A stretch of 49,469 nucleotides of DNA, taken from contig JAOAAK010000011.1 of NCBI GenBank assembly GCA_026418905.1, positions 1-49,469 of the forward strand. The letters run 5' to 3'. Both the position numbers and the translations under genes were made by a program. The notes under the pieces are model-generated. The model was not told the DNA's origin. It saw only the letters and a program-made list of their open reading frames with translations, and did no database searches. Positions within the stretch are counted from its first letter, which is position 1; the number at the start of each line of letters is the position of its first letter. Below, piece by piece: positions 1 through 49,469 of the stretch. Origin of the DNA: Bacteroidales bacterium. GTDB lineage: Bacteria > Bacteroidota > Bacteroidia > Bacteroidales > DTU049.

Positions 1-535
1 AAGAAGTAAAAAAATAAATACCAACTAGGCATGTTAAGTCACAACGCTTTATAAGGAAAAAGAAGTCAATACAAACCATGTAGGCATGTAGGTGAGAATG
101 CCCAAGGAATGACTACCGTTTGCAGAGAGCTTTGAGCAGAATTCAAGTAGTGAGCAGCTCTTAAAAAAACGAGAAGATCGAGAGCAAGATAAAAGCTTAA
201 CCAGAAAATGTTTGGTTATAAGCAGTGATTACAGATTAAGAAGCTAAGTCATGTAGCTATTTTTGTTTTATTTATCAAGGAGGGGGGTTAGTACAAATTC
301 TTTCGTATTTGTTAGCAAACCATACAGAAACGTTAGAGGATAGGTGGTGCAAAGCAAGGTGCCCCACAAAATTGGTATAGGATAAATATTAGTCATTATA
401 AGTGCCCAACAGCGTTGTATGAAAGAAGATAGATTCTAAATGACATGAAGAAATTTTTAAAATCGATAAGTTTTTAGTTGGAAGTTAAATCGCATAATTA
501 TTTTTTTTATTTTTGCTAATCAAAATTACGTTTAT
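1..535. other. Gene-free stretch at the window edge
   Basis: No convincing coding region or structured RNA was recognised here on either strand. The stretch contains a short tandem CATGTAGG duplication (77-92) and a GGAGGGGGG run near 282-290 that resembles a ribosome binding site but is followed by no open frame. The last 30 bases carry the promoter box of the downstream lipoprotein gene. It may be decayed sequence or the tail of a locus outside the window. Confidence 0.5.
508..515 (+). promoter_or_regulatory. Bacteroidota-type -7 box
   Basis: TATTTTTG matches the Bacteroidota -7 consensus TAnnTTTG exactly and lies 20 bases before the lipoprotein start at 536. No well-spaced -33 TTG is visible (the nearest is at 478-480, 27 bases away). 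Confidence 0.55.
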
Positions 536-970
536 ATGAAAAAGTTATTTGTTTTTTTGTCATTGGTGGGGTTTTTAATGTCCTGTACAACCATTAGTAG
601 GACTATGCGTGAGCCACAAACCAGATTGGAACTTGAACGAGGAGATTTGGAGCTTTCTCCACAAGTTACAGCTGAGGCTACATCCACAAAAATTCTAGGT
701 GTTGATTGGGCTCGTCTGCTCATGTCAAAGGAAGCAAGTACAGAAAAAGAAGGATCTATTCCTTTTTCCATTGTAAATATACCCGTGATAGGAAATGTCT
801 TGCTTGATAAAACAGCCAATTATGCTCTGTACGAACTCATGGAAAAAAATCCGGGTTACGATATAGTTCTATATCCTCAATACGAAATTAAGAAACTCAA
901 ACCTGTAGGTATTCCCATTGTAGTTATAACTACTGCAAAAGTCACTGCACGCCTAGCAAAAATTAAGTAA
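536..970 (+). CDS. Small lipoprotein of unknown function
   Basis: A 144-residue protein with a lipoprotein signal peptide: a short basic N-terminus, a hydrophobic run, and a lipobox LMSC with the lipidated cysteine at residue 17. The mature part begins with a TMREP-containing segment and ends in a compact domain with a YDIVLYPQYE motif. Small lipoproteins with this motif pattern are common in Bacteroidota and resemble the TRL-like family, but no function is established that I know of. It is probably anchored in the outer membrane or its periplasmic face. It stands alone, preceded by an exact -7 box and followed by a strong hairpin terminator shared with the convergent gldB gene. The family comparison is from memory; the lipoprotein call is read from the sequence. 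Confidence 0.75.
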   Translation: MKKLFVFLSLVGFLMSCTTISRTMREPQTRLELERGDLELSPQVTAEATSTKILGVDWARLLMSKEASTEKEGSIPFSIVNIPVIGNVLLDKTANYALYELMEKNPGYDIVLYPQYEIKKLKPVGIPIVVITTAKVTARLAKIK

Positions 971-993
971 ATGAAGTGATGAATAAAGGTGTT

Positions 994-1021
994 AAAAAGC
1001 CATCTTTGGATGGCTTTTTTA
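994..1021. terminator. Bidirectional rho-independent terminator
   Basis: A perfect 11-base-pair stem (994-1004 with 1009-1019) with a 4-base loop. A-rich and T-rich flanks make it a terminator in both directions, serving the lipoprotein gene and the convergent gldB gene, whose stop codon lies inside it. Confidence 0.85.
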
Positions 1022-2086
1022 TTTATTTTTTTCTGGCCGATAATTGCTTTTTTGCAAAATATCCTGGGCATTCATGTTTTTAAGGAGAGCTTCGACAGTG
1101 ACTGCTTTATTATAGCTCATGTAAGAACGAACGATTCGCCAACCAATAAATTTTCCTACACGAGGAGCACTGTAACGAGAAAAGGTTGATGTGAAAGGAG
1201 CCTCCATGAAATATTTGTTAATTTCGCGCCAGTCGGTGGTATAAAGTAGTTTTTTTTCAATAAAAAAAGACCAAATATTTCCTTCATTTTTTTCTGCCCA
1301 AAACATCTGAGGGGCAGAATAACCAATTTTAATCGAATCTGGCAAATCAGGTTGAGTGATGTCATTGAAATAGAGCAATTTCCCTTCGAAGATCATTTTG
1401 TCTAAAAAGTTGTGAGGAGTGAATCCTTTGCTTTCGATAAAAGCTCTTGCTATTTCACGACTGATGTTAGGGATAATATATTCGCGACTCATTCTTCTTC
1501 GCAGATATTCTGGTATTTGCCAAAGTTTGTATATGTGAAAATCTTTCCCCAGAAACATATCCAATGCAATGATGATGGTGTTTTCTGCATACTTTATGGG
1601 ATATTCAATATCTCCACCTGAAACGTACGTGTAAACTCGGGGTATTTTCCAGTCTGGAAATTGACTTTTGATTCTTATAAAAACTTCTTTAAGCTTTTTT
1701 TCGAGTGTATCCAAATTTGGATATTGTTTCATGGTCTCCTCGTAAAGTTTTTTAACTGAGTAGTCTTGGAGGTATGATTTTAGTTGTGCCAAATTAGCGG
1801 GATTATCCAGATCTGCTTGAGAATAAAAAGGATAATATATGGAGTGGAGCTTGGAGAGTTTTTCTTTCAAACTATCTAAGGGAATAGCAAAAAGATCTTT
1901 TTCGTAACGATAGATGGTAATAGTGATCTGGTCGAGGCTATCTTTTTCTTTAACAATGGGTTCACGTTCATATGCTTTTTTTCTGTCGCATGTACATGAG
2001 TTGAAAAATAATAGAAAAGTTATGGAGAAAAAGAAAGTTGCCTTGATAATTGTCAACATTATTGAAGATACATATTTTTTTTTCAT
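1019..2086 (-). CDS. gldB: Gliding motility lipoprotein GldB
   Basis: A 355-residue protein recognised as GldB. The N-terminus has a long hydrophobic segment ending in an NSC lipobox with Cys31, so it should be a lipoprotein. The body carries the family pattern: an FDWKIP/YTYVSG-like region (here PDWKIPRVYTYVSGG), a GKDFHIYKLWQIPEYLRRRM stretch, and the C-terminal SAPRVGKFIGWRIVRSYM signature. Length is close to the usual 310-340. GldB is required for gliding in Flavobacterium, and gldB next to nadE is an order seen in that group, which supports the call. The exact biochemical role is not known. The gene diverges from the 2111 operon, and its probable -7 box (2104-2111) is interleaved with that operon's promoter. 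Confidence 0.88.
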   Translation of the reverse strand: MKKKYVSSIMLTIIKATFFFSITFLLFFNSCTCDRKKAYEREPIVKEKDSLDQITITIYRYEKDLFAIPLDSLKEKLSKLHSIYYPFYSQADLDNPANLAQLKSYLQDYSVKKLYEETMKQYPNLDTLEKKLKEVFIRIKSQFPDWKIPRVYTYVSGGDIEYPIKYAENTIIIALDMFLGKDFHIYKLWQIPEYLRRRMSREYIIPNISREIARAFIESKGFTPHNFLDKMIFEGKLLYFNDITQPDLPDSIKIGYSAPQMFWAEKNEGNIWSFFIEKKLLYTTDWREINKYFMEAPFTSTFSRYSAPRVGKFIGWRIVRSYMSYNKAVTVEALLKNMNAQDILQKSNYRPEKNK

Positions 2087-2093
2087 ATTTTTG
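2062..2093 (+). promoter_or_regulatory. Promoter of the 2111-5395 operon (-33 TTG, -7 TATTTTTG)
   Basis: TTG at 2062-2064, a 21-base spacer and an exact TATTTTTG at 2086-2093 fit the Bacteroidota promoter layout. The start codon follows 17 bases later at 2111. The box lies across the gldB start codon on the other strand. Confidence 0.65.
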
Positions 2094-2103
2094 TTTTACA
2101 AAA

Positions 2104-2111
2104 CAAAGTTA
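2104..2111 (-). promoter_or_regulatory. Candidate -7 box of gldB
   Basis: Read on the minus strand this is TAACTTTG, an exact TAnnTTTG match 18 bases before the gldB start. No clear -33 TTG is seen. It overlaps the first codon of the divergent gene at 2111. Confidence 0.45.
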
Positions 2112-2794
2112 TGAAAAAGGTTGTGTTTTTAATGGCGGTCTTTACATTTTATGTGAATACATTAAAAGCTCAAGAAACTGAAACCAAATTGCTACGATTT
2201 GGGCTTCAAGGGAACGCGGGTCTTTGCTGGATGAAAACAGACCAAGATTCATTGCAAAGCTTGGGTTTACGTCTTGGTTATGGATATGGATTTATCACAG
2301 AAATAACTTTAGCAAAAAATTTTGCTGTCGCTACTGGATTCGATGTAATTTACCAAGGAGGAAAAATTGAAAAAAAGGGAATTAAAGTAGCATTTCCTCC
2401 CGACACTGTGAAAGAACTTGCTAGCAGAATTTCAACATATCGCTTACAATACCTCGATATTCCTCTTACGTTGAAAATGAAAACCAATGAAATCAATTAC
2501 ATGACTTACTTTGCTCGTATTGGTGGTTCGTTTGGCTTAAATCTCCAGGCAAAGGCTGATGAAAACTACAAAAATATTCCAGGCACTAAAGAATTTACCT
2601 TAGAGAAGGTCAATATTAAAGAAGAAAGAAAGTTCTTCAGAGTCAATTTTCTCATAGCAGCTGGTGTAGAATATTCTCTTGGAGGAACTACTGCAGCTCT
2701 TGCTGAAGTTTCCTTTACTAATGGTTTGACTTATCTTCTCGACGACAAAGTGAAAGGTAACTATCTTCAGTTAAAGTTGGGAATTTTGTTCTGA
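2111..2794 (+). CDS. PorT-like outer-membrane beta-barrel protein
   Basis: A 227-residue protein with a signal peptide (cleavage probably after Ala20, TLKA/QE). The mature chain shows alternating hydrophobic strands typical of an eight-stranded barrel: GLQGNAGLCW near the start, LGYGYGFITEITLAKNFAVATGF, RLQYLDIPLTLKMK, and a terminal YLQLKLGILF strand ending in phenylalanine. This is the OMP_b-brl_2 / PorT-like family, abundant in Bacteroidota. It could be a structural barrel or a distant relative of PorT, a type IX secretion factor. The neighbouring porQ and gldB make a secretion link possible but do not prove it. It is the first gene of an operon with nadE (9-base gap) and porQ. Confidence 0.75.
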   Translation: MKKVVFLMAVFTFYVNTLKAQETETKLLRFGLQGNAGLCWMKTDQDSLQSLGLRLGYGYGFITEITLAKNFAVATGFDVIYQGGKIEKKGIKVAFPPDTVKELASRISTYRLQYLDIPLTLKMKTNEINYMTYFARIGGSFGLNLQAKADENYKNIPGTKEFTLEKVNIKEERKFFRVNFLIAAGVEYSLGGTTAALAEVSFTNGLTYLLDDKVKGNYLQLKLGILF

Positions 2795-2803
2795 TGTGTC
2801 ATT

Positions 2804-4342
2804 ATGTTCGTTGCTCAAGTACTTTCACGTTCAGGCAATTTTAGTTTTAACATTGCTCAGTTTCATAATGTTTTTTCAAAGTTTGAGAAAAATAATTTAG
2901 ATTTATTGATTTTTCCTTCACATTTCATTACAGGAATAGGTTTTCGTGACTACCATCCAAGACTTTATTCGAAAGAAAAATATTTATCTCATGTAGCTGA
3001 GATGATTGAAAAAACTCGTCCTATAGATGCAAAGATTTTGATAGGTACAGATTTACACGAAGGTCATGAGGGTAATCACATACTACTCATTAGTCAGGGC
3101 AAAATTTTGGATGTTTTCACTGAAAATGACGGGCTCGTTGATCTATCTGATTTGAAAAAGAAAAAGATATTTACTATCAATGATGGTCGTAGAGTTTTGG
3201 TGCTATTTTTTAAAGAAGTTGCTTCTGCTAATATTTCTGTAGATTTTTTGAAAGACATTGACGTTTGCTTAGTTTTTATGGACGAGCCCTATTACCATGG
3301 GTGCATTGAGGATAGAATACAAACATTAGAAAAGTACCAAAAGGTTACTGATATCCTTGCTCTGAATTCCTTTGGGTTGGCTGGAGAAAAGTTGTACGAT
3401 GGCACTGTTTTGTTTTTGAAAAAAGATGCTGACCATGAAATTTTTGTTTCTTCGCCCTTCAAAGAGGATCTGTATAACTTGAATGAAATTTCCAGCCAAG
3501 ACAATAATGATTTTGCCAGCTTGGATTATGAAGCCTTACTTTTTGGTATTCGGGAGTTTTCAGAACTCAATGGTAGAAGGTCGTATGTAATAGGTCTATC
3601 TGGAGGGATTGATAGTGCAGTTGTGGCTGCTCTTGCTGTCAAAGCCGTGGGCACGCAGAAAGTAAAGGCACTTATTATGCCATCTCAGTTTACTTCTACA
3701 ACATCTTTGGAAGACGCTTTTTCAGTCGCAAAAAATCTTGAAATTGAATATGAGTTGGTATCTATACAAAAAGTTTACGAAGTTTTTCGAAATGAAAGGC
3801 AAATACATATTTCTGAACCATCGTTGGCTGATGAAAACTTACAAGCACGTCTCCGCATGCTTTTTTTGATGTATGAGGCTAACAGCGAAAATTCTCTTAT
3901 GCTTAACACTTCTAATAAGAGTGAAATTCTGACAGGATATGGCACTTTATATGGGGATGCTGCTGGTGCTTTAAGTGTGCTTGGTGATGTCTATAAAACA
4001 GAAGTGTATAAACTAGCTACTCTCATCAATCAAGATAAACCTATAATACCTGATCGTATTTTAACCAAAGAACCTTCGGCTGAACTTCGTCAAAACCAGA
4101 AAGACAGTGATTCCTTGCCGCCATATCCTTTGCTTGACCCTATCTTGATTGATATTGTTGAGAATGAAATGGATTATGAAGCTTTACTAACCAGGTATGA
4201 CACCACTATTGTAAATAGAGTATTACATCTTCTTTATAGTTCCGTTTTCAAGCTTTATCAGCTTCCGCCTAAGTTAATATTATGTAAATCATCTCTAAAA
4301 ATCACAAAGAACATATTTTATCCTTCTGAATGTCTTTTGTAA
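2804..4342 (+). CDS. nadE: NAD+ synthetase NadE with a degenerate N-terminal glutaminase domain
   Basis: A 512-residue two-domain protein. The C-terminal half is a clear NAD+ synthetase: the ATP pyrophosphatase loop SGGIDSA (266-272), NLQARLR, the TSNKSE motif, a YGTLYGD stretch, and the PSAEL...DSLPPY region. It makes NAD+ from deamido-NAD+ and ATP. The N-terminal 230 residues have the length and strand order of a nitrilase-type glutaminase (AQ near the start, FPSHFITG at 37-44, ALNSFG.....YDG at 186-200). However, the catalytic Glu is Ser39, no cysteine lies where the nucleophile should be (VLVLFFKE, 131-138), and the only two cysteines of the domain, 155 and 167, are elsewhere. The enzyme may therefore use free ammonia or a partner glutaminase. 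It sits between a barrel gene and porQ in one operon. Confidence 0.88.
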   Translation: MFVAQVLSRSGNFSFNIAQFHNVFSKFEKNNLDLLIFPSHFITGIGFRDYHPRLYSKEKYLSHVAEMIEKTRPIDAKILIGTDLHEGHEGNHILLISQGKILDVFTENDGLVDLSDLKKKKIFTINDGRRVLVLFFKEVASANISVDFLKDIDVCLVFMDEPYYHGCIEDRIQTLEKYQKVTDILALNSFGLAGEKLYDGTVLFLKKDADHEIFVSSPFKEDLYNLNEISSQDNNDFASLDYEALLFGIREFSELNGRRSYVIGLSGGIDSAVVAALAVKAVGTQKVKALIMPSQFTSTTSLEDAFSVAKNLEIEYELVSIQKVYEVFRNERQIHISEPSLADENLQARLRMLFLMYEANSENSLMLNTSNKSEILTGYGTLYGDAAGALSVLGDVYKTEVYKLATLINQDKPIIPDRILTKEPSAELRQNQKDSDSLPPYPLLDPILIDIVENEMDYEALLTRYDTTIVNRVLHLLYSSVFKLYQLPPKLILCKSSLKITKNIFYPSECLL

Positions 4343-4357
4343 GTCGGAAAGTTTAAC

Positions 4358-5395
4358 ATGAGAATCTTCCTTTTTCCCATCTGTTTATTTGCCTTTTTTT
4401 TGACTGTGTTGTCGCAGAATGGAATAATGAAGACTTTTACTTTTCTTGAATTACCTACCAGTGCATCTGTAGCCAGACTTGGAGGAAATTTTATTTCTGG
4501 AATTCGTCAACTTGATGCTAGTCTGGTATTATCTAATCCTGCAATTTTAACTGATTCTAGCAATGGTCATTTTGCCATTCATTATGATAAGCATTTTGCA
4601 GGTATACACTACGGTGTTTTTTCTTATGCACTGACTGTTCCCCGTTTAGGTAATTATGCACTACATATTCAATATCTGAACTATGGCAAGATGATTTGGA
4701 CGGACGAATTTGGACAGAACAAAGGAGAATTCTCAGCTTATGACATGGCTCTTGCGATGAGTTGGGGAAGATGGTTTTCACCATTTTTTAGTATAGGTGC
4801 AAATATCAAATATGCCTATTCAGAACTTTTTACCAAACTATCTCATGGTTTATGTGTGGACGTTAGTTTAATGTATTTTTTGGAGGACAAGCTTTGGTCT
4901 GTTGCTCTTATTGCAAAAAATGCAGGATTTCAGTTCAAACCTTACATTTATAAAACATACGAACCTTTTCCTTTGGATGTTCAGCTTGCTACCTACAAGA
5001 GGCTTAAAGGTTCTCCTTTTGGTTTATCGTTAATATATCATCATTTGCATAAGTGGAATATTTATTATTTCGATTCCACCAAAGTTTCGATCGATCCAGT
5101 TACCAAAGAACCCAATTATCCAACGAATTTTTTTCGTATTTTCAATACTTTTTTAAGGCATGTAGTAATAGGAAGTGACATATTCATAGGCAAGTTTCTT
5201 AGTATTGGAATTGGCTACAATTTTCAACGACGACAAGAACTAAGCTATCCTTCTCGCCGGGCACTTGTTGGATTAACTTATGGGATATCTCTACACCTAC
5301 GAAAATTTACCCTTTCGTATACCAGAAATTCCTATTATCCGAATATTTCTCCAAATATGTTTACTTTCTCATCAGCAATTGGAAATTGGAAGTAG
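4358..5395 (+). CDS. porQ: Type IX secretion system protein PorQ
   Basis: A 345-residue protein with a signal peptide (about residues 1-19, ending VLSQ) and a porin-like outer-membrane barrel of the PorV/PorP superfamily. PorQ features are visible: the N-terminal FLELPTSASVARLGGNFIS segment followed by a SNPAIL motif (PorQ begins its barrel this way), a YGKMIW..DEFG strand and aromatic-rich amphipathic strands to the end. In characterised systems PorQ joins PorU, PorV and PorZ in the cell-surface complex that cleaves passengers and attaches A-LPS. It starts 15 bases after nadE, third gene of the operon. It is convergent with the DUF1573 gene, with one base between stop codons and no visible hairpin. 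Confidence 0.82.
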   Translation: MRIFLFPICLFAFFLTVLSQNGIMKTFTFLELPTSASVARLGGNFISGIRQLDASLVLSNPAILTDSSNGHFAIHYDKHFAGIHYGVFSYALTVPRLGNYALHIQYLNYGKMIWTDEFGQNKGEFSAYDMALAMSWGRWFSPFFSIGANIKYAYSELFTKLSHGLCVDVSLMYFLEDKLWSVALIAKNAGFQFKPYIYKTYEPFPLDVQLATYKRLKGSPFGLSLIYHHLHKWNIYYFDSTKVSIDPVTKEPNYPTNFFRIFNTFLRHVVIGSDIFIGKFLSIGIGYNFQRRQELSYPSRRALVGLTYGISLHLRKFTLSYTRNSYYPNISPNMFTFSSAIGNWK

Positions 5396-5396
5396 T

Positions 5397-5897
5397 TTAT
5401 TCGACGTTGCCTTTAATTACAAGTGTAATCTGAGAATGTTCAGGATCATTAGTGATAACAGTGATAGTTTTATATTGAGGACCTTTTCTACCGCTTGAGT
5501 CGAAAATTGCTTTGATAACGCTAGTTTCATTTTTCTTTATATCTTTTTGAGGTGGTTCAACAGCTGTGCAACCACAGCTTGCTTTAACTTTCAATATTCG
5601 AAGTGGGTTTTTGCCTTGATTGGTAAATTTAAAAGAATGTTCGATTTTTTCACCTTGTTTAATGGTTCCGAAATCAAAAGTAGTAGAGTCCTTGAAAACG
5701 ATTTTAGGTGCATTTTTTTTGTCTTTTTCTGTCATCCATGAAAAATCCTGAATGATATTGGCACTGAGGTAAATAATTTTTTGTGGCTGCTGGTCATCGT
5801 TGGTGTTAAGATAAAATTGATCAAATACATAACCATATTCTTTTCTTTCCTTAGGGATATAGGTAACGAGGGCAATACCTTCTTCACCAGGTTGCAA
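5397..5897 (-). CDS. DUF1573 protein, C-terminal fragment after an in-frame stop
   Basis: This 166-codon stretch continues, in the same frame, the DUF1573 gene that stops at 5901. It holds the linker region (QPGEEG...YIPKERKEYGYVFDQ) and a complete second DUF1573 domain with DFGTIKQGE, the SCGCT signature and a closing ITLVIKG strand. Only a TTG is available as a start close to the stop (5895-5897); the first ATG lies about 55 codons further in. No signal peptide is present, so a separately translated product would not be exported. It is best read as the second half of one broken gene, unless re-initiation or a base error is involved. DUF1573 domains are immunoglobulin-like folds of unknown function, common in exported Bacteroidota proteins. 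Confidence 0.6.
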   Translation of the reverse strand: MQPGEEGIALVTYIPKERKEYGYVFDQFYLNTNDDQQPQKIIYLSANIIQDFSWMTEKDKKNAPKIVFKDSTTFDFGTIKQGEKIEHSFKFTNQGKNPLRILKVKASCGCTAVEPPQKDIKKNETSVIKAIFDSSGRKGPQYKTITVITNDPEHSQITLVIKGNVE

Positions 5898-5900
5898 AGT

Positions 5901-5903
5901 TTA
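5901..5903 (-). other. In-frame TAA splitting the DUF1573 gene
   Basis: On the minus strand the codons read AAA TAA ACT TTG CAA CCT, giving K-stop-T-L-Q-P in one uninterrupted frame. One base change (for example GAA or AAA to TAA) restores a conventional PK-x-TLQPGEEG sequence. Confidence 0.8.
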
Positions 5904-6476
5904 TTTAGGAATATTTATTTTGAAAAAAGGCTTTACGTCTTGAGCAGTGATGGTCATAGGAATGGTTGCGTTATTATAAAATTTTAAAGTGTCAGTTTTG
6001 GTTTTTGAATCGTAAATATCACCGAAAGCAAGATGATTAGTGAAAAAGTAGAGATTTCCTAGATGTTGAGGATAATTGTCAGCTTTGGTTTTAGGTTTTG
6101 GAATGACTTCTCCTTTGATGGAAAGGACAATGGACGGATTGTCAGGGTCGTTGGTTGTGACAGTAATAGCTTTGTTGAAAAAGCCTGGGCGATTTGCAGG
6201 ATTATAGGTGGCTTCAATAAAACCCTTTTGACCAGGTAAGACAGGATCTTTAGTATACCTCGAAGCAGTACATCCACACGAAGGTTTTACGCTGGTGATC
6301 TTTAAAGTATCATTCCCTACGTTGGTAAATTCAAATTTGCAAGTTTTAGGACCTTCTTCCTCTTTGATTTGACCGAAATCAAAAACTTTTGTTTCAAAAT
6401 AAATGGAAGGCTTTTTCTGACTAAAAATTAGTCCCGTAATTGTAAATAAAATAATAATACTGATTTTTGTTCTCAT
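5901..6476 (-). CDS. DUF1573 protein, N-terminal part ending at a premature TAA
   Basis: A 191-residue product with a signal peptide (MRTKISIIILFTITGLIFSQ) and one full DUF1573 domain: FDFGQIKEEEGP, VKPSCGCTAS, VLPGQKGFIEATYNP, TVTTNDPDNPSIVLSIKGEV. A second region follows (FGDIYDSKTKTDTLKFYNN) and stops abruptly after NIPK. Family members I recall are one chain of roughly 360 residues with two such domains, which is what the two fragments make together. The last gene of the minus-strand operon, 10 bases after mpl. A periplasmic or surface location is inferred. Confidence 0.65.
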   Translation of the reverse strand: MRTKISIIILFTITGLIFSQKKPSIYFETKVFDFGQIKEEEGPKTCKFEFTNVGNDTLKITSVKPSCGCTASRYTKDPVLPGQKGFIEATYNPANRPGFFNKAITVTTNDPDNPSIVLSIKGEVIPKPKTKADNYPQHLGNLYFFTNHLAFGDIYDSKTKTDTLKFYNNATIPMTITAQDVKPFFKINIPK

Positions 6477-6486
6477 GGTATGTTTT

Positions 6487-7860
6487 TTACAAAATTAACA
6501 ATTTTTGATACAATTTATTGTTTAGCTCAAAATGATCAAAATTACCTGAACTCATAAAAAGGAGTACTAAAGGAGGTTTTAGTTTAGAAACAACAGCAAT
6601 GAGTAGTTTTTCAAGCTCTTCTGGCTGAAATACTATTTCTGTTTTGGGGTGCTCAAAATATTTTATAATATTTTCAGGGGGAATTAAACTTCTTTTCTTT
6701 ATTTCAAACGAATGGGCAGATATGTATATGATAAGTCGATCAGCATGAGCAAAAACTTGGGCGTATTGAGGGAGAAAACTTTCATCCATCGAACTGTAGG
6801 TGTGGAGTTCATAAATAGCGACGACCTGATGATGAGGGTATTTTTCTCTTATAGCTTGAACGGTTGCACGTGCTTTTGAAGGAGCATGAGCAAAATCGCG
6901 ATAAATGCTCAATTTTTGATTTTCAAAAAGGCAATTTAATCTCTTGTCAGGTAAGGAAAACGTAGTTATGGCTTCCAGGAAAGTTTCTGGTTGGATTCCA
7001 ACCAACTTAGCTACTTCCATGGCGGCTGCCATATTACTGAAGTTATGATTTCCAAAAAAGGATACGCAGTATTTTTTTTCTAGATAGCAAACATAACAGC
7101 CTTCGTTTGAATGGAAATAAGGAAAAACTCGATATGGGATTTTATGAATTTCGCCTGCATGGCATGATACTAACTTATGCAAAAATGAATCATTTTCATT
7201 GTAAATGAGATAGCCGTTGGGTTCGATAGTTTCGATAAAGAAAGAGAAAGCTTCTAAATACTGATCGAAGGCAGGATAGACATTGATGTGATCCCACGCT
7301 ATCCCAGTTAATACGGCTATGTGAGGATGATACCAATGAAATTTAGCTTTATTGTCAATACAACTAGAGAGGTATTCGTCTCCTTCGAGGATAATGTAAG
7401 GATTTTCATGGGTCAGGTGAACATTAGTAGTGAAATCTTTTACGTTTGCACCCACAAGATAGTCAAAGGGTATGGAAACTTTATGAAAAGCATGCATAAT
7501 CATGGCAGTTGTGGTGGTCTTACCATGAGATCCTCCTACCACTATTCTCATTTTATTTTTTGCAAATTCATGAATAAATTCGGGGTAAGATACAATTCGA
7601 ATTTGTAATTCTTGTGCCTTTAAAAGTTCTGGGTTATCTTTACGGGCGTGCATGCCCAATATAATCAAATCCAAATCATGGGTGATCAGGTCAGGATTAA
7701 AATGATAGTCCATTTGAATGATTTCATGCTTCAATAGATTTGAATAAGCAGGATCATAAATTTCATCGTCGCTACCAGTAACAATATGACCTAACTTTTT
7801 TAGAGAGATAGCTAATTGGTGCATCACAGCACCTCCAACGGAAATGCAATGTATTTTCAT
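6487..7860 (-). CDS. mpl: UDP-N-acetylmuramate:L-Ala-gamma-D-Glu-meso-DAP ligase Mpl
   Basis: A 457-residue Mur-ligase-family enzyme. It has the N-terminal nucleotide-binding domain (GGAVMHQLA, GSDDEIYDP), the ATP loop GGSHGKTTTT (109-118), the EGDEY motif, the NHNFSN motif and a C-terminal domain with DFAHAPSK and YELHTYSS, which mark Mpl rather than MurC (HxxDDYAHHP). Mpl attaches recycled murein tripeptide to UDP-MurNAc in the cytoplasm. Full length for the family. It lies 4 bases after the zinc-finger gene and 10 bases before the DUF1573 gene in one minus-strand operon. Confidence 0.9.
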   Translation of the reverse strand: MKIHCISVGGAVMHQLAISLKKLGHIVTGSDDEIYDPAYSNLLKHEIIQMDYHFNPDLITHDLDLIILGMHARKDNPELLKAQELQIRIVSYPEFIHEFAKNKMRIVVGGSHGKTTTTAMIMHAFHKVSIPFDYLVGANVKDFTTNVHLTHENPYIILEGDEYLSSCIDNKAKFHWYHPHIAVLTGIAWDHINVYPAFDQYLEAFSFFIETIEPNGYLIYNENDSFLHKLVSCHAGEIHKIPYRVFPYFHSNEGCYVCYLEKKYCVSFFGNHNFSNMAAAMEVAKLVGIQPETFLEAITTFSLPDKRLNCLFENQKLSIYRDFAHAPSKARATVQAIREKYPHHQVVAIYELHTYSSMDESFLPQYAQVFAHADRLIIYISAHSFEIKKRSLIPPENIIKYFEHPKTEIVFQPEELEKLLIAVVSKLKPPLVLLFMSSGNFDHFELNNKLYQKLLIL

Positions 7861-7864
7861 TTTT

Positions 7865-8245
7865 TTATTTGGATGCTAGCTCTTCTTCAGCAATTTTAGT
7901 GTTTTTTACTAAAAAAAACATATCATTTTCAAGAGGTAAATACCCATATTCATAAACAAAAAAATAAGTTTGCCCACGTGAGGTCTTAAGTTGATGTGTG
8001 AAAAAATTAAACGAAAAACCTTTTTTCAGAAGTTCTTCCTTAGAAACTTTTGCTTTCCCAGAAGGATTGAGAGATTTGAGGATATTACGGTTATGTTTAA
8101 GTTGTTTATTGATTTTATGAATGAAAAGATTTTCTTTCCTATAAATCCTATTGTTATATGAAACTCGACAAGCATCACAACAGAATTTCCTATCTATTCT
8201 TCCCTGAAGAGGTTCACCACATTCAAGGCATGTGCGAGTTTTCAT
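7865..8245 (-). CDS. Small zinc-binding protein with CxxC...CCxxC motif
   Basis: A 126-residue cytoplasmic protein. The first 30 residues form a likely zinc-binding knuckle: Cys6 and Cys9, then Cys22, Cys23 and Cys26. A basic helical region follows (NNRIYRKENLFIHKINKQLK) and a C-terminal part with GFSFNFFTH and VYEYGYLPLE. Proteins with this layout are widespread and conserved in Bacteroidota, often annotated as hypothetical or DUF2116-like; I know of no proven function. Nucleic-acid binding is a reasonable guess from the basic zinc-ribbon start. Its ATG overlaps the stop of the upstream cargo gene by 4 bases, so translation is probably coupled. Confidence 0.75.
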   Translation of the reverse strand: MKTRTCLECGEPLQGRIDRKFCCDACRVSYNNRIYRKENLFIHKINKQLKHNRNILKSLNPSGKAKVSKEELLKKGFSFNFFTHQLKTSRGQTYFFVYEYGYLPLENDMFFLVKNTKIAEEELASK

Positions 8246-10092
8246 TGATTTTTTCGCACAATGTTTAGGGTTCCTGTATATTCGTTCTTTAATTCAACTC
8301 CATATTTGTAAATGAAATAATAGACTCCGTCTGCTAGTCCTTTTCCATCCCAGTCGTTCTGATAATTTTCGGCTTCAAAAACTAACTTTCCCCATCGGTT
8401 GTAGACCCATAAATGATTGGGAATTTTTTCGCCGTTGAGAATAACGAAAAAGTCATTTTTACCGTCACCGTTAGGAGTGATGATGTTAAAAAATTCGGGT
8501 TCAGCGAAGACTTTTACGACGACACTTGCGGTGTCGGCACAACCGTTATTAGTAGAGCCAATTACTGTAACGGTATAGATGCCATCAGTAGAATAAGAAT
8601 GAATGACTGTGGGAGGTTGTGTGGAGGTTGAATTATCGCCAAAATCCCAGAACCAATGATCAATTCCTGAAGCATTGCTGCCAAAAGTGATTTCAGGATA
8701 GGAAATAGAAGTTTCCATTGGAGAGGCCCAAATATCTACCACGGGCTGGTAATACACGTGAATATATTGAGGTTTGGTAAGTGTGTCATCACAACCGTGT
8801 TCAGTGCGAACATATAAAGACACATCATAAACTCCAGGGGTTGAATACGTATGAAATGGATTTTGTTCGATCGAAATGTAGCCATCACCCATTGACCAAA
8901 GATAAAGAGAACAAGGAAGATTGGTGGTGTTAGTAAACTGAACTGGTAGATCTTCACAGCCTTCAGTAGGAGTAGCTGTGAAATTTGCGGTTGGTACTGG
9001 GTGTACCATGATGCTATCATATTTGGTTTCACTTGTACATCCATCTTGAGAAACCTCAAGACTTACATACATCATACCAGGAAAATTCCATTTTACTTGA
9101 AGTGGTCCTGGTCCTGTTGGGTTTCCTGAAACCACACTACCACCCCCAAAAACCCAGTTGTAATAGGCGTTACTTGAACCTGTCCCTGTGTAAATAATCG
9201 TAGCCACAGAATCCTGGCAAATTGCAGGGGAAATCATAAAATCCGGAGTAGGAACTGGTTTGACTGTGATATGAACTGAATCAGTTGCTGAAATGTTATT
9301 GACCTGATCTGTAATGGTAACAGTAAAAGTGGTATCGCTTGTTGGGTATACAGGGGGGGGATTGTAACCTGTTGCTCCATGAGACCATGTGACTTGCACG
9401 TTTGAAGGACAAGTAAGCTCAACTTGATCAAGTCCCCAATGATCATAGTCGCTTCCACTCCAATCTTCTTGACGCCATCGAATCTGTGTGTTAGAAGAAA
9501 CAGCCCCGGAAGGCAGAGTAAAAGTATACACATTCCAGACGGTAAAAGGGGTATTGTAATTTGTGATAGAAGTATTGTTAGATCCGGGTGGGATTTGGTT
9601 GGGCAAAATAGTACCATCTGGCCTAAAATACGCAATATCTACCCATGTGCTACCATTATTGATGGAATATTGGAGAGTAATTCCCTCGTCATATTCATCA
9701 GGCCCTTCGCAAGGAGAAGATTGACCCTGTATAGCATATTTCATGGCAAACTTAACCTGACATCCGGAAGAAATGTTAAAACCTACTGAAGTTAAAGTTC
9801 TAGGAATGGGAACATTTGGCCCCATCCATAAATATATGGTACCATCAAAACTAGGATTACAAGGATTATTAAATTGCACGCCATTTGTTGCTACCCAACC
9901 ACTACCAGGTGTACCATTGTTAAAATCGTTATACATCAGGTAGCCACAGGCTCCCACTGCAGAAAGAATAACCTCTTCGCCAGCGCAAATAACTGTTGGA
10001 TTAGCTATAGCATCAACACTACACTGAGCCTGAATTCTTGAAAAGCTTATGAAAAATATTAATAAAATAAAAAAATATTTCCCCTTTTTCAT
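8242..10092 (-). CDS. Secreted PKD-domain protein with type B (CHU_C) sorting domain
   Basis: A 616-residue exported protein. A signal peptide (1-22, cleavage QA/Q) is followed by a cysteine-rich segment and a reelin-like jelly-roll domain (about 45-235: WVATNGVQFNNPC, YLWMG, YDHWGLDQVEL). Then come three PKD or PKD-like domains (about 275-530, with YLWSMGDGY and WFWDFGDNS). The last 78 residues form the gliding-associated type B sorting domain: TPNGDGKNDFF, VYNRWGKLVFE, DWDGKG..DGVYYF. It is predicted to cross the outer membrane through the type IX system and be displayed at the surface or released. Carbohydrate or matrix binding is a guess from the domain types. Five bases after the 10097 gene and overlapping the zinc-finger gene. 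Confidence 0.87.
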   Translation of the reverse strand: MKKGKYFFILLIFFISFSRIQAQCSVDAIANPTVICAGEEVILSAVGACGYLMYNDFNNGTPGSGWVATNGVQFNNPCNPSFDGTIYLWMGPNVPIPRTLTSVGFNISSGCQVKFAMKYAIQGQSSPCEGPDEYDEGITLQYSINNGSTWVDIAYFRPDGTILPNQIPPGSNNTSITNYNTPFTVWNVYTFTLPSGAVSSNTQIRWRQEDWSGSDYDHWGLDQVELTCPSNVQVTWSHGATGYNPPPVYPTSDTTFTVTITDQVNNISATDSVHITVKPVPTPDFMISPAICQDSVATIIYTGTGSSNAYYNWVFGGGSVVSGNPTGPGPLQVKWNFPGMMYVSLEVSQDGCTSETKYDSIMVHPVPTANFTATPTEGCEDLPVQFTNTTNLPCSLYLWSMGDGYISIEQNPFHTYSTPGVYDVSLYVRTEHGCDDTLTKPQYIHVYYQPVVDIWASPMETSISYPEITFGSNASGIDHWFWDFGDNSTSTQPPTVIHSYSTDGIYTVTVIGSTNNGCADTASVVVKVFAEPEFFNIITPNGDGKNDFFVILNGEKIPNHLWVYNRWGKLVFEAENYQNDWDGKGLADGVYYFIYKYGVELKNEYTGTLNIVRKNQ

Positions 10093-10096
10093 ATTG

Positions 10097-10558
10097 TCAT
10101 AATTTTAAAGGATTGATTTCTATATTGATTATTTTGAAATTGGTTAAGGTAGATTCAGGTCTATCTTTGTAATCCAGAAATTTGCTAAAAATTCTCAAAG
10201 TTTTATCTCCTTTTTCGAAACATTTTCCTTCTACGCTTTTACCTGGTTCAAGACGAATGGTTTTAACATATTCTGGATTTTGTGTAGCACAATTCCAACA
10301 GGTATTGTTGTAATACAACAACACATTCCAAGTAATTTGAACCAACTGATCAGAAGTATTTTCAATTTTTAACAAAACATACTCAGAATGAATATTATTT
10401 ACATCATCATGACATGCTGCTACTTTGTAATAAAAGGTTACACCATTCTGAGTGAGCAAAAATTTCCATTGTTCTGTTTTATCAAATTCTACCTTTTGGG
10501 CAAAAAACGGTAATACCCATAAAAATATCGTTAAGAATATAATAATTTTTTTCATCAT
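10097..10558 (-). CDS. Exported protein of unknown function
   Basis: A 153-residue protein not recognised. It has a signal peptide (about 1-21, ending PFFAQ) and a beta-rich mature part with four cysteines (CHDD, CWNC, CFE) and a QLVQITWNVLLYYNNTCW stretch, which suggests an immunoglobulin-like fold stabilised by disulfides. The start is at one of two adjacent ATG codons (10558 or 10555). It is the first gene of the minus-strand operon running to 5397, with an exact -7 box 24 bases upstream. Being next to a type B cargo gene, it may be periplasmic or surface-associated. Confidence 0.7.
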   Translation of the reverse strand: MMKKIIIFLTIFLWVLPFFAQKVEFDKTEQWKFLLTQNGVTFYYKVAACHDDVNNIHSEYVLLKIENTSDQLVQITWNVLLYYNNTCWNCATQNPEYVKTIRLEPGKSVEGKCFEKGDKTLRIFSKFLDYKDRPESTLTNFKIINIEINPLKL

Positions 10559-10581
10559 TTTTGATTTTAATTTTAGATATG

Positions 10582-10589
10582 CAAATTTA
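10582..10589 (-). promoter_or_regulatory. -7 box of the 10558-5397 operon
   Basis: Reads TAAATTTG on the minus strand, an exact TAnnTTTG match 24 bases before the start codon at 10558. A clear -33 element is not visible. Confidence 0.5.
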
Positions 10590-10659
10590 ATAAAAGTTTA
10601 TACGTAGTAAAATTAAAGTTAATGAAACTTTGCAATAAAAATGTTTTTCTTAACAAATA

Positions 10660-12651
10660 CTAAAACATATTAGACAAGAGAAATTTTGTCTTTGAATTTG
10701 ATAGCATATATGCATGACTTGACTTGCATGAAGTGGAAAAAGGATAATAATAAAAAGTAAATAAATTCATGTTTTTGATCAGATCTAGATTTTTGCAAGT
10801 ACTAGTTAAGTACCATCTATAGTTTTTGTATGCTTGAAAGGGATATTCATTTATTGACATCGATGTTGATTGATGTACTGCAAGAAGATGTAATTTCAAT
10901 CTAAACTGTCTGGCGTAGCGTTTTATATTTTCTAGTTCTTTGCTAAAGTTTTCTAAAAATGGAGGTAAAAAAACTGTAAGTGAATGTTTTTCTTTAACAG
11001 CAGTAAGAAAAAGCCGCTTTTTATATTGTATCAGAGCAAAATTCGTATCGCTTTCCTTCTTTTGCCAGGCTTGTTGGACAACAATTGCGAAAATGAGCGA
11101 AAACATTGCAATATAACACATTCCAAATCTTTGGCTTTTGAAAAAGAGATAAAATAATGTTAACGTGAATGTTAGCAAAAGTGAGGTGACTAGGGAAATA
11201 TAAACGGGTTCAATGGTAGAGCATGGCAAAGAAGAAAAAAATTCAGGCAATCGTAGAAACCAATGAAGTAATATAGTAAGTAATGATGTGATAATTGATG
11301 AAATGGCAGGTAAAAAAGATAAAATAATTCCTATCATACATGTGATTAAAAAAGGAGTAAATAAAGGCACAATGACGAAGTTTGCTGGAAGAAAATATAC
11401 TGGAAAACCACCAAAGAAATACAAAGTCCATGGAAGAGTAGCAAGTTGAGCAGATAGACTCACAGCTACTAAGGACCATGCTTTGTCGATCACCCAGTAT
11501 TTAGAGTAAACCCAATGATAGATGATAGGATAAAAAAGCAAAATTCCTCCTACGGCACTGAACGAAAGAATAAAACTTATATCATATAAAGCAAAAGGAT
11601 CTAAAAGTAAGATTATAAAACCTGATGCAAGTAAAGAATTTATAGAATTTGAACTTCTTTGTAATATGTTGCCAATCAGGATAAGTGTTAACATCAAGGA
11701 AGCACGAAAAATAGAATTGGATAGTCCTGTTAAGAGAGCATAAAACCAAATGGTCAAGATACTGAAAAGAAATATCCATTTTTTAGTTTTTTTATTTCGG
11801 AAGAAAAGTCCAAATAAAGTTGATACAAAAAGATAAACAATTCCAACATGAAGTCCTGAAACTGCCAGAATATGCATGACACCAGCTGCTTGGAAATGCT
11901 TTAAAGTTTCAGGTGATAATTCTGTTTTAATACCTAAGGTCATGGCTATTAATAACCATCCCGTTTCGTCATCTTGTAGGGTATTCAGAATATGTTGTGT
12001 TAAAAATTGTCTTGCCAAAAGAAAAAATTTTTTTATTTGATTGGGCTTATGATCAACAATGACGTAATCCTTTGAGCGAATAAAAGCTTGATGATGAATG
12101 TTTTTATTCGACAGATATTGCTTATAATTAAAGTCTGTTTTTAAAAGAGGCGGATCAATAGTTTGAAACATAATACTGGCAAAGATCATATCTCCGTAAA
12201 CTGGCTTTTTGAGGGAGTCGTCTTTCAGAATCCAAAGAAGTAACTTTCCTGTAGCCGAAATCCATTGTGTATCATTGTGGATAAGAAGAATGCTGCCTTC
12301 AACACGATAATACTTGTTTTTTTCTAGTACTTCATCTGTTATTTGAAGTAATACAGGATATGAGTTTTCACTTTGGATGAAATGACCTATGTAATTTGGT
12401 CGACGCTTGATATCATGAATGTACGAAACAAAGCATCCTGTAAGAAATACAAGTAAATAAATGACACCAGCAATATAGAAACGATTTGAGTATGCAGGAA
12501 ATGCAATAAGAAGAATTGCTATGATTAATAGCAGGAGCATAAGAGGAATAAGAAAATAAGAATATATAAGATATGGAAACCAACTATAAAATACGATTCC
12601 ACCTACAAAAGGAATAATTATCCGTAGAAAAGGTATAGATGAAGGTATCAC
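10660..12651 (-). CDS. comEC: ComEC/Rec2-family DNA uptake channel protein
   Basis: A 663-residue inner-membrane protein. Three or so N-terminal helices (about 5-80) precede a soluble DUF4131 domain (about 85-200), then the Competence membrane domain with its hallmark HILAVSGLHVG (260-270) and at least eight further helices to about residue 510. In transformable bacteria ComEC carries single-stranded DNA across the inner membrane. The C-terminal 150 residues do not show the metallo-beta-lactamase motif HxHxDH found in longer ComEC proteins, as is usual in Bacteroidota. It is the last gene of a six-gene operon and overlaps the spoIID-like gene by 4 bases. No other competence gene is in the window. 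Confidence 0.87.
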   Translation of the reverse strand: MIPSSIPFLRIIIPFVGGIVFYSWFPYLIYSYFLIPLMLLLLIIAILLIAFPAYSNRFYIAGVIYLLVFLTGCFVSYIHDIKRRPNYIGHFIQSENSYPVLLQITDEVLEKNKYYRVEGSILLIHNDTQWISATGKLLLWILKDDSLKKPVYGDMIFASIMFQTIDPPLLKTDFNYKQYLSNKNIHHQAFIRSKDYVIVDHKPNQIKKFFLLARQFLTQHILNTLQDDETGWLLIAMTLGIKTELSPETLKHFQAAGVMHILAVSGLHVGIVYLFVSTLFGLFFRNKKTKKWIFLFSILTIWFYALLTGLSNSIFRASLMLTLILIGNILQRSSNSINSLLASGFIILLLDPFALYDISFILSFSAVGGILLFYPIIYHWVYSKYWVIDKAWSLVAVSLSAQLATLPWTLYFFGGFPVYFLPANFVIVPLFTPFLITCMIGIILSFLPAISSIITSLLTILLHWFLRLPEFFSSLPCSTIEPVYISLVTSLLLTFTLTLFYLFFKSQRFGMCYIAMFSLIFAIVVQQAWQKKESDTNFALIQYKKRLFLTAVKEKHSLTVFLPPFLENFSKELENIKRYARQFRLKLHLLAVHQSTSMSINEYPFQAYKNYRWYLTSTCKNLDLIKNMNLFTFYYYPFSTSCKSSHAYMLSNSKTKFLLSNMF

Positions 12652-13787
12652 GGGTTGAATTTAAATCCGATTTTATCTAATCTAGTTATGGTTGTATTGG
12701 GATAATAAAATTCAAGAATTTCGTCGTAAGTGAAACCCAGCCTTGCCATTTGCATGGCTCCTTCCTGACTAAAACCTACTCCATGACCAAAGCCTTTTCC
12801 TTTAAATACAACATGATCCTCCTCTTCGTAAATATCGAAAAAAGTTGAGTTAAGTTTCCAATCTATGCGAATTTGTTTTAATGGGATTTGTTCAGCAAGA
12901 TAAATTTTACGACTAGGTTGACGAAAGGAAAGAACTTCTTTTACCTTAACAGGATCCTCGATCGGATATGAGTAGTTTTTTTTCAGGTATAATAACCATT
13001 CTTGTTTGTTGATTTTTTTTGTCCAATTGTACTGAGATTGTCCAACACTAAAAGAATCTTTTTTTTGCAAAAGATATGGGACAAATTTTCCCCAAATATG
13101 TTCGGCTGCAGCAGTCTCGCCACCGGAATTGGAATGATACACTGTGAGGGCAAGCTCGTTATTGTTATCCACCAAAACAAGATCATGTGTTTGCATAGCT
13201 GCAACCAGTATATCTGTACGAGTGCAACGACCCTTGTATACTTGGCAATGCTCCTGATCACAAAAATTGAAATTTTCAGTCTTATGTTTCTGAAAATTTT
13301 TCAAACTATACGTCCTCGTAGCTATGGCATGAGCTTTAAAAAATTCTGCTTCTTTGCCAACACCTGCTTCTGCTTGAACTACACTTGCTACGTATTTGTC
13401 AAGGCTAACTTCATTGATAAGCCAGATAGATTTGCCCTGCAAGAGGACTTGTAGATGATCATCATAAAGTCTATCAATTCTAGCAGATCTAAGCTGAAAA
13501 ATGTTAATGAATCCCTTGCCACGAAAAGAAAAACTTTTTGTAGTTTTAAATGTATCTTGCTGGGTAATGCATTGAATTTCGTTGTTGTTTAAAGAAATGG
13601 ATACGGTTTGATCTCTGTTCAGAGTAGTTAGTACATTTCCTTTTTCATCTATTAGTTCGTAAGTGCCACTATAAATTGTCATCTGAATGTTTCTTATTTC
13701 ATTACCAGATAAGATGCGAACTTTGACTGATTGTGAAAAAATAACTATGTAGTTTAGCACAATAACTATGGAGGCAAGAAACTTCAT
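12648..13787 (-). CDS. SpoIID/LytB-domain cell-wall protein
   Basis: A 379-residue exported protein (signal peptide about 1-19, ending VIFSQ) with the SpoIID domain: LDKYVASVVQAE (129-140), FFKAHAIATRTY (149-160), a VYHSNSGGETA motif, and the C-terminal GFGHGVGFSQEGAMQMA signature. In Firmicutes SpoIID is a lytic transglycosylase acting on denuded glycan; in Bacteroidota the homologues have no sporulation role and are presumed to act on peptidoglycan in the periplasm. It overlaps lpxB upstream and comEC downstream by 4 bases each, so all three are co-translated. Confidence 0.87.
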   Translation of the reverse strand: MKFLASIVIVLNYIVIFSQSVKVRILSGNEIRNIQMTIYSGTYELIDEKGNVLTTLNRDQTVSISLNNNEIQCITQQDTFKTTKSFSFRGKGFINIFQLRSARIDRLYDDHLQVLLQGKSIWLINEVSLDKYVASVVQAEAGVGKEAEFFKAHAIATRTYSLKNFQKHKTENFNFCDQEHCQVYKGRCTRTDILVAAMQTHDLVLVDNNNELALTVYHSNSGGETAAAEHIWGKFVPYLLQKKDSFSVGQSQYNWTKKINKQEWLLYLKKNYSYPIEDPVKVKEVLSFRQPSRKIYLAEQIPLKQIRIDWKLNSTFFDIYEEEDHVVFKGKGFGHGVGFSQEGAMQMARLGFTYDEILEFYYPNTTITRLDKIGFKFNP

Positions 13788-14884
13788 TTCTTTGGGTTAG
13801 ATAAAAGATGCATTATTTTTTGGGCAGCGTTGTTGCTAGCAGATTGATTGCCAAGAATACTCATCAGTTGTAGATAATCATTTTTAATCGAGTTGATATT
13901 TGTGAGGACTTGTTCAATTTTTTCTTCTATTAATGCAGAGTTGCATTGATGCTGTATTAATTCAGGACAAATTTCTTTATTCATGATAAGATTAACTAAA
14001 GAAATGAAGCGAATTCTTGAAGATACTAACCATCTTGCGATCCAGTATGATAGCCAACTAGCTTTATAGCAGATCACTTGAGGTACACCCCAAAGAGCAG
14101 CTTGAAGCGTTGAAGTGCCACTTTTAACTATGGCGACTTTTGCAGAAGCTAAAACGAGGTGTGGATCGTCTATCATAAGTTCTTCGTCAGGTTGAAGTAT
14201 GCCGTAAAGTTTACGTGGAAGATGTGAAACACCAGCCACCATAATGGAAAATCTATTCTTAAAATTTCTGGCAGCTTTCAGCATGATGGGCAAAAGTTTT
14301 ATCACTTCCTGTTTTCTACTGCCAGGGAAAATGGCGAGAATTGGTTTAACGCTTTTCGTGGAGACAATGTCTTTGCGCTTTTCTTGAATTTCCTCAACCA
14401 GAGGATGCCCGACATATTCGACATGTATTCCGTAAGATAAAAAAAAGTCTTTCTCAAAAGGCAAGATCGAAAGGAGCAGGTCTGAAAATTTGTGCAAAGT
14501 AAAAACTCTTTTAGCTTTCCAAGCCCAAACCTGGGGTAGAATATAATAAACCACTTTAAATTGCTTTTTTTTAAGCCATTTGGCAAGTTTCAAATTAAAA
14601 CCAGGAAAATCAATTAAAATAACTACGTCTGGCTTGAATGCAAGAATTTGCCTTTTGGCGTCCTTGAAATTTTGGATAATTTTAGGAAGATGTGTTAGAA
14701 CTTCAATAAAACCCATAAAATTAAGGTCATTTAATGTCTTGAGCATTTGAACACCAATGGATCGCATATGCTCACCTCCCCATCCTCTAAATTCTGCGTT
14801 GGGATCATGTTGCTTCAGGTATCTTATGAGGTTGGAAGCATGCAAATCGCCTGAACTTTCTCCGGCTATAATGAAATATTTCAT
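13784..14884 (-). CDS. lpxB: Lipid-A-disaccharide synthase LpxB
   Basis: A 366-residue GT19 glycosyltransferase that joins UDP-2,3-diacylglucosamine and lipid X to form the lipid A disaccharide on the inner-membrane face. Family marks are the N-terminal AGESSGDLHAS, GWGGEHM, the PQVWAWKAKR motif, the FPGSRKQEV loop and KSGTSTLQAALWG. Length is within the normal 360-390 range. It follows the small membrane protein by 8 bases and overlaps the spoIID-like gene. It shows that the organism makes lipid A. Confidence 0.93.
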   Translation of the reverse strand: MKYFIIAGESSGDLHASNLIRYLKQHDPNAEFRGWGGEHMRSIGVQMLKTLNDLNFMGFIEVLTHLPKIIQNFKDAKRQILAFKPDVVILIDFPGFNLKLAKWLKKKQFKVVYYILPQVWAWKAKRVFTLHKFSDLLLSILPFEKDFFLSYGIHVEYVGHPLVEEIQEKRKDIVSTKSVKPILAIFPGSRKQEVIKLLPIMLKAARNFKNRFSIMVAGVSHLPRKLYGILQPDEELMIDDPHLVLASAKVAIVKSGTSTLQAALWGVPQVICYKASWLSYWIARWLVSSRIRFISLVNLIMNKEICPELIQHQCNSALIEEKIEQVLTNINSIKNDYLQLMSILGNQSASNNAAQKIMHLLSNPKK

Positions 14885-14892
14885 GTTTTCAT

Positions 14893-15171
14893 TTACATGT
14901 AGAGATATAAATAAAACAAAGCAAAGATAAATGTTACTAAAAAAATTCCCCGTCCTGTTTTGTCGAATTTAAGTTTTACCAAATAGTATCGAAAGGGTAT
15001 TAAATTGATGGCAATAGCAATAAGAAGCATCGTGCCTGGCTGAAGGATAGGAAAATTTCGGGCAAAAAAAACGTGGGTAATGAGGTATAATAAGCCATAG
15101 GTTATCCCCGTAATGAGAAAGGATAGTAAAACACCGAAAAAAAAATTATCCTTCAGAAAAAAATTTTTCAT
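14893..15171 (-). CDS. Small membrane protein between surE and lpxB
   Basis: A 92-residue protein with three predicted membrane helices (about 10-35, 43-60 and 73-91) and a short basic loop KLKFDKTGRG. No catalytic motif is visible. A small membrane gene at this place between surE and lpxB occurs widely in Bacteroidota, so it is a real gene with conserved context, but its function is unknown to me. A link to lipid A or membrane homeostasis is only inferred from position. Overlaps surE by 4 bases. Confidence 0.75.
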   Translation of the reverse strand: MKNFFLKDNFFFGVLLSFLITGITYGLLYLITHVFFARNFPILQPGTMLLIAIAINLIPFRYYLVKLKFDKTGRGIFLVTFIFALFYLYLYM

Positions 15172-15926
15172 TTCAGTTGATGCTGAACGCTTTTTAAAAA
15201 ATCATATGCAGTCATATCTACACTGATTGGGACGATGCTGATGTAGTTTTCGTTAAGCGCTTTAATGTCCCCATTTTCAGTAAGTTCGCGGATTTGAAAA
15301 TCTCCTTTAAGCCAGAAATACTTTTTTTGATGAGTATCGATTCGCATGTCAAATTCTTCTTCCCAGAAACCTGGGGTTTGTGCACACCATTTGATTCCTT
15401 TAATTTCTCGACTGTCTGGTAAATTAATGTTTAATGAAATGCCAAAAGGAAGGGGATGATCAAGAACCCATGGTATGATTTTGAGCAGATAAGGAACATA
15501 TATATCAAATTCGATATCGGGTTCGAAACTAACGTGTGATATGCCAATAGAGGAGATATGATGCAAAGAACCTTCGATAGCTGCTGCCATAGTGCCACTG
15601 TAAAGCACATTTATTGATGCATTTGAGCCATGATTAATACCACTAAGAATCATAACTGGTTTCTGGGGAAGGATATGAAATAGTGAGAGTTTAATGCAAT
15701 CCACAGGGGTTCCATTCACTAAGTAGGTAGGGCAATCCAGAGGACTTGTTTTTAACAATGAGTAACGAAGAGGATTTTGAATGGTAACTCCATGTCCTGT
15801 GCCAGAACGAGGTGTGTCAGGGATAACAGCAACCACTTCACCAAAAGTCTTGGCAATGTTTGTTAGTGTACGCAGTCCATTAGCATAAAGACCATCGTCG
15901 TTGGTTACAAGAAAGATGGGCCTCAT
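15168..15926 (-). CDS. surE: 5'/3'-nucleotidase SurE
   Basis: A 252-residue metal-dependent nucleoside monophosphatase. All four metal ligands expected for the family are present: Asp10 and Asp11 in TNDDG, Ser41 in PRSGTGHG and Asn98 in LSGINHG. The NVLYSGTMAAAIEG signature follows at 106-119. SurE dephosphorylates nucleoside 5'- and 3'-monophosphates and is linked to stationary-phase survival. Full length for the family. It overlaps both neighbours by 4 bases within the envelope operon. Confidence 0.93.
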   Translation of the reverse strand: MRPIFLVTNDDGLYANGLRTLTNIAKTFGEVVAVIPDTPRSGTGHGVTIQNPLRYSLLKTSPLDCPTYLVNGTPVDCIKLSLFHILPQKPVMILSGINHGSNASINVLYSGTMAAAIEGSLHHISSIGISHVSFEPDIEFDIYVPYLLKIIPWVLDHPLPFGISLNINLPDSREIKGIKWCAQTPGFWEEEFDMRIDTHQKKYFWLKGDFQIRELTENGDIKALNENYISIVPISVDMTAYDFLKSVQHQLK

Positions 15927-16582
15927 TGAATTTTTTTTAAGGTTTTGTTTAACTCTTCTAAAATTTCGTTTTCTTTATTGATTTGATCACCTATTGTTTT
16001 AATTTCTTTTTCGTTGCTGCTTATTTTTTCTTTGTTTTCTTTGATGGTAGATTCACATTCTTCTATTTCTTTCTGCAGCTTTCGATTTTCTTTTTCAAGA
16101 TCGCTTTGAGAATCTTTTAATTTTGATATTCTTGATTCCTGATCTTTTATTTGCTTTTTAAGTGCATTAGTTGCCAGGCCTTTAGCAAAAGATAAAAGCA
16201 TATTTTTTGCAGCGTTATAGCCTTGCGTGTGATCTTTGCTATTGAGAAAAGCTCCTCCAAGATCCATAGCTACGATAGCGGTGTACGTATTGTCGTTGTC
16301 TTTTTCCAATCTAAAATAAAAATCAATAGTATTGGCAGATATCTCAGTAAATGTTGCATTATCGGCAAAAATTTCATCTTTTCCGCTAACTTTAGCTTTG
16401 GCTTTCTTCATCAAATCTTTCCACCCTTCCACAATATCATCTTTGGATGCATAGGGGATGTTAAATACCAAACAGTTTACTTTCCCCACGCTCATTTTTT
16501 CGGTTTTTTCAGAAATATTGATAGATTGAGCAAATGCGAAAACAAAAGTAAAAATGAAAAATAGAGGAATGAACATTTTCAT
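15923..16582 (-). CDS. Exported protein with C-terminal coiled coil
   Basis: A 219-residue protein, function unknown. It has a signal peptide (about 1-19, ending FAFAQ) and an alpha/beta domain (20-135) containing VNCLVFNIPYASKDDIVEGWKDL and an IDFYFRLEKD strand. From about residue 140 to the end lies a charged coiled coil with regular hydrophobic spacing. Proteins of this type are seen in Bacteroidota without an assigned role. A periplasmic scaffold or peptidoglycan-proximal protein is plausible. It is the first gene of the operon ending with comEC, overlapping surE by 4 bases; no exact -7 box was found upstream. Confidence 0.7.
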   Translation of the reverse strand: MKMFIPLFFIFTFVFAFAQSINISEKTEKMSVGKVNCLVFNIPYASKDDIVEGWKDLMKKAKAKVSGKDEIFADNATFTEISANTIDFYFRLEKDNDNTYTAIVAMDLGGAFLNSKDHTQGYNAAKNMLLSFAKGLATNALKKQIKDQESRISKLKDSQSDLEKENRKLQKEIEECESTIKENKEKISSNEKEIKTIGDQINKENEILEELNKTLKKIQ

Positions 16583-16637
16583 GATTAAATTTTTGTAAAA
16601 TTAAACATAAATTTTCTCATAAACTCGGTAAAAAGGT

Positions 16638-16669
16638 ATTGCAATATTAAAAAGGAGTTTATATTTTTG
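16638..16669 (+). promoter_or_regulatory. Promoter of the cytochrome bd operon
   Basis: ATTG at 16638-16641, a 20-base spacer and an exact TATTTTTG at 16662-16669 match the Bacteroidota promoter consensus. The GTG start of the DUF4492 gene follows 16 bases later, giving a very short leader. Confidence 0.7.
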
Positions 16670-16685
16670 CAAACAATAGTTTGTA

Positions 16686-16901
16686 GTGGGAATTATTAAA
16701 AGAATTTTCTTTTTTTATTACCAAGGTTTTAAAGAAATGCCATCATGGGGAAAGAAATTGTGGGTTATTATTTTAATCAAACTATTTGTTTTTTTTGTTG
16801 TCATGAAGTGGTTGTTTTTCCCCAATGTTCTCAAAAAAAACTTTAATACAGAAAAAGAGAGGGTTGATCATGTTTTGAACAATATTACAAAGATTAAATA
16901 A
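16686..16901 (+). CDS. DUF4492 membrane protein preceding cydA
   Basis: A 71-residue protein with one membrane helix (about 25-47) and a family pattern FYYQGFKEM..WGKKLWVIILIKLF followed by FFP. DUF4492 proteins are encoded just upstream of cydA in Bacteroidota and some Campylobacterota, so a role in assembly or function of cytochrome bd is inferred. The start is GTG at 16686; the first ATG, 17 codons later, would remove the conserved FYYQGF segment, so GTG is preferred. Its stop codon is 6 bases before the cydA ATG. Confidence 0.82.
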   Translation: MGIIKRIFFFYYQGFKEMPSWGKKLWVIILIKLFVFFVVMKWLFFPNVLKKNFNTEKERVDHVLNNITKIK

Positions 16902-16907
16902 TTGCCT

Positions 16908-18467
16908 ATGGAAGATTTGTTACAGTTGGTCAATTGGTCTAGGGCTCAGTTTGCGCTGACAGCCATGTATCATTGGATGTTTGTCCCGATTACACTTGGA
17001 TTGACTTTTATTGTAGCAATGATGGAAACTTTTTATGTAAGAACTGGTAAAGAAGAATGGAAACGGATGACTAAATTTTGGGCAAAGTTGTTTGGGATTA
17101 ATTTTGCCATTGGTGTAGCTACTGGAATTATACTTGAATTTGAATTTGGCACAAACTGGAGTAACTATAGTTGGTTTGTGGGCGACATTTTTGGAGCACC
17201 TCTTGCTATTGAGGGAATTCTAGCTTTCTTTCTGGAAAGTACGTTCATTGCTGTGATGTTTTTTGGGTGGGACAGGGTAAGCAAAGGATTTCACCTACTT
17301 TCGACTTGGCTCGTAGCTATTGGATCGAATTTATCTGCATTGTGGATTTTAGTTGCTAATGCGTGGATGCAGTACCCAACAGGGACTGTTTTTAATCCTG
17401 ATAAAGCTCGTAATGAGATGATCAATTTTTGGGAAGTTCTTTTCAGCCCAGTAGCCATAAATAAGTTTTTGCATACCATATCCAGTGCCTATGTCATTTC
17501 ATCTCTTTTTGTTGTAGGGGTAAGTGCATGGTTTCTTTTAAAGAATCGTGAAAAAATTTTAGCGAAGAAAAGCATTCTTATTGCAAGCGTGTTTGGTTTG
17601 CTTTCGGCAATATTTCTAGCACTGACTGGTGATGGTTCAGCTTATCAAGTAGCCCAGAAGCAACCTATGAAATTAGCTGCCATGGAGGGTATGTATAAAG
17701 GGAAAGAGCGTGCTGGTATTGTGGCATTTGGACTTTTAAATCCCACTAAAGAAGTAGGGGATGATCAATCAGCTTATCTTTTTAAAGTAGAAATTCCTTA
17801 TTTATTGTCGTTGTTGGGTTATAGAGACGCTAATGCTTTTGTGCCGGGGATTGAAGACTTGCTGTATGGAAACCCTGAAAAAGGTATTATGAGTTCACAA
17901 GAAAAGATAGAAAGAGGCCGTATTGCTGTAGAAACTTTATCAGCTTACAAGGAAGCTATGAAAAATAAAGATACAGCTAAAATGGCAGAACTACGATCTT
18001 TGTTTGATCCTAATACTGAAAAGGGAAAAGAATTTTATAAAAATTACTTTTCTTACTTTGGCTATGGTTTTCTTCGTTCTGAAAAAGAGCTCATACCATG
18101 GGTTTCGCTTAATTTTTATTCGTTTCGTGTCATGGTCGGTCTTGGTCTTTTCTTTATCCTTTTCTTTACTTTAATGCTTTGGTTTGTTCTAAAAAATCAA
18201 GTTGATCGGAGAAAATTCTGGTTGAAAATTGCTCCGTGGAATATTCTGCTTGGTTTTATTGCCTCACAAGCAGGATGGATTGTCGCTGAAGTTGGGCGTC
18301 AGCCCTGGATTATTCAAGACCTCATGCCAACCTCTGTGGCGGTAACTCAATTGAGTGTGAACAACGTGGTAACAACTTTCATTCTTTTTGCTATCATTTT
18401 TACAACTCTTTTAATTGCAGAAATTTCCATCATGTTAAATGCCATAAAAAAAGGTCCAAAAAATTAG
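16908..18467 (+). CDS. cydA: Cytochrome bd ubiquinol oxidase subunit I
   Basis: A 519-residue membrane protein, the heme-bearing subunit of cytochrome bd, a high-affinity terminal oxidase taking electrons from quinol. The start is set at ATG 16908 (MEDLLQLVNWSRAQFA), not the TTG two codons earlier, because the VNWSRAQFA start is typical. Visible marks are the helix I histidine in AMYHWMF, FEFGTNWSNYSWFVG, the KFLHTISSAY histidine helix, VAQKQPMKLAAMEG of the quinol loop, SFRVMVGLG carrying the axial methionine, and GWIVAEVGRQPW. About nine helices. The long hydrophilic loop after AAMEG fits the long-Q-loop type. It works with CydB and presumably the small membrane peptides on either side. Confidence 0.95.
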   Translation: MEDLLQLVNWSRAQFALTAMYHWMFVPITLGLTFIVAMMETFYVRTGKEEWKRMTKFWAKLFGINFAIGVATGIILEFEFGTNWSNYSWFVGDIFGAPLAIEGILAFFLESTFIAVMFFGWDRVSKGFHLLSTWLVAIGSNLSALWILVANAWMQYPTGTVFNPDKARNEMINFWEVLFSPVAINKFLHTISSAYVISSLFVVGVSAWFLLKNREKILAKKSILIASVFGLLSAIFLALTGDGSAYQVAQKQPMKLAAMEGMYKGKERAGIVAFGLLNPTKEVGDDQSAYLFKVEIPYLLSLLGYRDANAFVPGIEDLLYGNPEKGIMSSQEKIERGRIAVETLSAYKEAMKNKDTAKMAELRSLFDPNTEKGKEFYKNYFSYFGYGFLRSEKELIPWVSLNFYSFRVMVGLGLFFILFFTLMLWFVLKNQVDRRKFWLKIAPWNILLGFIASQAGWIVAEVGRQPWIIQDLMPTSVAVTQLSVNNVVTTFILFAIIFTTLLIAEISIMLNAIKKGPKN

Positions 18468-18473
18468 CATAAT

Positions 18474-18479
18474 AGGAGG
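18474..18479 (+). promoter_or_regulatory. Strong Shine-Dalgarno sequence before cydB
   Basis: AGGAGG sits 7 bases before the cydB ATG. Most starts in this window have no such sequence, as expected for Bacteroidota, so this one stands out. Confidence 0.6.
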
Positions 18480-18486
18480 GAAAGTC

Positions 18487-19626
18487 ATGTTTGAACAATT
18501 GTCATATCTCGCATTGCAGCAGTATTGGTGGTTTATCATTTCGGTGTTGGGTGGAATTCTTGTTTTCTTGTTATTCGTTCAGGGTGGGCAGTCTCTACTT
18601 TACGTACTTGGTAAGACAAAAGAAGAAGTAACTGTACTTGTCAATGTCTTTGGACATAAATGGGATTTGACTTTCACTACTTTAGTGACATTTGGTGGTG
18701 CCCTGTTTGCCTCATTCCCACTCGTATATAGTACTTATTTTGGTGGAGGTTATTGGCTCTGGATGCTTGTTCTATCGACTTTTATTTTGCAAGCTGTAAG
18801 TTACGAATTTAGAACAAAAGCAGGTAATTTCTTGGGTCAGAAGACTTATGAATGGTTTTTGTTCTTAAACGGACTTGTGGGTACCATTTCCTTAGGTGTT
18901 GCCGTTGCTACTTTCTTTACTGGAGGTAATTTTGTTCATAATGAAATGAATTTTGTTTCATGGGCAAATGCCTGGCATGGTCTTGAGGCTTTTGCTAATC
19001 CAATTAATCTTGCTTTAGGCTTGGCTGTGTTTTTCCTTTCACGCGTGTTGGCCATGTTATATGTAGCAAACAGAGTTCTCGATGAAAGTATTCTCGAACG
19101 TGTCAGAAAGCGCTTAAGAATTTGTGCTCCCTTATTTTTATTCTTTTTCTTAACATTTATCGTTTCCATCTGGTTATCAAAAGGGTATGGTTATTTGCCA
19201 TCTGGTGAGGTGATAGTTGTTAAGCACAAATATTTATTAAATTTCATTGAAATGCCTCTTGTTGGAATAATCTTTTTACTTGGCGTTTTACTTGTTTTGT
19301 GGGGATTGATTCGTTCTTTGTTCTTTTTTGCTAACTGCTATAAAAAAGCCATATGGTTTGTAGGTCTGGGCACTTTTCTTACAGTTCTCTCCTTGTTCTT
19401 TAATTTGGGATATAACAACACGGTGATTTTTCCTTCACTTGTAAATATCCAGCATAGTTTAACTATTGAAAATTCTTCGTCAAGTCAGTTTACACTCACC
19501 GTGATGAGCTACGTATCATTGTTGGTACCTTTCGTAGTTGGTTATATTGTTTATGCGTGGTATTCAATGAACAGAAAAAAAGCATCGGTCAAAGATTTAG
19601 AAAGTTCAGAAGTTGAACCATATTAA
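18487..19626 (+). CDS. cydB: Cytochrome bd ubiquinol oxidase subunit II
   Basis: A 379-residue protein with eight to nine membrane helices, partner of CydA. Recognisable features are the N-terminal LQQYWWFIISVLGG helix, FVQGGQSLL, GHKWDLTFTTLVTFGGALFASFPLVYSTYF and FRTKAGNFLGQKTYEWF. CydB stabilises the heme subunit and contributes to the proton pathway. Length matches other Bacteroidota CydB proteins. It begins 19 bases after cydA with a rare clear Shine-Dalgarno sequence and is followed after 9 bases by a tiny membrane gene. Confidence 0.94.
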   Translation: MFEQLSYLALQQYWWFIISVLGGILVFLLFVQGGQSLLYVLGKTKEEVTVLVNVFGHKWDLTFTTLVTFGGALFASFPLVYSTYFGGGYWLWMLVLSTFILQAVSYEFRTKAGNFLGQKTYEWFLFLNGLVGTISLGVAVATFFTGGNFVHNEMNFVSWANAWHGLEAFANPINLALGLAVFFLSRVLAMLYVANRVLDESILERVRKRLRICAPLFLFFFLTFIVSIWLSKGYGYLPSGEVIVVKHKYLLNFIEMPLVGIIFLLGVLLVLWGLIRSLFFFANCYKKAIWFVGLGTFLTVLSLFFNLGYNNTVIFPSLVNIQHSLTIENSSSSQFTLTVMSYVSLLVPFVVGYIVYAWYSMNRKKASVKDLESSEVEPY

Positions 19627-19635
19627 AAAAGTCGT

Positions 19636-19743
19636 ATGTGGAAAGAAATTTTATGGTTTTTGTCTTGGCCAGTATTAATAATTGTAGCGTTTCAGTTAAT
19701 TAAATTTTTGCTCAAGAAATATGAGCAGAAATTTGAGGAATAA
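19636..19743 (+). CDS. CydX-like 35-residue membrane peptide
   Basis: ATG at 19636 to TAA at 19741-19743 encodes 35 residues. It begins MWKEILWFLSWPVLIIVAF, one membrane helix (about 5-25), and ends in a charged tail KKYEQKFEE. It lies 9 bases after cydB and directly before the operon terminator. Single-helix peptides with a tryptophan-rich start (CydX, CydS, CydY) are structural subunits of bd oxidases elsewhere. This one has the same size, topology and position but I cannot claim sequence homology by eye. It is easily missed by gene callers because of its length. Confidence 0.72.
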   Translation: MWKEILWFLSWPVLIIVAFQLIKFLLKKYEQKFEE

Positions 19744-19746
19744 TTG

Positions 19747-19771
19747 AGCTGCTCGAAAGAGCAGCTTTTTT
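19747..19771. terminator. Terminator of the cydAB operon
   Basis: An 8-base-pair stem AGCTGCTC/GAGCAGCT with a GAAA tetraloop, followed by a T run. It stands between convergent genes and probably also serves the methyltransferase gene on the other strand, although that side lacks a long T run. Confidence 0.85.
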
Positions 19772-20654
19772 ATTTTTTAATGGCTAAAACAAAAACACTA
19801 TCTCCTAATCTCAGGAGGGTTAGTAAACTATTAATGATTTTTTTGAAATATTGTAAAATAAAAGTTTTCTCGAAAAATCGACGTACTTTTTCATCTTGGC
19901 TTTGTTCTGTAAAAGGATTTTCATTTTCTTTTCCCAAAATGTTTTTTATTCTGGTAATGCTTATTCCAGTTGTCGTAAGTCGTTGAATGGAAAACGAATT
20001 TGCTTTTAAAAGTTTCTTTAAAGTATTCGGTGTAAAATAAGAAAGATGTTCAGGAAATAAAATATCGGGATGCTTGTTTTGAAGGATTCTTCTGGTAATA
20101 CTATTGAAATTAGGGGTTGTAATAATAAGAGCACCACCTTTTCTTAAGATTTTATACATGTCGGCAATTTCGGTGGCAGGAAATGAAGTATGTTCAATAG
20201 TTTCTATACTAACAATAATATCCATTTGGGGTAAGAAAGAAAGATGATCATTAAGAGTTCCTTCAAAAACAGTAATTCCTTTTGAGCGAGTAATATCTAC
20301 AGCCACTTTTGAAAGTTCAATGCCATACGTTTCCCAACCTAAGTTTTTAGCAACCAACAAAAAAATTCCATTTCCACAACCCACATCAAGTATTCGATTG
20401 TAAAGTCTGAATTTTTCAAGTTTTTTTAACCATTCCTGATAACGTTTTAGGGTAATAGGAGAGATATAATAATTTTCGGTATAAGAATATTGTTCGTAAA
20501 AGATTTTCAATTCATCAAAAGAAGGTATTTGTTGGCTAAAGACAAAACGACATTTCTTGCAGCGTGTGAGATGATGGTTTTGATATTTTTTCAAAGGTCT
20601 TAACTCGGATGAGTCACAAATAGGGCATTTCGTATGATAGTTTTGTGGTCCCAT
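19770..20654 (-). CDS. Class I SAM-dependent methyltransferase with zinc-ribbon N-terminus
   Basis: A 294-residue protein. An N-terminal zinc ribbon (Cys10, Cys13, Cys32, Cys35) is followed by a Rossmann methyltransferase domain with the SAM-binding ILDVGCGNG (88-96), the acidic residue at YGIEL, a VSIETIEH motif and LRKGGALIITTPN. This layout is common among Methyltransf_23-type enzymes acting on sugars, lipids or small molecules in Bacteroidota; the substrate cannot be told from sequence. It appears to be a single gene between the cyd terminator and the pnt terminator. The C-terminal 50 residues are basic and hydrophobic and may touch the membrane. Confidence 0.82.
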   Translation of the reverse strand: MGPQNYHTKCPICDSSELRPLKKYQNHHLTRCKKCRFVFSQQIPSFDELKIFYEQYSYTENYYISPITLKRYQEWLKKLEKFRLYNRILDVGCGNGIFLLVAKNLGWETYGIELSKVAVDITRSKGITVFEGTLNDHLSFLPQMDIIVSIETIEHTSFPATEIADMYKILRKGGALIITTPNFNSITRRILQNKHPDILFPEHLSYFTPNTLKKLLKANSFSIQRLTTTGISITRIKNILGKENENPFTEQSQDEKVRRFFEKTFILQYFKKIINSLLTLLRLGDSVFVLAIKK

Positions 20655-20690
20655 CTTTTTTGCAATTATAAAGTAGATTTTTCAGATAAA

Positions 20691-20717
20691 AAAACTGCCT
20701 CGCATAGAGGCAGTTTT
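20691..20717 (-). terminator. Terminator of the pntAB operon
   Basis: A perfect 11-base-pair stem AAAACTGCCTC/GAGGCAGTTTT with a 5-base loop, followed on the minus strand by a T run. It lies 21 bases after the pntB stop codon. Confidence 0.87.
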
Positions 20718-20737
20718 TTGTAAAAAAGAACAAGCAG

Positions 20738-22150
20738 TTATTTTTTTATTAGTTCAAGCAATTTTTCCATAACAACTCTGGCATCTCCGAAAAGCATGCG
20801 TGTGTTTTCTTTGTAAAACAAAGGATTATCAACACCTGCATAACCTGCTGCCATGGAACGTTTGATAACGATAACGTGTTTAGCTTTCCAAACTTCAATG
20901 ACAGGCATTCCATAAATGGGACTTGTGGGGTCTTCCTGGGCACCAGGATTGACCGTATCATTGGCACCAACTACAAAAATTAAATCGGTTTCAGGCATGT
21001 CAGGATTGATTTCATCCATTCCTAGCACAATATCATACGGAACATTAGCTTCTGCTAATAGAACGTTCATGTGTCCTGGCAAGCGCCCAGCTACTGGATG
21101 GATACCAAAACGTACGGTTTTGCCCTGTTCTCTTAATTTATTTGTTAACTCGCTGATAGGATATTGAGCTTTGGCAACAGCCATGCCATAGCCAGGGACA
21201 ATGACAATTGAATTAGCTTCTTCAAGCAACGATACAGTTTCTTCGGGAGTAATTGGTTTTACTTCACCTTCGACTTTGGAACTAGCTATAGCAGTCTCCC
21301 CAAAACCACCAAGAATAACAGATAGAAATGATCGATTCATTGCCCTGCACATGATGATGGAAAGAATAGCCCCTGAACTTCCGACCAAAGCTCCGGTTAC
21401 GATGAGCAGGTCGTTTCCAAGAGTGAAACCTGATGCAGCAGCAGCCCATCCCGAATATGAATTGAGCATGGAAATTACAACAGGCATGTCGGCACCACCG
21501 ATGGCCATCACTAAAAATATCCCAAGAATAGATGAAAGTCCAGTCATGATGGAAAGATATATCAAGCCATCATGGATATCAGCAGGAACGAAAAATACGC
21601 CAAGAACAATAGATGCTAAAATAAGTATTACGAGTAAAGCATCTTTACCTGGAAAAACCACGGGTTTGGAAGTAATCTTTTCATCCAATTTACCCCAAGC
21701 GATCACTGAACCTGTAAATGTTAGTGCCCCGATAAAAACACCAACATAAACTTCGATAAGATGAATATTTTTTTCAACGCCAGTCAAAGCATGATTGACA
21801 GGGTCAAGGTAAGAGCCAAAACCGACGAGAACAGCAGCAAGTCCAACAAAACTGTGTAAAAGAGCTATAAGTTGTGGCATAGCAGTCATCTGTACGCGAC
21901 GGGCTACCATAATGCCTATAAAAGCAGCTACGAGAAATGCGGCAAGCATGTATTCTAATCCTTTGATATTGGGACCAAGTAGTGTAAAAGTCAAAGCAAT
22001 AATCATCCCAATAATTCCGAAAATAACACCACGCTTTGCAGTTTCTTGGGCTGAGAGTCCTGAAAGACTTAGAATGAAACAAATAGCTGCAATTAAATAT
22101 GCAGCAACCTGGATCATATTTATGTTTTCAATATTCAATATATTTTCCAT
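20738..22150 (-). CDS. pntB: NAD(P) transhydrogenase subunit beta
   Basis: A 470-residue protein: about nine membrane helices (12-265) forming the proton channel, then the cytosolic NADP(H)-binding domain III (about 290-470) with the [12 protein letters not shown] loop, [28 protein letters not shown] and [17 protein letters not shown]. The complex couples proton entry to hydride transfer from NADH to NADP+ and supplies NADPH. Full length for the family. It follows pntA by 6 bases and ends at a strong terminator. Confidence 0.95.
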
Positions 22151-22156
22151 AGGGGC

Positions 22157-23695
22157 TTATTTTTTAAACATTTTTAACATTCTATAAGTGACGAAGAAAC
22201 CTCCAACAATATTGATACTGGCAATGAAGAAAGCAATCAAAGCCATGATGGTGATGGGGTTAGTTAAATCCTCACCCATCATGAGAATTCCACCAACAGC
22301 AATAATTCCACTGATGGCATTTGTCACAGACATAAGAGGTGTGTGTAAAGCATGGGTAACATTCCAAATGAGATTCCAACCTAGAAAAACAGAAAGAACA
22401 AAAACGGTAAAATGAGACATAAAAGCAGGAGGTGCTACTTGCCCTAACAGGTAAAAAAGAATAGCGATAATTCCTAGCCATACAAAAGACATAATGGTTT
22501 TGCGACGGGATTTCTTAGCTTCTTGAGCAGCTAATTCTTCTGGTGTTGGAAGAGCTGTGGGTGTAGCAGCTTTTTTAGCTGAAACAGCTAAAGGGGCAGG
22601 AGGCCAATGAATTTCACCTTGATAGACAACCATAGCCCTATTTACTACGTCGTCGTCCATGTTGATGAAAAACTGGCCGTCTTTTCTCATGTCTTCTAGC
22701 ATGTTGGCAAAATTGTTCCCAAGCAGAAAACTAGCTTGCATGGGCATCATATTAACTTTACCGATAATGGTGACCCCATTTGGTGTTGTATAAATTTCTC
22801 CTGGTTTAGTTAAAACACAATTTCCTCCTGTGCTAGCAGCCAAGTCAACAATAATAGAACCAGGTTTCATTACATTGACGTGATCTTCTAGTATAAGTTT
22901 TGGTGCAGGTTTACCTGGGATCTGAGCAGTGGTTATGATGATATCTACTTCTTGAGCTTGCTTTTTAAATAGAGCCATTTCAGCTTCAATGAAAGCTTGG
23001 CTCATTTCTTTGCTGTACCCAGATTCGGTAGAACCATCTTCTTCAATGTCAACCGTCAGAAACTGAGCCCCCATGGATTGAATCTGCTCTCTTACTTCTT
23101 TCCTCGTATCGAAGGCACGAACGATAGCGCCAAGCGACTTGGCAATTCCAATGGCAGCTAATCCCGCTACACCAGCACCAATCACCAATACTTTAGCAGG
23201 CTCTACTTTGCCAGCTGCAGTAATTTGTCCGTTCATAAAACGTCCAAAGTTAAAAGCAGCTTCTATCACAGCTCTATACCCAGCAATATTAGCCATCGAA
23301 CTTAGCACATCCATTTTCTGTGCTCGTGATATTCGTGGAATAGCATCCATAGCAATAGCGTTAACTTTTTTCTCAGCAAGCTTTTTGAGTAAATCTTGGT
23401 TCATTGCTGGATAGAGGTAACTCATAAGCAAAGTGCCTTCTTTCATCATAGCCACTTCCTCGATAGTAGGTGGTAGGACTTTGAGAATGAGATCAGCTTC
23501 CTTGAAAATTGTTTCTCTGGTAGTAATCGTAGCACCAGCTCCTTCGTATTGAGTGTCAGGATAGAGTGCTTCAACCCCTGCATCTTTTTCAACAAGAACT
23601 TCAAATCCCATTTTTTTAAACCGCGGAATGTTTTTGGGCGCAGCAGCCACCCGTTTTTCATCCGGCGTAATTTCCTTTAATATGCCAATTTTCAT
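22157..23695 (-). CDS. pntA: NAD(P) transhydrogenase subunit alpha
   Basis: A 512-residue single-chain alpha subunit. Residues 1-380 are the NAD(H)-binding domain I, related to alanine dehydrogenase: ILKEITPDEKRVAAAP, LVIGAGVAGLAAIGIAKSLG, AFDTRKEVREQIQSMGA and a GGNCVLTKPGE segment. A charged alanine-rich linker leads to four C-terminal helices (about 405-505). The uninterrupted chain corresponds to the E. coli-type PntA rather than the split PntAA/PntAB arrangement. First gene of the pntAB operon, with an exact -7 box 22 bases upstream. Confidence 0.95.
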   Translation of the reverse strand: MKIGILKEITPDEKRVAAAPKNIPRFKKMGFEVLVEKDAGVEALYPDTQYEGAGATITTRETIFKEADLILKVLPPTIEEVAMMKEGTLLMSYLYPAMNQDLLKKLAEKKVNAIAMDAIPRISRAQKMDVLSSMANIAGYRAVIEAAFNFGRFMNGQITAAGKVEPAKVLVIGAGVAGLAAIGIAKSLGAIVRAFDTRKEVREQIQSMGAQFLTVDIEEDGSTESGYSKEMSQAFIEAEMALFKKQAQEVDIIITTAQIPGKPAPKLILEDHVNVMKPGSIIVDLAASTGGNCVLTKPGEIYTTPNGVTIIGKVNMMPMQASFLLGNNFANMLEDMRKDGQFFINMDDDVVNRAMVVYQGEIHWPPAPLAVSAKKAATPTALPTPEELAAQEAKKSRRKTIMSFVWLGIIAILFYLLGQVAPPAFMSHFTVFVLSVFLGWNLIWNVTHALHTPLMSVTNAISGIIAVGGILMMGEDLTNPITIMALIAFFIASINIVGGFFVTYRMLKMFKK

Positions 23696-23717
23696 AGGTT
23701 TTTTAATTAGGTGTGAA

Positions 23718-23725
23718 CAAAAATA
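23718..23725 (-). promoter_or_regulatory. -7 box of pntAB
   Basis: Reads TATTTTTG on the minus strand, an exact consensus match 22 bases before the pntA start. No well-spaced -33 TTG was found. Confidence 0.55.
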
Positions 23726-24162
23726 AAAATTATTTCAAATAATATTTTTTATCAATAAGTAAATGCTACAATGACATTTTAGCAAAACAATGTAAATCAC
23801 ATAATGTACTTTCAATAATGCACATAAAAAAGCTACAATCATGAGATAAAAAAGCAAGAAAAAACATTATTCTTTAGCAAGTTTTAGGAAAACATCAAAA
23901 AAATTATATTGCTACCCGAAAACTCATGTTATTTAATTGTATCACCAGCTTAACACAACTTATCCAACTTTCCCTTCCGAGAATAAAACTACCCAAAAGC
24001 AACCTAAGGTAAATTTTGTACAAAATACTTAATATGCAATAATGTTTATGAAATTTAATTCTTGATGTTTCATGACGATATTTTCCTAGTGTCGACATGA
24101 AAGCTTTGAACTAAAAGCACATATCCTTTAATAAAAATTTTATTTACTTAGTAATAATTTTT

Positions 24163-24170
24163 TAAGTTTG
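24163..24170 (+). promoter_or_regulatory. -7 box of the GYF-domain gene
   Basis: TAAGTTTG, an exact TAnnTTTG match 31 bases before the start at 24202. No clear -33 element. Confidence 0.45.
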
Positions 24171-24201
24171 TCTTTAATTACACCTTAAAATTATATGAAT
24201 T

Positions 24202-24936
24202 ATGAGGAAGTATTTTATACATAATGGAATAGAACCACAAGGACCATTTGACATTAACGAATTGAAAAAAAGGGGCGTTAATAAAGATACACTAATTTGG
24301 TTTGAAGGACTTCCTAACTGGACTTCGGCAGAGAATATTGATGAACTTAAAGATATATTGATCGTTTCAGTTCCACCTCCTCTCAAGACAGATCAAATCA
24401 CTTTAACATTCAACAAAGAATATATCCAGCAAGAAACAAAACCACAAGATAAAACTATTTATCCTAAAAAGAAAAGAAAAGTCGGTAGGTTAATTCTCTT
24501 TATCATAATAGCATTTTTATTAATTGGCATCGGTATTATGATCGGCAATATAAGAGAAAGCAATGGTGATATTAACTTTTATAGCTTTCAAGAACATAAA
24601 ATGAGTTATGAGGAACTCAAGATGGCTATTGAAGAAATTGAGAATGCAAGACCAGAAGACTTTTTAAATGGAATTTACTATTACAGGGAAAACTTTATAG
24701 GTGACAAATTTATTGTAGAATGTGAAATCACAAATGAGGCGTTAGTAGCAAGGTATAAGGATGTAGTTATCAGAGTAACGTATAAGTCAAAAACGGGTAC
24801 AGAAATTGGAAACAAAGATTTGACTTTTTACGAAATATTTCCACCGAATTCAACTAAGAAGTTAAGATTCAAAATAGATAAAAACAAAAACGTAAATGAT
24901 TTAGATTTTGAAGTGATTGGAGCAACACCGTACTAA
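24202..24936 (+). CDS. GYF-domain membrane protein
   Basis: A 244-residue protein. Residues 1-54 form a GYF_2 domain (YFIHNGIEPQGPFDINELK...DTLIWFEGLPNWTSAE pattern), a cytoplasmic fold that in other proteins binds proline-rich peptides. A basic KKKRKVGR stretch leads into one membrane helix (96-116). The rest (about 120-244) is an outside domain with a helical segment (EELKMAIEEIENARP) and a beta-sandwich-like end resembling FxLYD-type domains (VECEITNEA...VVIRVTYKSKTGTEIG). The function is unknown. It stands alone between two gene-poor gaps of about 500 and 590 bases, a setting often seen for accessory genes. Confidence 0.75.
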   Translation: MRKYFIHNGIEPQGPFDINELKKRGVNKDTLIWFEGLPNWTSAENIDELKDILIVSVPPPLKTDQITLTFNKEYIQQETKPQDKTIYPKKKRKVGRLILFIIIAFLLIGIGIMIGNIRESNGDINFYSFQEHKMSYEELKMAIEEIENARPEDFLNGIYYYRENFIGDKFIVECEITNEALVARYKDVVIRVTYKSKTGTEIGNKDLTFYEIFPPNSTKKLRFKIDKNKNVNDLDFEVIGATPY

Positions 24937-25527
24937 AGACTGAAATAATACTACACACGAAAAAGACATTGAGCAGTATGTTTACAAAAGCTCAAAAGCA
25001 ACAATATGTAATGGTAATTGATTGTATTATACCTCCTTGAATTGTAATTGATATATCACAAAAAGCTGTGCTAAACTTAACCATTTACTTTATTTTTAGG
25101 GCAATAAGCGAAATTGGTAATTTCATAATGTGATGACCCAAAACACTGTTTACTTTTTTATTGGATAATAACCTTTATTTAAATTTTGCCTTGAGAGTTT
25201 TATGTAGAAAACTGGTTATCACGAAAATAAAACCACGAATTGATGATCTTATAAAATTCTGACCTTGCATAAGTGAAGCTACAATTCGATACAAAACAAC
25301 AAGTAATGCTTTTTTATTGTTTCTTATGTTAAAAAAAAACAAAATAAAAACGGCTATAAATGCCAGCAATTAAATGCTACACTGATTTTGATATGATGAG
25401 ATCTTTAAAAGCCGCTAATCTTCAATTATTGAAATTAGGGTTGATATTTTTTTTTGAAGTTTTTTGCCTCAGACCTAACAAAAGTTTAGGAAAGAAAGGA
25501 TTTTACACTGAAAAATTTTTTCAGCAA
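24937..25527. other. Gene-poor AT-rich gap
   Basis: No gene, tRNA or strong hairpin was recognised. A 64-codon hydrophobic frame on the minus strand (25175-25369) exists but has no promoter, family pattern or good start context, so I do not call it. Confidence 0.45.
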
Positions 25528-26619
25528 TCAAACACTTAAATCAATAACACATTGTTTATAAATTTGATAGGTCGTGTCTCTCTCTACGGCCAAAAAACCA
25601 GCATCTTTAATCAGTTGAACAATGTCGTTGAGAGATAAATGTGTTTTTTTCATTGATCCTGTGCGTTGGTAAATAACGGTAGAAGTAAATATGGTTCCGT
25701 CTAGGTCATCAGCTCCATAGAGCAAAGCTATTTGGGCAGTGTCGATGCCAAGTGATGGCCAGTAAGCTTTAAGATGTGGGATATTGTCGAGAAAAAGGCG
25801 AGCAATAGCAAAAGTTTTCATGATCTCGATGATGTTGATGCGAGTTTTCTTTTCCGGACTTCTAAAGAGCAGAGGAATGAATGCATGAAAACCATGAGTT
25901 TCATCTTGTAAAGAACGAACGAGACTCAAGTGATGAATCCGTTCTTTGATGGTTTCTCCAAGGCCCATGAGCATGGTAGCGTTTGAAGGAATATCGAGTT
26001 GGTGGGCTGTTTTATGTATGTTGAGCCATTCTCTTGCAGAAAGTTTTTCGGGAAAAAAATCTTGTCTGATTTTTTCATCGAAAAGTTCTGCTCCACCTCC
26101 GGGTATGGCATTAAGACCTGCATCTTTTAGTTCCGTCAAAAGATCTTTTAAAGAGATTTTTTCTTTTTCGGAAAGGTATTGAAGCTCAATAGCTGTTAAA
26201 GCCTTAATGGATATGTGAGGAAAAAGTTTTTTAATTTTTCGAAAAAGACTTTTATAGTATTGAAGATCGAGGTCTGGAATAATTCCACCTGTGATATGAA
26301 CTTCAGTAATTTGGTCGGCTACACTTTTAATACGTTGTATAATTTCTGTTTCTGAAAGGATATAACCATCCTGCGGATGATTAGCTCGAAAATAACAAAA
26401 AGTACAATGATGTATGCAATAATTGGTTGGCTCTATGTGAATGTTGCGGTTAAAAAAAACGTAATTTCCTGAAATTTCTTTTTTGCGTCGCAATGAAAGA
26501 AAAGATAATTCATGCAAAGAGAAATTTTCGAACATCCAAAAAACTTCGTCTTCGGTAAGACGAATTCCTGTTTCGATTTTGTTTTTTATGTCATATGTTG
26601 CGAAATCCATGTTTTTCAT
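25528..26619 (-). CDS. mqnE: Aminodeoxyfutalosine synthase MqnE (radical SAM)
   Basis: A radical SAM enzyme of the futalosine route to menaquinone, adding SAM to the enolpyruvyl group of 3-[(1-carboxyvinyl)oxy]benzoate. The iron-sulfur motif is CIHHCTFC (Cys68, Cys72, Cys75 from this start), preceded by RNIHIEPTNY. PGGGAELF, SNATMLMGLGET and the LQDETHGFHAFIPL segment match MqnE better than MqnC, whose motif is TTATM. The frame is open up to 26658, but I choose the ATG at 26619 (or 26610) because longer forms would overlap the upstream gene by 68 bases and add residues not typical of the family. Last gene of the purB operon; 363 residues. Confidence 0.87.
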   Translation of the reverse strand: MKNMDFATYDIKNKIETGIRLTEDEVFWMFENFSLHELSFLSLRRKKEISGNYVFFNRNIHIEPTNYCIHHCTFCYFRANHPQDGYILSETEIIQRIKSVADQITEVHITGGIIPDLDLQYYKSLFRKIKKLFPHISIKALTAIELQYLSEKEKISLKDLLTELKDAGLNAIPGGGAELFDEKIRQDFFPEKLSAREWLNIHKTAHQLDIPSNATMLMGLGETIKERIHHLSLVRSLQDETHGFHAFIPLLFRSPEKKTRINIIEIMKTFAIARLFLDNIPHLKAYWPSLGIDTAQIALLYGADDLDGTIFTSTVIYQRTGSMKKTHLSLNDIVQLIKDAGFLAVERDTTYQIYKQCVIDLSV

Positions 26620-27298
26620 ACATAAAGAGGTGAATGATGTAAATTCCTGCAAGAACACTTCCTATGGTGGAAAACACGTGCCAGAGCCAATGAGTACCGA
26701 TGGGCATAGAATTAAGAGAGATATCGTCTAACCAGCGAAAGAATAAGCTTATCACGAACATGATCATAGCTCCAATAAGGAATGATAGTTTATAAAAATG
26801 GGTCTTATAGGCAACCCAACATAAGGGCAATCCCATAGCAATTCCTACAATAGCATAACTCACATTGATAGCCAGTTGAAGTGGTAACAACTCGAAAACA
26901 GTCATTCTACTGAGAATAAAAAAGATCAAAATCAAGATGGTAAGCCAACTGCGGTGGGTGATTTTTTGCCAAAAATGGAAACTTATAGCAAGTGTAAGAA
27001 CGAACATAGGCATGACGTCTAGCCACATGATCCATCGATGTGCGCGAAACGCATGATAGAACGTACTTCCTAATCCTCCCAAAAAAAGAAGGGGTATAAA
27101 AACAAATTGCATAAAAGGAAAAGAAATTCTTTTTTTTCGTAAGTAGATGTAGATTAAGAAAGCACCTACTATAAAAAGAAGAGAGCTATAAGCATTCCAA
27201 GGTTCTACTATGAAAGAGTTTTCTCCTCTTTGAAGATAAAGCCATGTTTCACGATATATAGGCCCATGATCTTTTGAAAAAATACCAGAGTCCATCAT
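26591..27298 (-). CDS. Ceramidase-like (CREST superfamily) membrane hydrolase
   Basis: A 235-residue protein with about seven membrane helices. It resembles the alkaline ceramidase family (PF05875). The N-terminal ENSFIVEPWNAYSSLLF matches the EP.N..S start of the family, and the expected active-site residues are in place: Ser78 and His82 in GSTFYHAF, Asp94 in WLDVMPM, and His203 and His207 in THWLWH. In the family the three histidines bind zinc and the enzyme hydrolyses an amide in a lipid. The substrate here is unknown; Bacteroidota often make sphingolipids, so a ceramide is possible. It overlaps purB by 4 bases and mqnE by about 29. Confidence 0.78.
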   Translation of the reverse strand: MMDSGIFSKDHGPIYRETWLYLQRGENSFIVEPWNAYSSLLFIVGAFLIYIYLRKKRISFPFMQFVFIPLLFLGGLGSTFYHAFRAHRWIMWLDVMPMFVLTLAISFHFWQKITHRSWLTILILIFFILSRMTVFELLPLQLAINVSYAIVGIAMGLPLCWVAYKTHFYKLSFLIGAMIMFVISLFFRWLDDISLNSMPIGTHWLWHVFSTIGSVLAGIYIIHLFMYEKHGFRNI

Positions 27299-28644
27299 GA
27301 ACCGTATTTCTTCAAAAAACCAATATAATTAAAAGGCGTGATGTTTTTAAGTTCTTCTTTCACTTCGTTAGAAACGGGGAGGGTGTCGATCCAACGATGG
27401 ATTGATTGCTGATCAAGCTGACGATTACCTCTCGCAAGTTGCTTGAGTGTATCGTACGCATTTGGGAATCCTTCCCTGCGAAGGATGGTCTGAATAGCTT
27501 CGGTGATAACTTCCCAGTGGACGGTAAGGTCTTCTTTTATTCTATCTTGATTAACTTCAAGTTTTTTCAATCCTCTGAGCAAAGCTTTATATGCAATAAG
27601 ACTATGGGCAAATGGTACCCCTATGTTTCGAATAACAGTCGAATCTGTCAGGTCTCGCTGCAGTCTTGAAACTGGAAGTTTCTCAGCCAACAATGAAAAC
27701 AAAGCGTTGGCCACGTACAAATTACCTTCAGAGTTTTCGAAGTCTATAGGATTAATCTTGTGAGGCATAGTAGATGAGCCCACTTCTTCATCTACTTTTT
27801 TCAGAAGGAAATAGTCTTGCATGATGTATAACCAAATATCTTTGTTCAAGTCAATCAATACGGTATTCCACGAAGCCATTTTTTTCAGAAATAAACAAAG
27901 GGTATCGTAATGTTCGATTTGTGTAGTCCATTGTTGACGCTTGAGAGAAAAAGTTCTTTCGAGGAATGAATTTGCCCAAAGGACCCAGTCAATTTCAGGA
28001 AATGCCGCATAGTGTGCATTGAAATTCCCAACGGCACCACCAAATTTAGTCGTGAAAAGATGTTGGTCCAATTGAGTAAGAATATTTTGCAGTCGTTCAG
28101 CAAATACCATCCATTCTTTGCCTAATGTGGTAGGAGAAGCTGGTTGACCATGGGTTCTACTCAGCATGCATATATTAAGCCATGAATGAGCTTGACTGGT
28201 AAGTAGTTCGATGAGTTCTCTCATAATAGGTAGCATAATTTGTTCGAAGGCATTTTTAACCATGAGAGTGAAAGCTACGCTGTTTACGTCCTGAGAAGTC
28301 AGTCCAAAATGAATCCATTCTTTAACTGACGTAAGGCCTAATTCATCAAACTTCTGACGAAGGTATATTTCGACTGCTTTAACGTCGTGATTAGTAGTTT
28401 TTTCAATGATTTTAATATTCTCAAATTCCTTTTGGTCGAATTTGTCAAGTAAGGAGCGAAGTTGATGTTCATCTTCATCCTTTAAAGAAATATGTTGAGG
28501 AATTGTTTTTTTCAGGTTTATAAAATATTCGATTTCTATTTGAATTCTATATTTGGTTAGGGCAAATTCGGAAAAATACGACGACAAATCCTTTGTAAGC
28601 GAATAATATCTCCCATCAACAGGTGAAATGGATAAATGATGCAT
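27295..28644 (-). CDS. purB: Adenylosuccinate lyase
   Basis: A 449-residue fumarase/aspartase-superfamily enzyme that cleaves SAICAR and adenylosuccinate in purine synthesis. Seen: the N-terminal ISPVDGRYYSLT, the TNHDVKAVE helix, GLTSQDVNSVA, RTHGQPASPTTLGKE, and the mobile signature loop GSSTMPHKINPIDFENSEG. The PVDGRY start and length match the E. coli-type PurB. First gene of an operon with the ceramidase-like gene and mqnE. The promoter sits right at the start, so the leader is very short. Confidence 0.95.
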   Translation of the reverse strand: MHHLSISPVDGRYYSLTKDLSSYFSEFALTKYRIQIEIEYFINLKKTIPQHISLKDEDEHQLRSLLDKFDQKEFENIKIIEKTTNHDVKAVEIYLRQKFDELGLTSVKEWIHFGLTSQDVNSVAFTLMVKNAFEQIMLPIMRELIELLTSQAHSWLNICMLSRTHGQPASPTTLGKEWMVFAERLQNILTQLDQHLFTTKFGGAVGNFNAHYAAFPEIDWVLWANSFLERTFSLKRQQWTTQIEHYDTLCLFLKKMASWNTVLIDLNKDIWLYIMQDYFLLKKVDEEVGSSTMPHKINPIDFENSEGNLYVANALFSLLAEKLPVSRLQRDLTDSTVIRNIGVPFAHSLIAYKALLRGLKKLEVNQDRIKEDLTVHWEVITEAIQTILRREGFPNAYDTLKQLARGNRQLDQQSIHRWIDTLPVSNEVKEELKNITPFNYIGFLKKYGS

Positions 28645-28651
28645 TTTTTTG

Positions 28652-28681
28652 CAAACCTATCATTTTTTCAAATATGATCAA
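28652..28681 (-). promoter_or_regulatory. Promoter of the purB operon
   Basis: On the minus strand: TTG (28681-28679), a 19-base spacer and an exact TAGGTTTG (28659-28652), 7 bases before the purB ATG. The message would be almost leaderless. Confidence 0.6.
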
Positions 28682-29033
28682 AAACCATTAAAATTTAGTT
28701 GTTTTGATGATATGAATTTGGGTTCGGATAAATTCAGAAAAAAACTTTCAATTAATTTTTTCTTAATTTTTTTGACATATCAATTTTTCATGCTCTTGAA
28801 GTTGTATACTTCATTCTGAGAAAAAAAATTGTTTCAAAAATTCCAATTAAGAAATAAAATCAATTTCAGTGTAATACATTAGTTGAAAAACACAAAATGT
28901 GTTATTAATTTTCTTGAATCAAATCTTTTTTATGTTTTGGTTTGTGGATTTTTTTGATGAGCATGGGCATATAGGTGGAGAAGAACAAGTTCAAGAGTAA
29001 TATCGTATAGCCTAAAAGAGTCTTAATTTTTTT

Positions 29034-29041
29034 TATTTTTG
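29034..29041 (+). promoter_or_regulatory. Candidate -7 box of tRNA-Arg
   Basis: A TATTTTTG box ends 6 bases before the mature tRNA 5' end. That would place the start of transcription at or next to the tRNA itself. No -33 TTG is seen. Confidence 0.4.
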
Positions 29042-29047
29042 CAACGT

Positions 29048-29119
29048 GGCCCCGTAGTTCAATGGATAGAACGGAAGTTTCCTAAACTTCAAATACAGGT
29101 TCGATTCCTGTCGGGGCTA
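29048..29119 (+). tRNA. tRNA-Arg (anticodon CCT)
   Basis: A full cloverleaf can be drawn by hand: acceptor GGCCCCG/CGGGGCT with a G-U first pair, D stem GTTC/GAAC, anticodon stem GAAGT/ACTTC with loop TTCCTAA (anticodon CCT, reading AGG), and T stem ACAGG/CCTGT with loop TTCGATT. The discriminator is A and CCA is not encoded. 72 bases. Confidence 0.95.
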
Positions 29120-29316
29120 CAAGCTAATGCTTCTTCCACTTACATGTAATTATTTTTGTTAGGTTAATTTATTTTCGCTAAATAATTTTCGCTGTAATAT
29201 TCAATTGTTGCGAAAAACCTCTGATTAAATTGTTCAATAATTACTTTTTTTAATTCATGGTTTTATAAATGACGATATAGTCTTTTATATCTCGAAACTT
29301 CATAACTGATGTAGCT

Positions 29317-29344
29317 TCTACTCATGCCTATCTACTCATGCCTA
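29317..29344. repeat. Two tandem copies of a 14-base unit
   Basis: TCTACTCATGCCTA occurs twice in direct succession without mismatch. A replication-slippage duplication is the simplest reading. Confidence 0.8.
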
Positions 29345-29414
29345 TATTGTAGTGATAATTTAACTAATTTTTTCATTAATTTTTTTAAAAGTATGACAAT
29401 GTACAAAATTTATT

Positions 29415-29422
29415 TATTTTTG
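29415..29422 (+). promoter_or_regulatory. -7 box of the 29431 gene
   Basis: Exact TATTTTTG, 8 bases before the ATG, implying a leaderless or nearly leaderless message. No -33 element at the usual distance. Confidence 0.5.
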
Positions 29423-29430
29423 TTTAAAAA

Positions 29431-29862
29431 ATGAGAACATTACTTCTTCATCGATATTTTTTATGGTTTTTATTTGCGTTGACTTCAGTTGTTACATTTT
29501 TTGAATGTTTATGGTTTTTTCAGGATGTTGTGTTTAATCCTGATTTTGAATCTACGGTTAAAATATTTGCTTCCAAAATTTCACCTGCTAAGATTTATGC
29601 TTTATTTTGGGGTGCTTTTATCATGTTCATGGTTAAATGGATAGGAGCTTTGTTAATGGCCTTGAGAAAATACTGGGGGTATTTTCTTTACCTGGTGCCT
29701 AATGTGCTTGCGCTACTTTTAGCACTTTATATTTTAGTTGTGTGGAATATTTTCAATTGGCAACCATTTGTATTTTTAATAGGAACAATAATGTTCATGG
29801 TTTCATATACCTACTTGTATTTCTTTTTCAAAAGAAAATCCCATAATGACCAAATAAATTAA
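29431..29862 (+). CDS. Small four-helix membrane protein
   Basis: A 143-residue protein with four predicted membrane helices (about 9-31, 52-75, 82-103, 110-132), a short basic start and a charged C-terminal tail. No conserved catalytic or transport motif was recognised, and I cannot name the family. The exact -7 box close upstream and the regular helix pattern favour a real gene. It stands alone after tRNA-Arg, with no operon partner. Confidence 0.7.
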   Translation: MRTLLLHRYFLWFLFALTSVVTFFECLWFFQDVVFNPDFESTVKIFASKISPAKIYALFWGAFIMFMVKWIGALLMALRKYWGYFLYLVPNVLALLLALYILVVWNIFNWQPFVFLIGTIMFMVSYTYLYFFFKRKSHNDQIN

Positions 29863-30357
29863 GTAACTTTTGATTCTTTCTTTGTTCTATTGTCGAAAAT
29901 CAGAAAGTAACAATCTCATGATCAAGAAGTTTTCAGATAAATTCATATTTGATGGATTGATTATTACTTAGTTTTTGCATATGACAACAATAGTGTCTCT
30001 GATAGTTTAGATACGGATGCTTTTTATCCATATCAACGATTTTGAAAAATACGTAAGCTGTAACATTTGTGAGGTGAAATATTGTTTCTCTTTTGCATTG
30101 TATCCGTCATAACTTTGTGAAATTTCGAAGAATATTCGATGGTTAAACTTACTTTTGTGTTTCTCGCTAAACTTTTTTAGTCTGATGGTGTTGTCCCAGA
30201 AGTGTTAGTGATTAGCTTGCATGATGAACTTAAGTGGATTAAAAGCTTCCTTTGTTGTTGCAGGTACGATGAAGCTGATGGAGTAATGGAACAAATAAAT
30301 GTGATGTCAGTTTTGTAATATTTTTAGAGTCAAAAAAACATTGTACAAATCAAAATT
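29863..30357. other. Gap between convergent genes
   Basis: No gene, hairpin terminator or repeat was recognised. It separates the 29431 membrane gene from the convergent cargo gene. Composition around 30180-30300 is less AT-rich than the rest and could be a decayed gene, but no family can be read from it. Confidence 0.45.
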
Positions 30358-32361
30358 TTATCGTATCAAAATAACCGGACCATTTTTCTTAAACTGGGTA
30401 CCATCAGGAAAAGTCATAAGAATCTGATAAATATAGGCTCCGGGTGGAGCACTTTTACCGTCGTTGATGCCGTTCCAACAATCATCGAGAGATGTAGTTT
30501 CAAACATCAATTCTCCCCAACGATTGAAAATCTGTAATAAATACGTAGCCTTATCTACAAATACTCCAAACACACACCATGTCTTGTTATATCCTTCTGG
30601 TGAAAAGGCTTGGGGTACAAAAAGCCTGGGCCATTGTCGTACGTAAGCAATGTTGGAAAATACGGTATCTTGAAACCCAAAAGGATTTAAATTGTTTTCT
30701 ACAGCCATGAGGCGATAGGTAAAATAACCATCTGTTTCGTTCCATAAGGAGACATCATCTTGGAAAGAGTTAAAGGTGGGATCCAGCTCCAGAACTAAAG
30801 TATCAATGTAATGTGTGGGAGTTTTTATGAGGTAAAGATGTGAAAAACCATTCCATCCTTCATATAAGTTCCATTCAAGGTTATTCATGAGTTGTTCGCC
30901 GGGATAAGCCTTTAGGAACATTGTTCTAACTACGTTGGAACTAACATGCTCAATTCCACAGATGTCGGTGGTAGTGATTTTGTAATAAACTGGTCGTTCG
31001 TTGGCTATTTTATTTTCGTCAATCCAACTGTAGTGACCAGAAGGATGATAAGGGATCTCATTTAACAATTTCCATTGGTACTTGTCGAGAGAAGAGTAGA
31101 TTTTACAGCTGGAAATGGTGGTATATGGATCGACGAACCATGAAAGTTGAGTAGATCCATCCGGGAAAACAGTTGCTTTTCGGAGATAAACAAATTGTGG
31201 CAAAGGGGGAAGGTTTACATCAAAGCAAATTTCATTAGAAGATGAGCTTTTTCCAAGTTGTTTGGCTCTAATGAAGTAGCAGTAGGTTCCTTGAGATACA
31301 TGAAGCGAGTCTGTATAATAAAGTTGCTGGGTACTGTCGACCAATGTATATGATGAACTGTTTATTTTGCGGTAAACAAGATATTTGACTGCCGTCCATG
31401 CATGATATGCACTCCATTGCAAAAAAACTTTGCGCTGGCAGGAATCATAGGATGCTTTGAGAAGAATGGTTGAATGGGGTGATGAAATAGGACTAATACG
31501 ATGACATGAATCGAAAGATGCTATGGCGTAGGTCTCAACTTGAGAATTGGCTTGTGAAGATGTATTGACATAGGATGTATTAAACCTCCCCCAGACGGTA
31601 TCTATAGGAACCCACGCCATTGAAGAAAAGAAATAAATGACGTAACCACGAGTATCGGTCGAAGGTGAGGGATGCCAACCAATCAAAGCATGCCCAACCG
31701 GATTTTGTATGCTAACGCTGTCGATTCCGGGATTAACAGGTGGAATGAGGTTTTGAAAAACTCCACCAGAAAGCGAGGAAATAGAAACACAGCCGCTTTG
31801 ATCTTGCACTTGAATACGATATGTAATGCTGTCATGACAGACGGTAATGGTGTCGGTATGTTGAGTGTTTGTTGTTGTGGCAAGGATGTTCCAGTCATTT
31901 TGGGGATATTCCATCCAGATTTGGTAGGAAGAATGTGTATTTAAAAGTGGGGCATGTAGGGGATTCCATTGGAGAAGAGCTATGCCATTCATGGGATTGA
32001 TGACTGATAGTTTCATGGTCGCTAGAGTGTCGGATGAAATAGAGTATTGGAAATTAGGAGCATTATACCTGGTAACAAGATAATAATACTTGATTTGATT
32101 TTGTGCAGAAGCACCCACATGGATATAAGAGAGTTGGTTGTAATTGCTAATTTGGTCTACTAGAACGAAAGGCCCTGTTGGTTGGGCAGAAGAATAAATC
32201 AAATATGCATCAAAAATAAAAGTTGGATCAGCGGGTGGCAGCCAAGAAAGACGAACGTCACCGTTGGGCAAAACCTCAATGCATCGAAAAGAAGGAGGAT
32301 CCAACCCAACCAAAGAGTATGATATAACCATGAAAAAGAAAACACAAACTTTTCTCATCAC
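30358..32361 (-). CDS. Secreted fibronectin-type protein with type B (CHU_C) sorting domain
   Basis: A 667-residue exported protein with a signal peptide (about 1-19). The body holds several fibronectin type III-like repeats, each with a pattern like the first one (VRLSWLPPADPTFIFDAYLIYSS), and later ALLQWNP, ALIGWHPSP, VFLQWSAY and TQLSWFVDP, roughly 100 residues apart. The last 85 residues form a type B sorting domain: VPQAFSPEGYNKTW, LLQIFNRWGELMFE, CWNGINDGKSAPPGAYIYQI. The usual TPNGDG motif is altered to SPEGYN. Predicted passenger of the type IX system. It overlaps the upstream M16 gene by 4 bases, so peptidases and passenger share an operon. Confidence 0.83.
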   Translation of the reverse strand: MMRKVCVFFFMVISYSLVGLDPPSFRCIEVLPNGDVRLSWLPPADPTFIFDAYLIYSSAQPTGPFVLVDQISNYNQLSYIHVGASAQNQIKYYYLVTRYNAPNFQYSISSDTLATMKLSVINPMNGIALLQWNPLHAPLLNTHSSYQIWMEYPQNDWNILATTTNTQHTDTITVCHDSITYRIQVQDQSGCVSISSLSGGVFQNLIPPVNPGIDSVSIQNPVGHALIGWHPSPSTDTRGYVIYFFSSMAWVPIDTVWGRFNTSYVNTSSQANSQVETYAIASFDSCHRISPISSPHSTILLKASYDSCQRKVFLQWSAYHAWTAVKYLVYRKINSSSYTLVDSTQQLYYTDSLHVSQGTYCYFIRAKQLGKSSSSNEICFDVNLPPLPQFVYLRKATVFPDGSTQLSWFVDPYTTISSCKIYSSLDKYQWKLLNEIPYHPSGHYSWIDENKIANERPVYYKITTTDICGIEHVSSNVVRTMFLKAYPGEQLMNNLEWNLYEGWNGFSHLYLIKTPTHYIDTLVLELDPTFNSFQDDVSLWNETDGYFTYRLMAVENNLNPFGFQDTVFSNIAYVRQWPRLFVPQAFSPEGYNKTWCVFGVFVDKATYLLQIFNRWGELMFETTSLDDCWNGINDGKSAPPGAYIYQILMTFPDGTQFKKNGPVILIR

Positions 32362-33623
32362 GAGGTAACAATCAAAATTTTAAGTTCATCGGGTTGAAGG
32401 TACTGATTGGCAACTTTAAGTAACTTGTCTGGATCCATATGATCTACCTCATTCCAAAAATATTTTCCGTATGAGAGAGGATCAACATCATGTTTGTACA
32501 AAGAGACAAAATATTGCGTGGTAGTGAACTCATTTTCAAAATTCGAAAGATATACCCCTTTGATATAATTTTTCACTTTAGTCAGTTCTTTTAGTGGAAC
32601 TTTTTCATCTAATAAACGTTGAATTTCGTGGAAAATTTCATTAATAGCATCTTGAGTTTTTTCTTTGTTTACGGTGGAATAAATAGCCCAGAAAGATAAT
32701 GTTTTGTGCGAAGTTATATCTGAATAGATGCCATAAGTGTATCCTTTAGTTTCACGTATGTTTTTCATGAGTCGACTGCCAAAATAACCACCTAAAACTA
32801 CGTTAAGGAAGTAAAATGCTGGATAATCGGGATGCTTGAAAGTTATGGTGGGTTTTCCTAAAATAATAGCCGATTGGGCAGATTCGGGAACATAATCGAT
32901 TTTTTCTTTTTCCTTAGTGGGATGGCAAATAAGAATTTGTTCTTCATGAGATGTGGTATTTTGAGCAGCTTTAACAAGTGGGGTAAAGTCTACTTTATCT
33001 ATGCAGGAAGGATCTCCGGTGAAAAATATTTGAATTTTATCCCATGGGTAATGATGATAAAATGCATGAAGATCAGAAGTGCCGACATGAAGAAAATCTT
33101 CATCTGTGGTGGGTTTAAATGCTATATGCTGATCGCCAAAAAGTAAGGAGGGGAAAAGGGTACGTGCTTTAAACATGGGTTTACGAATTTTAATCATAAA
33201 ATCTTGTCGATGTTGTTGAAGAAGTGTATGAAGTTCCTTCTCGGGAAACACCGAGTTGAAAAGACATTCAAAAAAAAGATTCATCACGGGTTCGACATTG
33301 TTTTTTATCGTAGCTATAGAAAAAATAGTGTGTTCTAAGGATGTGTGAATGTTGATTTCAGAAGCGAGCTTGTCAAATTCAAAAGCTATTTCGCTCGATG
33401 TCTTCCTATTGGTTCCTTCCAATAACATTAATGCCGTGAAACTTGCTTGAAGTAATTTTTTTTCATTTTTTTTCCCAATGGGTAAAACAAAGATAAACTG
33501 AGCAAAATCTCCCTCATACGGTAGGAGATGTAGAGTAAGGTTCTCATCTATTTTAAGCTTCTGGGGAACAGAAGGTTCGAAATAAGAAATTGGAATCAAT
33601 GAAGGTTTTGAATTGTGTTTCAT
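32358..33623 (-). CDS. M16-family protein lacking the HxxEH zinc site
   Basis: A 421-residue insulinase-like protein. The zinc motif is absent: where HxxEH is expected the sequence reads TALMLLEG. The C-terminal half keeps the substrate-binding GYFGSRLMKNIRETKGYTYGI segment with its R...Y pair. This is the non-catalytic partner of a two-gene M16B peptidase, as in processing-peptidase-like pairs. The frame is open to 33776 but the start is taken at ATG 33623, 8 bases after the stop of the catalytic gene; upstream codons lie inside that gene. No signal peptide is visible, so a cytoplasmic location is likely. Confidence 0.85.
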   Translation of the reverse strand: MKHNSKPSLIPISYFEPSVPQKLKIDENLTLHLLPYEGDFAQFIFVLPIGKKNEKKLLQASFTALMLLEGTNRKTSSEIAFEFDKLASEINIHTSLEHTIFSIATIKNNVEPVMNLFFECLFNSVFPEKELHTLLQQHRQDFMIKIRKPMFKARTLFPSLLFGDQHIAFKPTTDEDFLHVGTSDLHAFYHHYPWDKIQIFFTGDPSCIDKVDFTPLVKAAQNTTSHEEQILICHPTKEKEKIDYVPESAQSAIILGKPTITFKHPDYPAFYFLNVVLGGYFGSRLMKNIRETKGYTYGIYSDITSHKTLSFWAIYSTVNKEKTQDAINEIFHEIQRLLDEKVPLKELTKVKNYIKGVYLSNFENEFTTTQYFVSLYKHDVDPLSYGKYFWNEVDHMDPDKLLKVANQYLQPDELKILIVTS

Positions 33624-33630
33624 CTCAGAT

Positions 33631-34869
33631 TCATTTGTCGAGGGGTTCATACAAAATTTCGGAGCAGTTGTGTTCTGAAAAAATTTGCTGGGCAACTTCG
33701 ATGATCGCGTCACGAGTAATAGATTGATAGATCTGATTTTGTCTGAGGAGTAAAGACCAATCACCAAGTAGTTCAAAAAAAGCTAACTGTACAGCTCTTT
33801 CTTGCATAGACACGAGTGAAGAAGAAAAGACAAATTGATGTTGATTAATTGCTTTTATAAGTTCATCGTCAGAGAAATTCCCTTCACAAATTGCATGTAA
33901 TTCTTTGTCAAGTGCAGTTAAAGCTTGATTCCATGATACATTTTCCCTCAGTTCACCGACAATATAAAACAGTCCAGGATCGATATCGCCACCTACGTAA
34001 GCTGAAATACTCGAAAAAATGGGATTGTCCTTAACAAGGTGTTGTTCGAGTCGGCCAGATCTACCTTCCGACAAAAGATCAGATATAAGGTCGCAAACAA
34101 CATATTGAGGATCCATCCGGGAAGGCATGTGATATGCTCGATAAACAGCTCTAAAGGGTACATTTTCTTTTAAGATTTTCTGTCGCTTTTCTGTTTGGCT
34201 TGGTTCAGCAGGTAAGGGTAAATGAATAGTTCGATTTTTTCGTATGTCACCAAACCAGTATTCAATTTTTTTGAATACTTCTTCGGGATCGATCGGACCG
34301 ATATAAACTAAAATGGCATTATCAGGATTATACCATTTTTCATAAAATGTTTGAACATCCTGCAAAGTAGCACGTTCAATGTGATTTAGTTCAAGTCCAA
34401 TGGTGGGCCAGCGATAAGGATGAACTTGATAAGAGAGTTTTCTTAGTTCGTGCGAAGCTCTGCCATAAGGTGCATTCAAATATCTTTGCTTAAATTCTTC
34501 GATGACCACTTGTTTTTGAATAGTAAGTTTTTCTTCGTTGATAGCAAGATCATTCATCCTATCGGATTCAGCCCATAATACCGTGTCCAAGTTGTTGCCT
34601 GGGAAACTTACGTAATAGTTGGTAAAATCGTTGTTAGTAAAAGCATTGTTTTCACCGCCAATTTCCTCAATTACATGATCATACTCATGAACATGCCGAC
34701 TACCTCCGAACATAAGATGTTCGAAAAGATGAGCAAAACCTGTTTTTTCAGGATCTTCATGCTTAGCTCCAACGTTGTAAAGAATATTAACATAAGAAAT
34801 AGGTGTGGATGTGTTTTTAGAAATAAGTACTTTTAGGCCATTGGAAAGGGTATGCTTAATGATGTTCAC
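33631..34869 (-). CDS. M16-family zinc peptidase (catalytic subunit)
   Basis: An insulinase-family peptidase of 412 residues from the GTG at 34869. The inverted zinc motif HLFEH is followed about 74 residues later by the VVIEEFKQ segment that provides the third ligand. NNAFTNNDFTNYY and the C-terminal LLSEGRSGRLEQHL complete the family pattern. The frame extends four codons further to a TTG (34881), but that TTG lies within an exact TAAATTTG promoter box, so the GTG in KVNIIKHTLSNGLKV is the better start. It pairs with the inactive subunit encoded 7 bases downstream. The substrate is unknown. Confidence 0.88.
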   Translation of the reverse strand: MNIIKHTLSNGLKVLISKNTSTPISYVNILYNVGAKHEDPEKTGFAHLFEHLMFGGSRHVHEYDHVIEEIGGENNAFTNNDFTNYYVSFPGNNLDTVLWAESDRMNDLAINEEKLTIQKQVVIEEFKQRYLNAPYGRASHELRKLSYQVHPYRWPTIGLELNHIERATLQDVQTFYEKWYNPDNAILVYIGPIDPEEVFKKIEYWFGDIRKNRTIHLPLPAEPSQTEKRQKILKENVPFRAVYRAYHMPSRMDPQYVVCDLISDLLSEGRSGRLEQHLVKDNPIFSSISAYVGGDIDPGLFYIVGELRENVSWNQALTALDKELHAICEGNFSDDELIKAINQHQFVFSSSLVSMQERAVQLAFFELLGDWSLLLRQNQIYQSITRDAIIEVAQQIFSEHNCSEILYEPLDK

Positions 34870-34878
34870 TTTTTTTTG

Positions 34879-34886
34879 CAAATTTA
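34879..34886 (-). promoter_or_regulatory. -7 box of the M16 operon
   Basis: Reads TAAATTTG on the minus strand. It lies 9 bases before the GTG start chosen for the catalytic M16 gene and argues against the upstream TTG. Confidence 0.5.
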
Positions 34887-34894
34887 CTTGAATA

Positions 34895-34920
34895 TAAAAA
34901 AACCCGCCTTTCGGCGGGCC
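34895..34920 (-). terminator. Terminator of the 38175-34926 operon
   Basis: Stem CCCGCC/GGCGGG with a 4-base loop, followed on the minus strand by seven or more T. It separates the cargo operon from the M16 operon. Confidence 0.87.
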
Positions 34921-34925
34921 TTATG

Positions 34926-36227
34926 TTATTGATTTTTACCTAGAAGAAGCTTCCTCACTTCTTGTTTATCAGAAGTTGTTGCTTGAATCATGTAATATGA
35001 TTTCGGAAGATTGGGCAGGAAGATCCTGAAAGTGTTCATGCCTGGATTAGCAGTAAACGTGTTTTGGTAAATTATTTGACCTAGCAAGTCGAATATTTTC
35101 ACATGGACGTTTTCGTCTTTCTGCGAATTGAAGGAAATAAAAACAAGATCATGCTGGTTTCCGTAAATATTGAATTGATTAGCTGTCAGAGAAAGGGGAG
35201 CCGAACATGTTGTGTTGGCTACTGGCCCGTCGTGTTGAATTCCATCGAAATCAACTTGTTTGATGGAATAATAAAACATGTTGCCTTTTGCATCGAAATC
35301 TCGATAGGAGTAATATTTTGGTTCGTTAGATGTGCCAGCTCCGGTGATGGTAGCGATAGCTTCCCAACTCGAGCCATCTAATGAGCGTTGGAGTACAAAA
35401 TAAGCGTTGTTGGTTTCGCTCTGTGTAATCCATTCAATGAGAGGTGATTTATTGTCGGGACAACTCACAGTAAAAGATACAAGTTCCACAGGCAAAGGAT
35501 TGGTTCTATCTACCAGTATCCACGTATAAAAATTACCACTTCCTGCGTTTATGTTAGAAACTACGTTCGTAGCGGTATTTACAGTTCCAAGCAATGGTGG
35601 ATTAAGGTACCAGCCAGGCATCCATTTGGTCCCATCCCAATATTCTGCTTGAATGTTGGCTTCTGTAATGGTATTAGGTGCTGCCCATTCCACATCTCGG
35701 TAAGGGATGGTAATCGTACTGGTGGGGTTGGTGGTCCAGTTGACTTTGCGTAAAATAAAATAACGATCAACAGCATAAAGAGATCTGTTCACACAACTAC
35801 CAGAGGGCCAACATGCGTTCGTATTGGTCACTGCTGGAGCTACAGTGGGAAAAGGAGTATTGTTAGCAGCAGTTTGATATGTACTTACGACCAGAACACC
35901 TGGATTACTGCCGGCACCCGTAATTTGATAGGTAAAAGGCAACTGATCGGCAGCAGCAGTGGTTACCCCAAAGGGAATCACGTAAGTTCCCGTAGCGTTG
36001 TTGATATGCCAAGCTACCCTGTTCAACTCACCTTCGCTTCGAATGATACCATTGGCTGTCCCTGATCGTATAATGCCATTTTGATTTGACTGAGCTACAT
36101 TGAGAACAGCTCCATTGGTGATGTTAAGAACTACATCATTGTGTAATATCAGTGCGTTGTTTTGTGCAATTAGAAAGAGATTGAACGTGGAAACAAACAA
36201 TGCAACAATAAAATTTTTATTCTTCAT
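34926..36227 (-). CDS. Secreted protein with type A sorting domain
   Basis: A 433-residue exported protein. A signal peptide (about 1-22, ending LIAQ) leads into an N-terminal beta domain of about 200 residues (VLNITNGAVLNV..., HINNATGTYVIPFG). A typical Bacteroidota adaptor follows, LPVELVSFTV...IEWITQSETNNAYFVLQRS...YYSIKQVDFDG (about 245-335). The end is a type A sorting domain (about 352-433: VKIFDLLGQIIYQ, MNTFRIFLPNLPKSYYMIQ, RKLLLGK). It should be secreted by the type IX system and anchored or released. Its start overlaps the end of the upstream repeat-rich gene by 11 bases, which suggests coupled translation and a joint role. Confidence 0.85.
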   Translation of the reverse strand: MKNKNFIVALFVSTFNLFLIAQNNALILHNDVVLNITNGAVLNVAQSNQNGIIRSGTANGIIRSEGELNRVAWHINNATGTYVIPFGVTTAAADQLPFTYQITGAGSNPGVLVVSTYQTAANNTPFPTVAPAVTNTNACWPSGSCVNRSLYAVDRYFILRKVNWTTNPTSTITIPYRDVEWAAPNTITEANIQAEYWDGTKWMPGWYLNPPLLGTVNTATNVVSNINAGSGNFYTWILVDRTNPLPVELVSFTVSCPDNKSPLIEWITQSETNNAYFVLQRSLDGSSWEAIATITGAGTSNEPKYYSYRDFDAKGNMFYYSIKQVDFDGIQHDGPVANTTCSAPLSLTANQFNIYGNQHDLVFISFNSQKDENVHVKIFDLLGQIIYQNTFTANPGMNTFRIFLPNLPKSYYMIQATTSDKQEVRKLLLGKNQ

Positions 36228-38175
36228 GTTTTAAATTTTTTAATGGTTTCACTATAAGTGGATCTGCCTTTTTCTGTCTTTCTATGGAAGGAACAGGTTC
36301 TTTGTTGGGAAGTGGTTCTCGTTTAAATTCTGAAAGTGGAAGAGCTTCGGGTGCTAAGGGAAGCCTTACTCCTTGATGTTTGGAAATAAGCTCACCTGTT
36401 TCTGGATCAATATAGTCTCGACGATGACCTGTTACAAAATACGTAAAAGGTACGTTGGATGTCCCACCTTGTAATTCAATGACATCAAAACTTTCGTTGG
36501 TTTTGTTGGCAACATAAACTCCTTTGCAATCACCTTCGAGTTGTATGTATACATGCAAAGGAAAAGTATCATTGACAATGATGTTTCGTGCAAATATAGG
36601 ATCTAATTTAATGTGTGCTTTACCATTGACGAGTTGCCCTCTTCCATAGTCTTGCAAGAATATTTCCGTAGCTTCGGGAGCAAACATAATACGGCGGTCC
36701 TTTTTACCTTCAAGCCCTAAAACGTCGGTGGAAGCAGTACCACCAAAAGCTCCCACGTTTAAAATTTTATAATTCACTCCTCCTGATCTACATGCCACAC
36801 ATACACCAACGTTAGTAGTTGTTGAAGCAATGAAATAACCTCCTCCAGTATTATCAGCTAAAGCTCCATTTTTAAAGCCTGCCACACCATAGTTGGTGCT
36901 GGTGAAAGCACCTCCAGATCCCAAAGTTAAAAAGCTCGTAGCAACATTATTACCACTTGCCATGACGCCAGTTCCTGAGCTGTGAAGGTTTCTTGCATAG
37001 ACAGCTGCACCTGTGGACTGACGTGATTCAGCCCAAACTCCAATTCCATCGTTGGTTCCGGCTGCAGCTGTGTTGGCAAAATAACCGCCTGATCCTCGTG
37101 GATTAGAGGTTTGCCCCCATACTCCTGTAGCGTTAATGTTGGCTGTAGTGCTGCTATTAATTCCTAAAACTGCAATTGCTTGTGTGCCACTGGTTTGACC
37201 ATGTATTGAAACACCTGTGGTGTTACTGCATTCAGCTATGATGGCTCTTCCATTAGTGATGCTCTGATCGGTGATGGCTGATATAGTAGTACCAGAAAAA
37301 TAACTATTAGAGCGAAGGCCAGCCATGATGGTGGCACCTCCTGTTTGGCCGGAAGTAGCCCATATTGCGGAACCTGTTGCTGCTCCATTGGCGGCTGAAT
37401 TAGCGGCGAATATAGCATCCCCATCAGCATGAAGCTGTTGAGCATGGACGCCAGCATAGTTAGCATTGTTGGTAATTCCTACGGTACCACGTGTATTGTT
37501 AAGACCATCTCCTACAACTCCCCCAGCACCTGTTTGCAGGGAAATTCCGTAAACACCAGCGCCTCCACCTGCTCCACTAACAGCGTTTTGACCATATACT
37601 CCAATCCCATTGTTTGCAGTGGCATAACCATTGATGGCATAAAGATAGGTAGCATTTCCAAATACGTCGAAAAGATCGGCAGAGCTAGCTGGAGTGGTGC
37701 CATTTACGAGAACTTGACCACTGGTCAGAACTCTTATACGAGCTGTATTGTTGGTTCGAATAATCACAGGTCTGGCATCGGTAGTTCCCAAAAATTGAGT
37801 GGCTGAATCTACCCCTGCATTTCCTGCCAGCAACCAAGCATGAGCTCGAGTAATCAGAAGAGTCCAGCTGGGTGCAGCAGGAGTTCCAGCATTGTAGTAA
37901 TAGCCTGCAGGGGAAAGACCACCAGTTCCAGTATTATAAACAAGCAACGATGTGGCAGGAGAAGGAATAGTTGCGGCATCGTTGATGCTTGTTAAAGCAA
38001 CCCGTGGAATTAAAATCCCACGATTGGTAGCTTGAACTTCCAACATAGCTGAAGCATCAGGTGTAAAAACAGTACTGCCTATTCCAATTGATTGAGCATT
38101 TGCAGTTAGCGAAATACCAAATGCTCCTATGATAATCACTAATTTTTTAATAAAATTTTCATACATCATCTTCAT
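36217..38175 (-). CDS. Repeat-rich surface protein, tail-fibre-like
   Basis: A 652-residue exported protein (signal peptide about 1-27, ending NAQS). The N-terminal head (DASAMLEVQATNRGILIPR, then SLLVYNTGT and GYYYN) is a module often seen at the start of Bacteroidota surface and tail-fibre-like proteins. Residues about 170-480 are Gly/Ala/Asn/Thr-rich imperfect repeats spaced 20-25 residues with GVYG, GVWG, AVLG and GVAG cores, as in stacked trimeric fibres. A distinct C-terminal domain (about 510-605: GQLVNGKAHIKLDP, EGDCKGVYVANKT, GGTSNVPFTYFVTGHRRD) precedes a Pro/Lys/Glu-rich tail. No type A or B sorting domain is seen, so its export route past the periplasm is unclear. An adhesin or fibre role is inferred. 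Confidence 0.75.
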   Translation of the reverse strand: MKMMYENFIKKLVIIIGAFGISLTANAQSIGIGSTVFTPDASAMLEVQATNRGILIPRVALTSINDAATIPSPATSLLVYNTGTGGLSPAGYYYNAGTPAAPSWTLLITRAHAWLLAGNAGVDSATQFLGTTDARPVIIRTNNTARIRVLTSGQVLVNGTTPASSADLFDVFGNATYLYAINGYATANNGIGVYGQNAVSGAGGGAGVYGISLQTGAGGVVGDGLNNTRGTVGITNNANYAGVHAQQLHADGDAIFAANSAANGAATGSAIWATSGQTGGATIMAGLRSNSYFSGTTISAITDQSITNGRAIIAECSNTTGVSIHGQTSGTQAIAVLGINSSTTANINATGVWGQTSNPRGSGGYFANTAAAGTNDGIGVWAESRQSTGAAVYARNLHSSGTGVMASGNNVATSFLTLGSGGAFTSTNYGVAGFKNGALADNTGGGYFIASTTTNVGVCVACRSGGVNYKILNVGAFGGTASTDVLGLEGKKDRRIMFAPEATEIFLQDYGRGQLVNGKAHIKLDPIFARNIIVNDTFPLHVYIQLEGDCKGVYVANKTNESFDVIELQGGTSNVPFTYFVTGHRRDYIDPETGELISKHQGVRLPLAPEALPLSEFKREPLPNKEPVPSIERQKKADPLIVKPLKNLKHEE

Positions 38176-38198
38176 AAGATTTTTTACTATTATTTAGA

Positions 38199-38206
38199 CA
38201 AAAATA
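38199..38206 (-). promoter_or_regulatory. -7 box of the 38175-34926 operon
   Basis: Reads TATTTTTG on the minus strand, 23 bases before the start codon. Exact consensus; -33 element unclear. Confidence 0.5.
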
Positions 38207-38370
38207 CGTAAAAAAAGTTTATCATGCCTAGTAAATTATCTGATTGTTATCATATGACAAATATAGGATCTTTTTTACAGAAAAGCAAAAAAATTAGTAT
38301 GTATTTATCAAAAAACTCATGGTATTCTTAAAAATTTTATGAGGCAGGATAAAATTTTAAAAGTTTCATG

Positions 38371-38378
38371 TACTTTTG
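38371..38378 (+). promoter_or_regulatory. -7 box of the kbl-sprA operon
   Basis: TACTTTTG, an exact TAnnTTTG match 15 bases before the kbl ATG. Confidence 0.5.
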
Positions 38379-38393
38379 TGAAAATTTTAAACC

Positions 38394-39638
38394 ATGCACA
38401 AGACAGTTGTAGAATTTTTAGAAAAAGAAATTAAAGTATTACACGAAAGTGGTTTATATAAGCATGAACGGATCATAGAAAGTCCTCAAGGGCCAGAGAT
38501 TGTGGTAAAAGGCAAGAAAGTGTTAAACTTTTGTGCCAATAATTACCTTGGATTGTCATCCCATCCTGAACTTATCAAGACAGCACATGAGACGATTGAT
38601 TATCGTGGTTATGGGATGTCGAGTGTTCGGTTTATATGTGGAACTCAAGATATCCATAAAGAATTAGAGAAAAAAATTGCTGAATTTTTAGGCAAGGAAG
38701 ATGCCATTTTATTTTCCAGTGCTTTTGATGCCAATGGTGCTTTGTTTGAGCCATTGTTGGGGCCTGAGGATGCCATCATTAGTGATGCATTGAATCATGC
38801 TTCCATCATCGATGGGATTAGATTATGCAAGGCAAAGAGATGGGCATATAAGCACAACGATATGAGAGATGTGGAAGAGTTGGATCCTGCCACAGGAAAA
38901 ATGGCGAAAGGGCTAGAGCGTTGTCTTAAAGAAGCACGGCAAGAGGGCGCTCGATTTATCATGATTGCAACTGACGGGGTTTTTAGTATGGATGGGGATA
39001 TAGCAAAGCTGGATGAAATTTGTGACCTGGCTGAGAAATACGATGCCATGGTGATGATCGATGATAGTCATGCCACGGGCTTTATGGGTAAAAAAGGTCG
39101 TGGTACACATGAATACCATAACGTGATTGAAAGAGTAGATATTATCACGACAACCTTCGGCAAAGCCATGGGAGGTGCATCGGGCGGATGCATAGCAGGA
39201 CCTAAAACCATCGTTGAATGGCTTCGCAATAAATCTCGTCCCTATTTATTTTCTAATTCTCTTGCACCTGCTATCGTGGGGGCAACCATTCGAGTTATTG
39301 ATCTACTTTCAGCTTCGACCGAATTGCGTGACAGGCTTGAAAAGAATACCAAACGTTTCCGAAGTATGATGACAGAAGCAGGGTTCGATATTCTCCCTGG
39401 TGAGCATCCTATCACTCCCATTATGTTTGGTAAATATCCCGATTCGGCTAAGTTAGCTGGGCAGTTTGCCGATAAGATGTTGGATGAAGGTATTTATGTG
39501 ATCGCCTTCTCGTATCCTGTGGTTCCAAGAGGAAAAGATAGAATTCGTGTCCAATTGTCAGCAGCTCATACAGATGAACATATTGACCGAGCTGTAGAAG
39601 CTTTTGTCAAAGTAGGAAAACATTTTGGAATAATTTAA
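38394..39638 (+). CDS. kbl: Glycine C-acetyltransferase (2-amino-3-ketobutyrate CoA ligase)
   Basis: A 414-residue PLP enzyme of the alpha-oxoamine synthase family, which converts 2-amino-3-oxobutanoate and CoA to glycine and acetyl-CoA in threonine breakdown. Motifs: [55 protein letters not shown] and the PLP lysine Lys257 in TTFGKAMGG. The [14 protein letters not shown] and [11 protein letters not shown] forms fit Kbl rather than serine palmitoyltransferase or BioF. No threonine dehydrogenase gene is in the window. It starts the operon that continues with malic enzyme 7 bases on. Confidence 0.92.
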
Positions 39639-39645
39639 AGTCAAT

Positions 39646-41109
39646 ATGTCTGTTTTTTTTCATGATCCATTACAAGAATTGGAAAAATTGTTTCCATCCA
39701 GTTTTACTGCTGATCAACTAGCTAAAGCTAAAACAATATTTCTGAAGGAGCTGGCATTGTTAGCTCATCGTTTTTTTGGGGGCAAGATACAGGTGGTTCC
39801 CAAAGCCCCTGTGATAGGTTTTAATTGGTTTAATGTGTGGTATACGCCTGGTGTTTCTGCCATTTCAACTGCCATTAGGGATGAGAACGATGTAAGTTTT
39901 GAACTTTCTAATCGCGGCAATTTGGTGGCTGTGGTTTCTGATTCGACTCGTGTGTTGGGAGATGGAGATGTGACTCCCCCAGGAGGATTGGGGGTCATGG
40001 AGGGAAAAGCCTTTTTAATGAAGTATTTAGGTGGTGTAGACGCTGTAGCTTTATGTGTGGATAGTAGAGATGAGACGGGGAAGAATAATCCTCGCAAAAT
40101 CATCGACTTTGTGAAAATGGTTCAGCATAGCTTCGGAGCAATCAACCTTGAAGACATCAGTCAGCCCAATTGTTTTGAGGTTTTGGACGTGCTTCGTGAA
40201 GAATGTGATATACCCGTCTGGCACGATGATGCTCAGGGAACTGCAAGTGTTACTCTTGCTGGGGTAATTAATGCTCTTAAACTAGCCGAGAAGAAAATGG
40301 ACGAAGCGAAGTTTGTGCTGTTTGGTGCTGGTGCGTCGAATACGACCATTGCCCGGTTATTGATCTTGGATGGCGCTAATCCTCATCATATTATTGCGTT
40401 TGATAGCAAGGGAGCTCTTCATGCGGGAAGAACCGACATTGAACAAGACAAGCGTTTTTACCGCAAATGGGAATTGTGCCTGCAAACAAATCCAGAGAGA
40501 ATTGATCGCATAGAAGATGCCATGAAAGGTGCTGATGTTTTAATTTCTCTCTCTACTCCAGGCCCCGACACGGTAAAACAAGATTGGATCCGTCTGATGA
40601 ACCCGAAAGCCATCGTGTTTGCTTGTGCTAATCCTGTTCCTGAAATATATCCTTGTGCAGCTAAAGAAGCAGGCGCATTTATTGTAGCTACGGGACGTGG
40701 TGATTTTCCTAATCAGGTGAATAACTCCATTGGTTTTCCTGGGATTCTCAAAGGAGCTCTTATGGTGAGAGCTCGAAAAATTACTGATGAAATGGCTATA
40801 GCTGCTGCTCATGCTGTGGCCGAATTTGCTGAGAAAAAAGGCATTCATCCTGAATACATTGTTCCCACTATGGAGGAGAGCGAAGTGTTTCCTTATGAAG
40901 CTGCTTGCGTGGCCATGCAAGCTATTGAGGATGGTGTTGCTAGGCGAAAACTTACTTTCGAAGAAGCTTTGGCATGGGCTAAAAAAGATATTGAATATGC
41001 CCAGTCTCTTACTCATGCCATGATGGAACAAGGTTATATACCTGCACCACCCAACGAACTGGTTGAAAAAGCTTTGCAAAAAACACTTGCTAAAATGGGA
41101 TATGTTTGA
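39646..41109 (+). CDS. Malic enzyme, short form without phosphotransacetylase domain
   Basis: A 487-residue malate dehydrogenase (oxaloacetate-decarboxylating), making pyruvate, CO2 and NAD(P)H. The malic domain shows WYTPGVSAIS, VAVVSDSTRVLGDGDVTPPGGLGVMEGKAF and VWHDDAQGTASVTLAG, and the nucleotide-binding domain has VLFGAGASNTTIARLL and ACANPVPEI. Malic enzymes at this locus beside ruvA in many Bacteroidota are about 760 residues with a C-terminal phosphotransacetylase-like part; this one ends without it, and the STRVLGDGDVTPPGGLG variant points to a different malic-enzyme subgroup. It overlaps ruvA by 8 bases. NAD versus NADP use is not decided by eye. Confidence 0.88.
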   Translation: MSVFFHDPLQELEKLFPSSFTADQLAKAKTIFLKELALLAHRFFGGKIQVVPKAPVIGFNWFNVWYTPGVSAISTAIRDENDVSFELSNRGNLVAVVSDSTRVLGDGDVTPPGGLGVMEGKAFLMKYLGGVDAVALCVDSRDETGKNNPRKIIDFVKMVQHSFGAINLEDISQPNCFEVLDVLREECDIPVWHDDAQGTASVTLAGVINALKLAEKKMDEAKFVLFGAGASNTTIARLLILDGANPHHIIAFDSKGALHAGRTDIEQDKRFYRKWELCLQTNPERIDRIEDAMKGADVLISLSTPGPDTVKQDWIRLMNPKAIVFACANPVPEIYPCAAKEAGAFIVATGRGDFPNQVNNSIGFPGILKGALMVRARKITDEMAIAAAHAVAEFAEKKGIHPEYIVPTMEESEVFPYEAACVAMQAIEDGVARRKLTFEEALAWAKKDIEYAQSLTHAMMEQGYIPAPPNELVEKALQKTLAKMGYV

Positions 41110-41692
41110 TTTTCTTCGAGGTCGTGTAGTAGAACTATCACCCGTTCATGTTGTACTTAACGTGAATAATGTTGGTTTTTATTTACATATAACTTTTCCT
41201 ACGTATGAATTTTTGAGAGGGAAAGATGAAGCGTTACTGTATGTCCATATGATTTTCAAAGAAGAAAATGTGAGTTTGTATGCTTTTTTTAGCCGGGAAG
41301 AACGTGAAATATTTCGTCATTTAATTAGTGTTTCTGGTGTTGGTCCTTCCATTGCACGGATGATTCTCTCTTCCGTTGAGCAGTCTCAATTGATTGATGC
41401 TGTGATGCATCAAGATTCAACTATACTAAGGAAAGTGAAAGGTGTAGGACAAAAAATTGCTGATAGGATTGTTTTAGAGCTTAAAGATAAATTTGAATCG
41501 TTGTCTGCTATTCAAAGCACTCAACGACCTTTACACAATAATTTTGCAAGGGAAGCGTTACTTGCATTGATGCAACTCGGATATCAAAAACAACAAGCTG
41601 AAAAAGCAGTCATGAAAGCTATGGATGAATTAAAAGACTTACCCTCACTTAACACAGAACTCGTTTTGCGCCAAGCACTCAAACATATCTAA
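41102..41692 (+). CDS. ruvA: Holliday junction branch migration protein RuvA
   Basis: A 196-residue DNA-binding protein that forms tetramers on Holliday junctions and loads the RuvB motor. The N-terminal OB fold is FDFLRGRVVELSPVHVVLNVNNVGF. Two helix-hairpin-helix motifs follow (ISVSGVGPSIARMIL and VKGVGQKIADRIVLEL), and the C-terminal RuvB-binding domain contains EALLALMQLGY. The frame is open to an ATG at 41063, but the start at 41102 gives the family's normal N-terminus and only an 8-base overlap with malic enzyme. Third gene of the kbl-sprA operon. Confidence 0.93.
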   Translation: MFDFLRGRVVELSPVHVVLNVNNVGFYLHITFPTYEFLRGKDEALLYVHMIFKEENVSLYAFFSREEREIFRHLISVSGVGPSIARMILSSVEQSQLIDAVMHQDSTILRKVKGVGQKIADRIVLELKDKFESLSAIQSTQRPLHNNFAREALLALMQLGYQKQQAEKAVMKAMDELKDLPSLNTELVLRQALKHI

Positions 41693-41705
41693 AAACAGTG
41701 GGAAA

Positions 41706-44700
41706 GTGAAAGTTCTGAGAAACACAATTTTTTTTGCATCGTTTGTTGGCATGTTGATACCAATTTCATGGGTATCACGTCCTGCAAAAACGGAAATTCA
41801 CTTTGTTTATCCTATTTTTCAAGGAGATCCTCCAGATTCTACCGTAGATGATAGTTTACCTTTCCCTTTCAGGGATCGTTTGTGGTATGAAATACCACCA
41901 GACTATGAGCCTCCTCTCTATCTTTCTCTGCCTAAGAACTATAAAGACACTGTGGTTTATGACCCTGAATCGAATGAATACATTATTTATCAGAAAATTG
42001 GTAACTTTCATTATCGTTATCCTATCACGTTAAGCAGGGATGAATATATTGAGTATGACTTCGACAGAGCACTTGAACGATACTGGCGTGAACAGGCAAA
42101 GGGACAAAAGAAAGTCAAAGACCCTGGTTCTCTTTTTTCGTTCAACATTCCTTTCATGAAAGAGGAATCTCCTTTCGGTTCGAGTACTATCGACATTAGA
42201 CCTTCTGGTACAGCTGAACTTATTTTTGGGATTAATTCCAACCGACGAGATGATCCTGCTCTAAGTGCCAAACAACGACGAGTTACCAACTTCGATTTTC
42301 AGGAGAAAATTCAAATGAACGTTCAGGCAAAAATTGGCGATAAGGTTGACTTTGGCATCAAGTGGAATACGGAGTCAAACTTCGAGTTCGAGAACAAAGT
42401 AAAATTAAAATATGAGGGGAAGGAAGATGAGATTATCAAACTGATTGAAGCAGGAGATGTGACCCTGCCTTTAAATAGCACACTTATTACTGGGAGTCAG
42501 TCTCTTTTCGGGATAAAAACCAAACTTCAGTTTGGAAAGCTCACCATGACCAATGTTTTCAGTCAACAAAAAAGTCAGACAACCAATATTACGATCAGTG
42601 GTGGTGGGCAGGTCAATAGATTTGAGCTCTATGCTGATGAATACGAGGAAAAGAAACATTATTTACTTGCTCACTATTTTAGAAATAATTACAACAAATG
42701 GCTCAAAAACCTACCTATAGTAGGGTCGCCTATCAATATAACCAAAATTGAAGTTTGGGTAACCAATATTGGCCCTGCAACTCAAGAAAACAGAAACATT
42801 GTAGCATTTATGGATTTGGGAGAGGCCAATCCTTATAACTCCATACTTAACCCTACCCCAGGTGAATATTTGCCAAGTAACAAAGCCAATAACTTGCTCT
42901 CATACATCGATCCTTCGCAAATTCGCGATATTAACAAGGTAAGCTCTTATTTACAAAGTGCTGGGTTTAGTGGTGGAGTGGATTATGAAATTGTAGAAAA
43001 TGCACGTCTTCTCTCACCAACAGAATACACAGTAAATACAAAACTTGGTTTTATTTCACTTAATACTAAACTTAATGATGATCAAGTTCTTGCTGTGGCT
43101 TTCCAATATACGATCATAGGTTCAGATAGTGTCTATCAGGTTGGAGAATTTGCTAATGGTGGTATAGATCCTCCTAAATGTCTGATAGTCAAGCTTTTGA
43201 AGGGATCAAGCACCAATACCAAAATTCCTCTTTGGGATTTAATGATGAAGAATGTGTACTCCATTGGAGGATATCAGGTTAACTCAAAAGATTTTAGGCT
43301 GGACGTTTTATACAAGAGTGAAAAAATAGGTGTTCCAGTGGGTTACATTCCTGAGGGCCAATGGCAAGGAATTCCCCTCATACGCTTGTTGAATCTAGAT
43401 AACCTCAATGTCAACAACGATCCTGAACCTGATGGGATTTTCGATTTTATTGATAATGCTGCAACCACGGGAGGAACCATAAATGCGAAGAACGGACGTA
43501 TTTATTTTCCCGTTCTTGAGCCATTCGGACGAGATTTGAGACAAATACTTAACGATCCTGTACTTGCTGATAAATACTGTTACGATTCACTCTATACTAT
43601 GACTAAATCTGGTGCAAGACAGTTTCCTCAGAAAAATCGGTTTATCATTACTGGGCAATATAAATCGGCTGTGGGTAACGAAATTATGCTGAATGCCACG
43701 AATATTCCTCAAGGAAGCGTGAAGGTCACAGCAGGCGGAGTTTTGCTTACAGAAAATGTGGATTATACGGTAGATTATAATTTAGGTAGGCTTCGCATTA
43801 TCAACGAAGGCATATTAAATAGTGGTGCTCCCATTAATGTATCGGTAGAGAGTCAGTCTATGCTTACTTTTCAGACTAAGACTTTCATGGGAACACATTG
43901 GGATTACGAAATTAATAAGAACTTTCTTATAGGTGCAACCCTTCTTAATTTAACTGAAAGGCCATACACATATAAAGTGAACATTGGCGACGAACCTATC
44001 TCAAACACCATTTGGGGTCTGAACTATTCGTATCAAACTGAGTCACCATTTCTGACAAAACTCGTTGATTACTTACCCAATATTTCGACAAAAACTCCTT
44101 CTAAGATTAATATTCAGGGAGAGGTAGCTAACTTGATCCCAGGACATGCACGAGCAATTGGTAAAAACGGGACAGCTTACATCGATGACTTTGAGGCAAC
44201 AAAATCTTCTTTTGAATTGAAGAATGTAAGTACATGGAGGCTTGCTTCCATTCCGCAAGGGCAGCCTTATTGGTTCCCTGAAGCTTCGGATGATTCAACT
44301 TGGAGGTCTGGATTTAATCGTGCTAAATTATGTTGGTATGTGATTGATCCATTGTTTTGGCGAAACAACAACTTAACACCTGAACACATCCGCAAGGATC
44401 CTGAAATGAGATCAAATCATTACATGCGTGAAGTTTTAGAAACGGAGGTGTTTCCATCTAAGGAAAATCCTAATAACATTGTAACCAATATTCCTACACT
44501 TGATTTGGCTTTTTATCCTTCGATGAAAGGTCCCTACAATTTCGATGTAATTCCTACTTCGGTTTCTGCTGGAATAGATGCTCAGGGAAGACTTTTACTT
44601 CCTCAAACACGCTGGGGAGGGATTATGAGAAAAATCGATGCTCCGGATTTTGAAGAAACTAACGTGGAATACATCGAATTCTGGCTAATGGATCCATTCA

Positions 44701-47700
44701 TTTATGAACCTAACCATCCTGGTGGAAAATTGGTATTTAACTTAGGGGATATTTCTGAAGATATTCTGAGAGATCACCGTAAAAGTTTTGAAAACGGCTT
44801 ACCCACAAGCGCTGAAGTGACTAATGTCGACACTACCCAATGGGGTAGAGTCCCAAAGATGCAGGCCATCACCAATGCTTTTGATAACAGTCCTGAATCT
44901 AGAAAATATCAAGACATTGGTTTAGATGGATTAAATAGCGAAGAAGAAAAAAGTTTTTTCAAAGCTTATCTTGATGCTATAGCTCTCAATTTTACCAATG
45001 CCTCACAAGCTTATGCAAATGCCTTAGCTGATCCAGCTTCGGATAATTATCATTATTTTCGAGGTTCAGATTACGACGAGCAAAAGCTTTCTATTTTGGA
45101 AAGATACATGATGTATAATGGATTGGAGGGTAATAGTCCTACGAGCGAACTTTCTCCTGAGCCTTATCCTACTTCATCTACCACACTTCCCGACATGGAA
45201 GATATCAACAAGGACAATACTCTCAACGAAAACGAGAGATATTTTCAGTATGTGATCGATCTTCAGCCATCCAAAATGGAGATAGGACAAAATTATATAA
45301 CGGATATTCGTGTAGCAACAGTGAAATTACCTAACGGAACTACCACGAATGTTAAGTGGTATCAATTTAAGATACCAGTCAAAGAGCCTCAGCAGGTCAT
45401 TGGAAATATTTCAGACTTCAAGTCTATTCGTTTTATGCGCATATTTTTACGTGAATTCAGTGAACCCATCGTACTTCGTTTTGCCACACTTGAACTTGTA
45501 AGAAGTCAATGGAGGAAGTATGAACATTCTTTGTTGTATCCTGGAGAGTATGTTACAGGGGATGATCAAAACCAGACTTCATTTATCATTTCTGCTGTAA
45601 GTTATGAAGAGAACGGTAACAGACTTCCTATTCCTTATGTTTTACCACCCGGAATCGAGCGAGAAATAGGTTGGGGAGGAAATACCTCTTACCGGATGAA
45701 CGAACAGGCTTTGGTATTGAAAGCCTGTCATTTGATTGATGGTGACGCTCGTGCAGTTTACAAAACTACAAATCTTGACATTCGCTTATATAAAAAACTT
45801 AAAATGTTTATTCATTCAGAATTGAGCGATCCAGATCGGTATACATTAAATGACGGTGATGTGACTATTTTTATACGTCTAGGAACAGATTTTACAGATA
45901 ATTTTTATGAGTACGAAATACCACTGCATCCTACGCCTTTGAGTATTAGTCCACAAGATCCTAACATACGTCAACTGGTATGGAAAGATTCGATAGATTT
46001 GGATCTTGACAAGCTTGTGGAACTCAAGAAAAAAAGAAATACTCTCATTAGAGCAGGGGCACAAGGTGTATCGACTACACTTCCTTTTTCTATCATGGAT
46101 GGCCAGAACAAAATAACCATCATGGGAGTTCCCAACTTAAGTGATGTTCGTACTATTATGATTGGAATCCGTAATCCTAAGCGTTCCCCTACCAACTTAA
46201 ATGATGATGAGGAACCTAAATGTGTCGAAGTGTGGGTCAACGAGCTTCGATTGACAGATTTTGACGAAAAAGGTGGATGGGCTGCCACTACTCAGATTAA
46301 TGCTAATCTTGCTGATTTAGGCAATGTAACTCTAGTTGGGAATGTATCGACAGCTGGCTTTGGAAGTATCGACAAAAAAATAGCAGAACGACAGAAAGAA
46401 AACATCCTTTCATACGACATTGCTACTAACCTTGAATTGGGCAAGCTCATGCCTCAAAAAGCTAAAATCAAGTTTCCTATGCATTGGGATTTCAGCGAAA
46501 CTTTTGCTAACCCTCAATACAATCCTCTTGATCCTGACGTGTATTTACATGAAGATTTGAGAACTTATTCTTCTAAAGATGATCGTGATTCGGTTAGAAG
46601 AATAGTCCAGGATTATACTCGTCGTAAAAGCATCAATTTCGTAAATGTTCAGAAGGAAAAGACATCAGATAAAGCCCATTTTTATGATATTTCAAATTTT
46701 TCCATTACTTATGCATACAATGAGATTTTCCACCGAAACATAGATATTGAATACAATTTAAAAAAGCAATATAGAGGTGGCATAGGATATAATTTTAGCA
46801 CGAACCCAAAGGTGTACGAGCCCTTTAAAAAAGTCAAATGGCTACAACCCAAGGTTTTCAGAATTATTAAGGAGTTTAATTTTTCCCTTATGCCTCAGTC
46901 ATTTTCATTTATGACTGAATTGCAACGCCAGTACGAAGAGAACAAGTGGAGAAACAAAATGAATGCTCTTATTATTATCGAACCAAACTACATTAAGACT
47001 TTTACGTGGAATAGAAATTATGCACTTAAGCATAAATTAACGAAAAACTTGACCCTTGATTATACTGCCAACGTAGACGCACGTATCGACGAACCTCCTG
47101 GAAGAATTGATAGAAGGGATAGTGATTATCGTTTTAAGATGGATTCTATTTGGCAGAACATTAAAAGTATGGGCCGTATTACCAATTTTAACCAAAGTAC
47201 AAAATTCAATTATACCGTACCAATCAACAAACTACCGTTGCTTGATTTTTTGAGTGCATCTGTTCAATATGTAGGCGATTATCGTTGGCAAGGGGCACCT
47301 TTGTATAAGGATTCTTTAGGTAATTATGTACCACATCCTTTCGGAAACATCATTGAAAACAATCGTAGCATTACACTTAACGGAAGTGCTAATTTAACAA
47401 CCCTGTATAACAAGGTTTCTTATTTTAAAAAGTTGTTACAAAAAGTACAACAACAGCAAATTCAGACAAAACCACAAAAACCTGTCCAACAACAAGATAC
47501 CGTTCCCAAGAGTAAGGAACCCAAAGATACAGTTTCCATTTTTGTAAAAATTAGAGATGCGTTTTTTACCACTTTGCTCATGGTAAAAAACATTTCTGTC
47601 AATTATACCCGTTCGGAGGGCATGACCATACCAGGTTATATGGGAACAGTTGACATCTTAGGCATGTATCTCAAAAAACAGTCTCCCGGTTGGGGATTTG

Positions 47701-48920
47701 TGTTTGGGCATCAGCAGCCCGTACATGAAAGACTTGCTTCAATGGGTATGTTATCCACAGATACTTTACTCAATGTACCTCTGACAAGGCGATTTAAAGA
47801 AAATCTTAATTTCAGAGCATCATTAGAGCCATTTAAAAATTTCAAAGTCGATGTAACAACTTTGCGAAATTTTTCTATGGATAAAACTGAATACTATCGT
47901 TATAACGGTTTGTATTTTGAATCTTATACTCCTCAAGAAACTGGCAATTTCAGTATGAGCATCATTACATGGAGAACCACTTTTGCGAAAAATGCCAAAG
48001 ATTTTTCAAACAAGAATTTTACACGTTTTCTGGAGATCCGACAAGAAATAGCCCAAGAAGTAGCAATCCGCTCAACAAATTGGAATGGAAATTACGTGAC
48101 GGATACCATCACAGGTAAGTCTTATCCTGATGGTTATGGATCCACATCGCAATATGTTTTAATTCCAGCATTTTTGGCTGCTTATACTGGAAAGACTACC
48201 ATGAAATGGATTTATGAGATGTTCCCTCATGTACCACTTCCCAATTGGCGCATTACTTATTCCAGTTTACAAAATATAAAGGCTTTTAAAAAATATTTAA
48301 AATCCGGAACCATAACTCATTCCTATAAGTCAACGTATACTATAGGAAGTTTTAAAGGAAACGTTCTTTTTAAGGATCCAGATGGAGATGGTTTTAGCAC
48401 TGTGCGAGATGCGCTCAATAACTTCATTGCTCCCTATGAATTGAATCAAGTTGCTATCAATGAACAATTTACACCTTTACTAAGCATTGATCTTTCATGG
48501 AAGAATAGTTTGATCACAAAACTTGAATATCGTAGGACACGTAATATTTCGATGGCTTTAACCAACAATCAAATTACTGAAATGTATTCAAGCGAATTTA
48601 TTGTAGGGAGTGGATATAAATTCCAAAATGTAGAATTTACAATAAATCAAAAAACATTTAAGTCTGATCTTACATTAAAATTGGATTTTTCAATCAAAGA
48701 TAATAAAACCATTTTACGGAAGATTGTTGAGCAGTTCAATCAGGTCAGTGCTGGGCAACGGGTGTTTACTTTAAATACTTCGGCAGAATATCAACTTAGT
48801 CAGAAGATCACTTTACGAGCTTTCTTCGATAAAGTGTTAAACTATCCTCATGTGTCATCTCAATTTATTAATGGTAGCACCAACGCAGGAATTAGTGTGA
48901 GATTCACACTTACTCAATAA
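41706..48920 (+). CDS. sprA: Cell surface protein SprA, type IX secretion translocon (Sov)
   Basis: A 2404-residue outer-membrane protein, within the usual 2300-2500 of SprA/Sov. A hydrophobic leader is followed by LPFPFRDRLWYEIPPDYEPPLYL. The long chain has family patterns such as IDIRPSGTAELIFGINSNRRDDP, IGDKVDFGIKWNTES, YIDDFEATKSSF, YIEFWLMDPF, FKSIRFMRIFLREF and repeated amphipathic strands to a terminal ISVRFTLTQ. SprA forms the very large beta-barrel through which folded type IX passengers leave the cell and is needed for gliding in Flavobacterium. The start is GTG, as no upstream ATG is in frame. The ruvA-sprA order is typical. No frameshift or stop interrupts it. Confidence 0.95.
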   Translation: MKVLRNTIFFASFVGMLIPISWVSRPAKTEIHFVYPIFQGDPPDSTVDDSLPFPFRDRLWYEIPPDYEPPLYLSLPKNYKDTVVYDPESNEYIIYQKIGNFHYRYPITLSRDEYIEYDFDRALERYWREQAKGQKKVKDPGSLFSFNIPFMKEESPFGSSTIDIRPSGTAELIFGINSNRRDDPALSAKQRRVTNFDFQEKIQMNVQAKIGDKVDFGIKWNTESNFEFENKVKLKYEGKEDEIIKLIEAGDVTLPLNSTLITGSQSLFGIKTKLQFGKLTMTNVFSQQKSQTTNITISGGGQVNRFELYADEYEEKKHYLLAHYFRNNYNKWLKNLPIVGSPINITKIEVWVTNIGPATQENRNIVAFMDLGEANPYNSILNPTPGEYLPSNKANNLLSYIDPSQIRDINKVSSYLQSAGFSGGVDYEIVENARLLSPTEYTVNTKLGFISLNTKLNDDQVLAVAFQYTIIGSDSVYQVGEFANGGIDPPKCLIVKLLKGSSTNTKIPLWDLMMKNVYSIGGYQVNSKDFRLDVLYKSEKIGVPVGYIPEGQWQGIPLIRLLNLDNLNVNNDPEPDGIFDFIDNAATTGGTINAKNGRIYFPVLEPFGRDLRQILNDPVLADKYCYDSLYTMTKSGARQFPQKNRFIITGQYKSAVGNEIMLNATNIPQGSVKVTAGGVLLTENVDYTVDYNLGRLRIINEGILNSGAPINVSVESQSMLTFQTKTFMGTHWDYEINKNFLIGATLLNLTERPYTYKVNIGDEPISNTIWGLNYSYQTESPFLTKLVDYLPNISTKTPSKINIQGEVANLIPGHARAIGKNGTAYIDDFEATKSSFELKNVSTWRLASIPQGQPYWFPEASDDSTWRSGFNRAKLCWYVIDPLFWRNNNLTPEHIRKDPEMRSNHYMREVLETEVFPSKENPNNIVTNIPTLDLAFYPSMKGPYNFDVIPTSVSAGIDAQGRLLLPQTRWGGIMRKIDAPDFEETNVEYIEFWLMDPFIYEPNHPGGKLVFNLGDISEDILRDHRKSFENGLPTSAEVTNVDTTQWGRVPKMQAITNAFDNSPESRKYQDIGLDGLNSEEEKSFFKAYLDAIALNFTNASQAYANALADPASDNYHYFRGSDYDEQKLSILERYMMYNGLEGNSPTSELSPEPYPTSSTTLPDMEDINKDNTLNENERYFQYVIDLQPSKMEIGQNYITDIRVATVKLPNGTTTNVKWYQFKIPVKEPQQVIGNISDFKSIRFMRIFLREFSEPIVLRFATLELVRSQWRKYEHSLLYPGEYVTGDDQNQTSFIISAVSYEENGNRLPIPYVLPPGIEREIGWGGNTSYRMNEQALVLKACHLIDGDARAVYKTTNLDIRLYKKLKMFIHSELSDPDRYTLNDGDVTIFIRLGTDFTDNFYEYEIPLHPTPLSISPQDPNIRQLVWKDSIDLDLDKLVELKKKRNTLIRAGAQGVSTTLPFSIMDGQNKITIMGVPNLSDVRTIMIGIRNPKRSPTNLNDDEEPKCVEVWVNELRLTDFDEKGGWAATTQINANLADLGNVTLVGNVSTAGFGSIDKKIAERQKENILSYDIATNLELGKLMPQKAKIKFPMHWDFSETFANPQYNPLDPDVYLHEDLRTYSSKDDRDSVRRIVQDYTRRKSINFVNVQKEKTSDKAHFYDISNFSITYAYNEIFHRNIDIEYNLKKQYRGGIGYNFSTNPKVYEPFKKVKWLQPKVFRIIKEFNFSLMPQSFSFMTELQRQYEENKWRNKMNALIIIEPNYIKTFTWNRNYALKHKLTKNLTLDYTANVDARIDEPPGRIDRRDSDYRFKMDSIWQNIKSMGRITNFNQSTKFNYTVPINKLPLLDFLSASVQYVGDYRWQGAPLYKDSLGNYVPHPFGNIIENNRSITLNGSANLTTLYNKVSYFKKLLQKVQQQQIQTKPQKPVQQQDTVPKSKEPKDTVSIFVKIRDAFFTTLLMVKNISVNYTRSEGMTIPGYMGTVDILGMYLKKQSPGWGFVFGHQQPVHERLASMGMLSTDTLLNVPLTRRFKENLNFRASLEPFKNFKVDVTTLRNFSMDKTEYYRYNGLYFESYTPQETGNFSMSIITWRTTFAKNAKDFSNKNFTRFLEIRQEIAQEVAIRSTNWNGNYVTDTITGKSYPDGYGSTSQYVLIPAFLAAYTGKTTMKWIYEMFPHVPLPNWRITYSSLQNIKAFKKYLKSGTITHSYKSTYTIGSFKGNVLFKDPDGDGFSTVRDALNNFIAPYELNQVAINEQFTPLLSIDLSWKNSLITKLEYRRTRNISMALTNNQITEMYSSEFIVGSGYKFQNVEFTINQKTFKSDLTLKLDFSIKDNKTILRKIVEQFNQVSAGQRVFTLNTSAEYQLSQKITLRAFFDKVLNYPHVSSQFINGSTNAGISVRFTLTQ

Positions 48921-48989
48921 CTATGAGCATTTTGTTTAAATGATGTTTTTCTGAACAATTTTCTTTTTACTCTAGAAAAAAAATAATTT

Positions 48990-48997
48990 TAAATTTG
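48990..48997 (+). promoter_or_regulatory. -7 box of the GEVED-domain gene
   Basis: TAAATTTG, an exact consensus match 18 bases before the ATG at 49016, suggesting a promoter separate from the sprA operon. Confidence 0.45.
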
Positions 48998-49015
48998 TTA
49001 AAAGTTCATTTTGAT

Positions 49016-49469
49016 ATGAGGTTGTCCTTTTTTTTATTTATTCATTGCCTTGCAATCATTATAAAAGCCCAGTATTGTACCCCTAATTTTTCAGGTGTGG
49101 TTGAACCTATATGTAGGGTTGTTTTTCATACCATTGATCAGAACAGTTCTTGTTCGGTAGGGGGAAGTGCATACGAAGATTTCACGAATGTGAATACCTA
49201 TATTGTTGCAGGTCAATCCTACGAAATCATGGTTTTTGGAAATACCAATGGAAATTTCACCGACAGTATTACGGTGTATTTTGATTGGAACAACAATGGA
49301 GTTTTGAATGATCCTGGTGAAAGATATGCCCTTGGGCGAATTTTAAATTGTAATTCTTGTCCTGTGCTAGGAAACATCACCGTTCCATCAAGTTGCAGTA
49401 CTGGTCCCAAGAGAATGCGTGTCATGAAGAAATACAATGCTCAAGCAGTTCCTTGTAATACGACTGGAG
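49016..49469 (+). CDS. GEVED-domain secreted protein (cut by the window end)
   Basis: An open frame from ATG 49016 runs 151 codons to the window end without a stop. It has a signal peptide (about 1-21, ending IIKAQ) and the start of a GEVED domain: CSVGGSAYEDFTNV, VYFDWNNNGVLNDPGERYALG, ITVPSSC.....KRMRVM. Such domains occur in large type IX passengers of Bacteroidota, often with a sorting domain at the C-terminus, which would lie outside the window. Whether this one is a type IX passenger cannot be seen here. Confidence 0.8.
   Translation, partial: MRLSFFLFIHCLAIIIKAQYCTPNFSGVVEPICRVVFHTIDQNSSCSVGGSAYEDFTNVNTYIVAGQSYEIMVFGNTNGNFTDSITVYFDWNNNGVLNDPGERYALGRILNCNSCPVLGNITVPSSCSTGPKRMRVMKKYNAQAVPCNTTG

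Follow-up and report, generated by a model that had tools for sequence, protein, structure and literature searches.

A two-domain NAD+ synthetase of a Bacteroidales bacterium with a predicted dead glutaminase domain, and apparent repeated loss of the glutaminase active site in the order

The window analyzed here is the whole stretch of 49,469 nucleotides of DNA from a Bacteroidales bacterium. It encodes a NadE with a synthetase domain that carries its conserved motifs and, in front of it, a glutaminase-like domain that has lost its active site. On the best reading, the protein is orthologous to the two-domain NAD+ synthetases that use glutamine in Bacteroidales-type bacteria, and its N-terminal domain is now a pseudo-glutaminase. 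We consider it likely that the enzyme as a whole depends on ammonia and keeps the former glutaminase as a noncatalytic scaffold. The features are given below.

2804..4342, + strand: nadE-type gene, 512 amino acids, ATG at 2804; the N-terminal glutaminase-like domain is predicted to be catalytically dead.
2804..3511, + strand: N-terminal nitrilase-like domain, residues 1 to 236; active site lost.
3512..4339, + strand: C-terminal NAD synthetase domain; the ATP-loop motif SGGIDSA and other conserved motifs are present.
2918..2920, + strand: Ser39 codon at the expected catalytic-Glu position (FPE to FPS, in LIFPSHF); Glu in 25 of 25 homologues.
3122..3124, + strand: Glu107 codon at the expected catalytic-Lys position; Lys in 25 of 25 homologues.
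3209..3214, + strand: Phe136-Lys137 codons at the expected positions of the nucleophile Cys and second Glu (CE to FK); both in 25 of 25 homologues.
2111..2794, + strand: outer-membrane beta-barrel gene (PorT/SprT-like, weak), directly upstream of nadE; PF13568 at 57.5 bits, over its cut-off.
1019..2086, - strand: gldB, the divergent neighbor; TIGR03514 at 241.6 bits (cut-off, 190).

The synthetase half was originally predicted to be intact, and the profile searches agree. Pfam places PF02540 (NAD_synthase) at residues 249 to 484 with an E value of 2.5e-67, and 81 of the 114 conserved columns of this half are kept. Where two-domain NadE has an extended C-terminal loop that touches the glutaminase domain, the window protein has a C-terminal tail, but the common FGxGRR part is lost, and residues 500 to 512 have low confidence in the structural model. 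The NCBIfam model for two-domain NadE (NF010588/PRK13981) matches residues 3 to 491 at 327 bits, which is under its cut-off of 479. PF00795 (CN_hydrolase) has no Pfam match in the protein at E values up to 1. Residues 1 to 236 alone match 5kha with an E value of 3.6e-7 (phmmer). Of the solved structures, 5kha, a short bacterial form, matches best by sequence, and at the threshold applied no other one aligned across both domains; M. tuberculosis NadE was far weaker.

The active-site columns were set by aligning the protein with 5kha and 25 viral-contig NadE proteins. The catalytic residues of M. tuberculosis NadE are Cys176, Glu52, and Lys121, plus a second essential glutamate, as given in the accessible text of PMC6946656. 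They correspond to F136, S39, E107, and K137 in the window protein. Mapping onto a characterized structure, proposed as a check of the original prediction, was provided by the 5kha alignment, which puts S39, E107, and F136 in the catalytic columns. The replacement of the catalytic Glu by Ser39 and the missing Cys near the nucleophile (VLVLFFKE, residues 131 to 138) had been predicted correctly. The loss is larger than was claimed, and the Lys and the second Glu are also gone. The LPxYxxFDE motif after the catalytic-Lys position is gone as well, and the AASPF motif is altered. Together, the alignments support a glutaminase half that is predicted to be dead, with all four active-site residues replaced.

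The only cysteines left in the domain are C155 and C167. Both lie outside the nucleophile column of the alignment, and they were rejected as candidate substitute nucleophiles. A frameshift or wrong start was also rejected. The N-terminal domains of intact homologues align through the region within a single frame; stops crowd the other two. The domain, which had been supposed to keep its length, is somewhat shorter than in intact proteins: it has 236 residues from the first Met, whereas their median is 269. Of 71 columns that are conserved in 90% or more of the 138 intact proteins from the order, it retains 23 and has lost 48. Those kept include N16, F37, G44, D49, G81, N91, N188, G191, D199, G200, F219, and E221.

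The AlphaFold2 model of the window protein has a pLDDT of 87.2 and a pTM of 0.89. Its input alignment consisted of the 25 viral-contig homologues, all intact, which favors the ancestral fold, and we treat the model as support and not as proof. The best Foldseek matches are the two-domain NadE chains 5kha, 3n05, and 4f4h. VIA-align superposes the model on two-domain NadE 3n05 with a Z of 34.6 and an rmsd of 2.4 over 479 residues. Residues 1 to 229 alone match nitrilase-superfamily amidases with a Z of about 21 (9wpo: Z of 21.1, rmsd of 2.7 over 214 residues). The model thereby supports a nitrilase fold and a two-domain NadE arrangement that would be retained despite the lost active site. The sequence, the predicted fold, and the comparison with relatives agree on a predicted dead glutaminase carried on a retained domain.

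The source genome (G000) has 2.11 Mb and is 97.09% complete. T9SS and gliding genes among its contents point to the order Bacteroidales. Searched with the 512-amino-acid protein, it gave a single match. Elsewhere in it, PF02540 has three further matches, all weak and partial. A paralogue or foreign copy was rejected as far as tested; there is one full NadE, and the gldB-omp-nadE position is common to family members. The protein encoded at 2111..2794 scored far under the cut-off of NF052311 in a profile search. Its homologue adjoins nadE in five family members (loci L006 and L031 to L034) and at many other loci, and the beta-barrel gene marks the ancestral nadE position. The gldB matches at the edge of the five family loci are partial.

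The window's own family holds a series of states. NadE is intact in G300, G301, G302, and G295. G175, which is congeneric with three of these four, has lost the Cys. The active site is lost in NadE of the window and of G071. In the sister genus, to which G071 belongs, searches with the window's own protein and PF02540 found no nadE match in five of the six genomes. Completeness is 96% or more in two of these five, one of which has 8% contamination, and 63 to 83% in the others. The gldB-omp position can be read in G297 (L221) and G267 (L222), where other genes follow instead of nadE. One gene that replaces nadE at this position in the sister genus is presumably purC. In G299 (L220), the contig ends 370 bases past the position and contains no nadE match. 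The family runs from intact NadE through partial and full inactivation to genomes without a nadE match and makes a usable series for testing loss.

Decay of the whole enzyme, with NAD obtained by salvage through PnuC, was weighed against these data. A PnuC-type transporter is present in 12 of 12 family genomes tested, sister genomes lack nadE, and the synthetase half of the window protein evolves fast (end branch of 2.46 against a median of 0.3). However, the intact relatives carry PnuC equally, and it does not discriminate. The window protein also keeps its synthetase motifs, its strong PF02540 match, and an open frame of 512 codons. nadD scores above its cut-off in G000 and likewise in G071, G296, G297, and G299, but not in G267 or G298. 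We find decay of the whole enzyme quite improbable.

The wider order was compared next to the family. The order search matched 272 of 295 genomes, with the best places listed, and the family search matched 7 of 12; the search was repeated on 24 genomes. Order matches beyond the best places and the 24 repeated genomes were mostly weak, were taken as the long NadE form, and stand outside the count. Also left out were 12 rows outside 440 to 615 amino acids (single-domain, long-form, or partial), 5 loci without an open frame carrying the ATP-loop motif, and 7 loci that were duplicates, non-NadE, or placeholders. Second matches in G113 and G213 are outside the count as well. Among the matches listed, the set compared contained 159 two-domain NadE proteins from 159 genomes in 72 families.

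The Glu-Lys-Cys triad is complete in 138 of the 159 proteins. The aligned Cys is missing in the other 21, one of them ambiguous: in L054, a Cys stands one residue off, possibly by a shift of the alignment. The Cys column of the 21 contains Gly, Leu, Asp, Ser, Phe, Pro, or a gap. Glu and Lys are kept in most of them. Both are missing from the aligned columns in the window protein, L035, L044, and L165, and one of the two is lost in L041 and, in part, in L054. Among the 21, PF00795 scores above its cut-off in 14 and gives a weak match in 1 more. It has no match in the window protein, L035, L044, L165, L039, or L166.

The 21 proteins are spread over 12 of the 72 families, and 5 of the 12 also hold intact members. 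A tree of the synthetase domain with 97 rows requires at least 8 changes between the dead and intact states; its bootstrap support is unsettled, and long branches (window, L165, L035, and L171) are unsurely placed. The intact state is taken as ancestral because 138 of the 159 proteins and the outside homologues are intact; the change count itself gives no direction. Judged from these sequences, the order looks to have lost the glutaminase several separate times. Loss shared with relatives had been raised in the original prediction. It does extend beyond one genome, but it does not look like the loss of a single clade. A two-domain NadE read as glutamine dependent from its architecture alone would be misread in about 1 in 8 of the proteins examined (21/159).

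Single-domain NadE was observed in three families, f4, f35, and f9 (L056/G003, L055/G148, L057/G224, and L157/G126). At these loci, the glutaminase domain was lost outright or never gained.

Selection could be measured in three families with Cys-less NadE, f79, f81, and f113; the window's genus is represented by one genome. The N-terminal domain omega is 0.08 to 0.14 in Cys-less pairs of these families (5 of 10 pairs with finite dS), and the f113 value rests on a near-saturated dS. Intact pairs gave 0.04 to 0.14 (n = 4 with finite dS). The dead N-terminal domains are still under purifying selection, at least in these three testable families. In f81 (L042, L043, and L158), the Cys-less N-terminal domain evolves 3.3 to 3.8 times faster than the synthetase domain at nonsynonymous sites. 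The corresponding ratio is 1.1 to 1.9 in intact pairs, and f81 is above the other groups tested. Its domain is perhaps at an earlier stage of decay or in a change of role.

These results bear on why the domain persists. It may be a passing relic, now functionless and heading for deletion as in single-domain or nadE-less relatives. The absence of nadE in most of the sister genus, with other genes at the gldB-omp position in two genomes, points this way. So do the 48 lost columns of the window domain and family f4, in which single-domain NadE occurs together with a two-domain form that is Cys-less, though ambiguously so. The purifying selection on Cys-less domains argues against a relic, as do the fold-type residues and the confident predicted nitrilase fold kept in the window domain. 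We regard a relic as possible but doubtful. It seems unlikely to us that the dead domain has, in repeated lineages, taken on a new role in adjusting NAD synthesis, as a sensor or by binding a partner. If true, Bacteroidales-type bacteria would have evolved, several times, NAD synthetases of two domains that run on ammonia and are regulated by their former glutaminase.

The preferred reading remains an ammonia-dependent enzyme with a scaffold domain. With its active site replaced, the N-terminal domain would not be able to hydrolyze glutamine, and the synthetase domain would amidate deamido-NAD with free ammonia. The N-terminal domain may persist mainly by packing on the synthetase domain and holding the oligomer; the original prediction allowed it either a structural or a regulatory role. 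Its loss of activity would be tolerated where cells always hold enough ammonia. The window protein would represent one loss among several separate ones in the order, and some of these may have gone on to loss of the domain or the gene. An argument against the scaffold is that other members of the order have single-domain NadE and can do without the N-terminal domain.

Either free ammonia or an outside glutaminase had been proposed as the nitrogen source, and the data favor the former. G000 contains only two CN_hydrolase proteins, of 268 and 546 amino acids. The same two sizes make up the non-NadE set of G300, G301, and G302, and G295 has one more. Since G000 shows no extra nitrilase-type glutaminase subunit, free ammonia is favored over an outside glutaminase. 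Two-subunit NAD synthetases with their own glutaminase genes do exist, according to the available part of PMC3376133, and a separate subunit could dock on the dead domain or take its place. The two CN_hydrolase proteins, found in a search for that fold, nevertheless match in number and size the non-NadE ones that three of four intact relatives in the family have, and the docking place is filled by the dead domain. Continued use of glutamine through such a subunit is most improbable.

Human NADSYN1 p.C175Y offers a parallel. This protein lost the nucleophile Cys and has near-wild-type activity with ammonia and almost none with glutamine in vitro, as reported in the accessible text of PMC10866660. 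Its behavior indicates that an enzyme of the NadE family can lose the nucleophile and still carry out the ammonia reaction. By analogy with it, and from the lost active site, the 512-amino-acid NadE probably runs on free ammonia. C175Y differs in being a lone point mutation, with the other active-site residues kept, that is harmful in its host.

The NadE forms described in the available parts of PMC3376133 and PMC7196632 are single domain (ammonia) and two domain (glutamine). The window protein shares its domain order, an orthologous synthetase domain, and its overall fold with the short two-domain NadE2-Gln type (5kha, 4f4h, and 3n05). It differs from that type in the replaced Glu-Lys-Cys and second Glu, the sub-cut-off NF010588 score, and the missing PF00795 match. 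It resembles single-domain NadE-NH3 in synthetase chemistry and predicted nitrogen source but keeps a 236-residue N-terminal domain of nitrilase fold. Its descent and fold place it in the two-domain NadE lineage, but its active site is not that of a glutamine-dependent enzyme. A bacterial two-domain NadE with a naturally dead glutaminase was not found in the literature searched, which left most subscription journals outside its coverage.

The carbamoyl phosphate synthetase CPS I of land vertebrates also lacks the catalytic Cys of an amidotransferase, keeps a glutaminase-like domain, and uses free ammonia, according to the accessible text of PMC7657897. The enzyme and its glutaminase class are unrelated to NadE, and the likeness is one of working and not of kinship. 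Repeated loss with the domain kept would be a bacterial parallel to CPS I. NadE could be used to test why glutaminase domains outlive catalysis and whether a habitual ammonia supply drives the loss.

The ammonium transporter AmtB (PF00909) is encoded in 1 of 21 Cys-less genomes and 83 of 138 intact ones (Fisher P = 1.2e-6). The Cys-less genomes are smaller (median of 2.6 versus 3.7 Mb), and size confounds the link. In genomes of up to 3.5 Mb, the counts are 1/21 and 25/64 (P = 0.0024). Up to 3.0 Mb, the difference is not significant (1/16 versus 8/32; P = 0.24). A pairs test on the tree, with three independent pairs on supported branches, had no power (median sign-test P of 1). Within the window's family, PF00909 is found in four of four intact members (one by a partial match) and none of three Cys-less members. 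This gives a hint that Cys-less cells do not scavenge ammonium. AmtB was rejected as proof of ammonia-rich life; the link fades with genome size held, and the tree pairs give no significance.

Farther along the window, at 5397 to 6476 on the - strand, a single stop codon near 5901 separates two open reading frames that share a frame. Similar repeats occur in both halves. They look like one gene with a nonsense codon or a sequence error.
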